Source: Crossaster papposus
Taxonomy: Eukaryota; Echinodermata; Asteroidea; Velatida; Solasteridae
DNA: 64,000 nucleotides
Direction: 5' to 3'
Assembly (NCBI GenBank): GCA_037893245.1
Contig: JBAIAA010000519.1
Span: 806,001-870,000 of the forward strand
Below the pieces are notes generated by a model. That model saw only the letters and a program-made list of their open reading frames with translations. It did no database searches and had not been told where the DNA came from. The position numbers and the translations under genes were made by a program. This document shows positions 1-64,000 of this stretch, in pieces; position 1 is the first letter of the stretch, and the number at the start of each line of letters is the position of its first letter.

Positions 1-125
1 GCAGCTTAGCGCGTTACTGCATACATCGGTTTAATGAAACTAGTGGAAACAGGGTGGACCGCGTGAAGGTTGTCATCCCCAACGACGAAAATGAGAGGGC
101 AGGATTTCAACCTGTGAATACACCT

Positions 126-367
126 GGGGCCAATTTCATAGAGCTGCTAAGCACAAAAATTTGCTTAGCATGACAATTCGTCTTTTGCAAAAACAAGGTT
201 AGAGACCAAATTTTCACATGATCTTTATTGTTTTGAATTGATAATCAGCGTTTTTTTGCTTAGCATAAAAAACACGTATAATTTTGGCTGGTAACCTGCT
301 TTTAACGAGCAAGACTTTTTTGTGCTAAGCAAATTTGTGTGCTTAGCAGCTCTATGAAATTGGCCCC
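126..367. mobile_element. Foldback MITE, family 1 (copy 1)
   Basis: About 30-bp terminal inverted repeats beginning GGGGCCAATTTCATAGAGCT, then GCTAAGCACA. The two halves are inverted copies joined at TTGAATTGATAATCAGC. A second copy is at 48.4 kb. No coding capacity. Confidence 0.85.
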
Positions 368-369
368 AG

Positions 370-1190
370 AAGTGTGAATTATTCGCGGTCGTCCAATTGA
401 TCCGTCTTCCTTCGAATAAGCAAATTTCGAAAAAAAGAAGAAGAAGTAGTGTAGCTTTAGCCAGATATCCCTTCTCAGTCGACATTCTGATTTATTTTTC
501 TGACATTCAAACAAGAACGGCCCTTTTAAAAACACCTGCCCATAGAATGTCGGCGGGTGAAATTGAGCAGTGAATCGACGTATATTGACAGTTTTCGAGG
601 GAAAACGTTCCTGTAAAAAAAAGGAGACGACATGAAATATGTTTTATCTTGATCTGTATTTCTTTGTCAAACAATACCTTCGTCTCACTGTCCAAAACGT
701 ACTGAATTTATATAAATTCGGGGATATTTGTACAGTCGATCGACACTCAATCTCCGTATTGTTTTAGTGACTAACCGTAATTGCGCTAGAAGAAGGGAAA
801 TTTCAATACATTTGCATTTCATGTTTTTCAAGCCGTCGGTGCTAGTAACGTCTCCTCGTTTGAGACAAAGGCTGTTTTCCACAAGCCCTTGGCTTTGGCT
901 CCGTCACTGGCTCCATCTCATTGCTAAACTGCATACATTAAGCCTGAGACAAAGGCGAAGTTGGGGTTTGGAAAACGGCCATATTCTCGGCTGGGATTTA
1001 TACAAGTTTTTTTCGTTTGATGCTTGTGTTATGCAATGGTTCAAAGGGTTCGAGGTTAAATCAGTGTGTGCATTTTCAATTTGAATAAATTAAACTTGAC
1101 CCGTATATAGTGTCATTTTCAGTGATTATTTGTGGTGGTTTTAGTGGACAACCCATCTGATTTGTTTAGTTCAGGGCAAATTGATAATAA
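370..1190. other. No gene recognised
   Basis: Non-repetitive to weakly repetitive DNA. A stretch around 840-1000 carries TGAGACAAAGGC twice, and GGGTTTGGAAAACGGCCAT recurs at about 53570, so part is transposon-derived. The 118-codon plus-strand frame here has no protein-like composition. Confidence 0.4.
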
Positions 1191-1194
1191 GGTT

Positions 1195-1545
1195 AAAGTT
1201 ATAGTTCACCATTGGAAGTTGTGCATTTTATTTGTGTTTGAAGCAGAAAAAGTTCCCAAAATTTAAAGAATGATGCTTGACAACTAAACCTGACAAATAT
1301 TTAGCTCTGTCAATGCTGTATATTCCGAGAAAATAATATTCTAAGATTTCGATTTTGAACCAAATACTAATGAAAATTTCCCAAAATGCGTCTCTGAGAC
1401 GCATTTTTCGACTTCTATATTTTCTTCAAAATGACAGCTTGCCAGAAAAAATAATGTCACAGGGAGTTTATAGCTATTAATATCGTTACATCAAGTAAAT
1501 TTTTGAACAGTAAATCGGTTAGTTACTTTTTGTATAATTGCGAAA
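1195..1545. repeat. Dispersed repeat, family 2 (copy 1)
   Basis: Contains AATGATGCTTGACAACTAA, then TTAGCTCTGTCAATGCTGTA and CTTCAAAATGACAGC. Diverged copies lie near 4175-4390, 12640-12745 and 23870-24215. Confidence 0.65.
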
Positions 1546-1597
1546 AGTAGGCCTATACTGTCCCTTAAACAAACATTTAAAAAAAAATAAAAAATAC

Positions 1598-1752
1598 GTG
1601 ACCCAGCACGAGTAAATGAGACACTTTGAGGCAAAAATGAAAATTGAGATTTTGATTTCATCATTTAAAGCTTGTTTAGCTTTAAATGATGAAATCAAAA
1701 TCTCAAATTTAATTTTTGCCTCAAAGTGTCTCATTTACTCGTGCTGGGTCAC
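1598..1752. mobile_element. Near-perfect palindromic foldback element
   Basis: 155 bp that folds on itself almost completely: GTGACCCAGCACGAGTAAAT … ATTTACTCGTGCTGGGTCAC, with arms of about 70 bp and a small centre (AAAGCTTGTTTAGCTTT). One arm recurs at 35309-35352. Confidence 0.85.
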
Positions 1753-1759
1753 ATATGTT

Positions 1760-3180
1760 TTTCATTTTGCCCTATGGTTTTCCTTAATTTATGTTTAATT
1801 GTTTTCACGACTTTAATTGTTTTCTATCGATGTGTTTTCATTCGCTTATTACAGTTACTATCAATTCCAAAAAAGTGTTTTCTTTAAATTCTCAACAACC
1901 ACGGTATTGTATTTTATTGAAAATTATATTTGCAGTCCATCAATTTTTTTTTTGTTTAACAGGTTTAAAATTCAGCACAATGTGCATTTCATACTTTGAC
2001 ATTTTTGAAAACTCATGGTATAGTATCTACATGTATTTTATTGAATAAAAGCATGTACTTTATGTCTTCATGGGCGCCGGCCTTGGGGGCAAAATAGAAC
2101 AAAACGTAGGGTGCCCGGCAGAAGGGCATATAAGCGTTCTGACGCGAAAATCACTTTCATAAAAATTGCGTTAAAAGGCTCCAATGTTCCCACACACGTA
2201 CTATGATTCCAATGTTCTCTCACACGTGTCATAAACCGTACATATTTTATATTTGTCACACATCTGAATTACAATTTTTGAGAGCAATTTGTGTAAATTT
2301 TTTGCTGGGATCCTTTTTTGTGCATAAGTGCACACAACGAAAATGGCTAACCTGTTATATAGGAGTTTTTTTTTATTATTGTACATTCACCATTTTGTTT
2401 TGTATTTTATTTTATTAACAGAGAAAATACAAAAGATTTACATGTAAACCTAAAAGTAAATAATTGATAAAAAAATGGTGGGTAACCATGGCAATGAGCA
2501 ATTAAAAAGCTACCCTTTCATTATCAAAATTACCTTGTCCTTGGTCGTACGCCGTCCGAGACGTAATCTAACACAATGCCTGCATACATCAGTACCAATT
2601 CTGTAAAATATCGCCGGGTCGAAATCGTGCCTAATTGTTTAATTGTTCCGGATGACTGATAATGATTCATAGAACAATTGTTGCAAACGTGCCTTTTTTT
2701 TATGGTGAGCTCGCAAAATAATTAATTACAGTGCTTCGCATTTACACCGGAAACCGAGACAGATAGTTCCTTCAGATTGCATAAGGGCGGGTTTCTTAGG
2801 TGAAAGTATAAACAAACAATAACAACAAAAGGACAAGAAACTATTAATATGTTGATTGTTTAACCAAGACTATGTTTTACTGAAAGTTTATAGTCTTCTA
2901 CAAGTAGGGCTTGTGTGACATGTCCGATACAAAACTCTTACATTTTTACTTTAAAAAGTATTACAGATTTAAGAGTAGCAAATATAGGGTTGGAGTTGCA
3001 AACACCCCCACCCCACTACCCCGACCCCACCACACCCCCACCCCACCCCCACCCCACCACCCGTTCTCCCGTGGACTAGTACTACATGTATATTAAACCG
3101 GGGCCAAATAGATGGAATACTAGACAGTAGGATAGCTAAGAGATTCATCCCATATTGCCTTAGAATGCAAGCCGAAGCAT
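1760..3180. other. AT-rich intergenic DNA, no gene recognised
   Basis: No splice-consistent frame or family motif was found. CCCCACC-rich stretch at 3001-3060. Confidence 0.4.
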
Positions 3181-3187
3181 TGTAGGG

Positions 3188-3237
3188 CATCCACCACCCC
3201 CCCCCCCCCCCCCCCCCCACCCCCCCCCCCCCCCCCC
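3188..3237. repeat. C homopolymer tract
   Basis: Nearly pure C with two A interruptions. Confidence 0.95.
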
Positions 3238-4064
3238 ACAAGCCATCACTCCGCCCCCGTTTGCTCAAAGCTATATCCTCCTGATCCATTAAGATAACAT
3301 CCACAAATCGAAATCTTACTCCAAGTACTCCGATACATCATCCTTAAGATAGGCCTCATCGTCACTGAGACGTGAGAAGGAAGAAGTTCTAGAGAAAAAA
3401 ACCAAACCCCATCTTCCGCCGCTGTAGATATTTTGCTTGGCTCTTGCGCATGCGCAGTGGTATCTTGTAGCGGTCATTTTCAAGTTCAATTTGGTCCCAA
3501 ATATATACACGGAGAATGTGTGCCGCTGACGTGCTATGCACACGCGCAACGTATTGGTTTTGTATACCAAGCCCGGGAACCATTAAATCTGTATCATCGT
3601 CATCCGAGAAGCGGGGAAGAACACATAATTTTGCTGTCATAGGAGTGTCAATTTAGCGGCTATTATTCGTTATACCTGACATAAATCAATCAGTCATCCT
3701 CTAGCGCCGTACACGTATACGGGGAGTGTCGGTTAAACCAATCACAAACAGAACCAACTTGTTCGGAAGCCATCGTCGTTGTATTTTTTAAATTTGTTAT
3801 TTCGCCTCAGCTGTTGCGGCTTCGCCAGCTCTTGCTCGACGGCTTAACTATAGTAGCTTTCGCCAGCCATTCTGTGGATGCCCACTTCTTCAAGAAATCG
3901 CCGAAATTCTGTCGGCCATCAGATAAGATATTCTCGAGTTCAGAAAAACAACAACTCCCGGTAATCTACCTCCTGGTGATCTAAGTAGCGCGCGAGGCTC
4001 GGGTTGTTTCCGTCGCGTTTTACGGGGGTGGAACCGTTGCGTTAACTACAGAGAGGGCATTCCA

Positions 4065-4134
4065 ATGGCGTACAGCAGCTTGTTTGGTGTACTGATGTGT
4101 TTGGCTGTGATAACATTAACAAGTGCAGCACACA
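4065..4134 (+). CDS. Exon 1 of secreted peptide gene (signal peptide)
   Basis: ATG to a GTAAGT donor; 23 codons plus one base (phase 1). It encodes MAYSSLFGVLMCLAVITL and the end of the signal peptide. The preceding 250 bp are relatively GC- and CpG-rich; no TATA box is evident. Confidence 0.75.
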
Positions 4135-7100
4135 GTAAGTACACATTGAATAATTCATTAATTATCGTGTTTATTTTTATCGTTTGAAGCAGTACAACGA
4201 TGCTTGACAACTGACCTTACGATTGTTTTTAGCTCTGTGAATGCTGTAATTTTCGATTTTGAACCAACTAATGGTTATTAAAAAACAAAAACGTAAGTTT
4301 TTGAAGACGCATTTTTTATCTTAAAAAAACATTCTTCAAAATGACAGCATGCCCGAAGGAATACTTTTAAGCGTGGTTTATATACCTTCGTTAGGTTTAT
4401 GCAGATTGTGCATATACTGCGCAGAGAGTATATATACGCGAAACCGCTGGCAAAGTTGAACTTGGTTGAACCGCCGGCAACGTTGAACTTGGTTCAACCG
4501 CCCATAAAGTAGAACTTGGTTCAACTTTGCCGATCGTTTGCGAGGTAGTTTGCGTTGTCAGCGACACTTTGCGTTTCTTCCGTCGATGTGGAAACAGATA
4601 ATTTTGAGTCGTATAAATACCAACCACAAACTTTTGAGCAATAATTAGGTTGGACAGTGGAAAAGCTGCAAAAAGGTTGTGACCCGCTCTGCAAAAATGA
4701 GTCTGATGTCGGAAAATACACTTTTAAGTAGGGCTGTTTAGTGTATCGGAGGTGACTTTTCTTGCAACAAAAAGTATTTTTGTTTTAAGGCATTTTGGTT
4801 TTTCAGAAACCTATATTTTCAGATCTGATCGATTGAAAATATTGTTTTGATCCCTAAACTTATTTTAATACAGGTTTTGTCATTCTCTTTCCATAGCATC
4901 TAATGAGGTATTACAATTGTAAATCTTCATTTCTTTTCAAAGCCATTTTGAATTATAACTGAGAAAAAGCAAATTTCCCAAAATTGTAAAAGACCAATGC
5001 GTTACACTACAGAGTTGGGCCATTATATCAAATGAAAGCTTATTTCCTGCTTTTTCTGACCAACTGTAAAATTGAAAAAAAACAACAATTTTTTTTTAAC
5101 ACATCAGACTCATTTTAAAGACTGTTTTACGGGTTCTTATTGATTAATCTAGCTTTCGTGTCCATTTTTGTTTCGCTGTGCTCTACGTCACAAGAGCGGC
5201 GTAAACAAACGTGGAGGGGGTTGGGCCGCAACCCCCCTCCAGGTATACACTTGGGCTTATATCGTCGCTATGTACAGTTGTTCTGATGTCTCTCGGTTAT
5301 TTTAACACCTAGTTTATACCAAAAACGTATCCCTTTGTCGCTATTGTCAATTTCCATATGGGTAGATTTTTACTGTTAAACTTTCCCATTACATTGATCG
5401 TGCTTAATGTACATGAGAGTGCACAAGGAGAGTGCCGACTTTAAATGTAGGATACACCATTGATAATTGCTTGAATTATCATGAATTGATATATTTGGGG
5501 GGTTGTATCTTATACGTGTAATAAATATAGTTTAACTGACCTGTCCGACGGGGACAATCATGGATGCCGAGAAAAGCACGAAAAACGGCGATTGTTTTCA
5601 ACCGGCGCCGAGCAGTTATTCTTATGTTATGTCTTTGTTTTTTCGCGATCACCGTCCGGAATAATTAGAGGATATTTAGCGCAATTATTTTGCTAGATGC
5701 CTAGAATAATTATTTACTTTCAAATGAGTAAGATATTTCTTATTAATTCGATGTCTGCAAATGGTGTATTCTACCTTTAAATGACCATATAACATCGAAA
5801 CATTTTACCGGGTTGGAGGGGCGGATCTAGCCGTTCGTTTGTTTGTTGTTGTTGTTGTTTGGTTTTTTTTGGTTTTTTTTTGGGGGGGAGGGAGAGGGGG
5901 GAGGGGGGGGGGGGGGGGGGGGTGGGGGTACATTTACCTACCATACTTGACTCCAGCGAGCGCGTAGCGCGAAGCCAATTACGGCGTAGGGTACATTTGG
6001 GATTCTATAGATGCTCTGTTGTGCAATCTGATGTGATTTGTTGCCACTTTCCTCTGAAATTTCGGAATTCATGTACAATGTACATTGATACTACCGATTA
6101 TTGAGAGTTTCGTGTTTTTGTTGGCAATAAAATTAAATTTCTCAGCAGCCTAAGGGAGGGAAGGGTGGGGAAGGGGGGGGGGGGGGGGGGGGGTGTTGCA
6201 ACCCCCATAACAACAACCCCCATCCCTCCTTAAATCCGCCACTAACACAACAGAATTTCAGATGTGGGGACAACATATCAGACCGCCAGTAGAACTCGAT
6301 TTGCTTCGTACACCTGTTGTCTCTATTTATCATTTAGGCTCGGTACTTTCATGCGCACATTCATGTATATTAGTCAATGCAGTAGGCATATATCCTGTGT
6401 TGGACAATGGACATGTTGCGACAACGGCAATCCCTTTTTTCATAAACTCGGTGTCAAATTAAAGGTAGGATACACTGTTTGCAGATATCGAAGAAAAAAA
6501 CTACCGAAATATTAAGGAATATCTTACTTATTTGAAAGTAAATAATAATTTGTAGGCATCCAGCTAAATAATTGCGCTGGATATCCTATATATATCCTAA
6601 ATATTTTATAAAACAAAATCAAGAATAACATAAGAACCACTGCCCGACGCCGGTTAAAAACTAGCGCCGTTTTTCTTGCTTTCCTCGGCATCCATGATTG
6701 TAAAACTTCAAACAGGTTAATTAAACGACATTTAATATAAAATACAACCCCCCTAAATCCACCCATTACCGATAATTCAAGCAATTACCAATGGTGCATC
6801 CTACCTTTATCCGCACAACAATGCAAATAACCTTTCGAGAGAAACATGGCAGAATTTCAAAAGTTCATTGCGACTATAAATCGCGTTTGCTTTATCAACA
6901 CGTTGGTTGATGAAGGGCTGTTGACACAATTTCTTCCCGAAATAAGGATGACAAAAAAATAAAAGAAATATAGATTTGTGAAAAGTCCAACTTGTTATTG
7001 ATCGTTTTCCTTTCACGTTTGTTTTCAACTCCAGTATGCGAAACCTGTAACAATCCCAAGTGCCAAAAGAACTGTTACGGCCACGCTCGTGAGTATATTG

Positions 7101-10100
7101 CCATTTAGCGTAATATAACACAATAAATGAACAAGCTTTAAGTGTACATCCCGGGGGTGGGGGTAGGCCTATACATTACCCAAACCTTTGACCAGGGTTC
7201 CGCCCCCTATTCACCCCCAAGTTTGCGTGGGTAGAAACAACTTAAAGGGATCGTATACCTTTGTTAATTACTCCAAAAATTAATTGCAATAAAAACTTAC
7301 TTGGTAAGAAGTACAGCAGCTTTGGATAGTATATTGCATTTTTAGAATCTTATCACTTTGAAGTACTGCGGTTATGGAAAACGATATCAATTTTTATCCC
7401 AAACAAATTGAATCTGAGAAGCGTTACTGCAGTGACGTTTCTCAGACTGTGTATTCCAATGCAGATTATTCTTCCTGCGTGGACATAACCGCTCCAGATT
7501 TTCGGCAATATCTCAAAATCGCTATACAACCTTTTGAAATGAATTTTTTACATGTTATTTTATTTATGGTATATATCTATAACTATATAGGATTGAAACA
7601 AACAGTGGGTTACAATTACCAAACGTATACGATCCCTTTTGTATTTAAAAATGTATTGAAAAACGTGGGAAAATAACTACAAAATCTTCAAATCAACTGC
7701 TTTGATGTAAGGTCTAGGAAGGTGAGTGCGCAATGTCGCATTAGATGCAAATTTGAATCATGAACGGTGTGTTTTGGTAGCCAGCCTTCCTTTCCCCCAT
7801 CCCACACCGGTTTTGCACCTCTGTGGAGTCATCGCTTTGTTCTCGTGTACAACTTTATTTTCCGGAACGTCGAGGGCTATTTTAAAAGGGTTCCTATTTA
7901 GGATCTTATCAGTGAGATTGGCTTGCTTTTCTTTGAACCAATTGTCAGAGGTGACAGTGTATTATGATAGGAAGTACGGTACCGGTACATTATCGTCAGT
8001 ATAACGCTGAACTCGCGTTTTTGTTTGCAGTTGGAGTAATGGGCAAGCGTACTCTTCAACAGTATCCCAACATTGCTAGCTATATTCAAGATCAGGTAAG
8101 CTAAGGCTCATTTTGGCTGTCTGACTGATTGACTGACTGCCTGCCTGACTGACCTACTGACTGGCTGTCTATTGCCTATCTGACCTACTGACTGACCTAC
8201 TGACTGACCTACTGACTGGCTGTCTACTGCCTGTCCGACCTACTGACTGACCTACTGAATGACATACTGACTGACCTACTGACTGGCTGTCTACTGCCTG
8301 CCTGGCTGACTGACTAACAGACTGACCTACTGACTGGCCTACTGACTGGCTGTCTACTGCCTGTCTGACCTACTGACTGACCTACTGACTGACCCACTGA
8401 CTGACCTACTAACTGACCTACTGACTGGCCTACTGACTGGCTGTCTACTGCCTGTCTGACCTACTGACTGACCTACTGACTGACCTACTGACTGGCCGTC
8501 TACTGCCTGCCTGACCTACTGACTGACCTACTGACTGACCTACTGACTGACCTACTGACCGACCTACTGACTGACCTACTGACTGACCTACTGACTGGCT
8601 GTCTACTGCCTGCCTGGCTGACTGACTAACAGACTGACCTACTGACTGACTTACTGACTGACCTACTGACTGGCTGTCTACTGCCTGTCTGACCTACTGA
8701 CTGACCCACTGACTGACCTACTAACTGACCTACTGACTGACCTACTGACTTGCTGTCTACTGCCTGTCTGACCTACTGACTGACCTACTGACTGACCTAC
8801 TGACTGGCTGTCTACTGCCTGTCTGACCTACTGACTGACCTACTGACTGACCTACTGACTGACCTACTGACCGACCTACTGACTGACCTACTGACTGACC
8901 TACTGACTGACCTACTGACTGGCTGTCTACTGCCTGTCTGACCTACTGACTGACCTACTGACTGACCTACTGACTGGCTGTCTACTGCCTGTCTGACCTA
9001 CTGACTGACCCACTGACTGACCTACTAACTGACCTACTGACTGATACTGACTGGCTGTCTACTGCCTGTCTGACCTACTGACTGACCTACTGACTGACCT
9101 ACTGACTGACCTACTGACTGACCTACTGACTGGCTGTCTACTGCCTGTCTGACTCACTGCCTGCCTGGCTGACTGACTGGCCGACTGACTGACCGACTGA
9201 CCGACTGACCGACTGACCGACTGACCGACTGACCGACTGACCGACTGACCACCTGCCTGACTGACTGTATACTGACTGTCTACTGACTGCTGACTGACTA
9301 ACACCCCTGTGTCTGTCGAAAGTTGCCGTCTCATAAATGTTTCCGCTGTGTGTCTTTAGATTCAATATCGGGATCCAGAAGCTCTAGTGCCACCTGCAAC
9401 GTGTGAGATGAGGGACATTTACCGCGCAGTTCCCCCATCCTGCTATGCCAAACTGGACTGGGTAAGCTCCTATGATATAATACACAACTACCACCAAACC
9501 TGAGCTTTCGAACTGTGTTGTAATGTCTTGACTATCTAGTGGTCGAATTTGAGCAAAATAGGCAAGAAATTGGCTGCGAAAAAAATTTACCAATTGAATT
9601 GCTCAACACACCTTTGCAACATATTTTCTTCATTGTGCAAATATTTGATATTCATGTTGGTCGTTGCTTGGTACGAGGAGTTATATTAATCAATGTAACT
9701 AACGTCCAGACATAGAGTTATATTATAGAAGCTAGAGGGCGCACTTATCACGTGACCCCGTTCCGATGCATGGACGGCATTTTGTAAGTGGGCAAAAAGC
9801 ACGTATAGTTGACATATAGCCTACGCATCTCTTTCGTGTCTTTGTCGTGCGCGGCAAAGATATGTCGTGTGTAAAAATGCCTAAGACTTGTGCTTTCTTT
9901 GGCTGCACATATCGGAACAACGTCAACAACACCAGAAACATCTCTTTTCACAAGTGAATACTTTCTGAGATAGGGCTGCCGGCAGTCGAGGTTGCTAACC
10001 ACCACGATCATCCTTACAATGTCACCTGTTTTTTTATTTATTTTAAAAAAACTTTCAATTTTGAGTTTAACCGTCGGTGGTGGTTAAACCAAGCAATGCC

Positions 10101-11835
10101 AAATCTGCCTGTCATATCATCGTGTAAGTAATACAACTACAGTCCACTGCTTCACGCCTTTGTTTTTCTGCGTCTGTTGACTTTATGACCTCAACACCTG
10201 ATAATACATTCTCCTTGGAAATCCTGGATCCGCCATTGACTCGGTGGAAAATAGGGATAAAACTATACTAAGTATACCCCAAGCAAATGTCACTTGAGAC
10301 TGACATTAAACAGACATTCATAAATACCTGGGACAGTTTAGGCATTCCTATTGGTCGAGAGCCCGTCACGTGGCCGGTATTAAACGGACGATAAAGACAT
10401 GGCTGGAAGTGTTTAAACCTAGCTGGAAACAACATTCCGTCCCCGGGGCTCACTTTATTTCCAACCCCGAACCGTACCTCGTCTCCAATAATAAGAGCGG
10501 GTAGTGTTGAGCGCGTACAGCTCGACACCTTGGGAACGAGGTTGCCAATGGCAGTAATAGTCTGGTTCACAGTAAATACGCTTTATTGCATGTATTGTGT
10601 AAAGAGCGACAGAGGCGGAAACATGTCATTTGACACAGACAGAATGGCGAAACACCGAAATTTACTTGCGACAATTTTCCGGGATTTTCAGGGCTTTTTG
10701 GGCTGAATTTTACAAAAAAAGGTATTTATGAATGGGAATAAATGTGTGTTCGGTCGGTATTAATCACTCTGTTTAATACCGCTTGGAGTCTGGGTGCTGA
10801 TAATTACCCTCGCCTTCGGCTCGGGTAATTATCAGCACCCAGACTCCAATCGGTATTAAACAGAGTGATTAAACCTCTCGAACACACATTTATTCCCTTA
10901 ATAAAGTTTACTGAATTACTGCCGCGGCCATTGAAGTGCATGGTACATCCGGGTAATTTACTACCGTGTTGCCCACTTACAAAATGGCGGACGGGTTACA
11001 GGGCGGCACGTCCGCGTAGCGCGCACAGTATATAGTGAGTGCGTACTTTAATGAGTAGATATGGGGTCCGCACACGTCAGCGCACCGACATGCAGTACAT
11101 GGATTTTTGGAGCAGGGCTTTTTTTCCCTCGACATTTTAGCAAATCACATTGCAACTTGTACGCACAGGTCAACAATTTGTGTCAACTTTTCTTAAATCA
11201 GTCAGTCAGTCGTGCATGTTTTCATACAATGTAAAATTAAGTTTGAGTTATCCTTTATATATATGGCCGTTTTATGGTTCAGATCTTTTATACAACCAAA
11301 GTATTATAGAAAACAAAATCAACCAAACGTAAAAGACTTACACGGTCTATTGCAAAATGACGTAGGGGCAAAGACCCATTGGTTATATGGTGGCTGCATA
11401 CATCGACGATACAACACAAGGACAATTATATTTATAAATACAGCCTCTCCCTGACCTATAGACAAAGCATTGGTCCCACATTTCGCTTGACTTGTCCAGA
11501 TAATTCCTGGAGAAAGACAATACATGTAGAAATGAAAGAAATGAAATTATACTGTGGTGAATATTTAGCCATGACAAATATTTAAACCGTGCGCTTTAAA
11601 CCTCAGTTTTGGTGAACGGTAAAATAATTTGATAAAAGCTTGACGCACGCTGTGTTGTGATTTTATTACATTTCTGTTTATAATTTTTAATTTTACACCT
11701 TACAAAGCGTTAAATCATAACAATCGTTCACAATAAGCCAGTTCGGTTTTGCAACTGAGCATGTGAACAACAAGATCATCTTTTTCTCTTTAGATTGTCC
11801 CAAGAAAAAACCCAAATCGTTCAAGTCTTTTTTAG
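4065..11835 (+). CDS. Secreted Cys-rich peptide precursor, possibly orexin-type (5 exons, 110 aa)
   Basis: Assembled by eye from splice sites: exons 4065-4134, 7035-7088, 8031-8095, 9360-9461 and 11794-11835, all GT-AG, total 333 nt, with phases 1,1,0,0 that agree at every junction. Residues 1-23 are a signal peptide (hydrophobic FGVLMCLAVITL, then SAAH). Four cysteines follow at once (ICETC, then KCQKNC), ending in GHALGVM-GKR, a glycine plus dibasic site typical of an amidated secreted peptide. The rest is a spacer with two more cysteines (PPATCEMRD…PPSCYAK) and a short tail ending SSLF. Placement right after the signal peptide, two possible disulfides and HALGVM-amide resemble orexin (mammalian end NHAAGILTM-amide), but Cys spacing differs (Cx2Cx4Cx3C). 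The ATG has a fair context (CCAATGG). The gene structure is well supported; the family name is a guess. It could be another small secreted Cys-rich protein. Confidence 0.72.
4175..4390. repeat. Dispersed repeat, family 2 (copy 2), in intron 1
   Basis: Shares ACGATGCTTGACAACTGA, TTAGCTCTGTGAATGCTGTA and CTTCAAAATGACAGCATGCC with 1195-1545; it sits just after the signal-peptide exon. Confidence 0.6.
4679..5116. mobile_element. MITE, family 3 (copy 1), in intron 1
   Basis: Left end GTGACCCGCTCTGCAAAAAT, then GAGTCTGATGT; right end ACATCAGACTCATTTT, lacking the outer 15 bp. The copy at 34867-35308 is in the opposite orientation and complete. Confidence 0.8.
5443..5779. mobile_element. MITE, family 4 (copy 1), in intron 1
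   Basis: Inverted ends of the type AAAGGTAGGATACACCATT / AATGGTGTATCCTACCTTT. The interior includes CATGGATGCCGAGAAAAG and a run like CGCAATTATTTTGCT. Six copies in the window. Confidence 0.85.
5869..5928. repeat. G homopolymer tract with T-rich flank
   Basis: TTTGGTTTTTTTTGGTT then long G runs broken by A and T. Confidence 0.93.
5928..6193. repeat. Dispersed repeat, family 5 (copy 1), ends in G tract
   Basis: AGCGAGCGCGTAGCGCGAAG, AATTACGGCGTAGGGTAC and TTTGTTGCCACTTTCCTC recur in inverse orientation at 44385-44521. A G tract occupies 6173-6193. Followed by CCTTAAATCCGCCACTAA. Confidence 0.7.
6461..6808. mobile_element. MITE, family 4 (copy 2), in intron 1
   Basis: Starts AAAGGTAGGATACACTGTTT and ends GTGCATCCTACCTTT; opposite orientation to 5443-5779. 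Confidence 0.85.
7035..7088 (+). CDS. Exon 2 of secreted peptide gene (four-cysteine segment)
   Basis: Acceptor TTTTCAACTCCAG, donor GTGAGT, 54 nt, phase 1 to phase 1. It encodes ICETCNNPKCQKNCYGHA, the cysteine core of the predicted peptide. Confidence 0.75.
7244..7639. mobile_element. MITE, family 6 (copy 1), in intron 2
   Basis: Inverted ends AAAGGGATCGTATACC… / …CGTATACGATCCCTTT; central palindrome GAGAAGCGTTACTGCAGTGA followed by CGTTTCTC. A copy is at 32.6-33.0 kb. Confidence 0.85.
8031..8095 (+). CDS. Exon 3 of secreted peptide gene (amidation site GKR)
   Basis: Acceptor TTTTTGTTTGCAG, donor GTAAGC, 65 nt, phase 1 to phase 0. It encodes LGVMGKRTLQQYPNI and then ASYIQDQ; GKR is the likely cleavage and amidation site. 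Confidence 0.75.
8108..9252. repeat. Minisatellite, CTACTGACTGAC-type units, in intron 3
   Basis: About 1.15 kb of 4-bp-based repeats organised in a 12-bp unit CTACTGACTGAC, punctuated by CTGGCTGTCTACTGCCTGTC about every 60-110 bp. That indicates a higher-order unit. It ends in a CGACTGAC run. Confidence 0.95.
9360..9461 (+). CDS. Exon 4 of secreted peptide gene (two-cysteine segment)
   Basis: Acceptor GTGTGTCTTTAG just downstream of the minisatellite, donor GTAAGC, 102 nt, phase 0 to phase 0. It encodes a 34-residue segment with IQYRDPEALVPPATCEMRD and later PPSCYAKLDW. Confidence 0.72.
9877..9957 (+). pseudogene. THAP-domain N-terminus (P-element-like transposase relic)
   Basis: 26 codons, MPKTCAFFGCTYRNNVNNTR then NISFHK and TGA. 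The C-x4-C zinc ligands and the ISFHK start of a THAP zinc finger are clear. A donor-like A|GTGAAT at the end suggests this was exon 1 of a transposase whose rest is lost. THAP domains bind DNA in P-element-type transposases and derived host proteins. Confidence 0.7.
10734..10897. mobile_element. Long-hairpin foldback element
   Basis: Arms of about 70 bp: GGGAATAAATGTGTGTTCG… / …CGAACACACATTTATTCCC, with loop CCCTCGCCTTCGGCTCGGG. Confidence 0.85.
11794..11835 (+). CDS. Exon 5 (terminal) of secreted peptide gene
   Basis: Acceptor TTTTTCTCTTTAG, 13 codons (IVPRKNPNRSSLF) and a TAG stop. A short basic tail. This is the least certain exon, because other acceptor-preceded frames lie downstream at 14.4-14.9 kb. 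Confidence 0.6.
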   Translation: MVPRKNPNRSSLF

Positions 11836-12120
11836 TAAACGCGGCAGACAAATGCACACAAGGCTATGGGAGACGTGGTAACCGAATCCACACTCTGTGT
11901 ATTTTTTCCCGTGCAATCGTAAAAACGATGTAAACTTTTGTTCGAAAAAAAACCACCTGAAAATGCTTCGCTGTCCAAACTCCAAAAAAAGACGATCTCT
12001 GTAAATTTGCTGGCACCTGCTATGCTTTTGCAAGCATACGATGAAATGTTTATCTCAAAAGGCTAAACCGTCAAATCACATATTTACATTCTCAGTTGGA
12101 ATACCGAGCTGTATTATAAA

Positions 12121-12126
12121 AATAAA
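12121..12126 (+). terminator. Candidate poly(A) signal of secreted peptide gene
   Basis: AATAAA about 285 nt after the TAG stop, in an A-rich stretch. It is the first such hexamer I noticed after the last exon. Confidence 0.4.
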
Positions 12127-12240
12127 ATAAAAAATAAGCAGCACTGTTTACCAGACTAACATTAAAGAACATGAATTCAGAGACTTTGGTTCGTTCTCTG
12201 TGTATCTTTGTAACTGGGGATCTTTACTCGACAAGCTTTG

Positions 12241-12266
12241 CCCCCCCCCCCCCCCCCCCCCCCCCC
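12241..12266. repeat. C homopolymer tract
   Basis: 26 consecutive C. Confidence 0.97.
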
Positions 12267-12639
12267 ATCCACATATTATTATGTATACATATACCCTCTG
12301 GTTGTCTTTATTTGTTACGTGAAAAATAGAGTGAAATGAAGTAAAAGTGAAGTGAATATCTATACATTTCTGTCCACGTAAAGTTATACATTATATATGG
12401 TTCGCCATAAAGAGCGAGGCGTTATCAATACAGTAACAAAATGCACAATTTTTTTGTTCATGCACAACGACTAAAAAAAGCATCGAAGAGTGAAACGTAA
12501 TCGAGTCGGTACGTGCATATCGGTGAAAGGGCTGTGTTTATTGTCACGTCGTCTGTCGCCACTATTCACAATTCAAATAATTTTTGTATTACATTTATGA
12601 GTTGTATCACATATGGAAGGTTGATACATGATAGGAACT

Positions 12640-12745
12640 TGCGACTGTGAATTTCAACTCTCTGTTCGGCAATGACAGCATGCCAGAAGAAATTATTGTA
12701 CAGGGAGCAAGTCTGCTTTTGAACAATAATTTGGTTATTTACTTT
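12640..12745. repeat. Dispersed repeat, family 2 (fragment)
   Basis: Retains only the 3' portion: GCAATGACAGCATGCCAGAA and GGTTATTTACTTTTTG. Confidence 0.5.
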
Positions 12746-12902
12746 TTGTCGCAAGTGTTCGATATTCTTCGAATGCCTTGCTTTGAAAGAACACTAATAA
12801 TGATAGCCAAGCATCGAAAGAGAACGATGTGTAGTTCTTATACCCAGCAAGACATGGGGCCGAGAGACTCCCCTTTAGGCTATGCATACCAATAACACTA
12901 TC

Positions 12903-13145
12903 TATAGACGATGTGCCCTCTGACGTCACGTGTTTACATCTGTATTAAAATGTGCCCGGCAGTATGCGCACACATCGCGTTTTACAGAAAATGTGCTTAA
13001 AGAGTGACGTCGCAGGTCAGATCGCCTTTGAATTATGTGACCTCTGATGATGTCATCTCTTAACCAAATTTGTGTAAAACATGATGCGTGCGCATACTGC
13101 CGGGCACATTTGAATACAGATGTAAACAGAGGGCACATCGTCTAT
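12903..13145. mobile_element. MITE, family 7 (copy 1)
   Basis: Inverted ends TATAGACGATGTGCCCTCTG / CAGAGGGCACATCGTCTATA; the interior has paired CATCTGTATT…AATACAGATG and TGACCTCTGATGATGTCATC. Other copies lie at 54.3 and 60.7 kb. Confidence 0.87.
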
Positions 13146-13164
13146 ACTATTGTTACCTAACGTA

Positions 13165-13185
13165 CCCCCCCCCCCCCCCCCCCCC
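13165..13185. repeat. C homopolymer tract
   Basis: 21 C followed by TCCCCCACCC, between two MITEs. Confidence 0.95.
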
Positions 13186-13199
13186 TCCCCCACCCTTAA

Positions 13200-13433
13200 C
13201 CAGTTCGCGCCGGGATTATTTTAACGTCGCCGAGCCGACGGGCGGGATTATTTTTAACGAAACTCGATCCGAAGCGTGTTCAGGCTGATAGTGCCGGGAA
13301 GCACACCCACGCATTTCCGGCCTTGCGCGCTGCTGACATACATTTCCGAACTTGAACTTGGCGTGTTTATGCGTCATCCGTTTTGAATTTGGGGAAATGT
13401 TTGCGTTTATATACGTCATCCGGCGCGAACTGG
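13200..13433. mobile_element. TTAA-flanked 234-bp element (copy 1)
   Basis: Ends CCAGTTCGCGCCGG / CCGGCGCGAACTGG, flanked by TTAA on both sides, as piggyBac-type transposition leaves. No coding capacity. Confidence 0.88.
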
Positions 13434-13439
13434 TTAAAA

Positions 13440-15280
13440 ACCACAACACAACACAATGAGGGGGGGGGGGGGGGTATCTCCGTCCCATTTTTCATTTTTG
13501 CTTCATGTGGCGGTTCTTGACACCGTAGTTAAACAACCGTCAACTTTTCAAAATGTAACCCAATAACCTAACATACATGTACATGTAATATAATTATGTA
13601 CAACTTACAGCGTATGGATTTAGTGGTACAGCCACTGAAGGGGAATAATTACCACTCTGAAGCTTTCATTCTGATGTTATTTTAACAAAAGCGAAATGTT
13701 CGACATATTTTCACAACAACCTTTTTGAATGACACTGCGCACTTAACAAAACCAGATAACCTAGTTTAGTATTCTGCTATTTACCTTCGTATTTTTCTTC
13801 TGATACGGCGAAGATAAGAACTATATCTTGATTAGAAAGCTAACAATACCTATACGTGCTAGCCTTTTAATTAAATTCATCGGGCATCGATTATGTGGCT
13901 TTCGTCGCGCAAACTCCCCCGTATCTATTCTAGCCCGATTCACTCAACCCCGAGGCAGTTTAGAGACTCCGTCTGAACTCTCCGAGCATCGGCTGCCGAC
14001 ACATATCTCAGGCACCTTGCCAAACACTCAACGTTTATATCAAGGCACGCTACACATGCAATCTACTGACCCGTGTATTGCACTATCGCTTATTACAAAT
14101 TAAAAAAACACCTCCTCTAAAAAGTAAGTCACGCAGTGGGTAATTCCCCCTATAACGGTTTTAAACGGACAATCATGATCTGCCGTTAATAAGGGAATTC
14201 TCTCCCCCGTGTATTGCACATCAGGGACCATTTAATTTGACCCTACAGCCGACTCTGGAAGTAGAGCCTCGATTTAAAAAACGGGTTCGGAAAAAAACAC
14301 GGCATTGCGTCATAAACGAGACAATCGCTCTTGACTTCTCATAGATCAAAATTACATGGAATGGTTTACTTTTGTACATTTTACATTCATCTCATTCCAT
14401 TTTGTTTCAGCGTGAGTTGTATTTAATTAATACCCTGCAAATTGTCAGAGTTATTGCAAACATTGAACCGAACCAGATGTCGGTATATTGCTGCTTTTTT
14501 GGTCCTATAAAAGGAATTCTTATTGATAATTTGCTGATCACCGAGAATCGCCCGTTCAGAAACTGTTACAGAAACAGTTACACGGTGAATGAACAATGTC
14601 TGTAATAAGATAAATTAATAATAATACTTTTTTTTCTTCCGTTCTGCCCGCGTCTATTCCACCATGTTCCTTTATAATTGGATTTATATTCTTTTGTATT
14701 TCCTTTTCCCCCTCCTCATTTTCCCCGATATTTCTTTCCTCCTACGGTTTTGTTTATAAATATATTTGTATCCTCCTTTTGGGTTGTCACTTGCAGTTGG
14801 TGGGCAAAGCAGCGGAGTCGCTTCTCGCTGAAGAGTAACAGGAAACGTGATACATCAACTACACGCTACGTGCTCAAATCGACGAACCCAGATTCGAAAC
14901 CTTGTCCTGAATAACGGAAGGAGAAACGGATTTAGCCTTCGTTTTAATGAAAATAATAATAGTTTCGTTTACAAGTCTATCGAAACGTCTTTGACGGAAT
15001 GGTGTTTCGGAATTTAGATTTTAGAATTTCGACATAGGTTTAGTCAAGATTCATTATTTACAAAACGTGAATGGATATTTTACATTGTACATTCGTGTGA
15101 CCTTATTTAAAAAAAAATAAAAATAAAATCCGACTCATTTTAAGAGTTTTACTATGATTATAATCTGTTTTTTTCTGAAATTTGTTTAGTGTTGCTCTAC
15201 ACGTGCTCTTGAAGATACAGTTTTTGTGTAGAGGAAAAAAACTATTTATGTATATTTTTTTCTTAGTATAATTTGACAAT
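13440..15280. other. No confirmed gene; G tract and candidate acceptor-led frames
   Basis: G tract at 13460-13474. Plus-strand frames at 14411-14605 (after TTTTGTTTCAG) and 14795-14911 (after GTTGTCACTTGCAG) could be alternative 3' exons, but no matching upstream exon was found. The rest is AT-rich and featureless. Confidence 0.35.
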
Positions 15281-15282
15281 TT

Positions 15283-15600
15283 GAGAGACCGCCAACATAG
15301 GGCAAGATAGCTTATTCGGATAGAGAATACCCAGCACGATATGAGACCAAGAGACTCCCTCCCTTCGTCCTACACTCTCTAGACTATTGTTATCTAACGC
15401 ACCCCCCTAAAAAACCTAATAATGATTCTTGAGAAACCACAATATTCCGCAAGCACAAAGGAGGTGGGGCTCCCTCCGTCTCATATCTTGCTTCAAATCT
15501 TGCTTCATATGTGGTGGAGCGCCCGTCCGGTATTCCGGAGGTCGCAGGTTCGAGTCCCGCCTTGCCGATTTCTTTGTTCACTTTGACATTTATGCAAATT
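15283..15600 (+). mobile_element. tRNA-like SINE (copy 1) split by another insertion
   Basis: 5' part GCAAGATAGCTTATTCGGAT (box A-like) at about 15303-15328; 3' part with box B GGTTCGAGTCC and GCCTTGCC at 15506-15570. About 178 bp of a different element (15329-15506) interrupts it between the A and B boxes. Compare the uninterrupted copy at 15.8 kb. Confidence 0.7.
15329..15506. mobile_element. MITE inserted inside the tRNA-like SINE
   Basis: Starts TACCCAGCACGATATGAGAC and ends GTCTCATATCTTGCTTC…; relatives occur at 12840-12900 and 18455-18485 (CTCTCTAGACTATTGTTACC, TAACGCACC). Confidence 0.65.
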
Positions 15601-15784
15601 TACCTAGTCAGTTTCCCTTGTGGTTTATTTGTGTATTATAAGATAACAAGTCGTATCCTCATTGAGTGATCCCCACAGTCGCTTCCTAGGATGTATCGTG
15701 AAAACGGGCGTGACCCTGGCTACACGGAATTCTGGTGTTTATGACTTCTGACTAGCGCCCTCGAACAAAGATACTGACAATTTG

Positions 15785-15905
15785 GGAGACCGTCAACATA
15801 AGTCAAGTTAGCTCAGTCGGTAGAGCGCCATTGCGGAGGTCACAGGTTCGAGTCCCGCCTTGCCAATGTCTTTGTTCACTTTGAAATTTGTCTAAAATCA
15901 CTTGT
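15785..15905 (+). mobile_element. tRNA-like SINE (copy 2)
   Basis: Box A TAGCTCAGTCGGTAGAGCG, box B GGTTCGAGTCC and 3' CCGCCTTGCC followed by TCTTTGTTCACTTTG, as in the copy at 15.3-15.6 kb. The anticodon arm is malformed, so this is not a functional tRNA. Confidence 0.7.
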
Positions 15906-18450
15906 TATATTAAAAGATGTCTCATTTAAAAGTGCACAACCTTTCCAAAATAAAAATTGACAATTAAACACAATTCTATTCAGGCTGACACTTGAAAATA
16001 GCACTGGAGAGCAACTTTAAACACAAATAATGTATAGTTAGAAAGCTGGATGAATTCTATGAAAGCTTATATATACCTTTCCGTATGAACATTGTTTTGC
16101 TTAAACTGCTAAAGAAAGTGCCTTTGTGACGTATATTAAAATGCACAGAATCTATAGAGTTCCGCACACACAAATTGTGGTCTGTCTCGATATAGTAAAT
16201 ATGATATGTCAATATGATATATATATATAGTAAAGTGTATATATACACAAAATTCTCGAAAAATTAGGAAGACCTCTCCATAGAGACGTGCACAAAATTT
16301 TACATTTTTTATTGTAACCTAACCCGTTTTTACCTAGAGCTTTTTCCACGAAATTTCATATTTATGCATTTTGGACCCCACTCTATCGACATAGACTATT
16401 AAATGTAAAAAAATGTATCTCCTTCCAGTAGTTGGGCGTTCGGGCGACCTCGAAATGGTCTCCCTAACGACCGTGGTCTCCCTAATGTCGTAAAATTACG
16501 GAAAATGGTCGACCCAATGGTGATTATACCAATATACTTCAGATCGAGCGAATATCAAGCAACGACTCCTTGATTTTAACGTTTATTTTGTTTGTGGGGA
16601 TTATTTTTTGTTAAATTCATTTCCAAAATTCAAGGACTTCTTGAGCAAAGTGGCTTATGTATTGTTACACATCGCCATCAAGGATATCAATTAGCTGTAA
16701 TTTGTTCTATTATTAACTGAATTATTGATACGAACGAAGCTCAGATCAGTCACGTAGCAGCTGCAAGGTGTAAGTTATGGCTGACTGAGCCGGAAATTGG
16801 TTCCACACGTTGGTTACAAGGATAAAAGTAAAACACGATTTGATAGAATCATAGCTAGAAGTACTATTTGACCTTATAATTTGCTTTGAAAAATGTGATA
16901 TTTTAAGAATAAAAAAATTAAAAAAATTATGAGATCATCAGACAAAATGTTTTCTAGACCAGACAGCTAGAACAATGGAACTATAGGTGCACTGCGAGCA
17001 GCGGTTTATAGGGTTAAATTGTTTGGGGGCACCTTGGCTGCATCAAATAATTGTTCAAGGGGGTGGGGTGGTGGGGGTACTGAATGGGGGCACCCAGGGG
17101 ACCTCCGACGCCCCCACCCCTCTTAGTTATGGCTATATAACTTTCCTTTTATTTGGTTAAGGTTATTGAAAGGTGCGCTTCTTTAGACGTTTAAAATTGT
17201 CCATGCGTCTCCAGACACCTGAGGGCGCTGGTACTTGCTTTGACGTCATTCTAGGAAGATGCTGATCAGTTTTAATTGAGGGTTCTCTTAAAACTGATCA
17301 GCCACGACAGTAGGGCTTAGCCAGTATTTCTTCACATTTTTATGCCACTATTTTTTTGGTACGATCCTACAATTTATGCTTGTATGTTACATACCCAAAT
17401 ATATTGCCATTAAATGTGAAGAAATCCTGGATATAAGAATGCGTTGCTATCGTAGCTTATCTAACAAAAATGGTAGTTACGGCGAGTTCGCGCATGCGCG
17501 AGTGTAACTGCAAACCAAACTATAATCACACAATAGAGGATCCTCGGTCTTAATGGCAAATCACGACTTGATGAACACCTGAAGATGTGCCGCTAACAAT
17601 GACTTCATCATGACGTCATCAGGTGTCGAATTACATCACCATAAAGGTAAGGTGTAAACTTTAACCCTTTCTTTCCAACTGTTGCCAAATGACAACACAT
17701 TTTCCTCATGCAAGTCGTTGTTGGGAAATAAAGGGTTCAAGAACTATATCTACAGAATTGGCCTGCACCTAAAATGGGATGTGTGGTAGATACAGACCGG
17801 AGTGACGTCATGTGACGTCACATTAAAGCACCAACATGAATCCTCCAATAGAGACTGTATTATTGTCTTCATTTAATTAAGTGTCATTTTTGTTTCGCGT
17901 GGGGCCGGCCCAGCGCCACAATGGCTCCAAATCTCTCTAGATTTCCCGGTATAGTTCCCATTCGATTCCTTTTTTTCTTTTCTTCAAATCTCGACATGCG
18001 ATCTACTGACAACTTAAATCAATTCCGTGCATTGAGGTTTCGAAATGAAATAACCTAATTAATCACGTCATCCTGTTTCGCGTTGGATTTGGTGTGGGAT
18101 TACTCGCGGAATATATCGCATAAACGTCCACTGACAAGACTGGAAATTTGACCTGACACCTGAGGGCGGGCTATTACCTAGCGGGGGTCCAGGATCAATA
18201 GCAAAGCTGATTGTTCTCTGTTGCCAATGATATGACGTATTCGGATTATTACAACAGCTTGGGAAACGTAAGCCTTGCTAAGTGCTTGTCTCTTTGCAGT
18301 CCCGTCTCAAAACTGAATAATAAATCGTTACCGAAGACCAAAGACCCTCGCAGCTTCCAAATCGAAAACGAGGGGAGATAATTCAAAGGCCGGCGACCGT
18401 GTTGAGAATGATAGCGCGCGTGTGGGTCTCCCCCTTATAGTACCCCCATA
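15906..18450. other. No gene recognised; small hairpins
   Basis: AT microsatellite at 16200-16235. Short inverted repeats: AACTGATCAG around 17255-17300, and CTTCACATTT…AAATGTGAAG at about 17330-17425. TGACGTCATGTGACGTCA near 17805 is a palindromic CRE-like word. A 48-codon frame at 18233-18379 has no support. Confidence 0.4.
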
Positions 18451-18509
18451 CCTATACACTCTCTAGACTATTGTTACCTAACGCACCTGAGAATCCACTA
18501 AAACTGGAG

Positions 18510-18612
18510 AGGGGGAGGGAGGGGGGAGAGGGGGGAGGGGGGGGGGGTTGGGGGGGGGGGGGGGGGGGGGTGGTTGGCGGGGGGGGGGGGGGGGGGGGGG
18601 TGGTTGGCGGGG
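18510..18612. repeat. G-rich low-complexity tract
   Basis: About 100 bp of nearly pure G with two TGGTTGGC interruptions. Confidence 0.95.
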
Positions 18613-18619
18613 GTTCTTC

Positions 18620-21600
18620 CGTCTTGTACCCTGCTAAACAATGGCTCAAGACGTCACAAAAAATCATGCCAAATCGTGACTCGTGGGGGCGGTGTTATTA
18701 TATGGGCACCTGCCCACATGGGCACCTGCCCATATCGATAACATAATATGGGTAACTGATGGCCGAGATGGCCGAGATGCAATTAGGAAACAAAGAGTTC
18801 CGTCAATGTTGGTCACTATTTATTCAATAAATCAACAGATACTAATACTAATGTATTATAATTTACGTAATCGAAGTAAAGTAACTTTTGATAATCGTCC
18901 TCAGAGAGATATATTCAATACATTTTTCAATAAAATGTTCAAAATGTTATGACACGAATATTATTGAAACTGTGAGTTTACTAACTATGAACTCAAATAT
19001 GAGGGCGCGCTCCTGAACGACCGGAGCGTTTTATCGTACAACCCCTGTCCTTTTAAAATTTGATAGACGGAAATGGTGACCATTAAACGACGTACATAAG
19101 CCCCATTGGCTTTGCATATTCCAATACAAAGCCAATGCAATTCTTACAAGCTCTGTCCTACTCACGTCGTTTTATAGGTGGTCATCTTTGTTGTCTATAT
19201 TACCGCCCTTTTGTCTATATACCGCATTACGAACACACTAAAAATATGTTTACATCTTTTTGTCAATAAAACAAATTCGGTCACTATCACTGAATAGCGC
19301 CCTCGATCGTCAACTCATGGAAATCTTGTTTTTCGCTCGTACCCACCGCCCAAATGGGAATGGCTAATCTCTTCAGGATGCATGAAGTCATTTCTTCGAG
19401 TCCTCATTGGATAAAACTTGTTTTAACAATAACGCGGGACAGTGCTTTGGCCTGTGCGTATGTGACTCGCGTATGTGACTCTGGTATGTGACTCTAGCCT
19501 GCTCTGAATGTATGTTCATTGGTTAAGGCATCAAGCTATATTCTACATTATGCTTTGGCAAGCGAGTGCTTGTTTAAGCTACTCCTGCCACCATTCATAG
19601 GGCACTGGTGATGAGTTCGTTATAATATTGAGGTCCCCCACTATTTATAGATTTTTTAATATTAAACTCTGACTCGCTGTCATCTCTTCATTGTGTAGGC
19701 CTATGGATTTGCTGTCATGGGTTGATGTGAATTCCACAGTTCTACCCGTTTCCGTCTCAGGTTTCGCATTAAAACGGATACGGTTTATAGCTCCCCGAGC
19801 TTATGACGTCACAGTTTCTCACTCCTACGGGGGCACAGTCCTGAAATCCCCTAAAATGTCAAGTTTTGGGTTGTTTGCCAATTCTTAGTTAAACATCTGG
19901 TTGAAAAGAAACCAATCTAATGTCTTATCGTTCCTGAGTAAAGACGAACAACTAAATAAATGAATAAAACGGTTGTTTACATCGAACACGACGAGTACGC
20001 ATACGTTTTTCCTGTCGTTTTCATTCAATGTACGGTACACGTCGTGTGTCTGTCCCTAAATTACACACAGCACCAATGCACAACTTGTGGCTTCTTACAC
20101 GTCCGCAAAAGGCGAACACTTTCCGGCTGAAATCACGACTACACCCAAACAGTCAAGTTTTTTGGGTCACTTTTGTGACCCCCGAACCTCGTTTTACACA
20201 AGAATAACACAAAATCGCCCAGTTTTTAAAGGGTTGTTGTGTGGATGTTTATATTCTACTTTTATATGATATTTCCGATTAACATAATTTCATTCAAAAC
20301 TCGTTTTGGTAGCCCAATTAGGCGATTCTTTTGAACGGTTACTGATATAGCGTATTCGTTCGCGTGCGAAACCTCTATTAATGGGAAAGTGGTTTAGCCA
20401 TCACCAACAGACTTGGAGCTGAGGGCGATAAGCATCGGAAAAAAAGGAAATCACGACTGTACACTGTATATTATGGGCATATAAAGACACTGTGGTGACC
20501 TCAATAGCAAACTAAATCACATCAAACTAAAAAGCTCGACATTGAGTCTTTTTGTAGAAGTTTGCAAAGCCATGTTAATAAAACCAAGGTCCAATAGAGT
20601 CCAGACACTAGACCAATATTTACTGGTATAACCGTCTAGGGACGCATACTATTTGAAACTTGATTTTGTTTAATCTAGTATTGTTTAATGTGCTAATTGT
20701 CAAGATAATAACATACACTGAATGCCAGCTAAGCAATCAAAGATTGACAACGCCATGTTACACTAATCACAACGTACATAACATGTCTACAATAATATTT
20801 TTTTTGTATGCATAAATAGGTTTTAGGCATACAATACAACAATACAAGCGGAACACGTCATACAATAGTCCTTGTCTATTTTGCGTTCATAAAATAACAC
20901 TAAACATTCAAATAATTCCTAGTAATACTCAAGATTATTATTCTATCGATAACTGCGTAATTCTAAGTAACTTAATTAACGCGTGACGTCAATCCGTTCT
21001 TTTGTTGTTGTCAACTGTTGTCCACTCATAAATAACGATTTGTGACGTCGCTAATTAACTTTCAAAAAATGCATTGCTTTTACGCTACATCATGCCAAAA
21101 CGTTCATTTCCGTTTTTAAACATAAAATGCAATAATGGTATTAACAATATACGCTATCTGCAATAAAGAGCTTTGTCATTTACAAAAATTAACTTCAGGC
21201 ATCTTTATATGTAGTCTAGCTGAAGCGTATTTCTATCCAAACAGACTAAATTATGTGTATAATTAAAACTTTTCTGTTAACTAACAAGTCAGCATTTACA
21301 TAACTTAGCAGTAAATTTACAGGCGTACATATAATTAAATGTCGCTTCTTGTTAGTTCAATTTCCAAACCACGTCTTTTGTTTTAATGTGATACAAATTG
21401 TGTAATTGTAGACGACAATATTCTTGCATTTAGTTTTTGAAGAATAAAACCCAAAATATTTAATATGTAAACTACATCTTAGCTACTAGCGTCCAGGCGG
21501 CGTCGTTTCTCCTTTGATGGCCACTCGTCTTGTTATTTCACATTAAAAAAATACGTCATCGGTACTGTCAATATCTAAAAAGGTAACTTCATTGATTAAT

Positions 21601-21640
21601 TCATTATCAATTAAGTTCTTTTGTTTAAACCATAAAAGTT
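18620..21640. other. Intergenic, no gene recognised
   Basis: Short direct repeat GGGCACCTGCCCA at 18702-18730. Otherwise AT-rich with no splice-consistent coding frame; the region may include the 3' UTR of the minus-strand exon C. Confidence 0.4.
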
Positions 21641-21646
21641 TGATTT

Positions 21647-21756
21647 TCAGATTTCCAACTGTGTGGCCTTGTCTCGTGTCTCCTTGGCTCGGTGTTCCCA
21701 TCGCATTAATCCAAGGGCCATTCTTATCAGTTCATGCTTAAGACCAGCTCCAAGGC
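21647..21756 (-). CDS. Candidate terminal exon C of unidentified minus-strand gene
   Basis: Acceptor TTTTTAATCTTCAG, then 35 codons and TGA in the frame entered in phase 1 (LGAGLKHELIRMALGLMRWE…DKATQLEI). Exon B ends in phase 0, so a further exon of 3n+1 nt between B and C is needed, or C belongs to a different gene. The LKHEL of C resembles LRHEL of B. Product not recognised. Confidence 0.42.
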
Positions 21757-22126
21757 CTGAAGATTAAAAAACAACAAGAAATATTCATTTAGATAGTCAA
21801 AATGTTTGGAAAAGGTTGTAAAACTGTACGTGCTTTATATAAAGAGCGGACTAATAACATCGGCATTTCTAATGCCCGGGGGCGCTGTTTAGACTTATCT
21901 ATTAGACTTGACTCGACTCGAGTGAAGGCTAATAGCACTTGAGTCAAAACAACAACAATCTTTGCGGGAAACATTTGCAATGATTTCGTCGATTATACAG
22001 TACAGCACATGGGCCGGCCGCTTATCGTGTCAAAATATACAGTGTCACTGGGTGCGTTCCACTCATCACGCGAACGTTGCAAATTATATTAGGGAACGTT
22101 AGCGAAAACGGCGAAAAACATCCGGA

Positions 22127-22770
22127 GGGCCCAATTTCTTGGCTCTGCTTACCGTTAGCAAAAGATCCCTGCTTACTGTAAAAGAACATTTCGTGCTTAC
22201 GGTAAGCGTATTTCATGCGTTAGCGAGGAATTGTGGCTTCTGCGCATGCGTACATCTTGTAACTGAGGATTCTGTGCTTACAGGGTTAGCACATACTTTT
22301 TCTGCTCGCGCGGTTAGCACAAAATGGTGATTGTAAGCGCGGAATTCTGTGGTTAGCAGAGCCAAGAAATAAGCCATTTGCGCGTGACCCCGAGTTAAAT
22401 TTGAATAACATCTGGTACACTGACTTACTCATACAGCTTGGCACAGTTTAACTTTAAATTCTCCAGACCAAAGACGCTGTTGCTATATAACGTGATTCGG
22501 GGCAAGCCTTACGCGTCATACGCTAGCAACCCCCAGCTCTGGAATGGTCTGGTGTCTTTTTGCCATTCTCACCCATTGTAAACAATGTATTGGTGCTGAG
22601 CGTCTCTTACGTAACTATGCAAAAGCTTGCCCCGAATCACGTGATATAGCAACAGTGTCTTTGGTCTGGAGAATTTAAAGTTAAACTGTGCCAAGCTGTG
22701 TGAACAAGTCAGTGTACCAGATATTATTTACATTTAACTCGGGGTCACGCGCAAATGGCTTATTGGGCCC
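22127..22770. mobile_element. Outer foldback element, interrupted near its left end
   Basis: Ends GGGCCCAA / TTGGGCCC. After the inner insertion the left arm resumes at TAAGCCATTTGCGCGTGACC, matched by GGTCACGCGCAAATGGCTTA at the right. Arms extend at least 130 bp (GACCAAAGACGCTGTTGCTA / TAGCAACAGTGTCTTTGGTC). Confidence 0.85.
22136..22369. mobile_element. Inner foldback element nested in the outer one
   Basis: Ends TTTCTTGGCTCTGCT / AGCAGAGCCAAGAAA; interior with CTTACGGTAAGCG and GGTTAGCAC motifs. Inserted 8 bp inside the outer element. Confidence 0.8.
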
Positions 22771-22789
22771 CGTTCGCTCTTCGTCTGAG

Positions 22790-23295
22790 TGACGTATTTT
22801 AAAGATGGCGGAGAGGTAAAAGCAGACGACAGTTTACTTGTAACGGGAATTATTTACGTTTCATGCTTTTCGTTATTGGTGGATTGTTTTGTGCAGTCAT
22901 GGAAATTTCTTGTCAATTGGACAATAACATCGGTGCAGCAGCCAACCAAATGCGCCACTTTTTCTCTCGGGTTTTCGCCCATCTCGTAAATCAGAATTGG
23001 CCCTAAACAGGACTGTTCTAAACATTATTGTACATACTAATCCGGTATAAATGTTTTGTATTCCTGTAAATATTCTAGTACGTCTATAAATATTCTGTTT
23101 GTATTTTTGTGTAAATATTGTTGTATTTTTATGTTTCATTTTTAGATATCCGTTTCACATACGGTTTTGTTGATGACTTTTGATGTCTTTTTTTATCCAA
23201 TTTTATTTAATAATGTATGCAGGGCCCCAAAGAAAACAAAATTGATTGGGCACACCCTGGTTAGAGAAATGCAATACAATCTGGGATGGCTATGA
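22790..23295. other. No gene recognised
   Basis: Weak direct repeats of TGTAAATATT in 23060-23120. Candidate exon B follows. Confidence 0.35.
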
Positions 23296-23301
23296 AATCA
23301 C

Positions 23302-23382
23302 CTCAAAAAATTGTTCTTGTAGCTCATGGCGCAAGCTGCCGACCACTGCATCGAGATAACACTCTGTCGTCATTCGTCCTCT
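23302..23382 (-). CDS. Candidate exon B of unidentified minus-strand gene
   Basis: Acceptor TGTTTTTTAAACAG, donor GTGATT, 81 nt, phase 0 to phase 0, so it joins exon A in frame. It encodes 27 residues including MTTECYLDAVVGSLRHELQE. Only one of the three frames is open across it. Confidence 0.45.
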
Positions 23383-23869
23383 CTGTTTAAAAAACAAGTG
23401 ACAGAAACATGACTTTGTATAAACGACACTTGTGTAATACTAATAGCACTTGTGTAACAGCAAATAGAAATGCTGCTTTCGTAAGGGGAAAAACTACACA
23501 ACGTTTCTCATCAGACAGAGGACCAAAATTCACTGTCAACGTATAACTGAAGAATACATGCGCAAAATCTGCAAAACGCCACTTCTATGAAAAAGAAAAA
23601 ATGAGATAATAATATAAAGTGAAAGCTCTTAGTGCCTATAGTATACGACAGTCGAATCCTTTTTTGTTGCCGCGTTTAGCGGCCTTTGCGCATGAACTCT
23701 TCAATTGCTATCGGCAAGAATGATTATATCATCCAAACAATTATCATGCTTGTGATTTCATGTTGGTTGAATTCTTTCTTTTACATTGAGCGGTATTTAT
23801 GCAAAAAAACAACACGTCGAATTGTGCCTATCTCATCTCTAAGCAGTTCCCTGTTGCCCAATTCTTGAC

Positions 23870-24215
23870 TTTAAAGTTATCGTATACCATTTGCCAGTTG
23901 TGCATTGTTATCGTTTGAAGCATGAAGCCAAAATCCCCCAAATCTAAAGAATGGTGCTTGACAACTAACCGGACGAAGTTTTACCTTTGTGATAAAAACA
24001 GTATTCTAATATTTCGATTTAAAACTAACTGTACTAAAAACATTTTCCAAAGATGCGTCACTGAGACAATTTTTGGACTTCTTTTATTATTATTTTCTTC
24101 AAAATGACAGCATGACAAAAGGAATAATATAACAGGGGATTTAGAGTAATTAATTTCGTTTACATCAAGTAAGCTTGTGTACAATCATTTTGATCGGTTC
24201 CTTGTTCGATAGTTG
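23870..24215. repeat. Dispersed repeat, family 2 (copy 3)
   Basis: Contains GAATGGTGCTTGACAACTAA, CTTCAAAATGACAGCATG and TACATCAAGTAAGCTT; it lies between candidate exons A and B. Confidence 0.6.
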
Positions 24216-24410
24216 TAAAGGGTATGTTGTTACTAAATTCGGTACCCTGTGGAGGAGACCTCAACAAATGCCCCGTTAAAATCGAGCCGAAAATCTTTAA
24301 GTCTTCAGCCTTTTAGGTTAGTATACATTTTTAACTCGACCGAGAAATGGAGCTATAGTTGTTAGCAATACTGTTCAAAGAACGATTTGTATAACAGAAA
24401 ACACCCTTAC

Positions 24411-24472
24411 GTCATTCAAGTTGTTTGATTCCCTGTCGTCTTTCCATGCATAGCTTTCTGTCCTCTTGCCGA
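24411..24472 (-). CDS. Candidate exon A of unidentified minus-strand gene
   Basis: Acceptor CTTTTTTTAG, donor GTAAGG, 62 nt, entered in phase 1 and left in phase 0. It encodes GKRTESYAWKDDRESNNLND. GKR at the exon start would be an amidation/dibasic site if this is a secreted precursor. No upstream signal exon was found; a 5' exon ending in phase 1 is required between here and about 27.9 kb. Confidence 0.42.
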
Positions 24473-24618
24473 CTAAAAAAGAAAAAGAAAAACAGAATGA
24501 CAAAAAGGGTTATGTTGCATTACTGACAGTGACGATCGTAACTTTAGGCGGTATGTATAAATAAGTTACCATCATCATTTGCTGCAGTAAATGAGAAACG
24601 AAGAGTTCACGGTAAGAC

Positions 24619-24850
24619 AGGGTTGTAGTCGAGTCCCTGCAAGTCCTTTCACAAGTCCTTTCGTGAAGCCAGTCACAAGTCCCTTCATAAAGCCAGTCAC
24701 AAGTAACTGGATGAACAATGACAAAGGAATGCCTTTGTCAAAGCTGATTTGAATAGCTTGTGATTTGAATTGGAACTGAAGGACTTGTGATGGACTTGCA
24801 GGGACTTGCAGGGACTTGCAGGGACTTGTGATGGACTCGACTACATCCCT
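24619..24850. mobile_element. MITE, family 8 (copy 1)
   Basis: Inverted ends AGGGTTGTAGTCGAGTCC / GGACTCGACTACATCCCT with internal ACAAGTCC and GGGACTTGCA tandem words. Copies at 25.6 and 58.2 kb. Confidence 0.85.
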
Positions 24851-25558
24851 GCGGTAAGATGGATATAGTTTCGACGTTCCTTAGTTGTCTTTTATTGGAA
24901 ATGTTCAAGGATGTTTATTCGGAATTGCAAAAAAAAATATTTGGAGAAATCGGGCGAGCTGAATCGTCAGAATTAATGTGCGCCGAAAAGACCAAAAGGT
25001 GCTTCTATACTGGAATGCGGTGTTTGTAAATTAGACAGAGGTGGATCCCTCCCTAGATCTATACCGCGCCTGGGATGCCTTTCTTCTCCATTCCTTGCAG
25101 CATGCTGGGCAATCCAGCCAGGCGTACGCCCTGACCAGCTTGAAAGCTCACTAATCAAATGATTGAAAGTACATGGTCGAGGCATTGAGTCAGCCACCTT
25201 AAACGCCTGTAATTTGTGATTCGATTCCCATTTCCGGGACCCCGTTGCATTACCAGAATAAACCATAATGATAGGCCAGAGTCATGCCTTTTCGGTTCGT
25301 CTTTACGAATCACACCGCTAATGTTAAGTGATGAAGACGTCTTATACGCTGTACACGCACTGGCGGCGGCATGACGGAGTAGCCTCGGCTCTCTTTTTAA
25401 GTGTAAATTGAGTGGGTTCATCAGGGAGGAAAGACATTATACACATTACTGTTTATTAAAGTTAAGTTATGATCCTAAAAAGTTCTCGCATAGCTTATCC
25501 CAATTTACAGTAACATAAAAGTCATTTGAACAAAACGCCACGGATCTAAATATAAATC
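24850..25558. other. No gene confirmed between two MITE copies
   Basis: Minus-strand frames of up to 97 codons cover 24973-25421. A splice-like acceptor stands at about 25400, but no phase-compatible partner was found. GTGATTCGATTCCC near 25215 is B-box-like, so part may be SINE-derived. Confidence 0.35.
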
Positions 25559-25789
25559 AGGGTTGTAGTCGAGTCCCTGCAAGTCCGTTCACAAGTCCTT
25601 TCGTGAAGCCAGTCACAAGTCCCTTCATAAAGGCAGTCACAAGTAACTGGATGAACAATGACAAAGGAATGCCTTTGTCAAAGCTGATTTGAATAGCTTG
25701 TGATTTGAATTGGAACTGAAGAACTTGTAATGGACTTGCAGGGACTTGCAGGGACTTGCATAGACTTGTGATAGACTCGACTACATCCC
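25559..25789. mobile_element. MITE, family 8 (copy 2)
   Basis: Near-identical to the copy at 24.6 kb in the same orientation, 709 bp apart. Confidence 0.85.
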
Positions 25790-25792
25790 CGA

Positions 25793-25842
25793 TATATAAA
25801 TACATATATAAATACATATAAATACATAAATACATAATTACA
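25793..25842. repeat. ATAAATACAT microsatellite
   Basis: AAATACATA words repeated about six times. Confidence 0.9.
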
Positions 25843-26024
25843 TGTTTTGGTATGATCACAATAATCCACTGTATGCTAATATATCTATAGCAAGTTTTGA
25901 CTTAAAAAAAAATGAGGAGTCGACTAAGATTGTTTTGCGAACACTTTAAAATCACCATTCATAATTACCCCAGACAGTTTCTCCATCTATGTGATTTAAT
26001 AACTATGGTTAAAAGTTCTTAAAA

Positions 26025-26215
26025 CTCAATTTAAACCCGATATAGCGTGAATTACAGACTTTATGAACTACGGACTCATTGTTAGTATTGCGCGCATGCG
26101 CCTGTGAAGATAATGGTAAGTGGATTGTCACGTGAAAGAGTTTAACCAATAACAGGGTAAAGAAGTATATGCTTTTTACATAGGAGACTGATTTTAATAT
26201 GACACCAGTCGCTGC
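26025..26215. repeat. Dispersed repeat, family 9 (copy 1)
   Basis: GACTCATTG…GCGCATGC, GTTTAACCAATAACAGGG and a following CTGATTTTAATATGACACC recur at 44640-44795. Confidence 0.6.
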
Positions 26216-26379
26216 TTGAAAAGATCATCGATGGTTTTAACTTTCCCATTGTTACAAACACGATAACAAATATCAGTCCTTAAAAGAAAGTTGTATTATA
26301 AAGCATTAAAGGATCGAACAAGACCGACCTAGTGAATTTGCGGGGGTCGCGCAATCCGATCAATAACTATACTTTGATT

Positions 26380-26515
26380 TGATTGGCTTTTGCTTCGTTA
26401 CGTTCGTAGACGCACTTCAAACAGCCAATGTGATTGGTTTATGATGCTCCATTGAATTCGTCCTTGGCCAATCAGCTAATCATTCATTCGCTTCTAGCCC
26501 CCCGTCCACTTAAAA
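26380..26515. promoter_or_regulatory. Cluster of CCAAT/ATTGG boxes
   Basis: GATTGGCTTTT, CAGCCAATGTGATTGGTTT and TTGGCCAATCAG within 100 bp, followed on the plus strand by CACTTAAAAACGCC. A possible promoter, but no first exon was found on either strand. Confidence 0.3.
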
Positions 26516-26855
26516 ACGCCCAACAAGAAATGCGAAATGCCCTGTGATTTTATTTTCTAAACCTGCCAACAAGGCAGGGTGTTTTTTGTGTGAGAAGTTC
26601 ATGTGTTTTATAGGTCTATATAATTATACTCTTCTTGTTTTTCTGTCTTTGTTTTTGTCTTTGTTAAGCCTGGTTTTCATTATCATCGTTAAGCTTATAC
26701 GCAGATATACGAAAATATGGCGTGCACAGTTGACATTAATCACAAAATAGAGATATCCCTATTAACTAGAGATATCCCTATTAACAATAGAGATATCGCT
26801 ATTAACAATGGAGGTATCCCTGTTTTTAATATAACAGCCGATTCAACCGGTACAG

Positions 26856-26985
26856 CCAGTGACGTAACTACAAGGGGCACGTCCCCCCCCCCCCCCCCCC
26901 CCCCCCCCCGTCCCCCCCCCCCCCCCCCCAATTTAATATTTGGACTTGCACACAAACAATACATCAGTTGCCATTTTGGGCCCCT
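26856..26985. repeat. Repeat with C tract, family 10 (copy 1)
   Basis: CAGTGACGTAACTACAAGGG, then C runs (26883-26929), then TTGCACACAAACAATA. The same order occurs in 35840-36030. Confidence 0.7.
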
Positions 26986-27037
26986 ATTGACGAGTAAACT
27001 GAACACCAAACGAACACATTGTGGTGTTAGCTATTTT

Positions 27038-27414
27038 AAAGGTAGGATACCCCATTTGCAGATATCGTAAATATTGACTACCGAATTATTAAGAAATATC
27101 TTACTAATTTGAAAGTAATTCTAGGCATCCAGCAAAATGATTGCGCTAGATATCCTGTAATTATTCCGAAAAACATAATTTTCTAAAGAAAAATTTGCGA
27201 TCGCCGGACGGCGATCGCGAAAAAAACAAAGTTAACATAAGAATAACTGCTCGGTGCCGGTTGAAAACAAACGCTGTTTTTTGTGCTTTTCTCGGCATCC
27301 AGGATTGAAAAAATTCGGACAGGTCAGTTATACGATATTTAGTATGAAATACAACCCCACAAATCTACCCATTCACGATAATTCAAGCAATTACCAATGG
27401 TGTATCCTACCTTT
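27038..27414. mobile_element. MITE, family 4 (copy 3)
   Basis: Both ends intact (AAAGGTAGGATACCCCATTT … GTGTATCCTACCTTT); carries a hairpin GCGATCGCCGGACGGCGATCGC inside, written here as two facing GCGATCGC words. Confidence 0.85.
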
Positions 27415-27522
27415 AAGCGTACGTGATAAGTTGAGTTAATGTGGTCAACGTTCTGAAATAAATGTTTACTTGAACGTTTCGTATCTTCAGTCCTCCTAAA
27501 TGTCTGCTAAGCTTCAAGACAG

Positions 27523-27693
27523 AGGTATAACAAAACAAGGTATAACAAAACAAGGTATAACAAAACAAGGTATAACAAAACAAGGTATAACAAAACAAGG
27601 TATAACAAAACAAGGTATAACAAAACAAGGTATAACAAAACAAGGTATAACAAAACAAGGTACATGTATAACAAAACAAGGTATAACAAAACA
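27523..27693. repeat. 15-bp tandem repeat GGTATAACAAAACAA
   Basis: About eleven nearly identical units, one interrupted by an extra ACATGT. Repeat frames are open on both strands because the unit is a multiple of three, not because they encode protein. Confidence 0.95.
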
Positions 27694-27778
27694 ATTGTTA
27701 ACTGTTGTGGGATATGACATTTTAAACACCCTCGGGTGTTCAACATTTCATATCCCACATCACAGCATTCAACAATTG
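27692..27778. repeat. Inverted repeat next to the 15-bp array
   Basis: CAATTGTTAACTGTTGTGGG faces CCCACATCACAGCATTCAAC followed by AATTG; AACACCCTCGGGTGTT lies in the loop. Confidence 0.75.
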
Positions 27779-27971
27779 TATTATATTGCGGGGTTTCTTT
27801 CTAAACAAACTTTCTTCTTATATCTTTTTAGTAAAATTCATTATTTCACTAAATGTTTTAACCGTGGTAAGTTTACGTAGCAGTTACCTAGGTGCATTTA
27901 TGATGAAGGACCTAGAAGGGGCTTCATGAAAAGAGAAAAACAAACCCAGTAATAACAAAAAAACAGTGCTT

Positions 27972-27977
27972 TTTATT
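27972..27977 (-). terminator. Poly(A) signal overlapping the stop codon
   Basis: On the minus strand the stop lies inside AATAAA (GGAATAAAAAG), so the 3' UTR may be only about 20 nt. A T-rich stretch follows. Confidence 0.45.
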
Positions 27978-28111
27978 CCTGACTAGAAATCTTGCCAATT
28001 GATTTGCATATTGTTGACCCATTTGGCCTCCCATTTAGCATCTTAGAGTCTCTAACCATCCGGTTTGTGGTCTCTTCAAACCTTGACACAGGGGAGTACT
28101 TGGGACGCGTG
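27973..28111 (-). CDS. Exon 4 (terminal) of second secreted protein gene
   Basis: Acceptor TTTTTCTTCGTTGATAG, 139 nt entered in phase 2 and open to a TAA stop. It encodes 46 residues, basic, with one cysteine. Confidence 0.62.
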
Positions 28112-31100
28112 CTATCAACGAAGAAAAATTTAAAAAACCACGGTACCACTATACTCTGCGGTTACGGTATATGCACGTCAGTAAAATCTAGGAATTTCCA
28201 AAACCATTTTCAAATTCATTTTCAAAATGATTTTACTATTGAAGAAATATAAAGGTTAATGAAAATTACAATGACGAACACAAATACAAAACTGACCGAA
28301 ATATGTGTTTGAGAAGTTTGCGAAGTACCAAGTACTTTGGTAAATAAAACATTCTGAAAAGGATGTATGAATTTCAAGTCAATGCATTGCAGCTTAATCT
28401 CAAGGCATTGTTAGAGTACAGTGAAACGCCGCTATATACCGAACACACCACTATACCGAACATACGGCTATACCGAACACACCACTATACCGAACATACG
28501 GCTATACCGAACACGATGCTTGGTTCCCGATTGTTGTGTCCAAACATACCAAACATGACGAAGGTGCACTTAAGTAAGCCACAAGATGAACGCACGTGAT
28601 GGTCCGGTGGCTGAAAATCGCTATACCGAACGATCGATTATAATAAATACCGAACAAAATCGTTGAAGTGGTGTTCGTTATAGCGACATTCCACCTTTTT
28701 GCAGCGATCCAAAAAGTAACTAACCAAAATACATGCACACATATGCATACACAGCCATTTTGCCTCCGAAGAAGATCCTCTTAACCTATTTGATTTCAAC
28801 CAAAATACAGTTAAAAAGGTTTGGCCTATACTTGTTGTAAAAATATTATTGATACTATAACTCCCTGTGGAAATACTTATTCTGGCATGGTCTCATTTGT
28901 AGGGGAATGTCATTAAAACAAAAGCGTTTTAGAGACGCATTTGTGGTAATTTCCATTAGTAGTTGGGTTATAATCCGTAAATGGTAAACGCTAGCGTTAG
29001 AACGACGCGTAAGCTTATTTGAAAGTAAATATTGATTGTAGGCATCCAGCAAAAGGATTGCGCTATATAGATATCCTGTATTTGTTCCGACTTTTTTTTC
29101 AATTTCGGAATATGGTATACAAACAAAGAAAAACCAAGAACAACATTAGAACGACTGCCTGACGCCGGTTTAATTAAAACGAAGGCCAATTTCTTGATTT
29201 TCTCAGCATCCATGATTGTGAAACTTCGGACATGCCATGTTTACTATAAAATACAACCCCCGAATCCACGTATTCGTGATAATTCAAGCAATTACCAATG
29301 GTGTATCCTACCTTTAATTCAGATTATGAGTTGGAAAATTGTGAAATGAAATTAAAATCTTAGAATATTGATATCACGGAATGGGTTAATACACCATTCA
29401 CAAAACTCTTCATCAGTTCTGATGTTTTAAGGTTTTAAGAATGTTTTAAGATTTTTAGCACTTTAGCTGCTTTAAACGATAAAAATGTACAATGACAAAA
29501 TGTTTTGTTGCTTCAATGTTCGTAATGTGCATAGAGGAATTCCTCCACAGTATGTGTGAATGCTATCGTTGTCATGGATTTTGGTATAGTGTCGTCGTTT
29601 ACGCGCCATTCAAACGATGTGTCTTTAAATTGAATCGGTATCGACCGCAGGTATGGTTTAAGAGCAGAATAGTAACGTACACGCAGTTTCAATTTGTTAT
29701 AATAAGTTCACGTTATTTCCACTTAACGTTTCACATTATTTAATTTCTCCTTGATGTGAACATAGTCCTATCGTCTATTAACATTCACTTTAAATAATGC
29801 ATTTTTATTATTACACGAATTGTATATGTAATAATGAATTTTCTTAAAATAAATAATAAATGTGATATACGAATCCACGGTCTCGACTCATATCCACCTG
29901 TTGGGTATAGGAATATGTGCCAGGAACTTAAAAAGAGGGCCGACCCCTGATGAATCGCAATTGAGTCATTTTGCTGTAATCACCTTCATAAATCAGTAAG
30001 GCTTTTAACCACTTTGGTGCCTACCCCATAAAAACCGACCATGCTCGATCTTCGGCGCTCGTGTTCTTTATTATCCGGTCAGACAGTGGCGATCCATTCA
30101 TTACGCACGTGCTCACTCGAGGGAGCTACAGGATTCCTGAGCGGCTTTTGGCAAATCATGCGATCGGCCTATAAAAACATACCTGACAAAGTTTTGCCGC
30201 ACCTTGGAGCCCATGGGCTTATAGCCTCGGTTTTCTGATAGGGGCTTCTGGCGGAATGACTGTTTGTGGGTTGTCTCTCCAAGCCGCTTATTATCACCAT
30301 TGTCCCTAAGTGGCAAGTTGTTGGCATCGCGTCACAGACTAAATGAACGTGATCACAGTTATAAAGGCCTGTCGGTTATCCGCATCCTATATGGCGGTAA
30401 TTTGTCAAAGGGGGTAAAATAGAGCGTCCTTGGGAGACACAAATCCTTCGCGCCATTATGAATCGGGCGCTTAATATAATGACGATATTAATATGTTCGT
30501 TTAGCTCTTGCCACGTAATTATGTTAAAACGAAAGGAGCGTGACGACTGACCCAATGTGGCTATTTTCGCAGTTTTTAAACGTGTTGTTGCATTGAATGT
30601 CATTGTACACGGTGTATAAATGGCTGGCCCGTGACACGTTATCTCATGATAGCGCAGTGCAGTATTGACTAGCCCAGCAAAATAAATGGTGGTCAAGCAT
30701 AAGAAATCTGATGTCAGCAGACACAATGTCTCAGCCACCTCCCTGCTAAATCGAAAGCTCCTACTAAAGTACATGTACTCATAACGACGTCTTTAATTGG
30801 TATCGCATGAAAAGAAAAAAGCCAGAGATCAAAACCAACACAAGTTGCCGTGAAGATTCACCCATGGACGAACAGAATTCATTTTGCCCGAAGGTTCTAG
30901 TCGTCAAGATAATTAGGGAAAGGTTGACCTTGAACAGCTAACTTTTAGTTCGCTATACGTGTACGCATCTAATAATAACAACCCTGCATAAAATATGCGC
31001 TTGGTCGCTTACTTTTACCGTGCACGATTACTACTAGTGACGGGTAAACGCTTTGTGAAAACCACGCTCTACTGGGTATAACTTTGGTAAATGAACCGAT

Positions 31101-34100
31101 GGTTGACGCGGTGTACATAGCTACACGACGTGCACTTTCAGTGCAGGGACGTGCACAACCTCGTGCAAAATTCGGTTGGCTTGTTAGGTATTTACACCGG
31201 TACACTTTTATTTGTTTGGGGGGGGGGGGGGGGGGGGGGGGGTGAGGGGGGGGGGGGGGGGGGGTGTGTTTCTCTGTATGAGCATGCGCAGTGTGGACAA
31301 GGATTGCGTTTGAAATTGGGTCCCGACTATAAGACAGACAGTGATGTTTTACTGCGCAAATCGACTTTATTAACCTTAATACGAAGAGAAGCTGTCGTGG
31401 TTTATAATACTAATAGGTTTTTGAAATCCATGCAAATCGATATTAACCTTGAAGTCCACTTTCTGAAAAAAACAAAAAACACCAAACATATCTCCGACTT
31501 ATCTTTGAAAAAAAAATGTATAAATATGTACTGTACACAAAAATATCTTTAATCAAACGAAAAGTAGTTCAAATCAACAGGCTTTCAAAAAGTATAAGTG
31601 CTCTTTGCTCGACTCGCATTATGTCTTGAAGTGGAAAACCCCATCACAAATGAAACCAAGCGTACGGAAAAACCGCGCGTGTAAAAAGGATTTTGTAAGT
31701 TCCGATTGCCCGATAGGCAGAGGTACGGTGAGATTTTGTTCCAACGTTTAAGCTCGAGTGATTTATCTCATCACCTCGCGGGTTTTCCACGCGTTTTGGC
31801 TGAGCTGCTTATATTCGCAGTTTTCCTCTGTTTTGCAGTATACACTGTGATCAATATCTGTAATTGTACAGACATTTTAAAAAAGATCTGTACTGTAATA
31901 TTTTGCAGTTTTTAAAGAACTTTTGATATTAAATGTGTGTTTTAAACGGAATTTAACATATTGACCGTGTATTTTGAAAAAAAATGGTAATAATCATAGT
32001 AAACTATTTTAGACGTGGGTTGGTATTAAATTTACAGAAAATGTAATTTTTAATCAATATATTCCGTTTACCAGTGTTAAAAAAGGACCAAACACTGTAA
32101 TTTACAGCACATTTGACGAGTCCGTAAAATTGCACATCGACTGTGGACTCAAAATGACACAATAGTTTATTTACAGTTATCATGGTATTCACCTATTTTG
32201 TTATACATATGACTGTTTTAATGCATACAATAATTTTACTAATTAAATGTACAATTAGTTTAGTACGCTAATGTTGAAACAAAATCTACAACATTTGATA
32301 TAAAATTTAAAACAGCAAAATGTCTGGCGTCTCTGCCGTCATCAATTTTTTTTACAGTGTATCATTATTAAGCGTAGAATGTATGGACACGATGCGTGTG
32401 AACAAAGCCTTTTTTCAAAACGTTTATTTGAATTTTGAAAGATTTACTTGGAACTGTATCTAAAAAAAAAAGGAGGAGACATTTGTACTCACCCCTTCGA
32501 TGGCAGAACCTACACGCAGGCGTGCTGACGTCAACGCAGTGGAGTTCTGAACACGGAGTGCCTGGAAATCAAAAAGGTGATGTTATACCAACGATCTCAA
32601 TTAAATATAATCAAGATTAAAGGGATCATATACGTTTGGTAATTGGAACCCACTGTTTGTTTCAATCCTGTATAGTTATAGATATATACCATAAAACTAA
32701 CCTGTACAAATTTCATTTTAAAAGGTGGTAGCGATTTTGAGATATTGCCGAAAATCTGGAGCGGTTATGTCAACGCAGGAAGAATAATCTGCATTGAAAT
32801 ACACAATCTGAGAAACGTTACTGCAGTAACGCTTCTCAGATTAAAATTGTGGGCGATATCTTTTTCCATAACCGCAGTGCTTCGAAGTGAAAGGTTTCTA
32901 AAAATGCATTATACTATCCAAAGCTGCTGTACTTCTTACCAAGTACGTTTTTATTGCCATTAATTTTTGGAGTAGGCCTAATTACCAAACGTATACGATC
33001 CCTTTAAGATTAAATATACTTACAAATGTAAACCGGGGTATACCTATAAGAAGGGACTATAGGCGCTGTAATATAACTTGCTAAGCTAAAGAAACATGGA
33101 AGGAATTCGGGAAACGGATGGAGAAGCATTCAGGTTTTTAGAGGAAGTGGGAAGCACGGAATCATATTTCTGGGTTACTAACGAAATGACAACAATCTTC
33201 CCCGGGAAACTCAACATTACATGAAAACCAACCGTACATAAACACATTGGAGTAACACACAAAAACATAATTTATCCTAAATAAAACCACCCAGTTTGCT
33301 CGAGGAATTTCTATAAATTGATGCAAACAATAAACTATCAAAAGTCATAAAAACATATAATTAATAGCAGTATTATGTTTGCATAGCCATATGACATGCG
33401 AGAATAACGCCGTCTTCTTTAACAAAAAAACCCGATTAAGTTTCATTTGAATTTCTGGATGACATCTCAAATTCAGCAAGCGACGGACAGTGAGTGTGCA
33501 CTCCGCCAATCACAGCAATTCAATTAAGGAAACCGCGCTGACTGTATAAGCCGCGTCGCCGCTATATGCGGTGTTTGTACACCACATCCGGGTTAGAATA
33601 TCCACACAATAACGAGTGTCTGTCTGCATCACGAAAACATTATAATTGGCTTTGAAGCTTTGATTTGTTTTTCCCCCGTTTTCGCCTCCTTTTAATTTCC
33701 GCAACCCGTTGAGATAAGAGTAATTGATGGTGTTACAACTTTGTACTTAAAGGTACTTTTCTTTGGTCAAAACATTCTGAAGACGTCCCCCGTTTACAGG
33801 GTTCAATGTGACGAGTCGATTGCATTTCTGCACGTCCAATGAATAAATGTTCGTTTATTTACTATCACTAAAACTCGCTTATATAGAACGAGCATGAATA
33901 AAAACATTATTTTTTCTCAACCAATGAGCAAACATTAACTCTAGGATTACATTTTCTTTGAGTATTAAGTACAATTACGTGTATATCAAAGAAAATTAAT
34001 ACGCCAATAGGCCTAAGTCTTTAACAAGTATTTTTATTATTATTCTTAGGTAACTTGTTTTATCAAAAGGCTTTTAGAAAAAAATTGATTGTTAAACCAA

Positions 34101-36563
34101 ATTAAAAGATCAACGCAGCTAGCACAAAACATCGCCCAATATTGGTTTTAGGTTGGGGTGCGTTTGCAAACATTGGGCCAATTTTCCAACGTTGGGTCTT
34201 TATTTAGTTAATATCGGCGTAAACCGCATTATCGTTATTGCCAACATAAGCCCAATATTGGCCCAACAATAATGGCAACATAATACACGTAATTGTGGCT
34301 TTTAGTCCCAAAATACACGGCCTTGGGAATCGCATACATCTCATTTCGTATTGAAATATTGAAATTATTTTTGGACAATCGTGACTGTATTTTAAAAAGA
34401 AAAGCTGAACAGAAAGCTACATCACGACAATATCCTGTTTGTATAATTATTGTATAATTTGTACACTGTACAAATATAGTAACTTACTTCTATTTAGTTT
34501 GGTTCCCACTTCGTTCATTTCTGTAAATATTCACTACTGTATTTACCACTGATCATTGTCAAAATATTACTATACGTGTATAGTAGGGGCCATTTGCCAA
34601 TATTCAGTCAATGTTTTGCCGCGATTTTGCCATTATTTCCAATCTGTGACTAATGTTGTGCCAATGAGCAAAACTTACGCTGGACCAATAGTTAATATTG
34701 GCTTTCAAGATTGGCCTAATATTCTGGCCACGTTTGGCGACACTTCCTTTTTTTTCTGTAAACCAATTTTTTTGTAAAACGCGTTCCTTTTTTGTTGCCA
34801 TATTCAATATACGCCTACTCTCAATTTAATGGGATTATTGTAATGGTGAAACCACCGAACAAATATGTGACCCACTCTGCAAAAATGAGTCTGATGTGTT
34901 AAACATTTTTTTCTCTTCAATTTTACAGTTGGTCAGAAAAAGCAGGAAATAAGCTTTCATTTGATATATGGCACAACTCTGTAGTGCAATGCATCGGTCT
35001 TTTACAATTTTGGGAAATTTTTCTCAGTTATATTCAAAATGTCTTTGAAGAGAAATGAAGATTTACAATTGTAGTGCTTCATCAGATGCTACGGTAAGAG
35101 AATGACAAAACCTGTATTAAATTTAATTTAGGGATCAAAACAATCTTTTCAGTCGATCAGATCTGAAAATATAGGTGTCAGAGAAACCAAAATGCCGTAA
35201 AACAAAAATATTATTTGTTGAAAGAAAAATCCCCTCAAAGACAATAAACAGCCCTTTACGTACAAATGTATTTTGCGACATCGGACTCATTTTTGCAGAG
35301 CGGGTCACAATGTGACCTCAAAGTGTCTCATTTACTCGTGCTGGGTCACATATGGGTTAACAACTGATCGATCAATGACAGAAAATCGTTTACGATCCTT
35401 TATTATATAGGCGACTCCAGTAATGCACACTACATCACTGGTTCTGTAGAGAAACCCGGTGTATTATCTAGGGCCTGTAAATTACTTCACACAGATCCGG
35501 CATTGCGATTAGTGATCCGGCCGCTAGTTCACTTAATCAATAATTTAGGCGGGATTTGGTTGTTAACCAACAACCGGATGATCCGGATCAGTAATTTCGA
35601 TCCGGATCCTGCACGGGCCCTTAGATATCACAATTTAACACAGTGCTGTCCTCAAAATCTGATCGATTTGACTCAAAAAAGGCGGCAAACGTGACCGAGC
35701 AAAAGAGAGTCAAAATAAACATAATACTGTCCCTGATTATGTGAGGAATTTAAGTCGAAATCTAATAATTGAAATGTTAAAACGATCACTATAGTCTTTA
35801 CTGAACAGACTATAGTATACATCAGCTCGATCTCAAGAAACATGGTGTCAATGGCACAACTACTAGGGGGGGGGGGGTGCCGGGGGGGGGGGAGGGGTAT
35901 GGGGAGAGGGGGTATGGGGAGAGGGGGTATGGGGAGAGGGGGTTGGGGGGGGGGGGGGGGGGGGGACGCCTCCCCCATATCGGTGGTCCTTGCCCCCTTC
36001 CCCTCATTTGAAATCTTGAATTGCACACAAACAATATCAGCTGCCTTTTATTTCCCATTGAACATCTAGTGCACCCCTGGTGCCCCATCGACGTTTACTC
36101 ATAGTTACGCCGCCTCTTAGTATTTCGTCGGTTTGAAAATGTGTGTTACACAAATCATCACATGACGACCTCGTTGGCAAAAAAATATATTCTGGTAAAT
36201 TTTCTTGTGATTTATTAAAAAAAAAAAATTGCTTAAAAAACCACGAAGAAATTCACGATTTTCGATTGAAGCCATCTTCAAAAATAAGTCGAAAAATTAA
36301 TTTTGTATATAGAGTTTGAAACTCGAATGCACATTTTCCATAGAACCTTACCATCAAATTAGTAGTACAAACGAAACGTTTACATCAATTTGAAATGACC
36401 GAGTGTCCAGGCACCCGACTATATATATAAATTATTTTAAAAGAAGAGGAAAAGAAATATATTTGGTCTCACCATTTGCCGTCGATGTATTTAGGATGAG
36501 AGCTGCTGCCAAAACTACCAGAAACAACTTTAGAGAAGGCCACGGCATTGTCACACACCCCAT
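27973..36563 (-). CDS. Second secreted Cys-rich protein (4 exons, 116 aa)
   Basis: Assembled on the minus strand from exons 36563-36473, 32561-32493, 30168-30117 and 28111-27973 (351 nt). All are GT-AG, with phases 1,1,2 matching at each junction. The N-terminus is a signal peptide (MPWPSLKLFLVVLAAALILN, then TSTANG). Next is a four-cysteine segment TPCSELHCVD…PACRFCHRR (Cx4Cx7Cx2C), a basic GRS, a spacer with QESCSSLD, and a tail with RFEETTNRMVRDSKM and a last cysteine in STICKSIGK. The total of six mature cysteines fits three disulfides. The exon plan (signal exon ending phase 1, Cys exon phase 1-1) matches the gene at 4.07-11.84 kb. I do not recognise the family. The Cx7C…FCH pattern recalls endothelin, but the other two spacings do not fit. 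The first in-frame ATG is at 36563; an inner ATG (MPWPS) is equally usable. Confidence 0.68.
28421..28690. mobile_element. MITE, family 11 (copy 1), in intron 3
   Basis: Outer ends AGTGAAACGCCGCTATA / TATAGCGACATTCCAC-like; internal tandem CTATACCGAACA words and facing TTCGGTATAG. Related copy near 58.48 kb. Confidence 0.7.
29011..29315. mobile_element. MITE, family 4 (copy 4, one end lost)
   Basis: Right end GTGTATCCTACCTTTAA intact; left end absent, so it begins at TTATTTGAAAGTAAATA. Lies in intron 3 of the gene at 28-36.6 kb. Confidence 0.78.
30117..30168 (-). CDS. Exon 3 of second secreted protein gene
   Basis: Acceptor GTATGTTTTTATAG, donor GTGAGC, 52 nt, phase 1 to phase 2. It encodes GRSHDLPKAAQESCSSL. 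Small exon; accepted because its phases link exons 2 and 4 exactly. Confidence 0.58.
30380..31210. other. Intron 2 sequence of second secreted gene, no further exon confirmed
   Basis: The long minus-strand frame at 30376-30774 lacks any motif. A tiny splice-framed segment near 30843-30877 is possible but not needed by phase. Confidence 0.35.
31218..31263. repeat. G homopolymer tract
   Basis: About 46 bp of G with one TGA interruption. Confidence 0.95.
31840..32360. repeat. Degenerate foldback region with ACTGTAA words
   Basis: TATACACTGTGATC near 31840 faces TTTTTTACAGTGTATC near 32348; internal GTACAGAC, CACTGTAATTTACAG and TTTACAG motifs. Confidence 0.45.
32493..32561 (-). CDS. Exon 2 of second secreted protein gene (four-cysteine segment)
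   Basis: Acceptor CTTTTTGATTTCCAG, donor GTGAGTAC, 69 nt, phase 1 to phase 1. It encodes 23 residues with four cysteines, ending CRFCHRR. Confidence 0.7.
32619..33005. mobile_element. MITE, family 6 (copy 2)
   Basis: AAAGGGATCATATACGTTTG … CGTATACGATCCCTTT with the same central palindrome. It lies 58 bp upstream of the four-cysteine exon of the second secreted gene, in its intron 1. Confidence 0.85.
33010..34860. other. Intron 1 of second secreted gene, repeats only
   Basis: CCCAATATTGG words recur at 34134-34145, 34250-34265 and in weaker form at 34590-34730, a dispersed repeat. Otherwise AT-rich and featureless. Confidence 0.4.
34867..35308. mobile_element. MITE, family 3 (copy 2, complete ends)
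   Basis: Ends GTGACCCACTCTGCAAAAAT and ATTTTTGCAGAGCGGGTCAC are inverted repeats; the interior matches 4679-5116. Confidence 0.82.
35309..35352. repeat. Half of the palindromic element abutting MITE family 3
   Basis: CCTCAAAGTGTCTCATTTAC and TCGTGCTGGGTCACATATG match one arm of 1598-1752. The two elements share a GTGACCC end, which suggests related transposases or a hybrid copy. Confidence 0.65.
35840..36115. repeat. Repeat with G tract, family 10 (copy 2)
   Basis: ATGGCACAACTACTAGGG, then G runs with GGTATGGGGAGAGG repeats (35867-35964), then TTGCACACAAACAATA. Confidence 0.7.
36473..36563 (-). CDS. Exon 1 of second secreted protein gene (signal peptide)
   Basis: ATG to a GTGAGA donor, 91 nt, ends in phase 1. 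Two ATGs are six codons apart; both leave the hydrophobic core LKLFLVVLAAALIL intact. Confidence 0.7.
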
Positions 36564-36735
36564 GACTACCCTACACACTTGGTACTTGCAATCCCTCGGA
36601 GCCCACCGATCCGTCTGCAACAAGACTAACAACTGGTTGTGGGGTATTATTTTTTGGTGACGTTCGCAAAGTCAAATTTATCTTTTGGAACACAACAGCT
36701 CAGATCGTAATGAGCACCGTTGCGCCTAGCGGCCG

Positions 36736-36758
36736 TTTATATACTGAGCGCAATTGGA
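36736..36758 (-). promoter_or_regulatory. TATA box and CCAAT element of second secreted protein gene
   Basis: Read on the minus strand: CCAATTGCGCTC followed by AGTATATAAACGG. This places a start site near 36705, about 140 nt ahead of the first ATG. Confidence 0.55.
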
Positions 36759-36769
36759 GGGCGTGAATT

Positions 36770-38090
36770 TTATTTGTACCCTTGTTTGGGTATTAATAAC
36801 TACACGCATGCGCGACCGGATTTCCATCAGCCATTTGAATCGGAAACGATTTCTCAAAAAGAACGAAAGTTTTATTTTTAAGTGAACAAAGGAAAGACAT
36901 TAAATTGTGGAATATTATGGACAGCAGCGGAAGAGCTGTAAAATGCCACTAATCAATTTTGATTTAATCACGTGATTCGAAAACGTGGCAAGCTTTTACG
37001 CATGCGCATTTCGCTCGTGACTAAACAAGGGTGCAGAAAATACAATCGGTTGGCTTGACAACGGATTAGTGTAAGTCTCTTATCGATAGGTCATTAATCT
37101 TCGGTTTCGTTCATTTTGGTGACGCGAAATAATGACGACTGATTTCATAAAATATGTCAGCGGCAATCTCTGTATAACGCGATTAAATTGGGGCTCTAAT
37201 GTGCAACAGGTGCCTGGTAAATGAACTCACATTATAATTGGAAGGGGGAGGGGGAGGGTTAATTTTAACCCGAAATTATTATAGGAAATGTTGAAATGCT
37301 ATATACGTTGATTTACTTGTCATTGTTGCCGCCTTAAAAGAAACACCCACAATCCCAACTTACAAATGTCTTATCCTGTGACACTGTGGACAAACGTTGG
37401 TTGACGAAGAATTATATGTACATGTACATGTACTCATTTGTTATGCATGCACAATTTCACTTTAGAAGTACATGTACATGTTAGCTAGGTTTGGGTTAAC
37501 ATAATTACCATTGTAATGCGTATGAACAGCATTTCTTTTAATTTGTTTAGGTATATACCAGGACACCGCGTAAACATAATGCCTAAATCTTTAATTTGAA
37601 CAACAGCTGTTCAATGTACAAGTAATTATAATGTAATAATTTCGTTCCATTTAGAATAATTTGAAAGTCTTTTGTCTATAGTACGTGCACATACAACCGG
37701 GGTTTACACCAGGTTGATTTTAGATTTTTCACGAGCCAAAAGCCCAAACAACAATGGAATATGAAAAACTAAGAGGATTATAATGCAGACAACGTTCGCA
37801 AGCTACCTGGAAATGCAGTCGGTTTGAATATGTTGACGCCCGTGCACTAGGAAGATAATCGAACCAACTGGTGCAATTCGGGCGCGTGGTGGTCCTTGAA
37901 GAATACTACAAAACAAAAAGGTATTGCCCGGCCAACCTAGTAGGAATTGAACTCATTATTTCCGTGACAATTCCAGTAATCTAGCCATTGCATTTAGAGG
38001 GCGGTGCAATAAACTACCTAATAGTAATAGAAGAAGGATTCAGGTTGAATAACGAACCTTCAAATTGGTTTAGACGTTGGGTATAGTGTG
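36770..38090. other. Upstream of second secreted gene, no gene recognised
   Basis: Palindromic word TGTACATGTACATGTAC near 37420. Otherwise unremarkable AT-rich DNA. Confidence 0.4.
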
Positions 38091-38093
38091 TTG

Positions 38094-38190
38094 TTTATAG
38101 ACGATGCACCCTCTGACGTATTGTTTTTGCAGTATCTGTATTTAAATGTGCCCGGTGGTATGCGCACGCATCCTGCTTTTCATACACTGC
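38094..38190. mobile_element. MITE, family 7 fragment (left half)
   Basis: TATAGACGATGCACCCTCTG, AAATGTGCCCGG and GCGCACGCATC match the left half; the element then breaks off. A matching right-half fragment lies at 38605-38705. Confidence 0.7.
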
Positions 38191-38279
38191 GGTGTTAAAT
38201 TTAATCCCCTTGGTGTTATGAGAACTAACACACAATATCGATCCTCGGTCGTTATGTGGTTCACGACTGCGTGTGTTAA

Positions 38280-38513
38280 CCAGTTCGCGCCGGATGACGT
38301 ATATAAACGCAAACATTTCACCAAATTCAAAACGGATGACGCATAAACACGCCAAGTTCAAGTTCGGAAATGTATGTCAGCAGCGCGCAAGGCCGGAAAT
38401 GTGTGGGTGTGCTTCTCGGCACTATCAGCCTGAACCCGCTTCGGATCGAGTATCGTTAAAAATAATCCCGCCCGTCGGCTCGGCGATGTTAAAATAATCC
38501 CGGCGCGAACTGG
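38280..38513. mobile_element. TTAA-flanked 234-bp element (copy 2, inverted)
   Basis: Same ends and the same length as 13200-13433, opposite orientation; flanks TTAA and TTAC. Confidence 0.88.
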
Positions 38514-38604
38514 TTACCAACGTATGATACTCAGACTAACGGTGGCCGTGATGGGAAAAAACCAGGCCAGTTGATCAGAATACTACAGACCCATCAAATT
38601 GTAC

Positions 38605-38705
38605 CTGGCAGTATATGCGCACGCATTGTGTTTAGCATAAATTTGGTTAAGAAGTGCCATCGAGGTCACATAATTCAAAGGTGACCTGACCTGAGCCATC
38701 ACTCC
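38605..38705. mobile_element. MITE, family 7 fragment (inner part)
   Basis: ATGCGCACGCATTGTGTTTA and GTCACATAATTCAAAGG resemble the interior of 54327-54568. Confidence 0.65.
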
Positions 38706-38758
38706 TATACCAAATTGTACACTGCGAAAACTTCGGTGTTACATGGAACACCCTTTAA

Positions 38759-38992
38759 CCAGTTCGCGCCGGGATTATTTTAACATCGCCGAGCCGACGG
38801 GCGGGATTATTTTTAACGATACTCGATCCGAAGCGGGTTCAGGCTGATAGTGCCGAGAAGCACACCCACACATTTCCGGCCTTGCGCGCTGCTGACATAC
38901 ATTTCCGAACTTGAACTTGGCGTGTTTATGCGTCATCCGTTTTGAATTTGGTGAAATGTTTGCGTTTATATACGTCATCCGGCGCGAACTGG
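38759..38992. mobile_element. TTAA-flanked 234-bp element (copy 3)
   Basis: Same ends and length, orientation as copy 1, 245 bp from copy 2; flanks TTAA and TTAC. Confidence 0.88.
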
Positions 38993-40042
38993 TTACGGAG
39001 CCATCTCCGAACCGTCTGATGTATAATGACATGTTAATTTATGCGATTTTTTATTTATTTTTTAATTTATTTATTTTATTACACTTTTTTACTTACTGAC
39101 AAATAAGAACATACAGGATACACAGTATCAAAATTATAAAGACATCCATGAAAGACAAAAAATATTATACAATTTTTTTTTTTAATTTACGAAGTGAATA
39201 ACTAAAACAACGGAACAGGTGACTAGCACCTCCACAGAGCCATCCTACCACAAAACACTGTGACGTCATTTAGAGCAGAAATCGGGACAAAGCTACTGAT
39301 TGGCCAATTTGGCTGTCATGTTTTTGTAAGATAGTACATGTAACAGGTGACGGAAGACGCGATATCGCGAATGAAAGCTTCTGCTAAATGGACAGAATCT
39401 TGAGGTCAAGATGCAGTCTTGCTTGCAAAATTAATCACCGAATCTGCTCGCATATCGCATAGACGCTCGTCCAACCAGCGGATATTCCATAGACCAGCGT
39501 TGGAATGCGATCTATTTATTTCTCTGTACGAGGATATACTGTGATGAAGTTCCCATTTTGAGAAAGTGGTGGTTTAAATCGTAGATAGTAAATGGATTGT
39601 CGGCCAGAATTGTCTTTAAGCGGACACTTCTGAATTTCAAGAATATACAGGGTATATTGTCCAATTAGTATGCACGATTGTCGTTTACTTGTTTTAGCGT
39701 TCATGTTGTCAACATTGTGAAAACGAATGCCGCCACATGAATAGCTTCCTCACCATGGGTATAGTTGAGGGAAGACTTTTAACAATCGAATTTTTGCCCT
39801 GTAACAATAGGCAGTCGTAGGTGGACTAAGGAATCGTCATTTGATATCCAGACCGAAGTACTCAAAACCCTACAGAGGGAAAGCTTCGTTTTACGGACGA
39901 CCCGTCTCCCTGCGGGCCCGCTTTAATGGAACACTCCGCCCTCCCAAAACGACCCTTCACTTGTCTTGTTGACGGTTGCAGACAAGCAACGGTACGCCGT
40001 AATAACGTGATTTTACCAGGCGACACACAGTTAGACGACGTT
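38993..40042. other. No gene recognised; AT-rich then LINE flank
   Basis: 39035-39085 is a TTTATTT-rich tract. No motifs or splice-consistent frames before the LINE. Confidence 0.4.
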
Positions 40043-42153
40043 TAGTCGACGTTTAGTCGACGTGCAGAGCGGAAATGGAGGCTATCTGCACTTGAGGTAG
40101 ATCTGAAAGCCTTTAAGTTTCAGAGGAATAAAACTACGTACATTATGAATAAAACACGTTGTGAATTTTATACTGATTTTATTGATAATAATTGTGTTAA
40201 AAATCAACGGAAACTGTTTTCAGCTGTGAAGCAACTGCTAAATCAGGATTCGAACACGTTATTTCCACAGAATTGTAATAAGCTCAATCTTGCCAATCAA
40301 ATTGGGTCTTATTTTGTTAAAAAGATCACTGATATACGTGTTGGGTTAGATACATTGGGAAATTCAGTTACTGTATTACCTGATTCAATGCCTGTTAAGA
40401 TTTCAACGAATAATGCATTCCTTCATGAATTCGAGGCACTGGGCGAAGATTCAGTGAGAAAACTTGTGTTAAAGGCGCCCAGTAAGTCTTGCATCTTTGA
40501 CCCGGTGCCAACGTTTATTGTGAAGGACTGCATTAATGAACTCTTACCATCGTTAACATCACTTATTAACATGTCTCTGCAGAGTGGAATGGTTCCTTGT
40601 TCCTGGAAGGAAGCCCTTGTAGTTCCAAAATTGAAACAGCCTGGTTTAGACACGGGATTTGCGAATTTCCGTCCTATTTCTAATCTGCAGTTTGTGTCCA
40701 AGCTAGTTGAACGAGCCGTTACTGATCAACTTTATTCATATCTGGTAAAAAATGAGTATCTGCCTAGCAATCAATCAGCTTATCGTCCGGGGCACAGTAC
40801 TGAAACTGCATTGTTGCGAATTAAGAATGATATTCTTATGAATATGGACAAACAATGTGTAACTCTACTTGTGCTATTAGATCTAAGCGCAGCTTTTGAT
40901 ACTGTGGATTATGGTATATTACTGGGTCGGTTACGCAATAACTTTGGAATAACTGGAACAGTGTACAATTGGTTTGAATCATATTTATTGGGTAGATCTC
41001 AACGTGTATCAGTTGATGGGGTATTATCAGATAGTTTCCATCTTGAATCTGGTGTCCCACAAGGTAGTTGTCTTGGTCCTTTATTGTTCTCGTTGTATTC
41101 TAGCGAGCTATTTAAGGTCACAGAGAAACATCCTCTACATGTTCATTCATATGCGGACGATACACAACTCTATTTATCTTTTAAACCCAAAGCTGGTACA
41201 AATGAGTCTACTGCTAAGTGTGCCATTGAAAATTGTATCACTGAAATTCAACAATGGATGACGGTAAATAAACTCAAGCTCAATACTGGAAAAACTGAAT
41301 TTCTTATTTTAGGTACAAAGAAACAGCTGGAAAAGGTAACTATGTCTCATTTAAAAGTTGGCAATACTGTTGTTCGTGCGTCATCTGGTGCTATTCGTAA
41401 CCTTGGGGTTTGGTTTGATTCTGAACTTAAATTGGGGTATCATGTAGGTAAAATAAGTAGTTCTGCGTTTTACCACCTGTATAATTTGCGTAGGATCAGG
41501 AAGTTTTTAACTCGACAGTCTATAGAGTCTTTGGTGCATGCCTTTATAACAAGCAAACTAGATTATTGTAATAGTTTACTGTATGGTCTTTCCAGTACAC
41601 ACATCGGTAAATTACAAAGAATTCAAAATACTGCAGCTCGCCTTGTAACCGGTTCACCACGTACATGTCACATCACGCCAGTTCTTCATCTCCTTCATTG
41701 GTTACCAGTTGTATATCGTATTCAGTTTAAAATTTTGATTTTAACATTTAAATGTTTATATGGAACAGCTCCGGAGTATCTCTGTGACCTGGTGTCTGTT
41801 ATTCGCCAAAACAGATATAGTCTTCGTTCAATGAATAGTGTGTTACTGACTCCGGGGAGTGCCAAATGTAAAGTTTCACTAGGTGATTGTGCTTTTCAGA
41901 CAGCTGCCCCTAAACTATGGAACAAACTTCCAGGTCACATTAGGAATCTTAGGAGTCTAGATAAGTTTAAAACTGAAGTTAAAACATATCTTTTTAAACT
42001 AGCTTTTGATTTTGAATCATGATTCTTATTTTTAACTAAGTAATAGTATGGTGTAGTTAATTTTGTTTTATGTATAATGTACAGCGCACATGAACATATT
42101 TTTATGGAATGCGCGCTATATAAATGTAATTATTATTATTATTATTATTATTA
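40043..42153 (+). mobile_element. 5'-truncated L2/CR1-type LINE, 3' (ATT)n tail
   Basis: The reverse-transcriptase frame is open from about 40052, with a first ATG at 40145, to TGA at 42020-42022 (625 codons). Motifs: NFRPISNL, SAYRPGHSTETALL, LDLSAAFDTVDY, SGVPQGSCLGPLLFSLY, the catalytic HVHSYADDTQLYLSF, and a C-terminal region with LNTGKTEFLILG and AAPKLWNKLP. The endonuclease domain is absent. An in-frame TAG near 40049 interrupts the sequence upstream (QLDDV*STFSRRAERKWR), so the 5' end decayed or was truncated. The 3' end is GCGCTATATAAATGTAATTA followed by ATT repeats to 42153, typical of L2/CR1-like elements. Confidence 0.88.
40145..42022 (+). CDS. LINE reverse transcriptase (625 aa, EN domain missing)
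   Basis: Non-LTR reverse transcriptase that would copy element RNA at a nicked target. RT blocks occur in the usual order, with YADD at about residue 338. The thumb and C-terminal conserved domain end in TYLFKLAF. The frame has no stops or frameshifts, which suggests a fairly young insertion. It cannot be autonomous as seen, because the endonuclease part is missing. Confidence 0.88.
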   Translation: MNKTRCEFYTDFIDNNCVKNQRKLFSAVKQLLNQDSNTLFPQNCNKLNLANQIGSYFVKKITDIRVGLDTLGNSVTVLPDSMPVKISTNNAFLHEFEALGEDSVRKLVLKAPSKSCIFDPVPTFIVKDCINELLPSLTSLINMSLQSGMVPCSWKEALVVPKLKQPGLDTGFANFRPISNLQFVSKLVERAVTDQLYSYLVKNEYLPSNQSAYRPGHSTETALLRIKNDILMNMDKQCVTLLVLLDLSAAFDTVDYGILLGRLRNNFGITGTVYNWFESYLLGRSQRVSVDGVLSDSFHLESGVPQGSCLGPLLFSLYSSELFKVTEKHPLHVHSYADDTQLYLSFKPKAGTNESTAKCAIENCITEIQQWMTVNKLKLNTGKTEFLILGTKKQLEKVTMSHLKVGNTVVRASSGAIRNLGVWFDSELKLGYHVGKISSSAFYHLYNLRRIRKFLTRQSIESLVHAFITSKLDYCNSLLYGLSSTHIGKLQRIQNTAARLVTGSPRTCHITPVLHLLHWLPVVYRIQFKILILTFKCLYGTAPEYLCDLVSVIRQNRYSLRSMNSVLLTPGSAKCKVSLGDCAFQTAAPKLWNKLPGHIRNLRSLDKFKTEVKTYLFKLAFDFES

Positions 42154-42159
42154 TGCTTT

Positions 42160-42860
42160 CCCCCTAGCTATCAATGGAAAGGTTTGCGGTAGAATATTCT
42201 CAAAGTTCGGTTTTATTCATAACAAATAGAAACTCGCCAACAAATTGTACGAAAATATGAGGCAAACGACAAAGGAACAAACGTCTATCTTATCATTAAG
42301 ATACGTCCATTCGATAGCCTCTTGTTAATCCCAAGATTAAGGTTAAGACAATAAATAGATTATAATTTACAATGCCAAGATTTGAATACGAATCCGAGAA
42401 CTCCAAAGCTTCACAGGAGGCAATGTCATTTTCTTTCTAAGAAGCCCTGTTGTGCATGGTCGTTAATGTATTAATAAACGACCACATTCGAAGTGATACA
42501 AATTCGTTTAGTAGGTGATTTGTTAGGGTACGGCAAAACATGGAAAATGTCAAAAAATAAGTCTGATTGAGCAAATTTTATTTTTGGAAAGTTGAATGAC
42601 CAGACAGTTTATCAATTTTCGCGGATCACGTGACATGAGTCATTTTTGTTAATCTTGACAATCGCTTAACTTTCTTCAGATTTCTCAAATGAGAAATAAT
42701 GTTTATTATCAAAATATTATTTAAAAAAAAACCCCCATAAACAAGAAGTGTTGATTATATCAAAAGTAAATTTAGTTCCGTTGAATTGTTTTTCATAACA
42801 ATGTACTGTTTTCAAGCACTAAATGGGTTTTTTAAAGAGCATTTTGCAGATTTGATGCGT
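42160..42860. other. No gene recognised
   Basis: AT-rich; no repeat shared with the rest of the window was noticed. Confidence 0.35.
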
Positions 42861-42879
42861 TGAGAACATTTGTCTGCCA

Positions 42880-43080
42880 AAACTGTGTTTAGCGAGTAAA
42901 CACCTTTCTAAAAACTTTTTTTTTTCTATCAGTTTGTAAACATTTTTAGCATAGGGACGGATAGTGTTTAGCCAATAAACATTGATGTTTAGAATTAGAC
43001 ACGTGCTTTTAGCTTCTAAACATGTTTACAAACTGTAAGAACAATGTTTACTCGCTTAGCTATACACAGTTTTTAGAGTA
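42880..43080. mobile_element. Degenerate foldback element
   Basis: TGTGTTTAGCGAGTAAACA at the left faces TGTTTACTCGCTTAGCTATA at the right; CAGTTTGTAAACAT and ATGTTTACAAACTG pair inside. Confidence 0.65.
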
Positions 43081-44284
43081 TACTCTGGGCGTGTACGTAG
43101 GCTAGTCTTGTCACTACGTCAGAGATATTACAGCCAATCGAACCTTTGGCTTCGAGCGACGAGACAAAATAATGTCGAAATCAATGACATTTTGATACAT
43201 TACACTTTCTCCGTTCCAAATGAAATCGCTTCAAATCAAATGGGCTTCGACGGAATAACCGTGATAGCCAGAACACATGTTGCAACTCTGTATGAAATCG
43301 ATGTAAATTTGAAGAAGAAAAAACAGGATTGCAGACGCCAACTTATATTGTTTCTCGTTGTGAGGACGAATCGAAAACACATATCTAGTTGCATCAGTGA
43401 GGTTATGAAGTTATGCGTGATTCATTAAAGACAAGACACATAAACAAAGAACAAAATGATGTGATCACAGTCTTGAACACGCACAGGTACTTCTTCAAGT
43501 TCTTGTACCCGTTTTTGTTTTCCGAGAAAGGGAGGACATAGATGCGTGTATATGAGTGAAACTGCATAAAGGCCCGGGTGATGAAATAACAACGCAAAAT
43601 GGTAATTTAAGAATAGGCGCCTTTTTCGAGCCGCCTAACCCGTACGCTTATCAAACTCTAATGGTACCTAGTAAATAAGTCGCGCCATACATTTACGATG
43701 CATTGGCCTGCCCAACGTCGAGAAGGTGCAATATTGTTTACGTCAAAAATTATATTTTCATTTTTTTTATCTTAAATCATATCTTTCTTAACAGAAAATT
43801 AAATTTGATAAATAAAGTGGGTTCATTTTTCTTCAAAGCCCATTTCCCTACATTAGGTAATTCAATTCCACGAATGTTTCAGCATAATTACTCCAGAATG
43901 AAAGGGGCAATGGAGCTAAAATGTGTACCAAATTAAAGCTTATATCTTGCAGGGCGTTTTATGTAGGCCTACATCATTTCGCAGTTGTTTGCAACATAAT
44001 AACACCTTTTTTTGTCTAGAGGATCACAATTTTAACGTCACACGAAGCATTCGCTGCGAAAACTCGCCGGAGTTGAGAACCAACTATTTTGCGACTTTAA
44101 AGCGCGAAAAATTGCCCCGACGTCATGGAATTTACGTTTGCGTTCGCTTTCGCGCTGAGTGTAATGAACCTGCCTTGCGGATGTTATGACCTATTTTGTT
44201 AGATGGTTCATCTGTGCCCTTCACACTCTGCTTATTGCAAATTTAGCCGTGCGTGTGAGAAAACCAAGGCCCTAGTGGCGGATT
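43081..44284. other. No gene recognised
   Basis: The 106-codon plus-strand frame at 43108-43428 has no signal peptide, motif or splice context. Confidence 0.35.
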
Positions 44285-44525
44285 GGGGAAGGGGGGGGGG
44301 GGGGGAGGGGTGTTGTTGCACCCCCTTCTACCCCTCCTAATTTTGGGCTGATGAGCAAAGATTATTTCTTTGCCAAAAATTCGAGGAAAGTGGCAAAAAA
44401 TCACCTCAGATTGCTTCACAGAGCATCTATACAACATTTTCCGGGGCCCTTAAGCGGGCCCCGTACCCTACGCCGTAATTGGCTTCGCGCTACGCGCTCG
44501 CTGAAGTCAAGTTTGGTATGTCAAT
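44285..44525. repeat. Dispersed repeat, family 5 (copy 2), with G tract
   Basis: Inverse copy of the block at 5.93-6.08 kb, next to a G tract at 44291-44310 and CCCCTCCTAATTTTGGGC. Confidence 0.7.
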
Positions 44526-44639
44526 GATACAACCACTCCAAAAACAATGTAACAGTACAAAAATAAAAAGCTACATCCGCCTCTGAGCCCAATAACTTGT
44601 TTAATTCATCCACTCCTCCTAAGGCATGTGTAGCATTAA

Positions 44640-44795
44640 TACCAGACTATATGAAATACAGACTCATTGCGCATGCTTGATTATAGTGATGACCATAATC
44701 ATTAGGAGAGTGACCGGTCACGGTGAAAGGGTTTAACCAATAATAGGGGAAATGAGTCCCGTTTTCACAGAAATCTGATTTCATGTCACCGGCTC
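44640..44795. repeat. Dispersed repeat, family 9 (copy 2)
   Basis: ACAGACTCATTGCGCATGC, GTTTAACCAATAATAGGGG and CTGATTTCATGTCACC align with 26025-26215. Confidence 0.6.
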
Positions 44796-45165
44796 ATACA
44801 TAATGCTAACACGAATGCGGTAAACGAATTTGACATCACAAAGCTTCCGCTGCGAGCTCCACCACAAGGGAAATTGTGCATGGGGAGCTTTTGTAAATTC
44901 ACAGTGCGAAAGGTTGCCCTGACGTCGCGTTCGCATTCGCGCACAGAGTACAAACCGGCCTGTTCAAGGGGTCTTTGACGCAAGCGAAGCCAGTATTAGC
45001 GTATTACGCTAATAACAAAGCGTTTTACCTACTAGTCGCCTTCCCCGTTGCTTATTTTAATCTCTCACTTTGGTTCATTTATTTCTCTAACAAATTACCC
45101 TGCCTTTTTGACTTGTCAGCCTGGGCGGTAATTATTACCAGTATTGGTGGCTCCCTTGCCACTCG

Positions 45166-45759
45166 TCACATCTAATTAATGATCCGTGCTCGATTTCTTT
45201 CTTGTTCCCGATCGGTTGTAGGTTTAATAAAAAACAAATCTCTGTTTTCGTCTGCCATCTTCTCCGCTGCCAAGGACGAGTTGTTAACTGATAGTGTATC
45301 ACCAACCGATAATGTCAAACAAATTTGATACTGTATCGCTAACCGATAATGTAACGACAAAATGTGACCAAGCACATACAAATCAGGATTACGTCAGATG
45401 TACAAAGATTGAAAATTCCATAAGGCGTCACAGGCCTGTAGCTCCGAGGAGTTATTGGCTATGACGCATAGGCTTATGATAGGTATCATTTAATGATAGA
45501 AAGCTTTAAATTTTCGATTTTACATATCTCAACAAGTCATTTTCAGACTTATTTCTGATTTTGATGTGCCTGGTCACGAATGACCTATAGTGTAGTAACC
45601 TTTACTACACTATCACTGCAATGGTTACTATATTATCAATTGTAACAACTCGTCCTTTCAAAGAACATGACAGACGAGGACAAAGATTTTGTGTTATTTA
45701 ACGTATATAATCGAGCGGGAACAAAGAAATCCGAGCACAGATCATTAATTAGATGTGAC
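45166..45759. mobile_element. Large foldback element (about 594 bp)
   Basis: TCACATCTAATTAATGATCC … ATCATTAATTAGATGTGA at the ends; arms continue with GCTCGATTTCTTTCTTGTTCC / GGAACAAAGAAATCCGAGC, written in shorter words, and AACAACTCGTCC. The centre carries CTAACCGATAATGT direct repeats. Confidence 0.82.
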
Positions 45760-45859
45760 ACACTCGGTCAATTTATGTTAATTATCGGTTAGGACTAATT
45801 GACCGATGTACTTTTTTAGAAGACCTTTTATATGTTTTGTGCACGAATTTCTATCGAAA

Positions 45860-46300
45860 TAATAAATTGTAAGGGGTTAGCCTTTTTAAAGTATTTTATT
45901 AAAACTTGCAAACATTTGACTTTTTTTTTGAAAAAAAAAAATTAAGGGGTTAGCCGTGCATGTATATTAAAATTGGCCAACATTTGAATTTTTTGAAAAA
46001 GATAAAATTGTAAAAGGTTAGCCTTGCATTTGTATTACAATTGACAAAACAATTTTTGTATAACTTTTTGGAAAAAATAAACATGTTAAGGGCTTAACCT
46101 TGCATTTGTATAAATATCATGCTGACTTTTGAGGAAAAATTTAAGGGGTTAATCACGCCATTTGTATGTTACTGTTTTGGAAAAATGTTAAATTGTAAGC
46201 CTGTGTTATAACCTTACATTTTTTATTAATGGCTAAAATGTGAGTTTGTAGAAAAATAACGGGGTTAGCCTTGCGTTTTTATTATAAAAAAACCACTGTG
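45860..46300. repeat. Degenerate tandem repeat, about 60-70 bp units
   Basis: Each unit has TTAAGGGGTTAGCCTTGCAT, TTTTATTAAAATT and TTTGGAAAAA, in about seven diverged copies. Confidence 0.75.
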
Positions 46301-46854
46301 TATTGATGGTAGATAAAACCAACGGGGAAAAGAAAAAAAGAAAATGTTATGTGCACGTTGACCATGTATTTAGGGGTATACGACACATGACTCAACCAAA
46401 TAAGCCCATTACCGACCCCAATATAGGACTCTTCCGGGTTGTAGGGTTTCCCGGCCCTTCACATCTCCTTCCCTGTCCATGTTCATATAACCAGAATGGT
46501 CAAGCACCATAAAGGGAGGAAACGGGGTGGCACACTAAGCTTTGCTGCCAAGCTAGGATATTTTGCATACACCCTGTACATAATGCTAACCTAAACTTCG
46601 TGGACAGTCCCAACTGGTGAATTATAAACGATTGAGCTCAATTCAGCTGATATCTGACGACGGCAAATCAAATGTCTTGAATTAAATGCTTCAAATGCGT
46701 AAAAACCAAAAGGACATCCAGAGATTCGAACCCGGACCCCGGAATATGTAGCCGGTGCCTTAATAAGCAGAGACGCCGTTAAATTGATTTTTTCTTCTAC
46801 GTTTTGTCAATTGAAAAAATGGAACAATGGATCGAGCTGTTGCATGCGTAGCAA

Positions 46855-47075
46855 CTGTCTAATGTGCAAAGGGGTTATTAAGCCCCTAGCCCTTGTATTT
46901 TTATTACAATTTTATAAAAATGTGACTTTTGGGGGAACAACATTATTAAGCAAACGTCGGTGAAGGGCAAAACATTTAAAATTAAATTTACATCTCGCGA
47001 TGCATTTTCTATGTTATGAAACATTGTAAGGGGTTAACCTTGCATTTTTAATAAAATTAGCTAAAATGTATTGTG
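46855..47075. repeat. Degenerate tandem repeat, continuation
   Basis: Same unit (GGGGTTATTAAGCCCCTAGC, GTAAGGGGTTAACCTTGCAT) after a 550-bp interruption. Confidence 0.7.
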
Positions 47076-47472
47076 TCTGATTAGAGTTGTAATAGGGAGA
47101 TACGTTTGAGGTCGGAATGTCTCGCATCTGAGCAACCGATGCTGAGGCACAGTTTCTACAAATGTACATCTTAAAAAAACCAAAACAAAAAAACACCAAA
47201 AGTTACCAGGCTTGTCTCTGTAGTCACAAAGATCAACTCCATTCCCCAAACTCACGTATTACACGTGAATCTTCCAAGAAAATCGAGGTCAAGGCAGAGT
47301 GTTAGGCTTTAAGCGATTAGTACAAATCTCATCAAAAACAACTTAGCCGAAAAAATAACAATCTTGCTATTAAAACTAAGAAATCACATTAGAAATATGT
47401 GTATAATTTCTCAGTAATATAGGAGGGTAATGGACAAAACAATAAAACTTAAAAGGCGTGGAGACGTGACAA

Positions 47473-47510
<38 letters not shown>

Positions 47511-48355
47511 CTGCGGTAAAATTAATGTTAATTATTTAAATGAAAAGGGAAATTAAAAGGGAAATGAAAGACCAGAGAAAATTTGATGGGCATTGTCTGC
47601 CGCCTTTTCTGAGTAATAGCAGTGATTAGTAATTCATCATTTATTTGTAAGAAACCCCTTTCCTGGATTAGAACTAAAAGAACCATTTATTATCATCATC
47701 ATTGGTGACGTGGTTCAGTGTGCGTGTTGGCATTTGGAAGTCGTACGTGGGAAGAGAGCCACCCAAAGTCGTCATTGAAACTTAAAAATGTTTATACCGT
47801 CCATTCCGATTCTGTACAGTATAATGCAAGTCCAGAATATACCAAAATAGTGCCTCAAAAGTATTGATTCACCCTTTTTTTTCTGGGCATGGCACAATAT
47901 ATAGATCCCTCAAGGACTCATATTATACTAATTACTGCAACTGAGCGAAAACGTCAGTGAAATCATGCTAATCGTTACCGCGTTTGAAATGTTAACGCGA
48001 TTTTGAAAAGTCCTCGGCTGGGGGATGCACGGCTAGAAATTGACTAAAACTGGTCATCGAAACTTGTAACTGCCGTTTTCTTCTGAAGTTGCTATTGTTT
48101 TACTATTTTGAAGACCTCGATAGGGCTAAACTGGATCATCAATTTATTTGGCGAGGAATGATGACTCCGTGTGATTTTGGGCATTGGAGGCGAGAGTGCG
48201 CATGGAAATAGCATGTGTAACGAAGAACACATATATTTTTTTGATTAAGAGTGGAAAAGATTATGCTGAGAAAAACAATCATACAAACATCCCGACAGTC
48301 TGCTATCTGACAGACAGACAGACAGTTAAACAACCCGACAACTCGATAGACAAGA
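47076..48355. other. No gene recognised; G tract at 47476-47509
   Basis: 34 consecutive G at 47476. CAGACAGACAGACAG microsatellite at 48308-48325. Confidence 0.5.
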
Positions 48356-48358
48356 CCT

Positions 48359-48602
48359 GGGGCCAATTTCATAGAGCTGCTAAGCACAACAATTTGCTTA
48401 GCACAAAAAAGTCTTGCTCATTAAAAACAGGTTACCAGCAAAAACAATTACGGGTTTTTTATTCTAAGCCAAAAACCAGCTGATTATCAATCGAAAACAA
48501 TAAAGATCACCTAAAAATTTGGTCTGTAACCTTGTTTTTGCCAATGACAAATTGTCATGCTAAGCGAATTATTGTGCTTAGCAGCTCTATGACATTGGCC
48601 CC
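48359..48602. mobile_element. Foldback MITE, family 1 (copy 2)
   Basis: Same terminal inverted repeats and internal GCTTAGCA motifs as 126-367. Confidence 0.85.
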
Positions 48603-48639
48603 TGATAGTCCAGGCAAAATACATAATTTTGTTTTGTTG

Positions 48640-49290
48640 ACCTGATAACATTGTGATATTTAGCCCAGCAAACAAAAACTTGGAAAAAATGATGTGTCCC
48701 TAAATTGGGCTAACAAGTAGGTGAAGGGTTGCCTAAGGTGAGAGACTTGAACAAGTTCAAGGAAACCCCCCAAATTTAAGATTGTTGTTGCTTACAATAA
48801 TCATATCTACGTTAAAATGTATTTTGGTGATTTCCTTGAACTTGTTCAAGTATTCCATGTTAGGCAACCCTTTAACTACTTTTTAGCCCAATTTATAGAC
48901 ACACCATTTTCCCCATTTTTTGTTTTCTGGGCTAAATATCACAATGTTATTATTGTTCATATGATTTTTCATAAGGTTTTAATATGATAACTGTGCCAGT
49001 AAGCAACTTGGTGAATTTGAAGCTCACCAATACTGACTACATGATGATATCTGGAGACAGTGTAATGTGCGCACATTTATAGGGTCACAAAGTTGTCATT
49101 TTGGACAATTACTGTGTTCTCATAATTATTCAGTCACTTATATGCTTTAGCAAATGTTATTCAAGTAATGATATGTAAGTAGAATCACCAAAATAAACTT
49201 TTCAAAAAATAAAAATAAAATATATAACCAAATATGGGAATAAAAAATATTACATGGCAGGGATTAACGATTTATGCAAATTAGACATAT
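48640..49290. mobile_element. Repeat family 12 (copy 1) with internal foldback
   Basis: 48649-48952 folds: ACATTGTGATATTTAGCCCA … GGGCTAAATATCACAATGTT. The following 340 bp (TGTGCCAGTAAGCAACTTGG, GCAAATTAGACATATTT) recur inverted at 52.2-52.5 kb. Confidence 0.75.
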
Positions 49291-49299
49291 TTCCACCAC

Positions 49300-50030
49300 T
49301 TGGATTTTTGTGGATTTTTAGTATGTCATTCTAGGAACCTTTTAGAAGTGCACTGTGGTGAAAAACAATTTGTTGCAATTTGTTTGAGGTCAAAACTTCT
49401 TTTTCCTGGACTATGCCCCGCCTGCCATCCATTCAGCCTGCCTGCCCACCCAACAAGCAACCAATCCCCCCGACAACAGACAGACGGATAGAAACAAATA
49501 CATTTTAAACATCACAACACAATAGCCCTAAATAAATACTCTTAGCCCAAACACTTTTCAAAGTTTCTTAAAAAAACCAAAGACTATAGGTTATTGCCTA
49601 ACGGAGACTGTTATGGGACCGATTAGAAATTTGCATTTTTAACCGAAGCCGGTGCCTTTTTTCTTGGACTCCCGCGATACGAGATAATTGACCATTAGCG
49701 TATGCAGTTTTTGTTATGTCTGATGAATCACATAATGCACTTATCAGCGATAATCCATCTTCATTTGTTATTCTGCAGTAAAACTGCCGGACTAGTACTT
49801 CCGAGAACCTCAAAAGATTAGGCCTACCGTGCCGTACGCCATTAACCTGTTGATTAAAACTACAGGGCTGGTCTACAAATAAAAACAGAAGCTCAGGAAA
49901 AATAGAACGGCAGAATCAGTAGCAACAGCGAGTCTCATGCAGTGAGGGCTTGAACAGGTAACATTCACACTAAAAGAAGTAGACAGAACAGGACAACGGA
50001 AGAATTTCAAATGAGCAGCCAAGTCGAAGC
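49300..50030. other. No gene recognised
   Basis: A CCTGCC/CCACCC-rich stretch at 49415-49490; no coding support. Confidence 0.35.
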
Positions 50031-50037
50031 TCTGGGC

Positions 50038-50686
50038 CCAATTCCATAAAAGCATTCTAACTTAGTATATTACTAGGTTTTAGCAAGATTCCAAATGCCT
50101 AGTTGGTTGCTTGCTAGCAATCAACTAAATCGCATTCCATAACACCATTCTATGAAACATTCTTACTAGTTGCTTGCTTGCAGCTTGCTAGAATGGTGTG
50201 GGGTTTGCATAATCGCCAAAGTACATCAGTTTGAGTTAACAATAGTATAGGGAAAGAGTTCACATCAGGTCATGCTGTGGGTTGTATTGTCAATGAATTT
50301 CTCTGTACCCTATTTAGGGTATGTACATTTGTATCGGCCTATAAGCACATGTTTCAGAAATGGCTAATTCAGAGGGTGTTTCAACTCAAAAAAGGGGAAA
50401 GAAGCCTAATTACTCGACTCAGGAAAATAATCCTTGCAGAACGCCGAATCGTTGACTCTGCGCATATAAGGATGCCAATACAAATTCCCAAAAGATAAAA
50501 GATTGAAAGTGACTTAGAATGGTGCTAAGGATTTAGACATACCCCAAACCTATTCTAATTTTAGCAAGCAACTGGGAACCTTGCTAAGCGTATAATGGTT
50601 TTATGGAATAGATTTAGCAAGGAACTAGAGATAGAAAGGAAGTTGGCAACCAACTAGGCTTAGAATGCTTTTATGGAATTGGCTCA
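50038..50686. mobile_element. Foldback element, about 650 bp
   Basis: Ends CCAATTCCATAAAAGCATTC / GAATGCTTTTATGGAATTGG; internal CTAGTTGGTTGCTTGC and facing GGCAACCAACTAGGC. A 73-codon frame inside is not recognisable. Confidence 0.83.
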
Positions 50687-50689
50687 GAT

Positions 50690-51950
50690 TGCTAGCCACT
50701 CCATGCACTGTACTATGAGGCTGGGATCTTTCTTTTTCATCAGCGTTATTTAGTTTCAACGATAATTTGAAATATCGTCTATCTGCAAAGGGCAAAAACA
50801 TTCACAACATTTGTATAAACAACATAGCAGCAGTTTACGCAAGCAGCATCGTATTTCGAGTAGTTCTCTGAAATGCATTTAGCGGTGCAAACTTGGGTTG
50901 TTCGGCTTATCAAAACATGCTTTGTCCGCCTAGTTCACCCTCTCCCACACACTTTTTTGACCACGGGATGAGCCATTGCATCACCCCCCAAAAAGGTTTT
51001 TGCTGATTTTTAGGTCATCCTAAGCTAAGCCTGGGTCATCTTGGAAAGTTTCCAACAGTCAAATGTCTTAAATGTATTAAAAACAGAGAACAAACAACAA
51101 ACAAAATGCACCGCTTGCACAGACATGACATGTGTACATGTACATCCAAATGCAAACGTGCACACACGTTTGTTTATGCCGGTGTAAATCGAGGAGTTTA
51201 TTTTGTTCCTCTCGATAATTTCCTTTGTTTATACTCACTTTTCCCTACGGCTCTCATTGGTTTTGTACACGATTCTCAATCGAGGTCGTCCTTGATTCTA
51301 ACCCTAACCCCAATTTACCTTTGTGTCGCCAGGTATATGTGTCCTCCATTTACACCATAAACAAACGCATGTTTATCATGAACGCGCTCATTCTATATTA
51401 TTCATTTTGTTTGCGACATAACCATCATACCTTTTCGTGTGGAGAGGGTCACCTATTGTTATAATGGTGTCCAGCGCCCGCCCCTAAATGTTCTCGGCTA
51501 TATACTAGACAGACACGTTCTTTTGTTGGCACTGCACAGTGTTTTTTTTTCTGTAGCGTGGGCAAGAATATATGTTATCAACACAAGACGCAATGACATA
51601 TCCATTGGGGGAAGGGGCTAGTGCACTGTTAAAACGTTATTTAAAAGGTCAAGTTTATAGACAACCGGTTTAATCAGGGCACTTGCTCCCCAGCGGCATT
51701 CGAGGCGTCATATAAAAATAACAGTACAGTATTTTAAATAAAAACGGGAAATTGTTTGCCCCTCAGTCACGAACAAGCTGGGTACGCTATTGACTAGATG
51801 CCAATGCATGGTGGCCCACAAACAACGGACAATAGATGGCGAATCTTTCTAGAAGAAAAATGATACCGAGATATCTCGATTTGGGCTATAGTCAGTGGCT
51901 TTAATAGTTTTGACAGGATCGTGATCGACTGGTCCAAAGCATCAAACTTG
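50690..51950. other. No gene recognised
   Basis: No splice-consistent frame; scattered ATGTACATGTACAT words. Confidence 0.35.
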
Positions 51951-51952
51951 CA

Positions 51953-52135
51953 TATGAAGCGCGATATGTGGCAAAGAAAACCCCCCTCTTTTGTGTTGAC
52001 CATTGTGTTCCCGGAATCTCAGGAATTCCTTTTAGGTTTCAAGGGGGGGTGGGTTAGGTTACAATAGTGTTGAGTGCGTATAAAGTATAGGGATAAGAGG
52101 GGGGTACCCCTCTGCCACATATCGTGCTGGGTATA
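51953..52135. mobile_element. MITE, family 13 (copy 1)
   Basis: GCGATATGTGGCAAAG … CTCTGCCACATATCGTGCTG; contains TTGTGTTCCCGGAATCTCAG and GGTGGGTTAGGTTACAATAG. Four copies in the window. Confidence 0.85.
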
Positions 52136-52184
52136 CAAACTTGGCATGACGATTCGTATAGCCCTTTAGAGGAGGGGAGAAACC

Positions 52185-52615
52185 TGAAATATATTTGGGA
52201 AGGGTGCCTAATTTGCATAAATTGTTAACCCCCTGCCGTATTTATTCCCATATATTGATATACATGTATGTATATATATATTTTTTGACACGTTTATTTT
52301 GGAGATTTTACTTACACATTCTTACTTCAATAACATTTTTATATATTATGAGAACATAGCAATGATCCAAAATGACTATACATCTAATTTGCGCGAGTTT
52401 ACCAGGTCTCCATTATATCCTCAAGTAGTCAATATTGACCAGCTTCAAATTCACCAAGTTGCTTACTGACACAGTTACCATTATTAAAACCTTACGAAAA
52501 AACATGTGCACAATGATAACATTGTGATAATTAGCCCTGCAAACAAAAACGGGGGAAACGAGATGTCCGTAAATGTTCCCCGTTTTTGTTTGCAGGGATA
52601 AATATCACAATGGCA
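52185..52615. mobile_element. Repeat family 12 (copy 2, inverted)
   Basis: Inverse of 48640-49290: CCAAGTTGCTTACTGACACA near 52465, and a short foldback CCCTGCAAACAAAAACGGGG / CCCCGTTTTTGTTTGCAGGG. Confidence 0.72.
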
Positions 52616-52658
52616 CGGTTTAGTTATTTTTCGGTGGGAAAGGACCACTGACTTCCAT

Positions 52659-52842
52659 TATGAAGCACGATATGTGGCAGAGAAAACCCCACCTCTTTTG
52701 TGTTGACCATTGTGTTCCCGGAATCTCAGGAATTCCTTTTAGGTTTCAAGGGGGGGTGGGTTAGGTTACAATAGTGTTGAGTGCGTATAAAGTATAGGGA
52801 TAAGAGGGGGGTACCCCTCTGCCACATATCGTGCTGGGTATA
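52659..52842. mobile_element. MITE, family 13 (copy 2)
   Basis: GCACGATATGTGGCAGAG … CTCTGCCACATATCGTGC, 18-bp perfect inverted ends; nearly identical to copy 1, about 520 bp away. Confidence 0.87.
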
Positions 52843-54326
52843 CTGACTTCACTTCACAAAATAGAGGCTGGAGCTAAAACTACTAGTCCAAATAAAAATA
52901 TCTTGGTATAATTTTGACCTCAGTTTTGGCATCAGGGTAGTGGAAGTAATATGCGTGTCCAAGTTGTCCGTTGAGATATGCTACGGTCCGGTTTTTTTGC
53001 CAACCTGTCGGCCTATAGGTGGGCAGATTTCAAATCAATTACAGTGACGTACGTGTTTTGAGGTAATTAGTCACGTCACTGTAGTGATTTTGTTGTGACG
53101 TAAACACCCGCGTAAATAGTTCCAAGGCTGATAAACAGGCTTAAAATCAAGAATGATGAATGAATAGTAAAAAGGCTTCGGAAGTCGTATATAAAATAGC
53201 ACCACACACTCTGTCATAAACACACCCCGTAATAGAGGCTTGGTTTTAATTTGAAAGGGCAATTCCAGAGATTCAGACCCGCAGAATTAAATTCTTAGTC
53301 GAGAATACACGTAGGTACGTACTGGCCTACATACGCCCTCTATTGGTTGCATTATTATTGTTATCGTGGAATTACGTGTACATTGTACGCGTGTATACTA
53401 GTAATTGTACTACTAATACACTGTACTACTAGTACTAGTACACTGTACTACTAGTAGTATACAGTTCGAGATAGTTTTCTGCACACGTCATTTTCTAAAC
53501 CCCAGCTTCGTCTCATTTAGTGGCTTCTTCCATGCATTTTGGCAATATGAAGCCTAGGCCTAGGGTTTGGAAAACGGCCATAGAGCCGGCAAGAAACGAC
53601 TCCATGCATTGTTTCAACCACACCAAATACTCAGAAAAAGGACCGTGTTGATTTTTTTCCTGGGTACGCAGGCACACGATCGATCACCAAGGAGCCTTGT
53701 TCAGTTCTAATCAACTGTTAGACTACATGCAGTTTGTTTTCTTCCTGCTACAACACGAGAGCCAACGACTCCAACAAGAAAGCCCTAGCCTCGTCAGTAC
53801 GGTAGTTGGCCTTCTGTAGAGCGTGTACTTTATCAATACCTGACCTCATCCAGAAGGCTCATTAACCCTTAAATCGGCCCTGGCACGAAAGCTGTCCCTT
53901 GCAATGTCTTGTAATCACCAATGCGGCATTTGCATTGCAAAGTCCTGTACAAAACATTTACACGATAACTGTACACGAAACTGTCATCAATCCAAGACAT
54001 CCCGATTCTCTCACATTTCATCTTCTCCCCGACCGTACTCGAGCATTCTCTCTTTCCCGTAGATTTCCCAGACTTTAAATAAGATGTAGGCAACTTTTCC
54101 CCTTTTTTTTAGGAAATGAAAGCGCCATCACCTCTCTACTGCATTCATTACCGGTGTGGATGCTTTTTCCTAGAAGGGTTGGGGACAATTATCATAAATG
54201 GCCGGATCTAGACCCTGGCTTCACGATTTCTCACTACATTGTTGTTAGTCAACTAAAACATATACTGGCCTATGTACAAATATTTTGAAACAAAAACGAC
54301 CACCAAACAGCATCTAGAGTTGAAAT
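52843..54326. other. No gene recognised; ACTAGT-rich tract
   Basis: 53395-53462 is rich in TACTAGT and TGTACTAC words. GGGTTTGGAAAACGGCCATA at 53571 matches about 964. Confidence 0.4.
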
Positions 54327-54568
54327 TATAGATGATGTGCCTCTGTTTACATCTGTATGCAAATGTTCCCGTCAATATGCGCACGAATCATGTTTTACAT
54401 AAATTTGGTTAAGAGATGACATCAGAGGTCACATAATTCAAAGGCGATCTGACCTGCGACGTCAGTCTTTAAGCAAATTTTATGTAAAACATGATGGGTG
54501 CGCATCACTGCCGGGCACATTTGAATACAGATGTAAACACGCGACGTCAGAGGGCACATCGTCTATAG
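54327..54568. mobile_element. MITE, family 7 (copy 2)
   Basis: TATAGATGATGTGCC … AGAGGGCACATCGTCTATAG; interior as in 12903-13145. Confidence 0.87.
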
Positions 54569-55203
54569 AATTGCAAGATCTCGGGTTCAAAATCCATCTA
54601 TGCAAAATTTTCATTTTATTAATTCATTATTCATTTTAAGGAAAAGCAAGGCTTTTAGACCCTAATTGTCTTCCAAACAGTATGCCCAGTTATGATAATT
54701 ACCTGTAACCCTCCTAGAAAAAAAATTATGCTACCAAATTCAAAAATATGAATTAGATGGCGTATGCTTCTTAAAATCACTTGAGACAGACACTGTTTTA
54801 CTGAATTCAGAATCTTCAGTTTTGTTTTTTTATTGTACGTGGCTCGTTACAGATTTTTGTAATTTGAGATTTATCACCACTTCTAACCCGGGCAGCCATT
54901 TTAGCACAACGATATTATTAGAAACTTCATACTTTCATCTTCAAATTGATATCTTGACCAAAACAATCTATACTTGTTGAAGCGACTGTTTTGACATACG
55001 CCGTTTTGCTTTATATGTGTTTGAATCTTTATAAATGTTTTCCACAATGTATTTGTGACTTCTTGTGCCTAACGCAAGATGACTACAACATCCGATACAT
55101 CTGTTACTGGGTGGGGATTGATATCAACATATGATGGCAGATTTATCAGGTTGTTTCCAGGCCGTGGCACTGCGAGGTTCGTGGGTGATGCGAGGTTTGA
55201 CGA

Positions 55204-55341
55204 CTACTTTCCTTTACCCTTTTTACCCTTGGGCTGTTTCTTGGGCTGCTCCTTCGGTTGCTTCTTGGGTTGCTTCTTGGGCTTCTTCTTGGCCTTGGTG
55301 CCCTCCGCTAACTTCCTGGCTGGGGGATCAGCAGTTGTAAT
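55204..55341 (-). CDS. RPL4: RPL4 terminal exon (Lys-rich tail)
   Basis: 138 nt, starts in phase 0, TAG stop at 55204-55206. Encodes [20 protein letters not shown] followed by KQPK repeats and GKKGKGK. Confidence 0.9.
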   Translation of the reverse strand: MTTADPPARKLAEGTKAKKKPKKQPKKQPKEQPKKQPKGKKGKGK

Positions 55342-58300
55342 CTGTCAACAGAACGAAGGTCAATCAACATTGGTGTCACCATGGAGCAATAAACTAGAAG
55401 GAGTTAGAACGAAGACCCCTCTTATCTAAATCCGATTAGCGCCCAGGCTCTCCACCATAGAGAACGCACTGCGCCCAATCATGGCCCAATGCATCAACGG
55501 CCGGCCTTTGTGCACAGAGATGGCCACTGCGTTTTCACTGGTAACCTAACGACTCTCCAAAAGCTGAACCAGGGAATAAACTAAATCAGTAAGCACTGTA
55601 ATGACATAAAGCTGAAATTGTAATGTTAATGTTTGTATAATAAGACATTTTAAAAAGATTTTCAAAGGCTGAAAAATAACCGAAGCAGACAATGTCGACA
55701 TGAGGAAAACGGTGATACATGTTGCACTGCGAGCCAGGTAGAGCCAATTGGTGAAATGTGCGTTATGAAAAAACAATTCAACGCAACTGTAATTTCCCGA
55801 CATCCCCGGCGAGGCTACGGTGGCCTGTAATCTGATTTAGTTATTTCGCTTTGTTTACTGAGCGAGCCTTACGGTCGTAAACCGGTCGTGTCGGTGGCCT
55901 TCTGTGTTTCCTTTTATCTTAGGTTGTTCTAACTCCTAGTTTATTGCTCCATGGTGTCACCGATATACCGGTATGGAAAGAATTCCATATCCGGACGTCA
56001 CACGCTGAGGAGCTCCCAGCCTTTTAACACAAAGGATGCTTACATTTCAGAAGTTGGAGAACACTGTTTAAGAATTAGATAACTAACATCATCAGTTTCT
56101 CCTTGATACTTTTTCTGTCAGGGCCCAAAGGTTTTGTAAACAGGCACGACAGGAAATTGAATGATGTCCAGATATGAAATTCTTTCCCATGCAAGCCAAC
56201 TTGGAAGTTGACAACAACAAAACAAGAACATTCAAATCTGTTCAAGATATTTGTTTCATCTTCCAATTTTCAATGGCGTAATCCGAGGGGAAAAGTTGAC
56301 TGTCTGGATATATCGTTTGTGTATGGAAAATCCCATACGACGGAAAAATTTAGTTGGAATCTGTTAGGATAGGAACTGGACCCCTAAACTGATCGTCTTT
56401 TACACTGGGTAAGGCATACCTCCAGAATTCAACAGGATGGGTACAGTTCCTAATAACCTGGATCTAAATATTCCTGAATATTCCTGAATCCTCCAATGTT
56501 GACCCTGACCCCCTGAAAGGGTCAATATGAATTCTTACAAACGCAAGGAAGTTAGGGTTACAAAAGAATGGAAATTTGTGACCTGTTACCACAAAATGGG
56601 CATAAAGTAGCAACATTTGAAAATCAAGATTGTATTTCCTGAAATGAAAAGCTTTAAATTTAATACGTGTGTTGGGGTACATGTATATCATCCCTAGTAC
56701 ATGTATATCATCCCTATCACCCCGCCCCCCCCCCCTCTTCCCTTACCCTCAATACAACCTTTTAGAGTCACCCGAGTTTTGAGCCCGTGTCTTAGAAAAT
56801 GAAGTAAAAGGTTTTTGATCTGTGCACATTTTTAAACAAGAGCTCAAAGAAAAATTTCCCGAAAAAAAAAAAATTCACAAAGTGATTCAGTTGAAAAACA
56901 TTGAGATACGACAGCATAGTTTTTTTTTTTCAAATACAAAGTTGTTGAAATCTTAAAATTGACTTTTCAGTGAAAACTATTTCTACTTGCAACTCAAAAA
57001 GCCACAGGGAGACTTTACACTCATTTTGTCCCGTCAGGTTACATTGGAGTTCTGACTTATCCCCCTAAGCAGTACACACCCCACGCTTCTTGTCCAAGTA
57101 AGCCTGCTTCTGTGTCTTGGAGCGCTCCTCAGCCAGCAACGCCTGACGCTTCTGTGTCTTAGAGTAAGGGTTGAGCTTGAACATGATGCGGATGTTCTTC
57201 AGAGGGTTCTTCTTCAGCACCTTACGCTTGTTGGCGTCCAACCTGGTGTGGAAAATTTAAAGGTAGAATACACCATTGGTAATTGCTTGAATTATCAGGA
57301 ATGGGTAAATTGTTTAACTGACCTATCCGAGGTTTTACAATCATGGATGCCGAGAAAAAAAAGAAAAAAAAAGGCGTTCGTTTTCAAATGGCATCGGGCA
57401 GTTGTTCTTGGAACAATTACAGGATATCTGGCGCATTTATGTTGCTGGATGCCTACAATCATTATTTACTTTCCAATAAGCAAGATATTTTCTAATAATT
57501 CGGTAGTCATTTGTTTTGATATCTGCAAACGGTTTATCCTACCTTTAAACACAATGTGTCCCCAAAACAATTGCATGTTAAAACAGGTTGCAAAAATGAC
57601 TACCCAAAATACATGATTAACAATGGCACATTCCCCAAGGGAAAGATCTTTTTATGCATATAGTTTCCTAGATTTAATAAATTTCCACCTTGCAGCCATG
57701 TCCAATTTTTCATGGAATTGCTCCGATGTCTAACATCACACTCCAATTATTATTCCTGTTCATCAGGCCATGTGATCAATTGTATGCAGTGGTTCAAAGA
57801 TCACTGCTACTTGTCCTCACGGATACCTCATTGTACTCCTGGCTGGAGAAAGGCAATTGTAGAAATGTCTCTTGCCCAAGAACACAAGTACCATGAACCC
57901 CTATCGGAGTCCAAACTTCCATGCTACTGCACATGATTGGGCAGCAATAGAGACAGGTCATCACAATCACCTTGGATGAATAACAAGTATTCATACTAAC
58001 ACCCAAAGGCAAAAGGTCTTTCTCGTAATCATGTTTTTTTTTTCTTCTCAAGATTAAGCAGAGATCAGAGCTTGCAATCGTCAATGGTAACTCAGAAACA
58101 CGAACCAATTTCTTGAAAGTTCATCATATCTCTGGCTAGTTACATCAATTTCTTGAAAGATTTGTTTGATTCATTACCATAGTAGCTATCGTTTTTCAGA
58201 AACCAGGGATGTAGTCGAGTCCATCACAAGTCCTTCAGTCCCAATTCAAATCACAAGCTATTCAAAAGAACTTTGACAAAAAGCATTCTTTTGTCATCGT

Positions 58301-61300
58301 TCAACCAGTCACGTGCGAGGACTCGACTACAACTCTGATGGAAACTGTTTTTGTTCTTACTTCTTGGGTCTGAGTGCTCGTTTGATTTCCTGACTCTTCA
58401 GCAGACGATTGAGGTCAGAGTTCATCATCATCGGCATCGGCAGGCTGTTGAAGAAAACATGAAAAGTGTCTTTAACAGTGGAACACCGCTATACCAAACA
58501 CCGCTATACCGAACATTCTGCTATATGGAACAACATCCTTGGGCCCCCGATATTTGTGTTCAAACATACCAAACATTGTTGTTGAAAATGTAAACAGTTT
58601 TTTAGAAATCCACTGTATATCAAATACTATTTCAGGCCTCGAATTACACGGCGGCCACGACGGCCAGTGCCGTCGATGCCCTTGCAACTGGCCGTGGTGC
58701 CCCTCGAAAAAATACCCTTATCACGGCCATAATGTCGTGCCCTTTTCCCCTGTTGGCCGTCGTGCCCTTTTTATGAAAGTTAAATATTTACTTGTGTTAG
58801 TTTTCAGCCTACAAAGTACGATGCATCTTGTGCTTGTGACGTGTTTTAATGTATATCCAGCGCAATCCGCTCGAACGAGTCAAAGGAAGTTGCACTAGCG
58901 TAAATTGTTTACGTTCAACGCATTCGCGACTCTCTCGGCACCCGTTGTACACGTACGAACACCCGACGTCTTTAAACAAGGGACCAGTCTAAAATAAAAA
59001 ACATTGACCAACAGAGGGCGCTCTCTGTTGTTTGAACGCCCTCTTCTGGTGGAATTGTTGCACCGCATGACTAGAAAAACGTTTTTAGTGAATGAATCCC
59101 GTCACCGTCCAAAACTTTTCGGATTAAACTACAAGAATTTAATAGAGTAACAATGCCGCGAAAAGAGTGTTTGAAGCGGACTGTTAAAGGTGAACTAGAA
59201 CACTCTGCTGCCAAATGCAAGAAATTGGACTTTTTTTTTATTTTCAAATTTTGGCCTTGGTGCCCTCCCAAATTTTGAATACTCCAAGGCCAAAATGGCC
59301 TTGCCCTAAAAAAATTGTAATTCCAGGCCTGCTATTTAGGCCGTGTTGTATTCCCGAATGTCAAACAACCGGTGCTTTATGTTAAAGGTAGGACACATCG
59401 TTGGTAATTGCTTGAATTATCATGAATGGGTGGATTTGGGAGGTTGTATTTTATAGTAAATTTTGTTTAACTCTACAATCATCAATGAAAAGAAAAGCAA
59501 GAAAAAAACATGTTCGTTTTTAACCGGCATCAGGCAGTGGTTTTTACGTGAATTTTTTGTATTTGTTTTTTTCGGAACAACTACTGGATATCTAGCGCAA
59601 TCATTTTGCTGGATGCCAAGAATCATTATTTATTTTCAAATAAGTAAGATATTTCTAAATAATTAGGTAGTTAATTTTTTTGATATCTGCAAATGGTGTA
59701 TCCTACCTTTTAACTCTTTCAGTGCCAAACTCGTACATGTACGAGGTATATTTGTTAGTTCGAAATCGCCAACCTCGTACATGTACGAGGTAATGTTCGT
59801 ACTTAAAATCGCCAAACCTCGTACATGTACGAGGTAGAGTAAACATGTTATCACAAGAGGGCGCTCTCACTCTTTCTAATGGTACCATTTTTATTCATGT
59901 GCGACTATTTTTTCTTTTTGCAAGAGGGCGTAACATTGAGTTTTGTCTTGTGGAAAAAATGGCCGCGCCCATGAAACGAGCGCGCATGTTATCTCCAGAG
60001 AAAATCAATGAAATTTTCGCCGATTTGGACAGCGAAAGGGATTACTTTTCTGATTCAGAATCACTTGGATATTCCAGAAGAGGATGTTGAGAGCAAGATA
60101 CATGAAGTTTGGTGAATAAAACTTATTTCCTTTTTTTTATACACAATTTTGAAAAAAACCCAAAAAAACTTGAAGTTGGGCATTTTAGGGTTAAACTTTT
60201 TAAATGTCATGGGCACTGAAAGAGTTAAGAGTGACGGGTGCTTATTATTTCCCCAAGGGAAATGTGTTTTTTTCCCAAGATTAAGCAGAGATCAGTACTT
60301 GCATATCGTCAATATGACGGGTGCTTATTATTTCCCCAAGGGAAATGTGTTTTTTTTCTTCCTAAGATTAAGCAGAGATCAGTACTTGCATATCGTCAAT
60401 GGTTACTCAGAAACACGAACCAATAAGTTCATCATATCTCTGGTTGGTAACATCAATCACTTTAATGAAAGATTTGTGGAATCCATTCCCATTGTAGTCT
60501 GTAGTCAAACACCTTTATGACAAGGTCCTTGAGACTTTACAAATTACCTTGTTATAATAGGTACTTTGTATTATCAGTAATTAGAAGGGAAAAAAAACAG
60601 AAAAAAACCCTGAAGACTCGGGACAAATTGATTTCCTTGTTATAAGTAGGATGTTGTATTAGCAGTGTTCTTATTATCAGGGTTCAACTGTATATAGCCA
60701 CTATGATATAGACAATGCGTCTATATCTCTGTTTACATCTGTATTCAAATGTGCCCGTCAATATGCGACGCATCATGTTTTTCATAATTTTGGTTAAGAG
60801 ATGACATCAGAGGTCACATAATTCAAAGGCGATCTGACCTGCGACGTCACTTTTTAATCAAATTTTATGTAAAACACGATGGGTGCGCATCACTGCCGGG
60901 CACATTTGAATACAGATGTAAACACGTAACGTCAGAGGGCACATCGTCTATAGCATGTATAATAGAGATATTCGGCAATTTGGTCATTAATTACGCAAAG
61001 CAAGACAAATCTTAACCTTTCGATTCTGTCCATTCAGTATGTGCTTTCTATCGCTTCTTCCATTACCCACCGTTACAAAAACATGGCGGCCAAATTGACT
61101 GACCAACCAACAACTTGGTCCACATTTCTGATCAAAATGACTTCACAGTTTGTCAAGTTGACTGACTGACTGACTGACTGACTGACTGACTGCATATGAA
61201 GCACGATATGTGGCAGAGAAAACCCCCCCTCTTTTGTGTTGACCATTGTGTTCCCGGAATCTCAGGAATTCCTTTTAGGTTTCAAGGGGGTGGGTTAGGT

Positions 61301-61856
61301 TACAATAGTGTTCAGTGTGTATAAGGTATAGGGATAAGAGGGGAATACCCCTCTGCCACACATCGTACATATGAAGCACGATATGTGGCAGAGAAAACCC
61401 CCCCTCTTTTGTGTTGACCATTGTGTTCCCGGAATCTCAGGAATTCCTTTTAGGTTTCAAGGGGGTGGGTTAGGTTACAATAGTGTTCAGTGTGTATAAG
61501 GTATAGGGATAATAGGGGGTACCCCTCTGCCACATATCGTGCTGGGTATAACTGACTGACTGACTGACCGACTGACACGTGTTGCATAAAATTAGTATTA
61601 GCATGCAGATGTTAGTTACATACATCACAAGCCAACCAGTAGTTAGCCAAAGATCCTTGATCCGACATGCTCAAGGACTGCCGGCGAGATTCTACTCACT
61701 TGTAGTTCTTCTTTTCTGCCGAGGGTTTCTTCCAGGTGCCATACAGCGAGTCCAGTCTACGGAAGGCGGCTTCAGTCCAGATGCAGAAACGACCGACGTG
61801 ACCGCCGGGAGCCAGCCTGAGAAGGTTCATCTTGGTCACGTTCATCAGTTTGATTC

Positions 61857-61896
<40 letters not shown>

Positions 61897-63570
61897 CATA
61901 TTCATTATTTCCTGGCAGCAAAGCAAAGAGTTTGAAACACCAGACAGCTTTCTCTCTGTGAACTAAAACTACTGGTAAAAAAATAAAAATATAAGAACAG
62001 AAGAAAATTTCACTGACCTGGGATGTTTCTGAAGGCTCGCGTGATTCCGTTGTCCTTCTCAAAGATGATGAGAGGACCCAGACGCTGGACGTGTCGTCGG
62101 TTACGCATTTTGCCCTTTCCAGCTCGGATACGCTTCGACTTGTACACCTGTTATTGGCGAACAAAAAAAGATAAAAAAGTTTTTCAGGATCGATATAATT
62201 ATATGTTTTGTGTCTTCTAAAGCTGGCCAACACATCTTTCCGACTTCACTCGTTCACTGGTCCTTTTAAAAAAAAAAACACCCAGTATAGTAGTTGGTAA
62301 ACTGCCAGTGAAGTGCTCCGAATGTCTAGAATTTGAATTCCTCCACGAGACCAATAAATGTATTTACTTCACGCGAATGCCAACAGAATGCAAACCAAAT
62401 TTGACCCCAGGGAGTTTTGCTACAAAATACACCCTAGTTGAAATGTGTTCCAACTTTTGTGATCACAACCCAGTCTGCTGACTCAAACAATTTGCCCAAC
62501 TACCTCAAACAAACAATGAATCCTGAGGAGAATTTGATGAAAAAAAAAGCAGGGCTAGGATTTTAACCAGAGATCAGAAACATTTTCTTGATTGACGTCA
62601 CAGCACTATCGGAAACACGGACGTTTGGTTCATCATATCTCAAGCATACTCCCTTAAATCAGTTTCAATAACTTATTAGTTCAAACCTTTTAGGTAAAGT
62701 ATTTGCAGCGCAAAAACATACCTCGACGTCACTAATTCGAGTTAGCTTTCACGCCGAATATGAACTGGTCTTCAATGGTTTTCCAAATCATGGAAATACA
62801 GGAACTATAAATACAGTCAAACCTGCCATTGCGGCCACCTTGATACAGCGGCCACCTGGCTTAACTGGCCACCTTTGCTTGGTCCCAGTTTGATTCTTGC
62901 ATAAACATACCATAACCATTTCTGCTAATGCGGCCACTGCGTAACGCGGCCAGTGGCCAACCCATAATAGCCCACAGCAAATAAAATGTGTACAATTACA
63001 TTGCCGTGAAACCTGTGTACTCCGGCCGCAGAAATGAAGTGCGCCCTCTGTTGACTGTGAAATCTCCCCTGTTGTTTGGTTCCTGGACTTCTTACATGTA
63101 CATGTATGGGTGTGTGTACATGTGTACGTCTTGCTATAGTGGCCACTTGCATATAGTGGCCACAAAAACCGGCACCGTCGATGGCCGCTATATCAAGGTT
63201 TGACTGTAACAGCTTTTGTTTCTTGTACACAGTCATTTAGTCTCTGAAGAAGATCTTGTTAAGATCGAAATATTAGGCCCTCTTAACTTATTTGATTTGT
63301 ATATTTCAGGTCATTCCAGCCAGTAAGCAGTTTGCAGCAGTATTAATCTTATTCAGCTTTTTGAATAGTTAGACATTTTCTTTCTTTAGCAATTATGAGA
63401 AAAATTGTTTGGATCTTTGAAACCGAATGGAGATCCCAGGCTAACCTTCTTGATGTCTGCCCAAGCCTTGAACTTCTTGAGGAAAAGGACGGCTTCCTTG
63501 GTGCGCTTGTAATCCTGAATGGCATCACTCACGACAAGAGGAACCTCCGGGATACGATCGATGACGTGAC
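55204..63570 (-). CDS. RPL4: 60S ribosomal protein L4 (uL4), 5' part outside window
   Basis: Component of the large ribosomal subunit. Exons in transcript order: 63570-63446, 62147-62018, 61856-61700, 58444-58361, 57242-57080 and 55341-55204. All are GT-AG and 797 nt in total, giving 264 residues plus stop and a split first codon. The translation follows L4 closely: [121 protein letters not shown] and [20 protein letters not shown]. The C-terminus is a Lys/Gln/Pro tail ([15 protein letters not shown]) ending GKKGKGK, a variable basic extension in this family. About 120-130 N-terminal residues and the promoter lie beyond the right edge. Three introns contain U18-type snoRNAs; the others hold transposon debris. 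Confidence 0.95.
57080..57242 (-). CDS. RPL4: RPL4 exon ([13 protein letters not shown])
   Basis: 163 nt, phase 2 to phase 0. Encodes [20 protein letters not shown] and an alternating basic stretch [20 protein letters not shown]. Donor GTGTGT. Confidence 0.93.
57259..57546. mobile_element. MITE, family 4 (copy 5), in RPL4 intron
   Basis: AAAGGTAGAATACACCATTG at the left, TATCCTACCTTTAAA at the right; begins only about 16 bp from an RPL4 exon. Confidence 0.83.
58059..58134 (-). ncRNA. SNORD18: C/D box snoRNA U18 (copy 1), in RPL4 intron
   Basis: Minus strand: terminal stem CAGAGA…TCTCTG, box C ATGATGA, guide TTGGTTCGTGTTT directly before box D' CTGA, and box D CTGA. The guide pairs with the conserved 28S stretch GAAACACGGACCAA with one G.U pair, and the fifth base from D' meets the A known as the U18 target (human A1313). 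U18 also resides in RPL4 introns in vertebrates. Confidence 0.82.
58205..58336. mobile_element. MITE, family 8 (copy 3, internally deleted), in RPL4 intron
   Basis: AGGGATGTAGTCGAGTCC … GAGGACTCGACTACAACTCT with a shortened centre; lies between snoRNA copy 1 and an RPL4 exon. Confidence 0.8.
58361..58444 (-). CDS. RPL4: RPL4 exon ([13 protein letters not shown])
   Basis: 84 nt, phase 2 to phase 2. Encodes [20 protein letters not shown] then KRALRPK; donor GTAAGA. Confidence 0.92.
58478..58600. mobile_element. MITE, family 11 (fragment), in RPL4 intron
   Basis: AGTGGAACACCGCTATACC, CGCTATACCGAACAT and TTCAAACATACCAAACAT match the left half of 28421-28690. Confidence 0.65.
58633..59331. mobile_element. 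MITE-like element, about 700 bp, in RPL4 intron
   Basis: CAGGCCTCGAATTACA / TGTAATTCCAGGCCTG inverted ends; interior with CGGCCACGACGGCCAGTGCC and GGCCTTGGTGCCCTCC words. Confidence 0.65.
59384..59710. mobile_element. MITE, family 4 (copy 6), in RPL4 intron
   Basis: AAAGGTAGGACACATCG … GTGTATCCTACCTTTT; directly abuts the piggyBac-like element on its right. Confidence 0.83.
59714..60224. mobile_element. Non-autonomous piggyBac-like element, in RPL4 intron
   Basis: Ends CTCTTTCAGTGCC / GGCACTGAAAGAG flanked by TTAA on both sides (59710-59713, 60225-60228). The left part has three copies of the palindrome CTCGTACATGTACGAG. The interior keeps the start of a coding region. The TTAA duplication is the hallmark of piggyBac transposition. 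Confidence 0.82.
59959..60090 (+). pseudogene. Transposase N-terminal remnant in piggyBac-like element
   Basis: 43 codons: [20 protein letters not shown], then [19 protein letters not shown] and a stop. Acidic, Ser/Asp-rich N-termini like this are common in piggyBac-type transposases. The remainder is deleted, leaving only the 3' end of the element. Confidence 0.55.
60231..60398. repeat. Tandem duplication (about 83 bp x2) including snoRNA 3' half
   Basis: TGACGGGTGCTTATTATTTC and CCCAAGGGAAATGTGTTTTT occur twice, each followed by the box D half of the U18 copy. Confidence 0.88.
60284..60313 (-). pseudogene. Truncated U18 duplicate (3' half only)
   Basis: Matches the box D half of the snoRNA at 60.4 kb but stops before D' and box C. 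It is part of a tandem duplication of about 83 bp (60231-60313 and 60314-60398). Confidence 0.7.
60373..60442 (-). ncRNA. SNORD18: C/D box snoRNA U18 (copy 2), in RPL4 intron
   Basis: Same parts as the copy at 58.1 kb: stem CAGAGA/TCTCTG, box C ATGATGA, guide TTGGTTCGTGTTT, D' CTGA, box D CTGA, with a shorter spacer after box C. It lies in the 3.3-kb RPL4 intron. Confidence 0.82.
60520..60700. repeat. Repeat fragment with CCTTGTTATAA words
   Basis: TACCTTGTTATAATAGGTAC and TTCCTTGTTATAAGTAGGAT; right end GGGTTCAACTGTATATA resembles the end type of the element at 62.8-63.2 kb. Confidence 0.45.
60707..60953. mobile_element. MITE, family 7 (copy 3), in RPL4 intron
   Basis: Left end degenerate (TATAGACAATGCGTCTATA), right end GAGGGCACATCGTCTATAG intact. 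Confidence 0.85.
61194..61368. mobile_element. MITE, family 13 (copy 3), in RPL4 intron
   Basis: First of two head-to-tail copies, inserted in a GACT microsatellite; right end slightly altered (CACATCGTACATATG). Confidence 0.85.
61369..61550. mobile_element. MITE, family 13 (copy 4), in RPL4 intron
   Basis: Second tandem copy; right end CTCTGCCACATATCGTGCTG intact, followed directly by ACTGACTGACTGACTGAC. Confidence 0.85.
61700..61856 (-). CDS. RPL4: RPL4 exon with [12 protein letters not shown] motif
   Basis: 157 nt, phase 1 to phase 2. Entered through an acceptor whose pyrimidine tract is about 34 consecutive T. Encodes [20 protein letters not shown]. Confidence 0.95.
61857..61894 (-). 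promoter_or_regulatory. Extreme polypyrimidine tract at RPL4 splice acceptor
   Basis: About 34 consecutive A on the plus strand, read as T on the transcript strand, immediately before TAG and the exon at 61856. It leaves a 161-bp intron with a tract far longer than usual. Confidence 0.8.
62018..62147 (-). CDS. RPL4: RPL4 exon with KGKMRNRR motif
   Basis: 130 nt, phase 0 to phase 1. [18 protein letters not shown] and [11 protein letters not shown] are highly conserved in uL4. Donor GTCAGT. Confidence 0.95.
62570..62641 (-). ncRNA. Diverged U18-like C/D snoRNA (copy 3), in RPL4 intron
   Basis: Minus strand: stem GAGA/TCTC, box C ATGATGA, guide core GTCCGTGTTTC, degenerate D' (CCGA) and box D CTGA. 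The guide pairs 11 bp perfectly with the same 28S target but lacks the TTGG extension of the other two copies. Confidence 0.7.
62812..63208. mobile_element. MITE, about 400 bp, in RPL4 intron
   Basis: TACAGTCAAACCTGCC / TATCAAGGTTTGACTGTA ends with internal GCGGCCACC and TAGTGGCCAC words facing each other. Confidence 0.8.
63446..63570 (-). CDS. RPL4: RPL4 internal exon (first in window)
   Basis: 125 nt, entered after one base of a Gly codon. It encodes [15 protein letters not shown] and [19 protein letters not shown]. Acceptor TTACAAG, donor GTTAGC. Confidence 0.93.
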
Positions 63571-64000
63571 CTTGTAATGCGATTCAATTACAACTGTTTA
63601 TAATCAATAACTCATCAAAAACAATTTTTCAAATTAAACTGTTATAACCGCACTTATTCACCATTGTTAATCCCATCGTTTGTGACCAAACTTGTAAAGT
63701 AACTTATGATTTACTTGTAATCAGAGGAAAAAAATTGTCCCTACCTACTCTATTTTACATTTTTTTGAAATAATGTGGCAACCTGACGCTGTTTTTTCCT
63801 TCTTCATATATCATCTCAATGAAGGTCAATCCGAGCAAAAATGTTGAAAAGACATGAAACGGACTGAGAAACATTTCCAATCTTGTTAGAAAATACTTGA
63901 TTCTTGACTTGAACTGGTGAAGTAGCGTCAGGATACAATATTATTTCCAAATTTGTGTTTGGCCTTTTGTCTTTTCCACAAGTGGTGTGTAGATTTAAAA
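63571..64000 (-). other. RPL4 intron at the right window edge
   Basis: Upstream of the first visible RPL4 exon; no exon for the missing N-terminal part and no clear C/D snoRNA found. Confidence 0.6.

What the first reader, a model, noticed from the sequence alone, without database searches (positions are those of the whole stretch)
4065..11835. Undescribed secreted peptide precursor with an orexin-like end
Five short exons fit together in phase into a 110-residue precursor. It has a signal peptide, then four cysteines, then HALGVM followed by GKR. Mature orexins also follow the signal peptide directly, carry two disulfides near the N-terminus and end in an amidated HAAGIL(T)L/M. Here the linker is shorter and the Cys spacing is Cx2Cx4Cx3C, so this would be a very divergent member or an independent family. 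The exon structure is seen in sequence; the family link is inference.
Basis: partly seen in the sequence, partly recalled or inferred. Interest (0 to 1): 0.75.

Follow-up and report, generated by a model that had tools for sequence, protein, structure and literature searches.

The report
Sea star four-cysteine amidated neuropeptide gene
A sea star genome holds a convincing gene for a small secreted signalling peptide, predicted to carry two disulfide bridges and an amidated end; it is not the sea star's orexin, and its gene layout instead resembles the bombesin/CCHamide/endothelin group of peptide hormones.

Summary
In a splice-aware scan it is the only such chain in the window on either strand; 0 of 3481 shuffled windows and 0 of four 100-kb strand scans of flanking DNA gave one. 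The mitochondrial contig looks echinoderm, with the inverted rRNA/ND block I recall from sea stars. The orexin reading is not supported: the genome holds a separate orexin-type gene (six Cys, one coding exon), and ambulacrarian orexins are reported with six Cys. Gene architecture fits better elsewhere. A phase-1 intron lies inside the peptide, four codons before the amidation glycine, followed by two phase-0 introns: the order reported for echinoderm bombesin-type genes. Single copy next to the signal peptide and predicted amidation fit the bombesin/CCHamide/endothelin group. The genome also holds several bombesin-receptor-like GPCRs; in Asterias most such receptors lack ligands. Sequence similarity alone proves nothing: no library matched, tail tests are weak, and the Cys frame fits none of the three families. 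Expression, conservation and receptor are untested. Probably a new variant of a known kind.

The parts
4065..4134 (+). coding exon 1: signal peptide MAYSSLFGVLMCLAVITLTSA(A) and H23; ends phase 1
   Evidence: first in-frame ATG after a stop; donor GTAAGT
4135..7034 (+). intron 1, phase 1, between signal peptide and Cys module
7035..7088 (+). coding exon 2 (54 nt, phase 1-1): ICETCNNPKCQKNCYGHA, the four-Cys module
   Evidence: Cys gaps 2,4,3
7089..8030 (+). intron 2, phase 1, INSIDE the peptide, in the codon of L42, four codons before the amidation glycine
8031..8095 (+). coding exon 3: (L)GVM-G-KR then TLQQYPNIASYIQDQ; ends phase 0
8042..8050 (+). GKR: amidation glycine 46 and dibasic cleavage site 47-48
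8096..9359 (+). intron 3, phase 0; mostly a CTGA-type tandem array 8117-9299
9360..9461 (+). coding exon 4: IQYRDPEALVPPATCEMRDIYRAVPPSCYAKLDW, C-terminal propeptide with two Cys; ends phase 0
   Evidence: only internal exon meeting criteria
9462..11793 (+). intron 4, phase 0
11794..11835 (+). coding exon 5: IVPRKNPNRSSLF and stop; least certain exon
   Evidence: best of 12 acceptors, not unique
12121..12126 (+). candidate polyadenylation signal AATAAA

Best explanation
This is a sea star neuropeptide gene. The signal peptide is removed, the prohormone is cut after KR47-48, the basic residues are trimmed, glycine 46 becomes a C-terminal amide, and four Cys within 13 residues close two disulfides, giving (A)HICETCNNPKCQKNCYGHALGVM-NH2 (23 or 24 residues). 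Most likely it belongs with, or works like, the bombesin/CCHamide/endothelin ligand group: the disulfide-held head presents the amidated YGHALGVM tail to a rhodopsin-type GPCR, probably one of the bombesin-receptor-like orphans that sea stars carry. Shown: the exon structure in the DNA, intron phases, Cys frame, cleavage and amidation motifs, and the presence of bombesin-receptor-like genes in this genome. Inferred: expression, processing, disulfide pairing, family membership, receptor and effect (myoactivity or feeding control by analogy with ArBN).
For: Exon model and rarity. Intron phases 1,1,0,0: leaving out the intron after the signal peptide, the order 1 (inside peptide), 0, 0 is the plan reported for echinoderm bombesin-type genes; chordate ones typically have phase 1 inside the peptide then phase 0 (PMC12002301 sections 4 and 17). 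Single copy right after the signal peptide with amidated C-terminus is shared by EP/CCHamide and NMB/GRP; endothelins have four Cys; the terminal residue of EP/CCHamides varies and is Met, Phe or Leu in some ecdysozoans (PMC6617912 passages). The last two Cys are spaced CxxxC, as I recall for endothelins. Bombesin-receptor-like GPCRs are present: 4 of 4 loci tested (of 20 fetched, of 49 listed) match GRPR, NMBR or BRS3 best among solved structures. In Asterias 11 such proteins were found; ArBN is the ligand of BNR1 and did not act on BNR2 or BNR3 (PMC12002301).
Against: No sequence-level homology: Pfam, NCBIfam and PDB-sequence searches gave 0 hits. Tail permutation tests against bombesin (0.126), ranatensin (0.126), phyllolitorin (0.22), Branchiostoma GRP (0.18), ArBN (0.11), CCHa2 (0.20) and GGNG-1 (0.56) are not significant; CCHa1 (0.031) does not stand after 11 comparisons. 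Four Cys fits neither CCHamide (two) nor bombesin (none), and endothelins are not amidated and use CxCx7CxxxC (spacing recalled). The extra phase-1 intron before the Cys module is not in the published bombesin plan. I could not locate this genome's bombesin gene (nothing), so intron positions were not compared directly; the exact codon in human GRP is recalled. Agreement of intron phases could be chance.
Confidence: 0.43

Rival explanations
1. A real, secreted, amidated neuropeptide of an independent or echinoderm-restricted family, unrelated to bombesin/CCHamide/endothelin, whose intron layout agrees by chance.
For: No family match; besides its own exons the only genome match at E<=10 (5 candidates scored) was 28% identical at E 2.5 with a stop inside. 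Echinoderms have orphan Cys-containing precursors, including crinoid PCNP6 and PCNP7, each an amidated four-Cys peptide with no known homologue (PMC9793003 section 36).
Against: Phase-1 intron inside the peptide followed by two phase-0 introns, and a single amidated copy next to the signal peptide, match the bombesin-type plan.
Confidence: 0.34
2. A divergent orexin-type peptide, as first proposed.
For: HALGV-M resembles HAAGIL(T)M (p 0.044 against recalled OX-B); the middle Cys gap of 4 equals that of orexin-A (recalled).
Against: A separate orexin-type gene with six Cys and a single coding exon is in this genome; echinoderm and hemichordate orexins are reported with six Cys; AjOXP1 and AjOXP2 have 1 and 3 coding exons against 5 here; Pfam gave no family for the precursor. 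The genome search with Pfam Orexin rang nowhere, controls included, so it says nothing. A second orexin gene of this genome was not found.
Confidence: 0.07
3. A secreted Cys-rich defence or epithelial peptide rather than a neuropeptide; no GPCR is involved.
For: Small, secreted, Cys-rich, with a further Cys pair in the C-terminal part.
Against: GKR directly after a short peptide, single copy behind a signal peptide, are usual prohormone marks; not strongly cationic by eye.
Confidence: 0.08
4. The exon model is partly or wholly wrong (for example exon 5, or a pseudogene).
For: No transcript evidence; exon 5 is one of 12 possible terminal acceptors; exon 4 has the weakest acceptor of the four; intron 3 is almost wholly a tandem array.
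Against: 0 of 3481 shuffles and 0 of four 100-kb strand scans give such a chain; no frameshift or stop.
Confidence: 0.08

Closest known systems
Echinoderm bombesin-type precursors (ArBNP of Asterias rubens; PMC12002301)
   Same: Single amidated peptide right after the signal peptide; phase-1 intron inside the peptide; two further phase-0 introns; precursor about 100 residues (102 in Asterias).
   Different: ArBN (EPRRNYNRVFGPTY-NH2) has no Cys; here four Cys, a Gly-Val-Met end and an extra phase-1 intron after the signal peptide.
EP/CCHamide peptides of protostomes and the brittle-star CCHamide-like precursors 1 and 2 (Arnp25 group; PMC6617912, PMC5627052)
   Same: Amidated, Cys-containing, single copy next to the signal peptide; a Gly close before the terminal residue; YGH motif as in insect CCHamides (recalled).
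   Different: They have two Cys, the second in the tail; here four, and none in the last eight residues.
Vertebrate endothelins
   Same: Four Cys, last pair CxxxC (recalled), hydrophobic tail after the last Cys (8 residues here, 6 recalled).
   Different: Endothelins are not amidated, use CxCx7CxxxC and lie inside a larger prohormone (recalled).
Orexins, including the orexin-type gene of this genome (L012)
   Same: Disulfide-rich, amidated, directly after the signal peptide.
   Different: Ambulacrarian orexins have six Cys; L012 has CCx5Cx5CxCx6C, a predicted ILNS-amide end and a single coding exon.
Crinoid PCNP6 and PCNP7 (PMC9793003)
   Same: Amidated four-Cys putative neuropeptides in echinoderms.
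   Different: Their sequences are in figures not held here; relation could not be tested.

Membership tests
Orexin-type (ambulacrarian) | six Cys beginning CC (CKC in a crinoid) | tested here: not met
   four Cys, CxxCx4CxxxC; rule
Orexin-type (ambulacrarian) | being the species' recognisable orexin gene | tested here: not met
   a separate six-Cys orexin-type gene exists at L012:1420-1740; the second one known in eleutherozoans was not found
Orexin-type (chordate) | HAAGIL(T)L/M-amide tail with CCx4CxC head (recalled) | tested here: not met
   HALGVM tail, Cys gaps 2,4,3; permutation p 0.044 and 0.082
Bombesin-type (GRP/NMB/ArBN) | phase-1 intron interrupting the peptide-coding sequence | tested here: met
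   intron 7089-8030, phase 1, in codon L42; rule
Bombesin-type (GRP/NMB/ArBN) | downstream phase-0 intron(s); two in echinoderms | tested here: met
   introns 3 and 4 are phase 0; intron 4 rests on the less certain exon 5
Bombesin-type (GRP/NMB/ArBN) | conserved peptide motif (PRxN, GxLM-amide or RIFGPxx-amide) | tested here: not met
   tail YGHALGVM; permutation p 0.11-0.22
Bombesin-type (GRP/NMB/ArBN) | first coding intron is the one inside the peptide | tested here: not met
   extra phase-1 intron 4135-7034; rule
Bombesin-type (GRP/NMB/ArBN) | activates a BNR-type receptor | not testable with these tools
   candidate receptors listed
EP/CCHamide | two Cys in the peptide | tested here: not met
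   four Cys; rule
EP/CCHamide | single amidated copy directly after the signal peptide | tested here: met
   sequence, (amidation predicted from GKR)
Endothelin | four Cys CxCx7CxxxC, not amidated (spacing recalled) | tested here: not met
   CxxCx4CxxxC with amidation glycine
Any of these families | profile or sequence match | tested here: not met
   0 hits in Pfam, NCBIfam (a prokaryote-oriented library) and PDB sequences at E<=10

The most novel reading that the evidence does not exclude
A four-Cys, amidated ligand of the bombesin/CCHamide/endothelin clade: the head of an endothelin on the gene plan and amidated end of a bombesin, acting on one of the orphan BNR2-11-type receptors of sea stars. 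It would link three ligand families whose kinship rests mainly on their receptors.
Probability: 0.27. Interest if true: 0.75.

Novelty: new variant of a known kind. Interest (0 to 1): 0.5.

Why it matters
Bombesin-, CCHamide- and endothelin-type peptides share hardly any sequence; their kinship rests mainly on receptors (PMC6617912). In Asterias, 10 of 11 bombesin-receptor-like proteins have no known ligand (PMC12002301). A four-Cys amidated peptide on a bombesin-type gene plan is a concrete candidate that can be synthesised and tested on a short list of receptors, and it could show what the common ancestral peptide looked like.

Tried and rejected
Orexin membership: rejected on the separate six-Cys orexin-type gene. 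A second orexin gene was sought with the L012 protein and not found. Bombesin gene of this genome: the ArBN peptide as protein query gave nothing (17 residues, split by an intron in the known genes, so uninformative) and a degenerate exon-end pattern gave 0 hits; not located. Pfam Orexin against the genome rang nowhere, controls included. Arnp21 (102 residues, two amidated peptides, no Cys mentioned) and Arnp25 (two Cys) of Asterias were considered as the same gene and rejected on their published descriptions. Literature: a search for HALGVM, GHALGVM, CYGHALG and NCYGHA found 0 papers. Of the Asterias survey PMC4772807 I read sections 26 and 34 and the six 'four cysteine' passages and saw no amidated four-Cys single-chain peptide; figures and supplements are not held, so this is not proof of absence. 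Other paper searches (listings). Passages only; whole sections: (of section 4, part 1 of 4). Ten window ORFs against Pfam: one reverse transcriptase, otherwise nothing over cut-off. Structure prediction of the spliced precursor was not possible. Receptors: only 4 of the 20 fetched loci were tested; L041 and L042, which score above L043 and L044 against GRPR, were not.

Full report
What is there. The five exons join exactly as stated to MAYSSLFGVLMCLAVITLTSAAHICETCNNPKCQKNCYGHALGVMGKRTLQQYPNIASYIQDQIQYRDPEALVPPATCEMRDIYRAVPPSCYAKLDWIVPRKNPNRSSLF. All four introns are GT-AG, phases 1, 1, 0, 0, and all four donors have the form GTRAGY. Simple weight matrices put the donors in the top 0.05-2.9% and the acceptors in the top 0.4-6.3% of the window's sites. 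A candidate polyadenylation signal follows at 12121.

Chance. I scanned for a hydrophobic first exon joined through at most two further exons to a four-Cys stretch and G[KR][KR], with thresholds set at this gene's weakest sites. The window gave this single chain on the + strand and none on the - strand; 3481 Markov-1 shuffles (218.6 Mb) gave none; four 100-kb strand scans of the flanking contig gave none. Thresholds were chosen after the fact, so the rarity is real but not an exact probability. Exon 4 is unique under the criteria, exon 5 is not.

Which animal. The genome (1.02 Gb, 1841 contigs) has a mitochondrial contig of 16,330 bases. Reading its open frames by eye and its tRNAs with ARAGORN, the order COI-R-ND4L-COII-K-ATP6-COIII is that of echinoderms as I recall it; 16S rRNA, ND2 and ND1 (by eye) lie on the opposite strand, the inversion I recall for sea stars. 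No named reference was compared, so 'sea star' rests on recalled gene orders.

Not the orexin. With the sea cucumber orexin AjOX1 (sequence from PMC6586643) I found an orexin-type precursor in this genome: L012:1420-1740, 106 residues, predicted peptide ENSCCAKTYKCQLRSDCRCLMREILCRDPSKGILNS-amide, six Cys, the whole coding sequence in one exon behind an acceptor-like site. The match itself is weak (E 0.32); I accept it on the Cys frame, hydrophobic start and GKR. Echinoderm and hemichordate orexins are reported with six Cys in the surveys read. A second orexin gene, known in other eleutherozoans, was not found.

What it looks like instead. Huang et al. 2025 (PMC12002301; abstract, sections 3, 9, 17, 19, 22 and part 1 of 4 of section 4 read) use gene structure to tie echinoderm to chordate bombesin-type genes: a phase-1 intron inside the peptide, then phase-0 introns, two in echinoderms. 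The present gene shows that order, plus one extra phase-1 intron that makes the Cys module a symmetrical 54-nt exon. The intron lies in the codon four before the amidation glycine; I recall the same offset for human GRP but could not check it. PMC6617912 (passages) lists the shared marks of EP/CCHamide and GRP/NMB peptides: single amidated copy after the signal peptide; endothelins add four Cys. Brittle-star CCHamide-like peptides and Arnp25 show that CCHamide-like ligands are reported in echinoderms (PMC5627052 section 7).

Results against. No library knows the protein. C-terminal permutation tests on the tail CYGHALGVM, 11 comparisons: CCHa1 0.031, OX-B 0.044, AjOX1 0.076, OX-A 0.082, ArBN 0.11, bombesin 0.126, ranatensin 0.126, Branchiostoma GRP 0.18, CCHa2 0.20, phyllolitorin 0.22, GGNG-1 0.56; none stands after correction. 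The four-Cys frame meets the definition of neither bombesin, CCHamide nor endothelin. Hence 'works like' is favoured at moderate confidence and membership is not claimed.

Receptors. A search with GRPR gave 49 loci at E<=1e-15, many of which will be other peptide receptors. I fetched 20 and tested four against solved structures; all four match bombesin-family receptors best: L040, probably spliced, 41% identical to GRPR over the match (E 1.6e-47 to BRS3), L034, representing six near-identical copies (1.4e-52 to NMBR), L043 (9.4e-41 to BRS3) and L044 (1.8e-31 to GRPR). That makes nine fetched loci of this kind. L041 and L042 rank higher than L043 and L044 and were not tested. So the receptor side of such a system is present, as in Asterias, where BNR2-11 lack ligands. 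This does not show that the peptide acts on them.

Verdict. A very probably real secreted peptide gene that I did not find described (and the survey sections named above); orexin no; bombesin/CCHamide/endothelin-like most likely; independent family second.

Noticed in passing
L034, L035, L036, L037, L038, L039 (G000 C145 twice, C22, C251, C123, C769): Six intact, single-exon 388-aa open frames of a bombesin-receptor-like GPCR, 97-99% identical in protein and 98.7-99.5% in DNA over 1.34-1.40 kb, on five contigs. Two copies compared further share 3.9 kb at 97.4%, with a sharp upstream edge, up to about the end of what was fetched: a recent dispersed repeat carrying a GPCR. pN/pS between copies ranges 0.09-1.67 on few changes.
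   Followed up: partly
L040 (G000 C301:541101-542400): Bombesin-receptor-like gene, 41% to GRPR, open frame ending at a GTGAGT donor-like site after CWIPHFIYR (the one TGA listed); candidate BNR1 orthologue.
   Followed up: partly
L012:1420-1740 (G000 C710): Orexin-type precursor of this genome with six Cys in a single coding exon.
   Followed up: yes
window 8117-9299: Intron 3 is nearly filled by a 1.2-kb CTGA-type tandem array starting about 20 bases behind exon 3 and ending about 60 before exon 4.
   Followed up: no
window 40046-42019: Long open frame with a reverse transcriptase domain (Pfam RVT_1, E 6e-30), a non-LTR-type retroelement by look.
   Followed up: no
window 13219-13491 (-), 38222-38494 (+), 38778-39038 (-): Nearly the same open-frame stretch (TSSRRMTYINANISPNSKRMTHKHAKFKFGNVC...) occurs three times on both strands: a dispersed repeat.
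   Followed up: no
G000 C8 (5.3 Mb), L006, L008, L009: Contig with cytochrome oxidase subunit I matches free of stops under the standard code; looks like a co-assembled bacterial chromosome. Not tested further.
   Followed up: no
G000 C499:1622702-1623664 and 1434114-1435076; C459:1576713-1651795: Further GRPR-like or related GPCR matches occur as a pair on C499 and as a cluster of six on C459.
   Followed up: no
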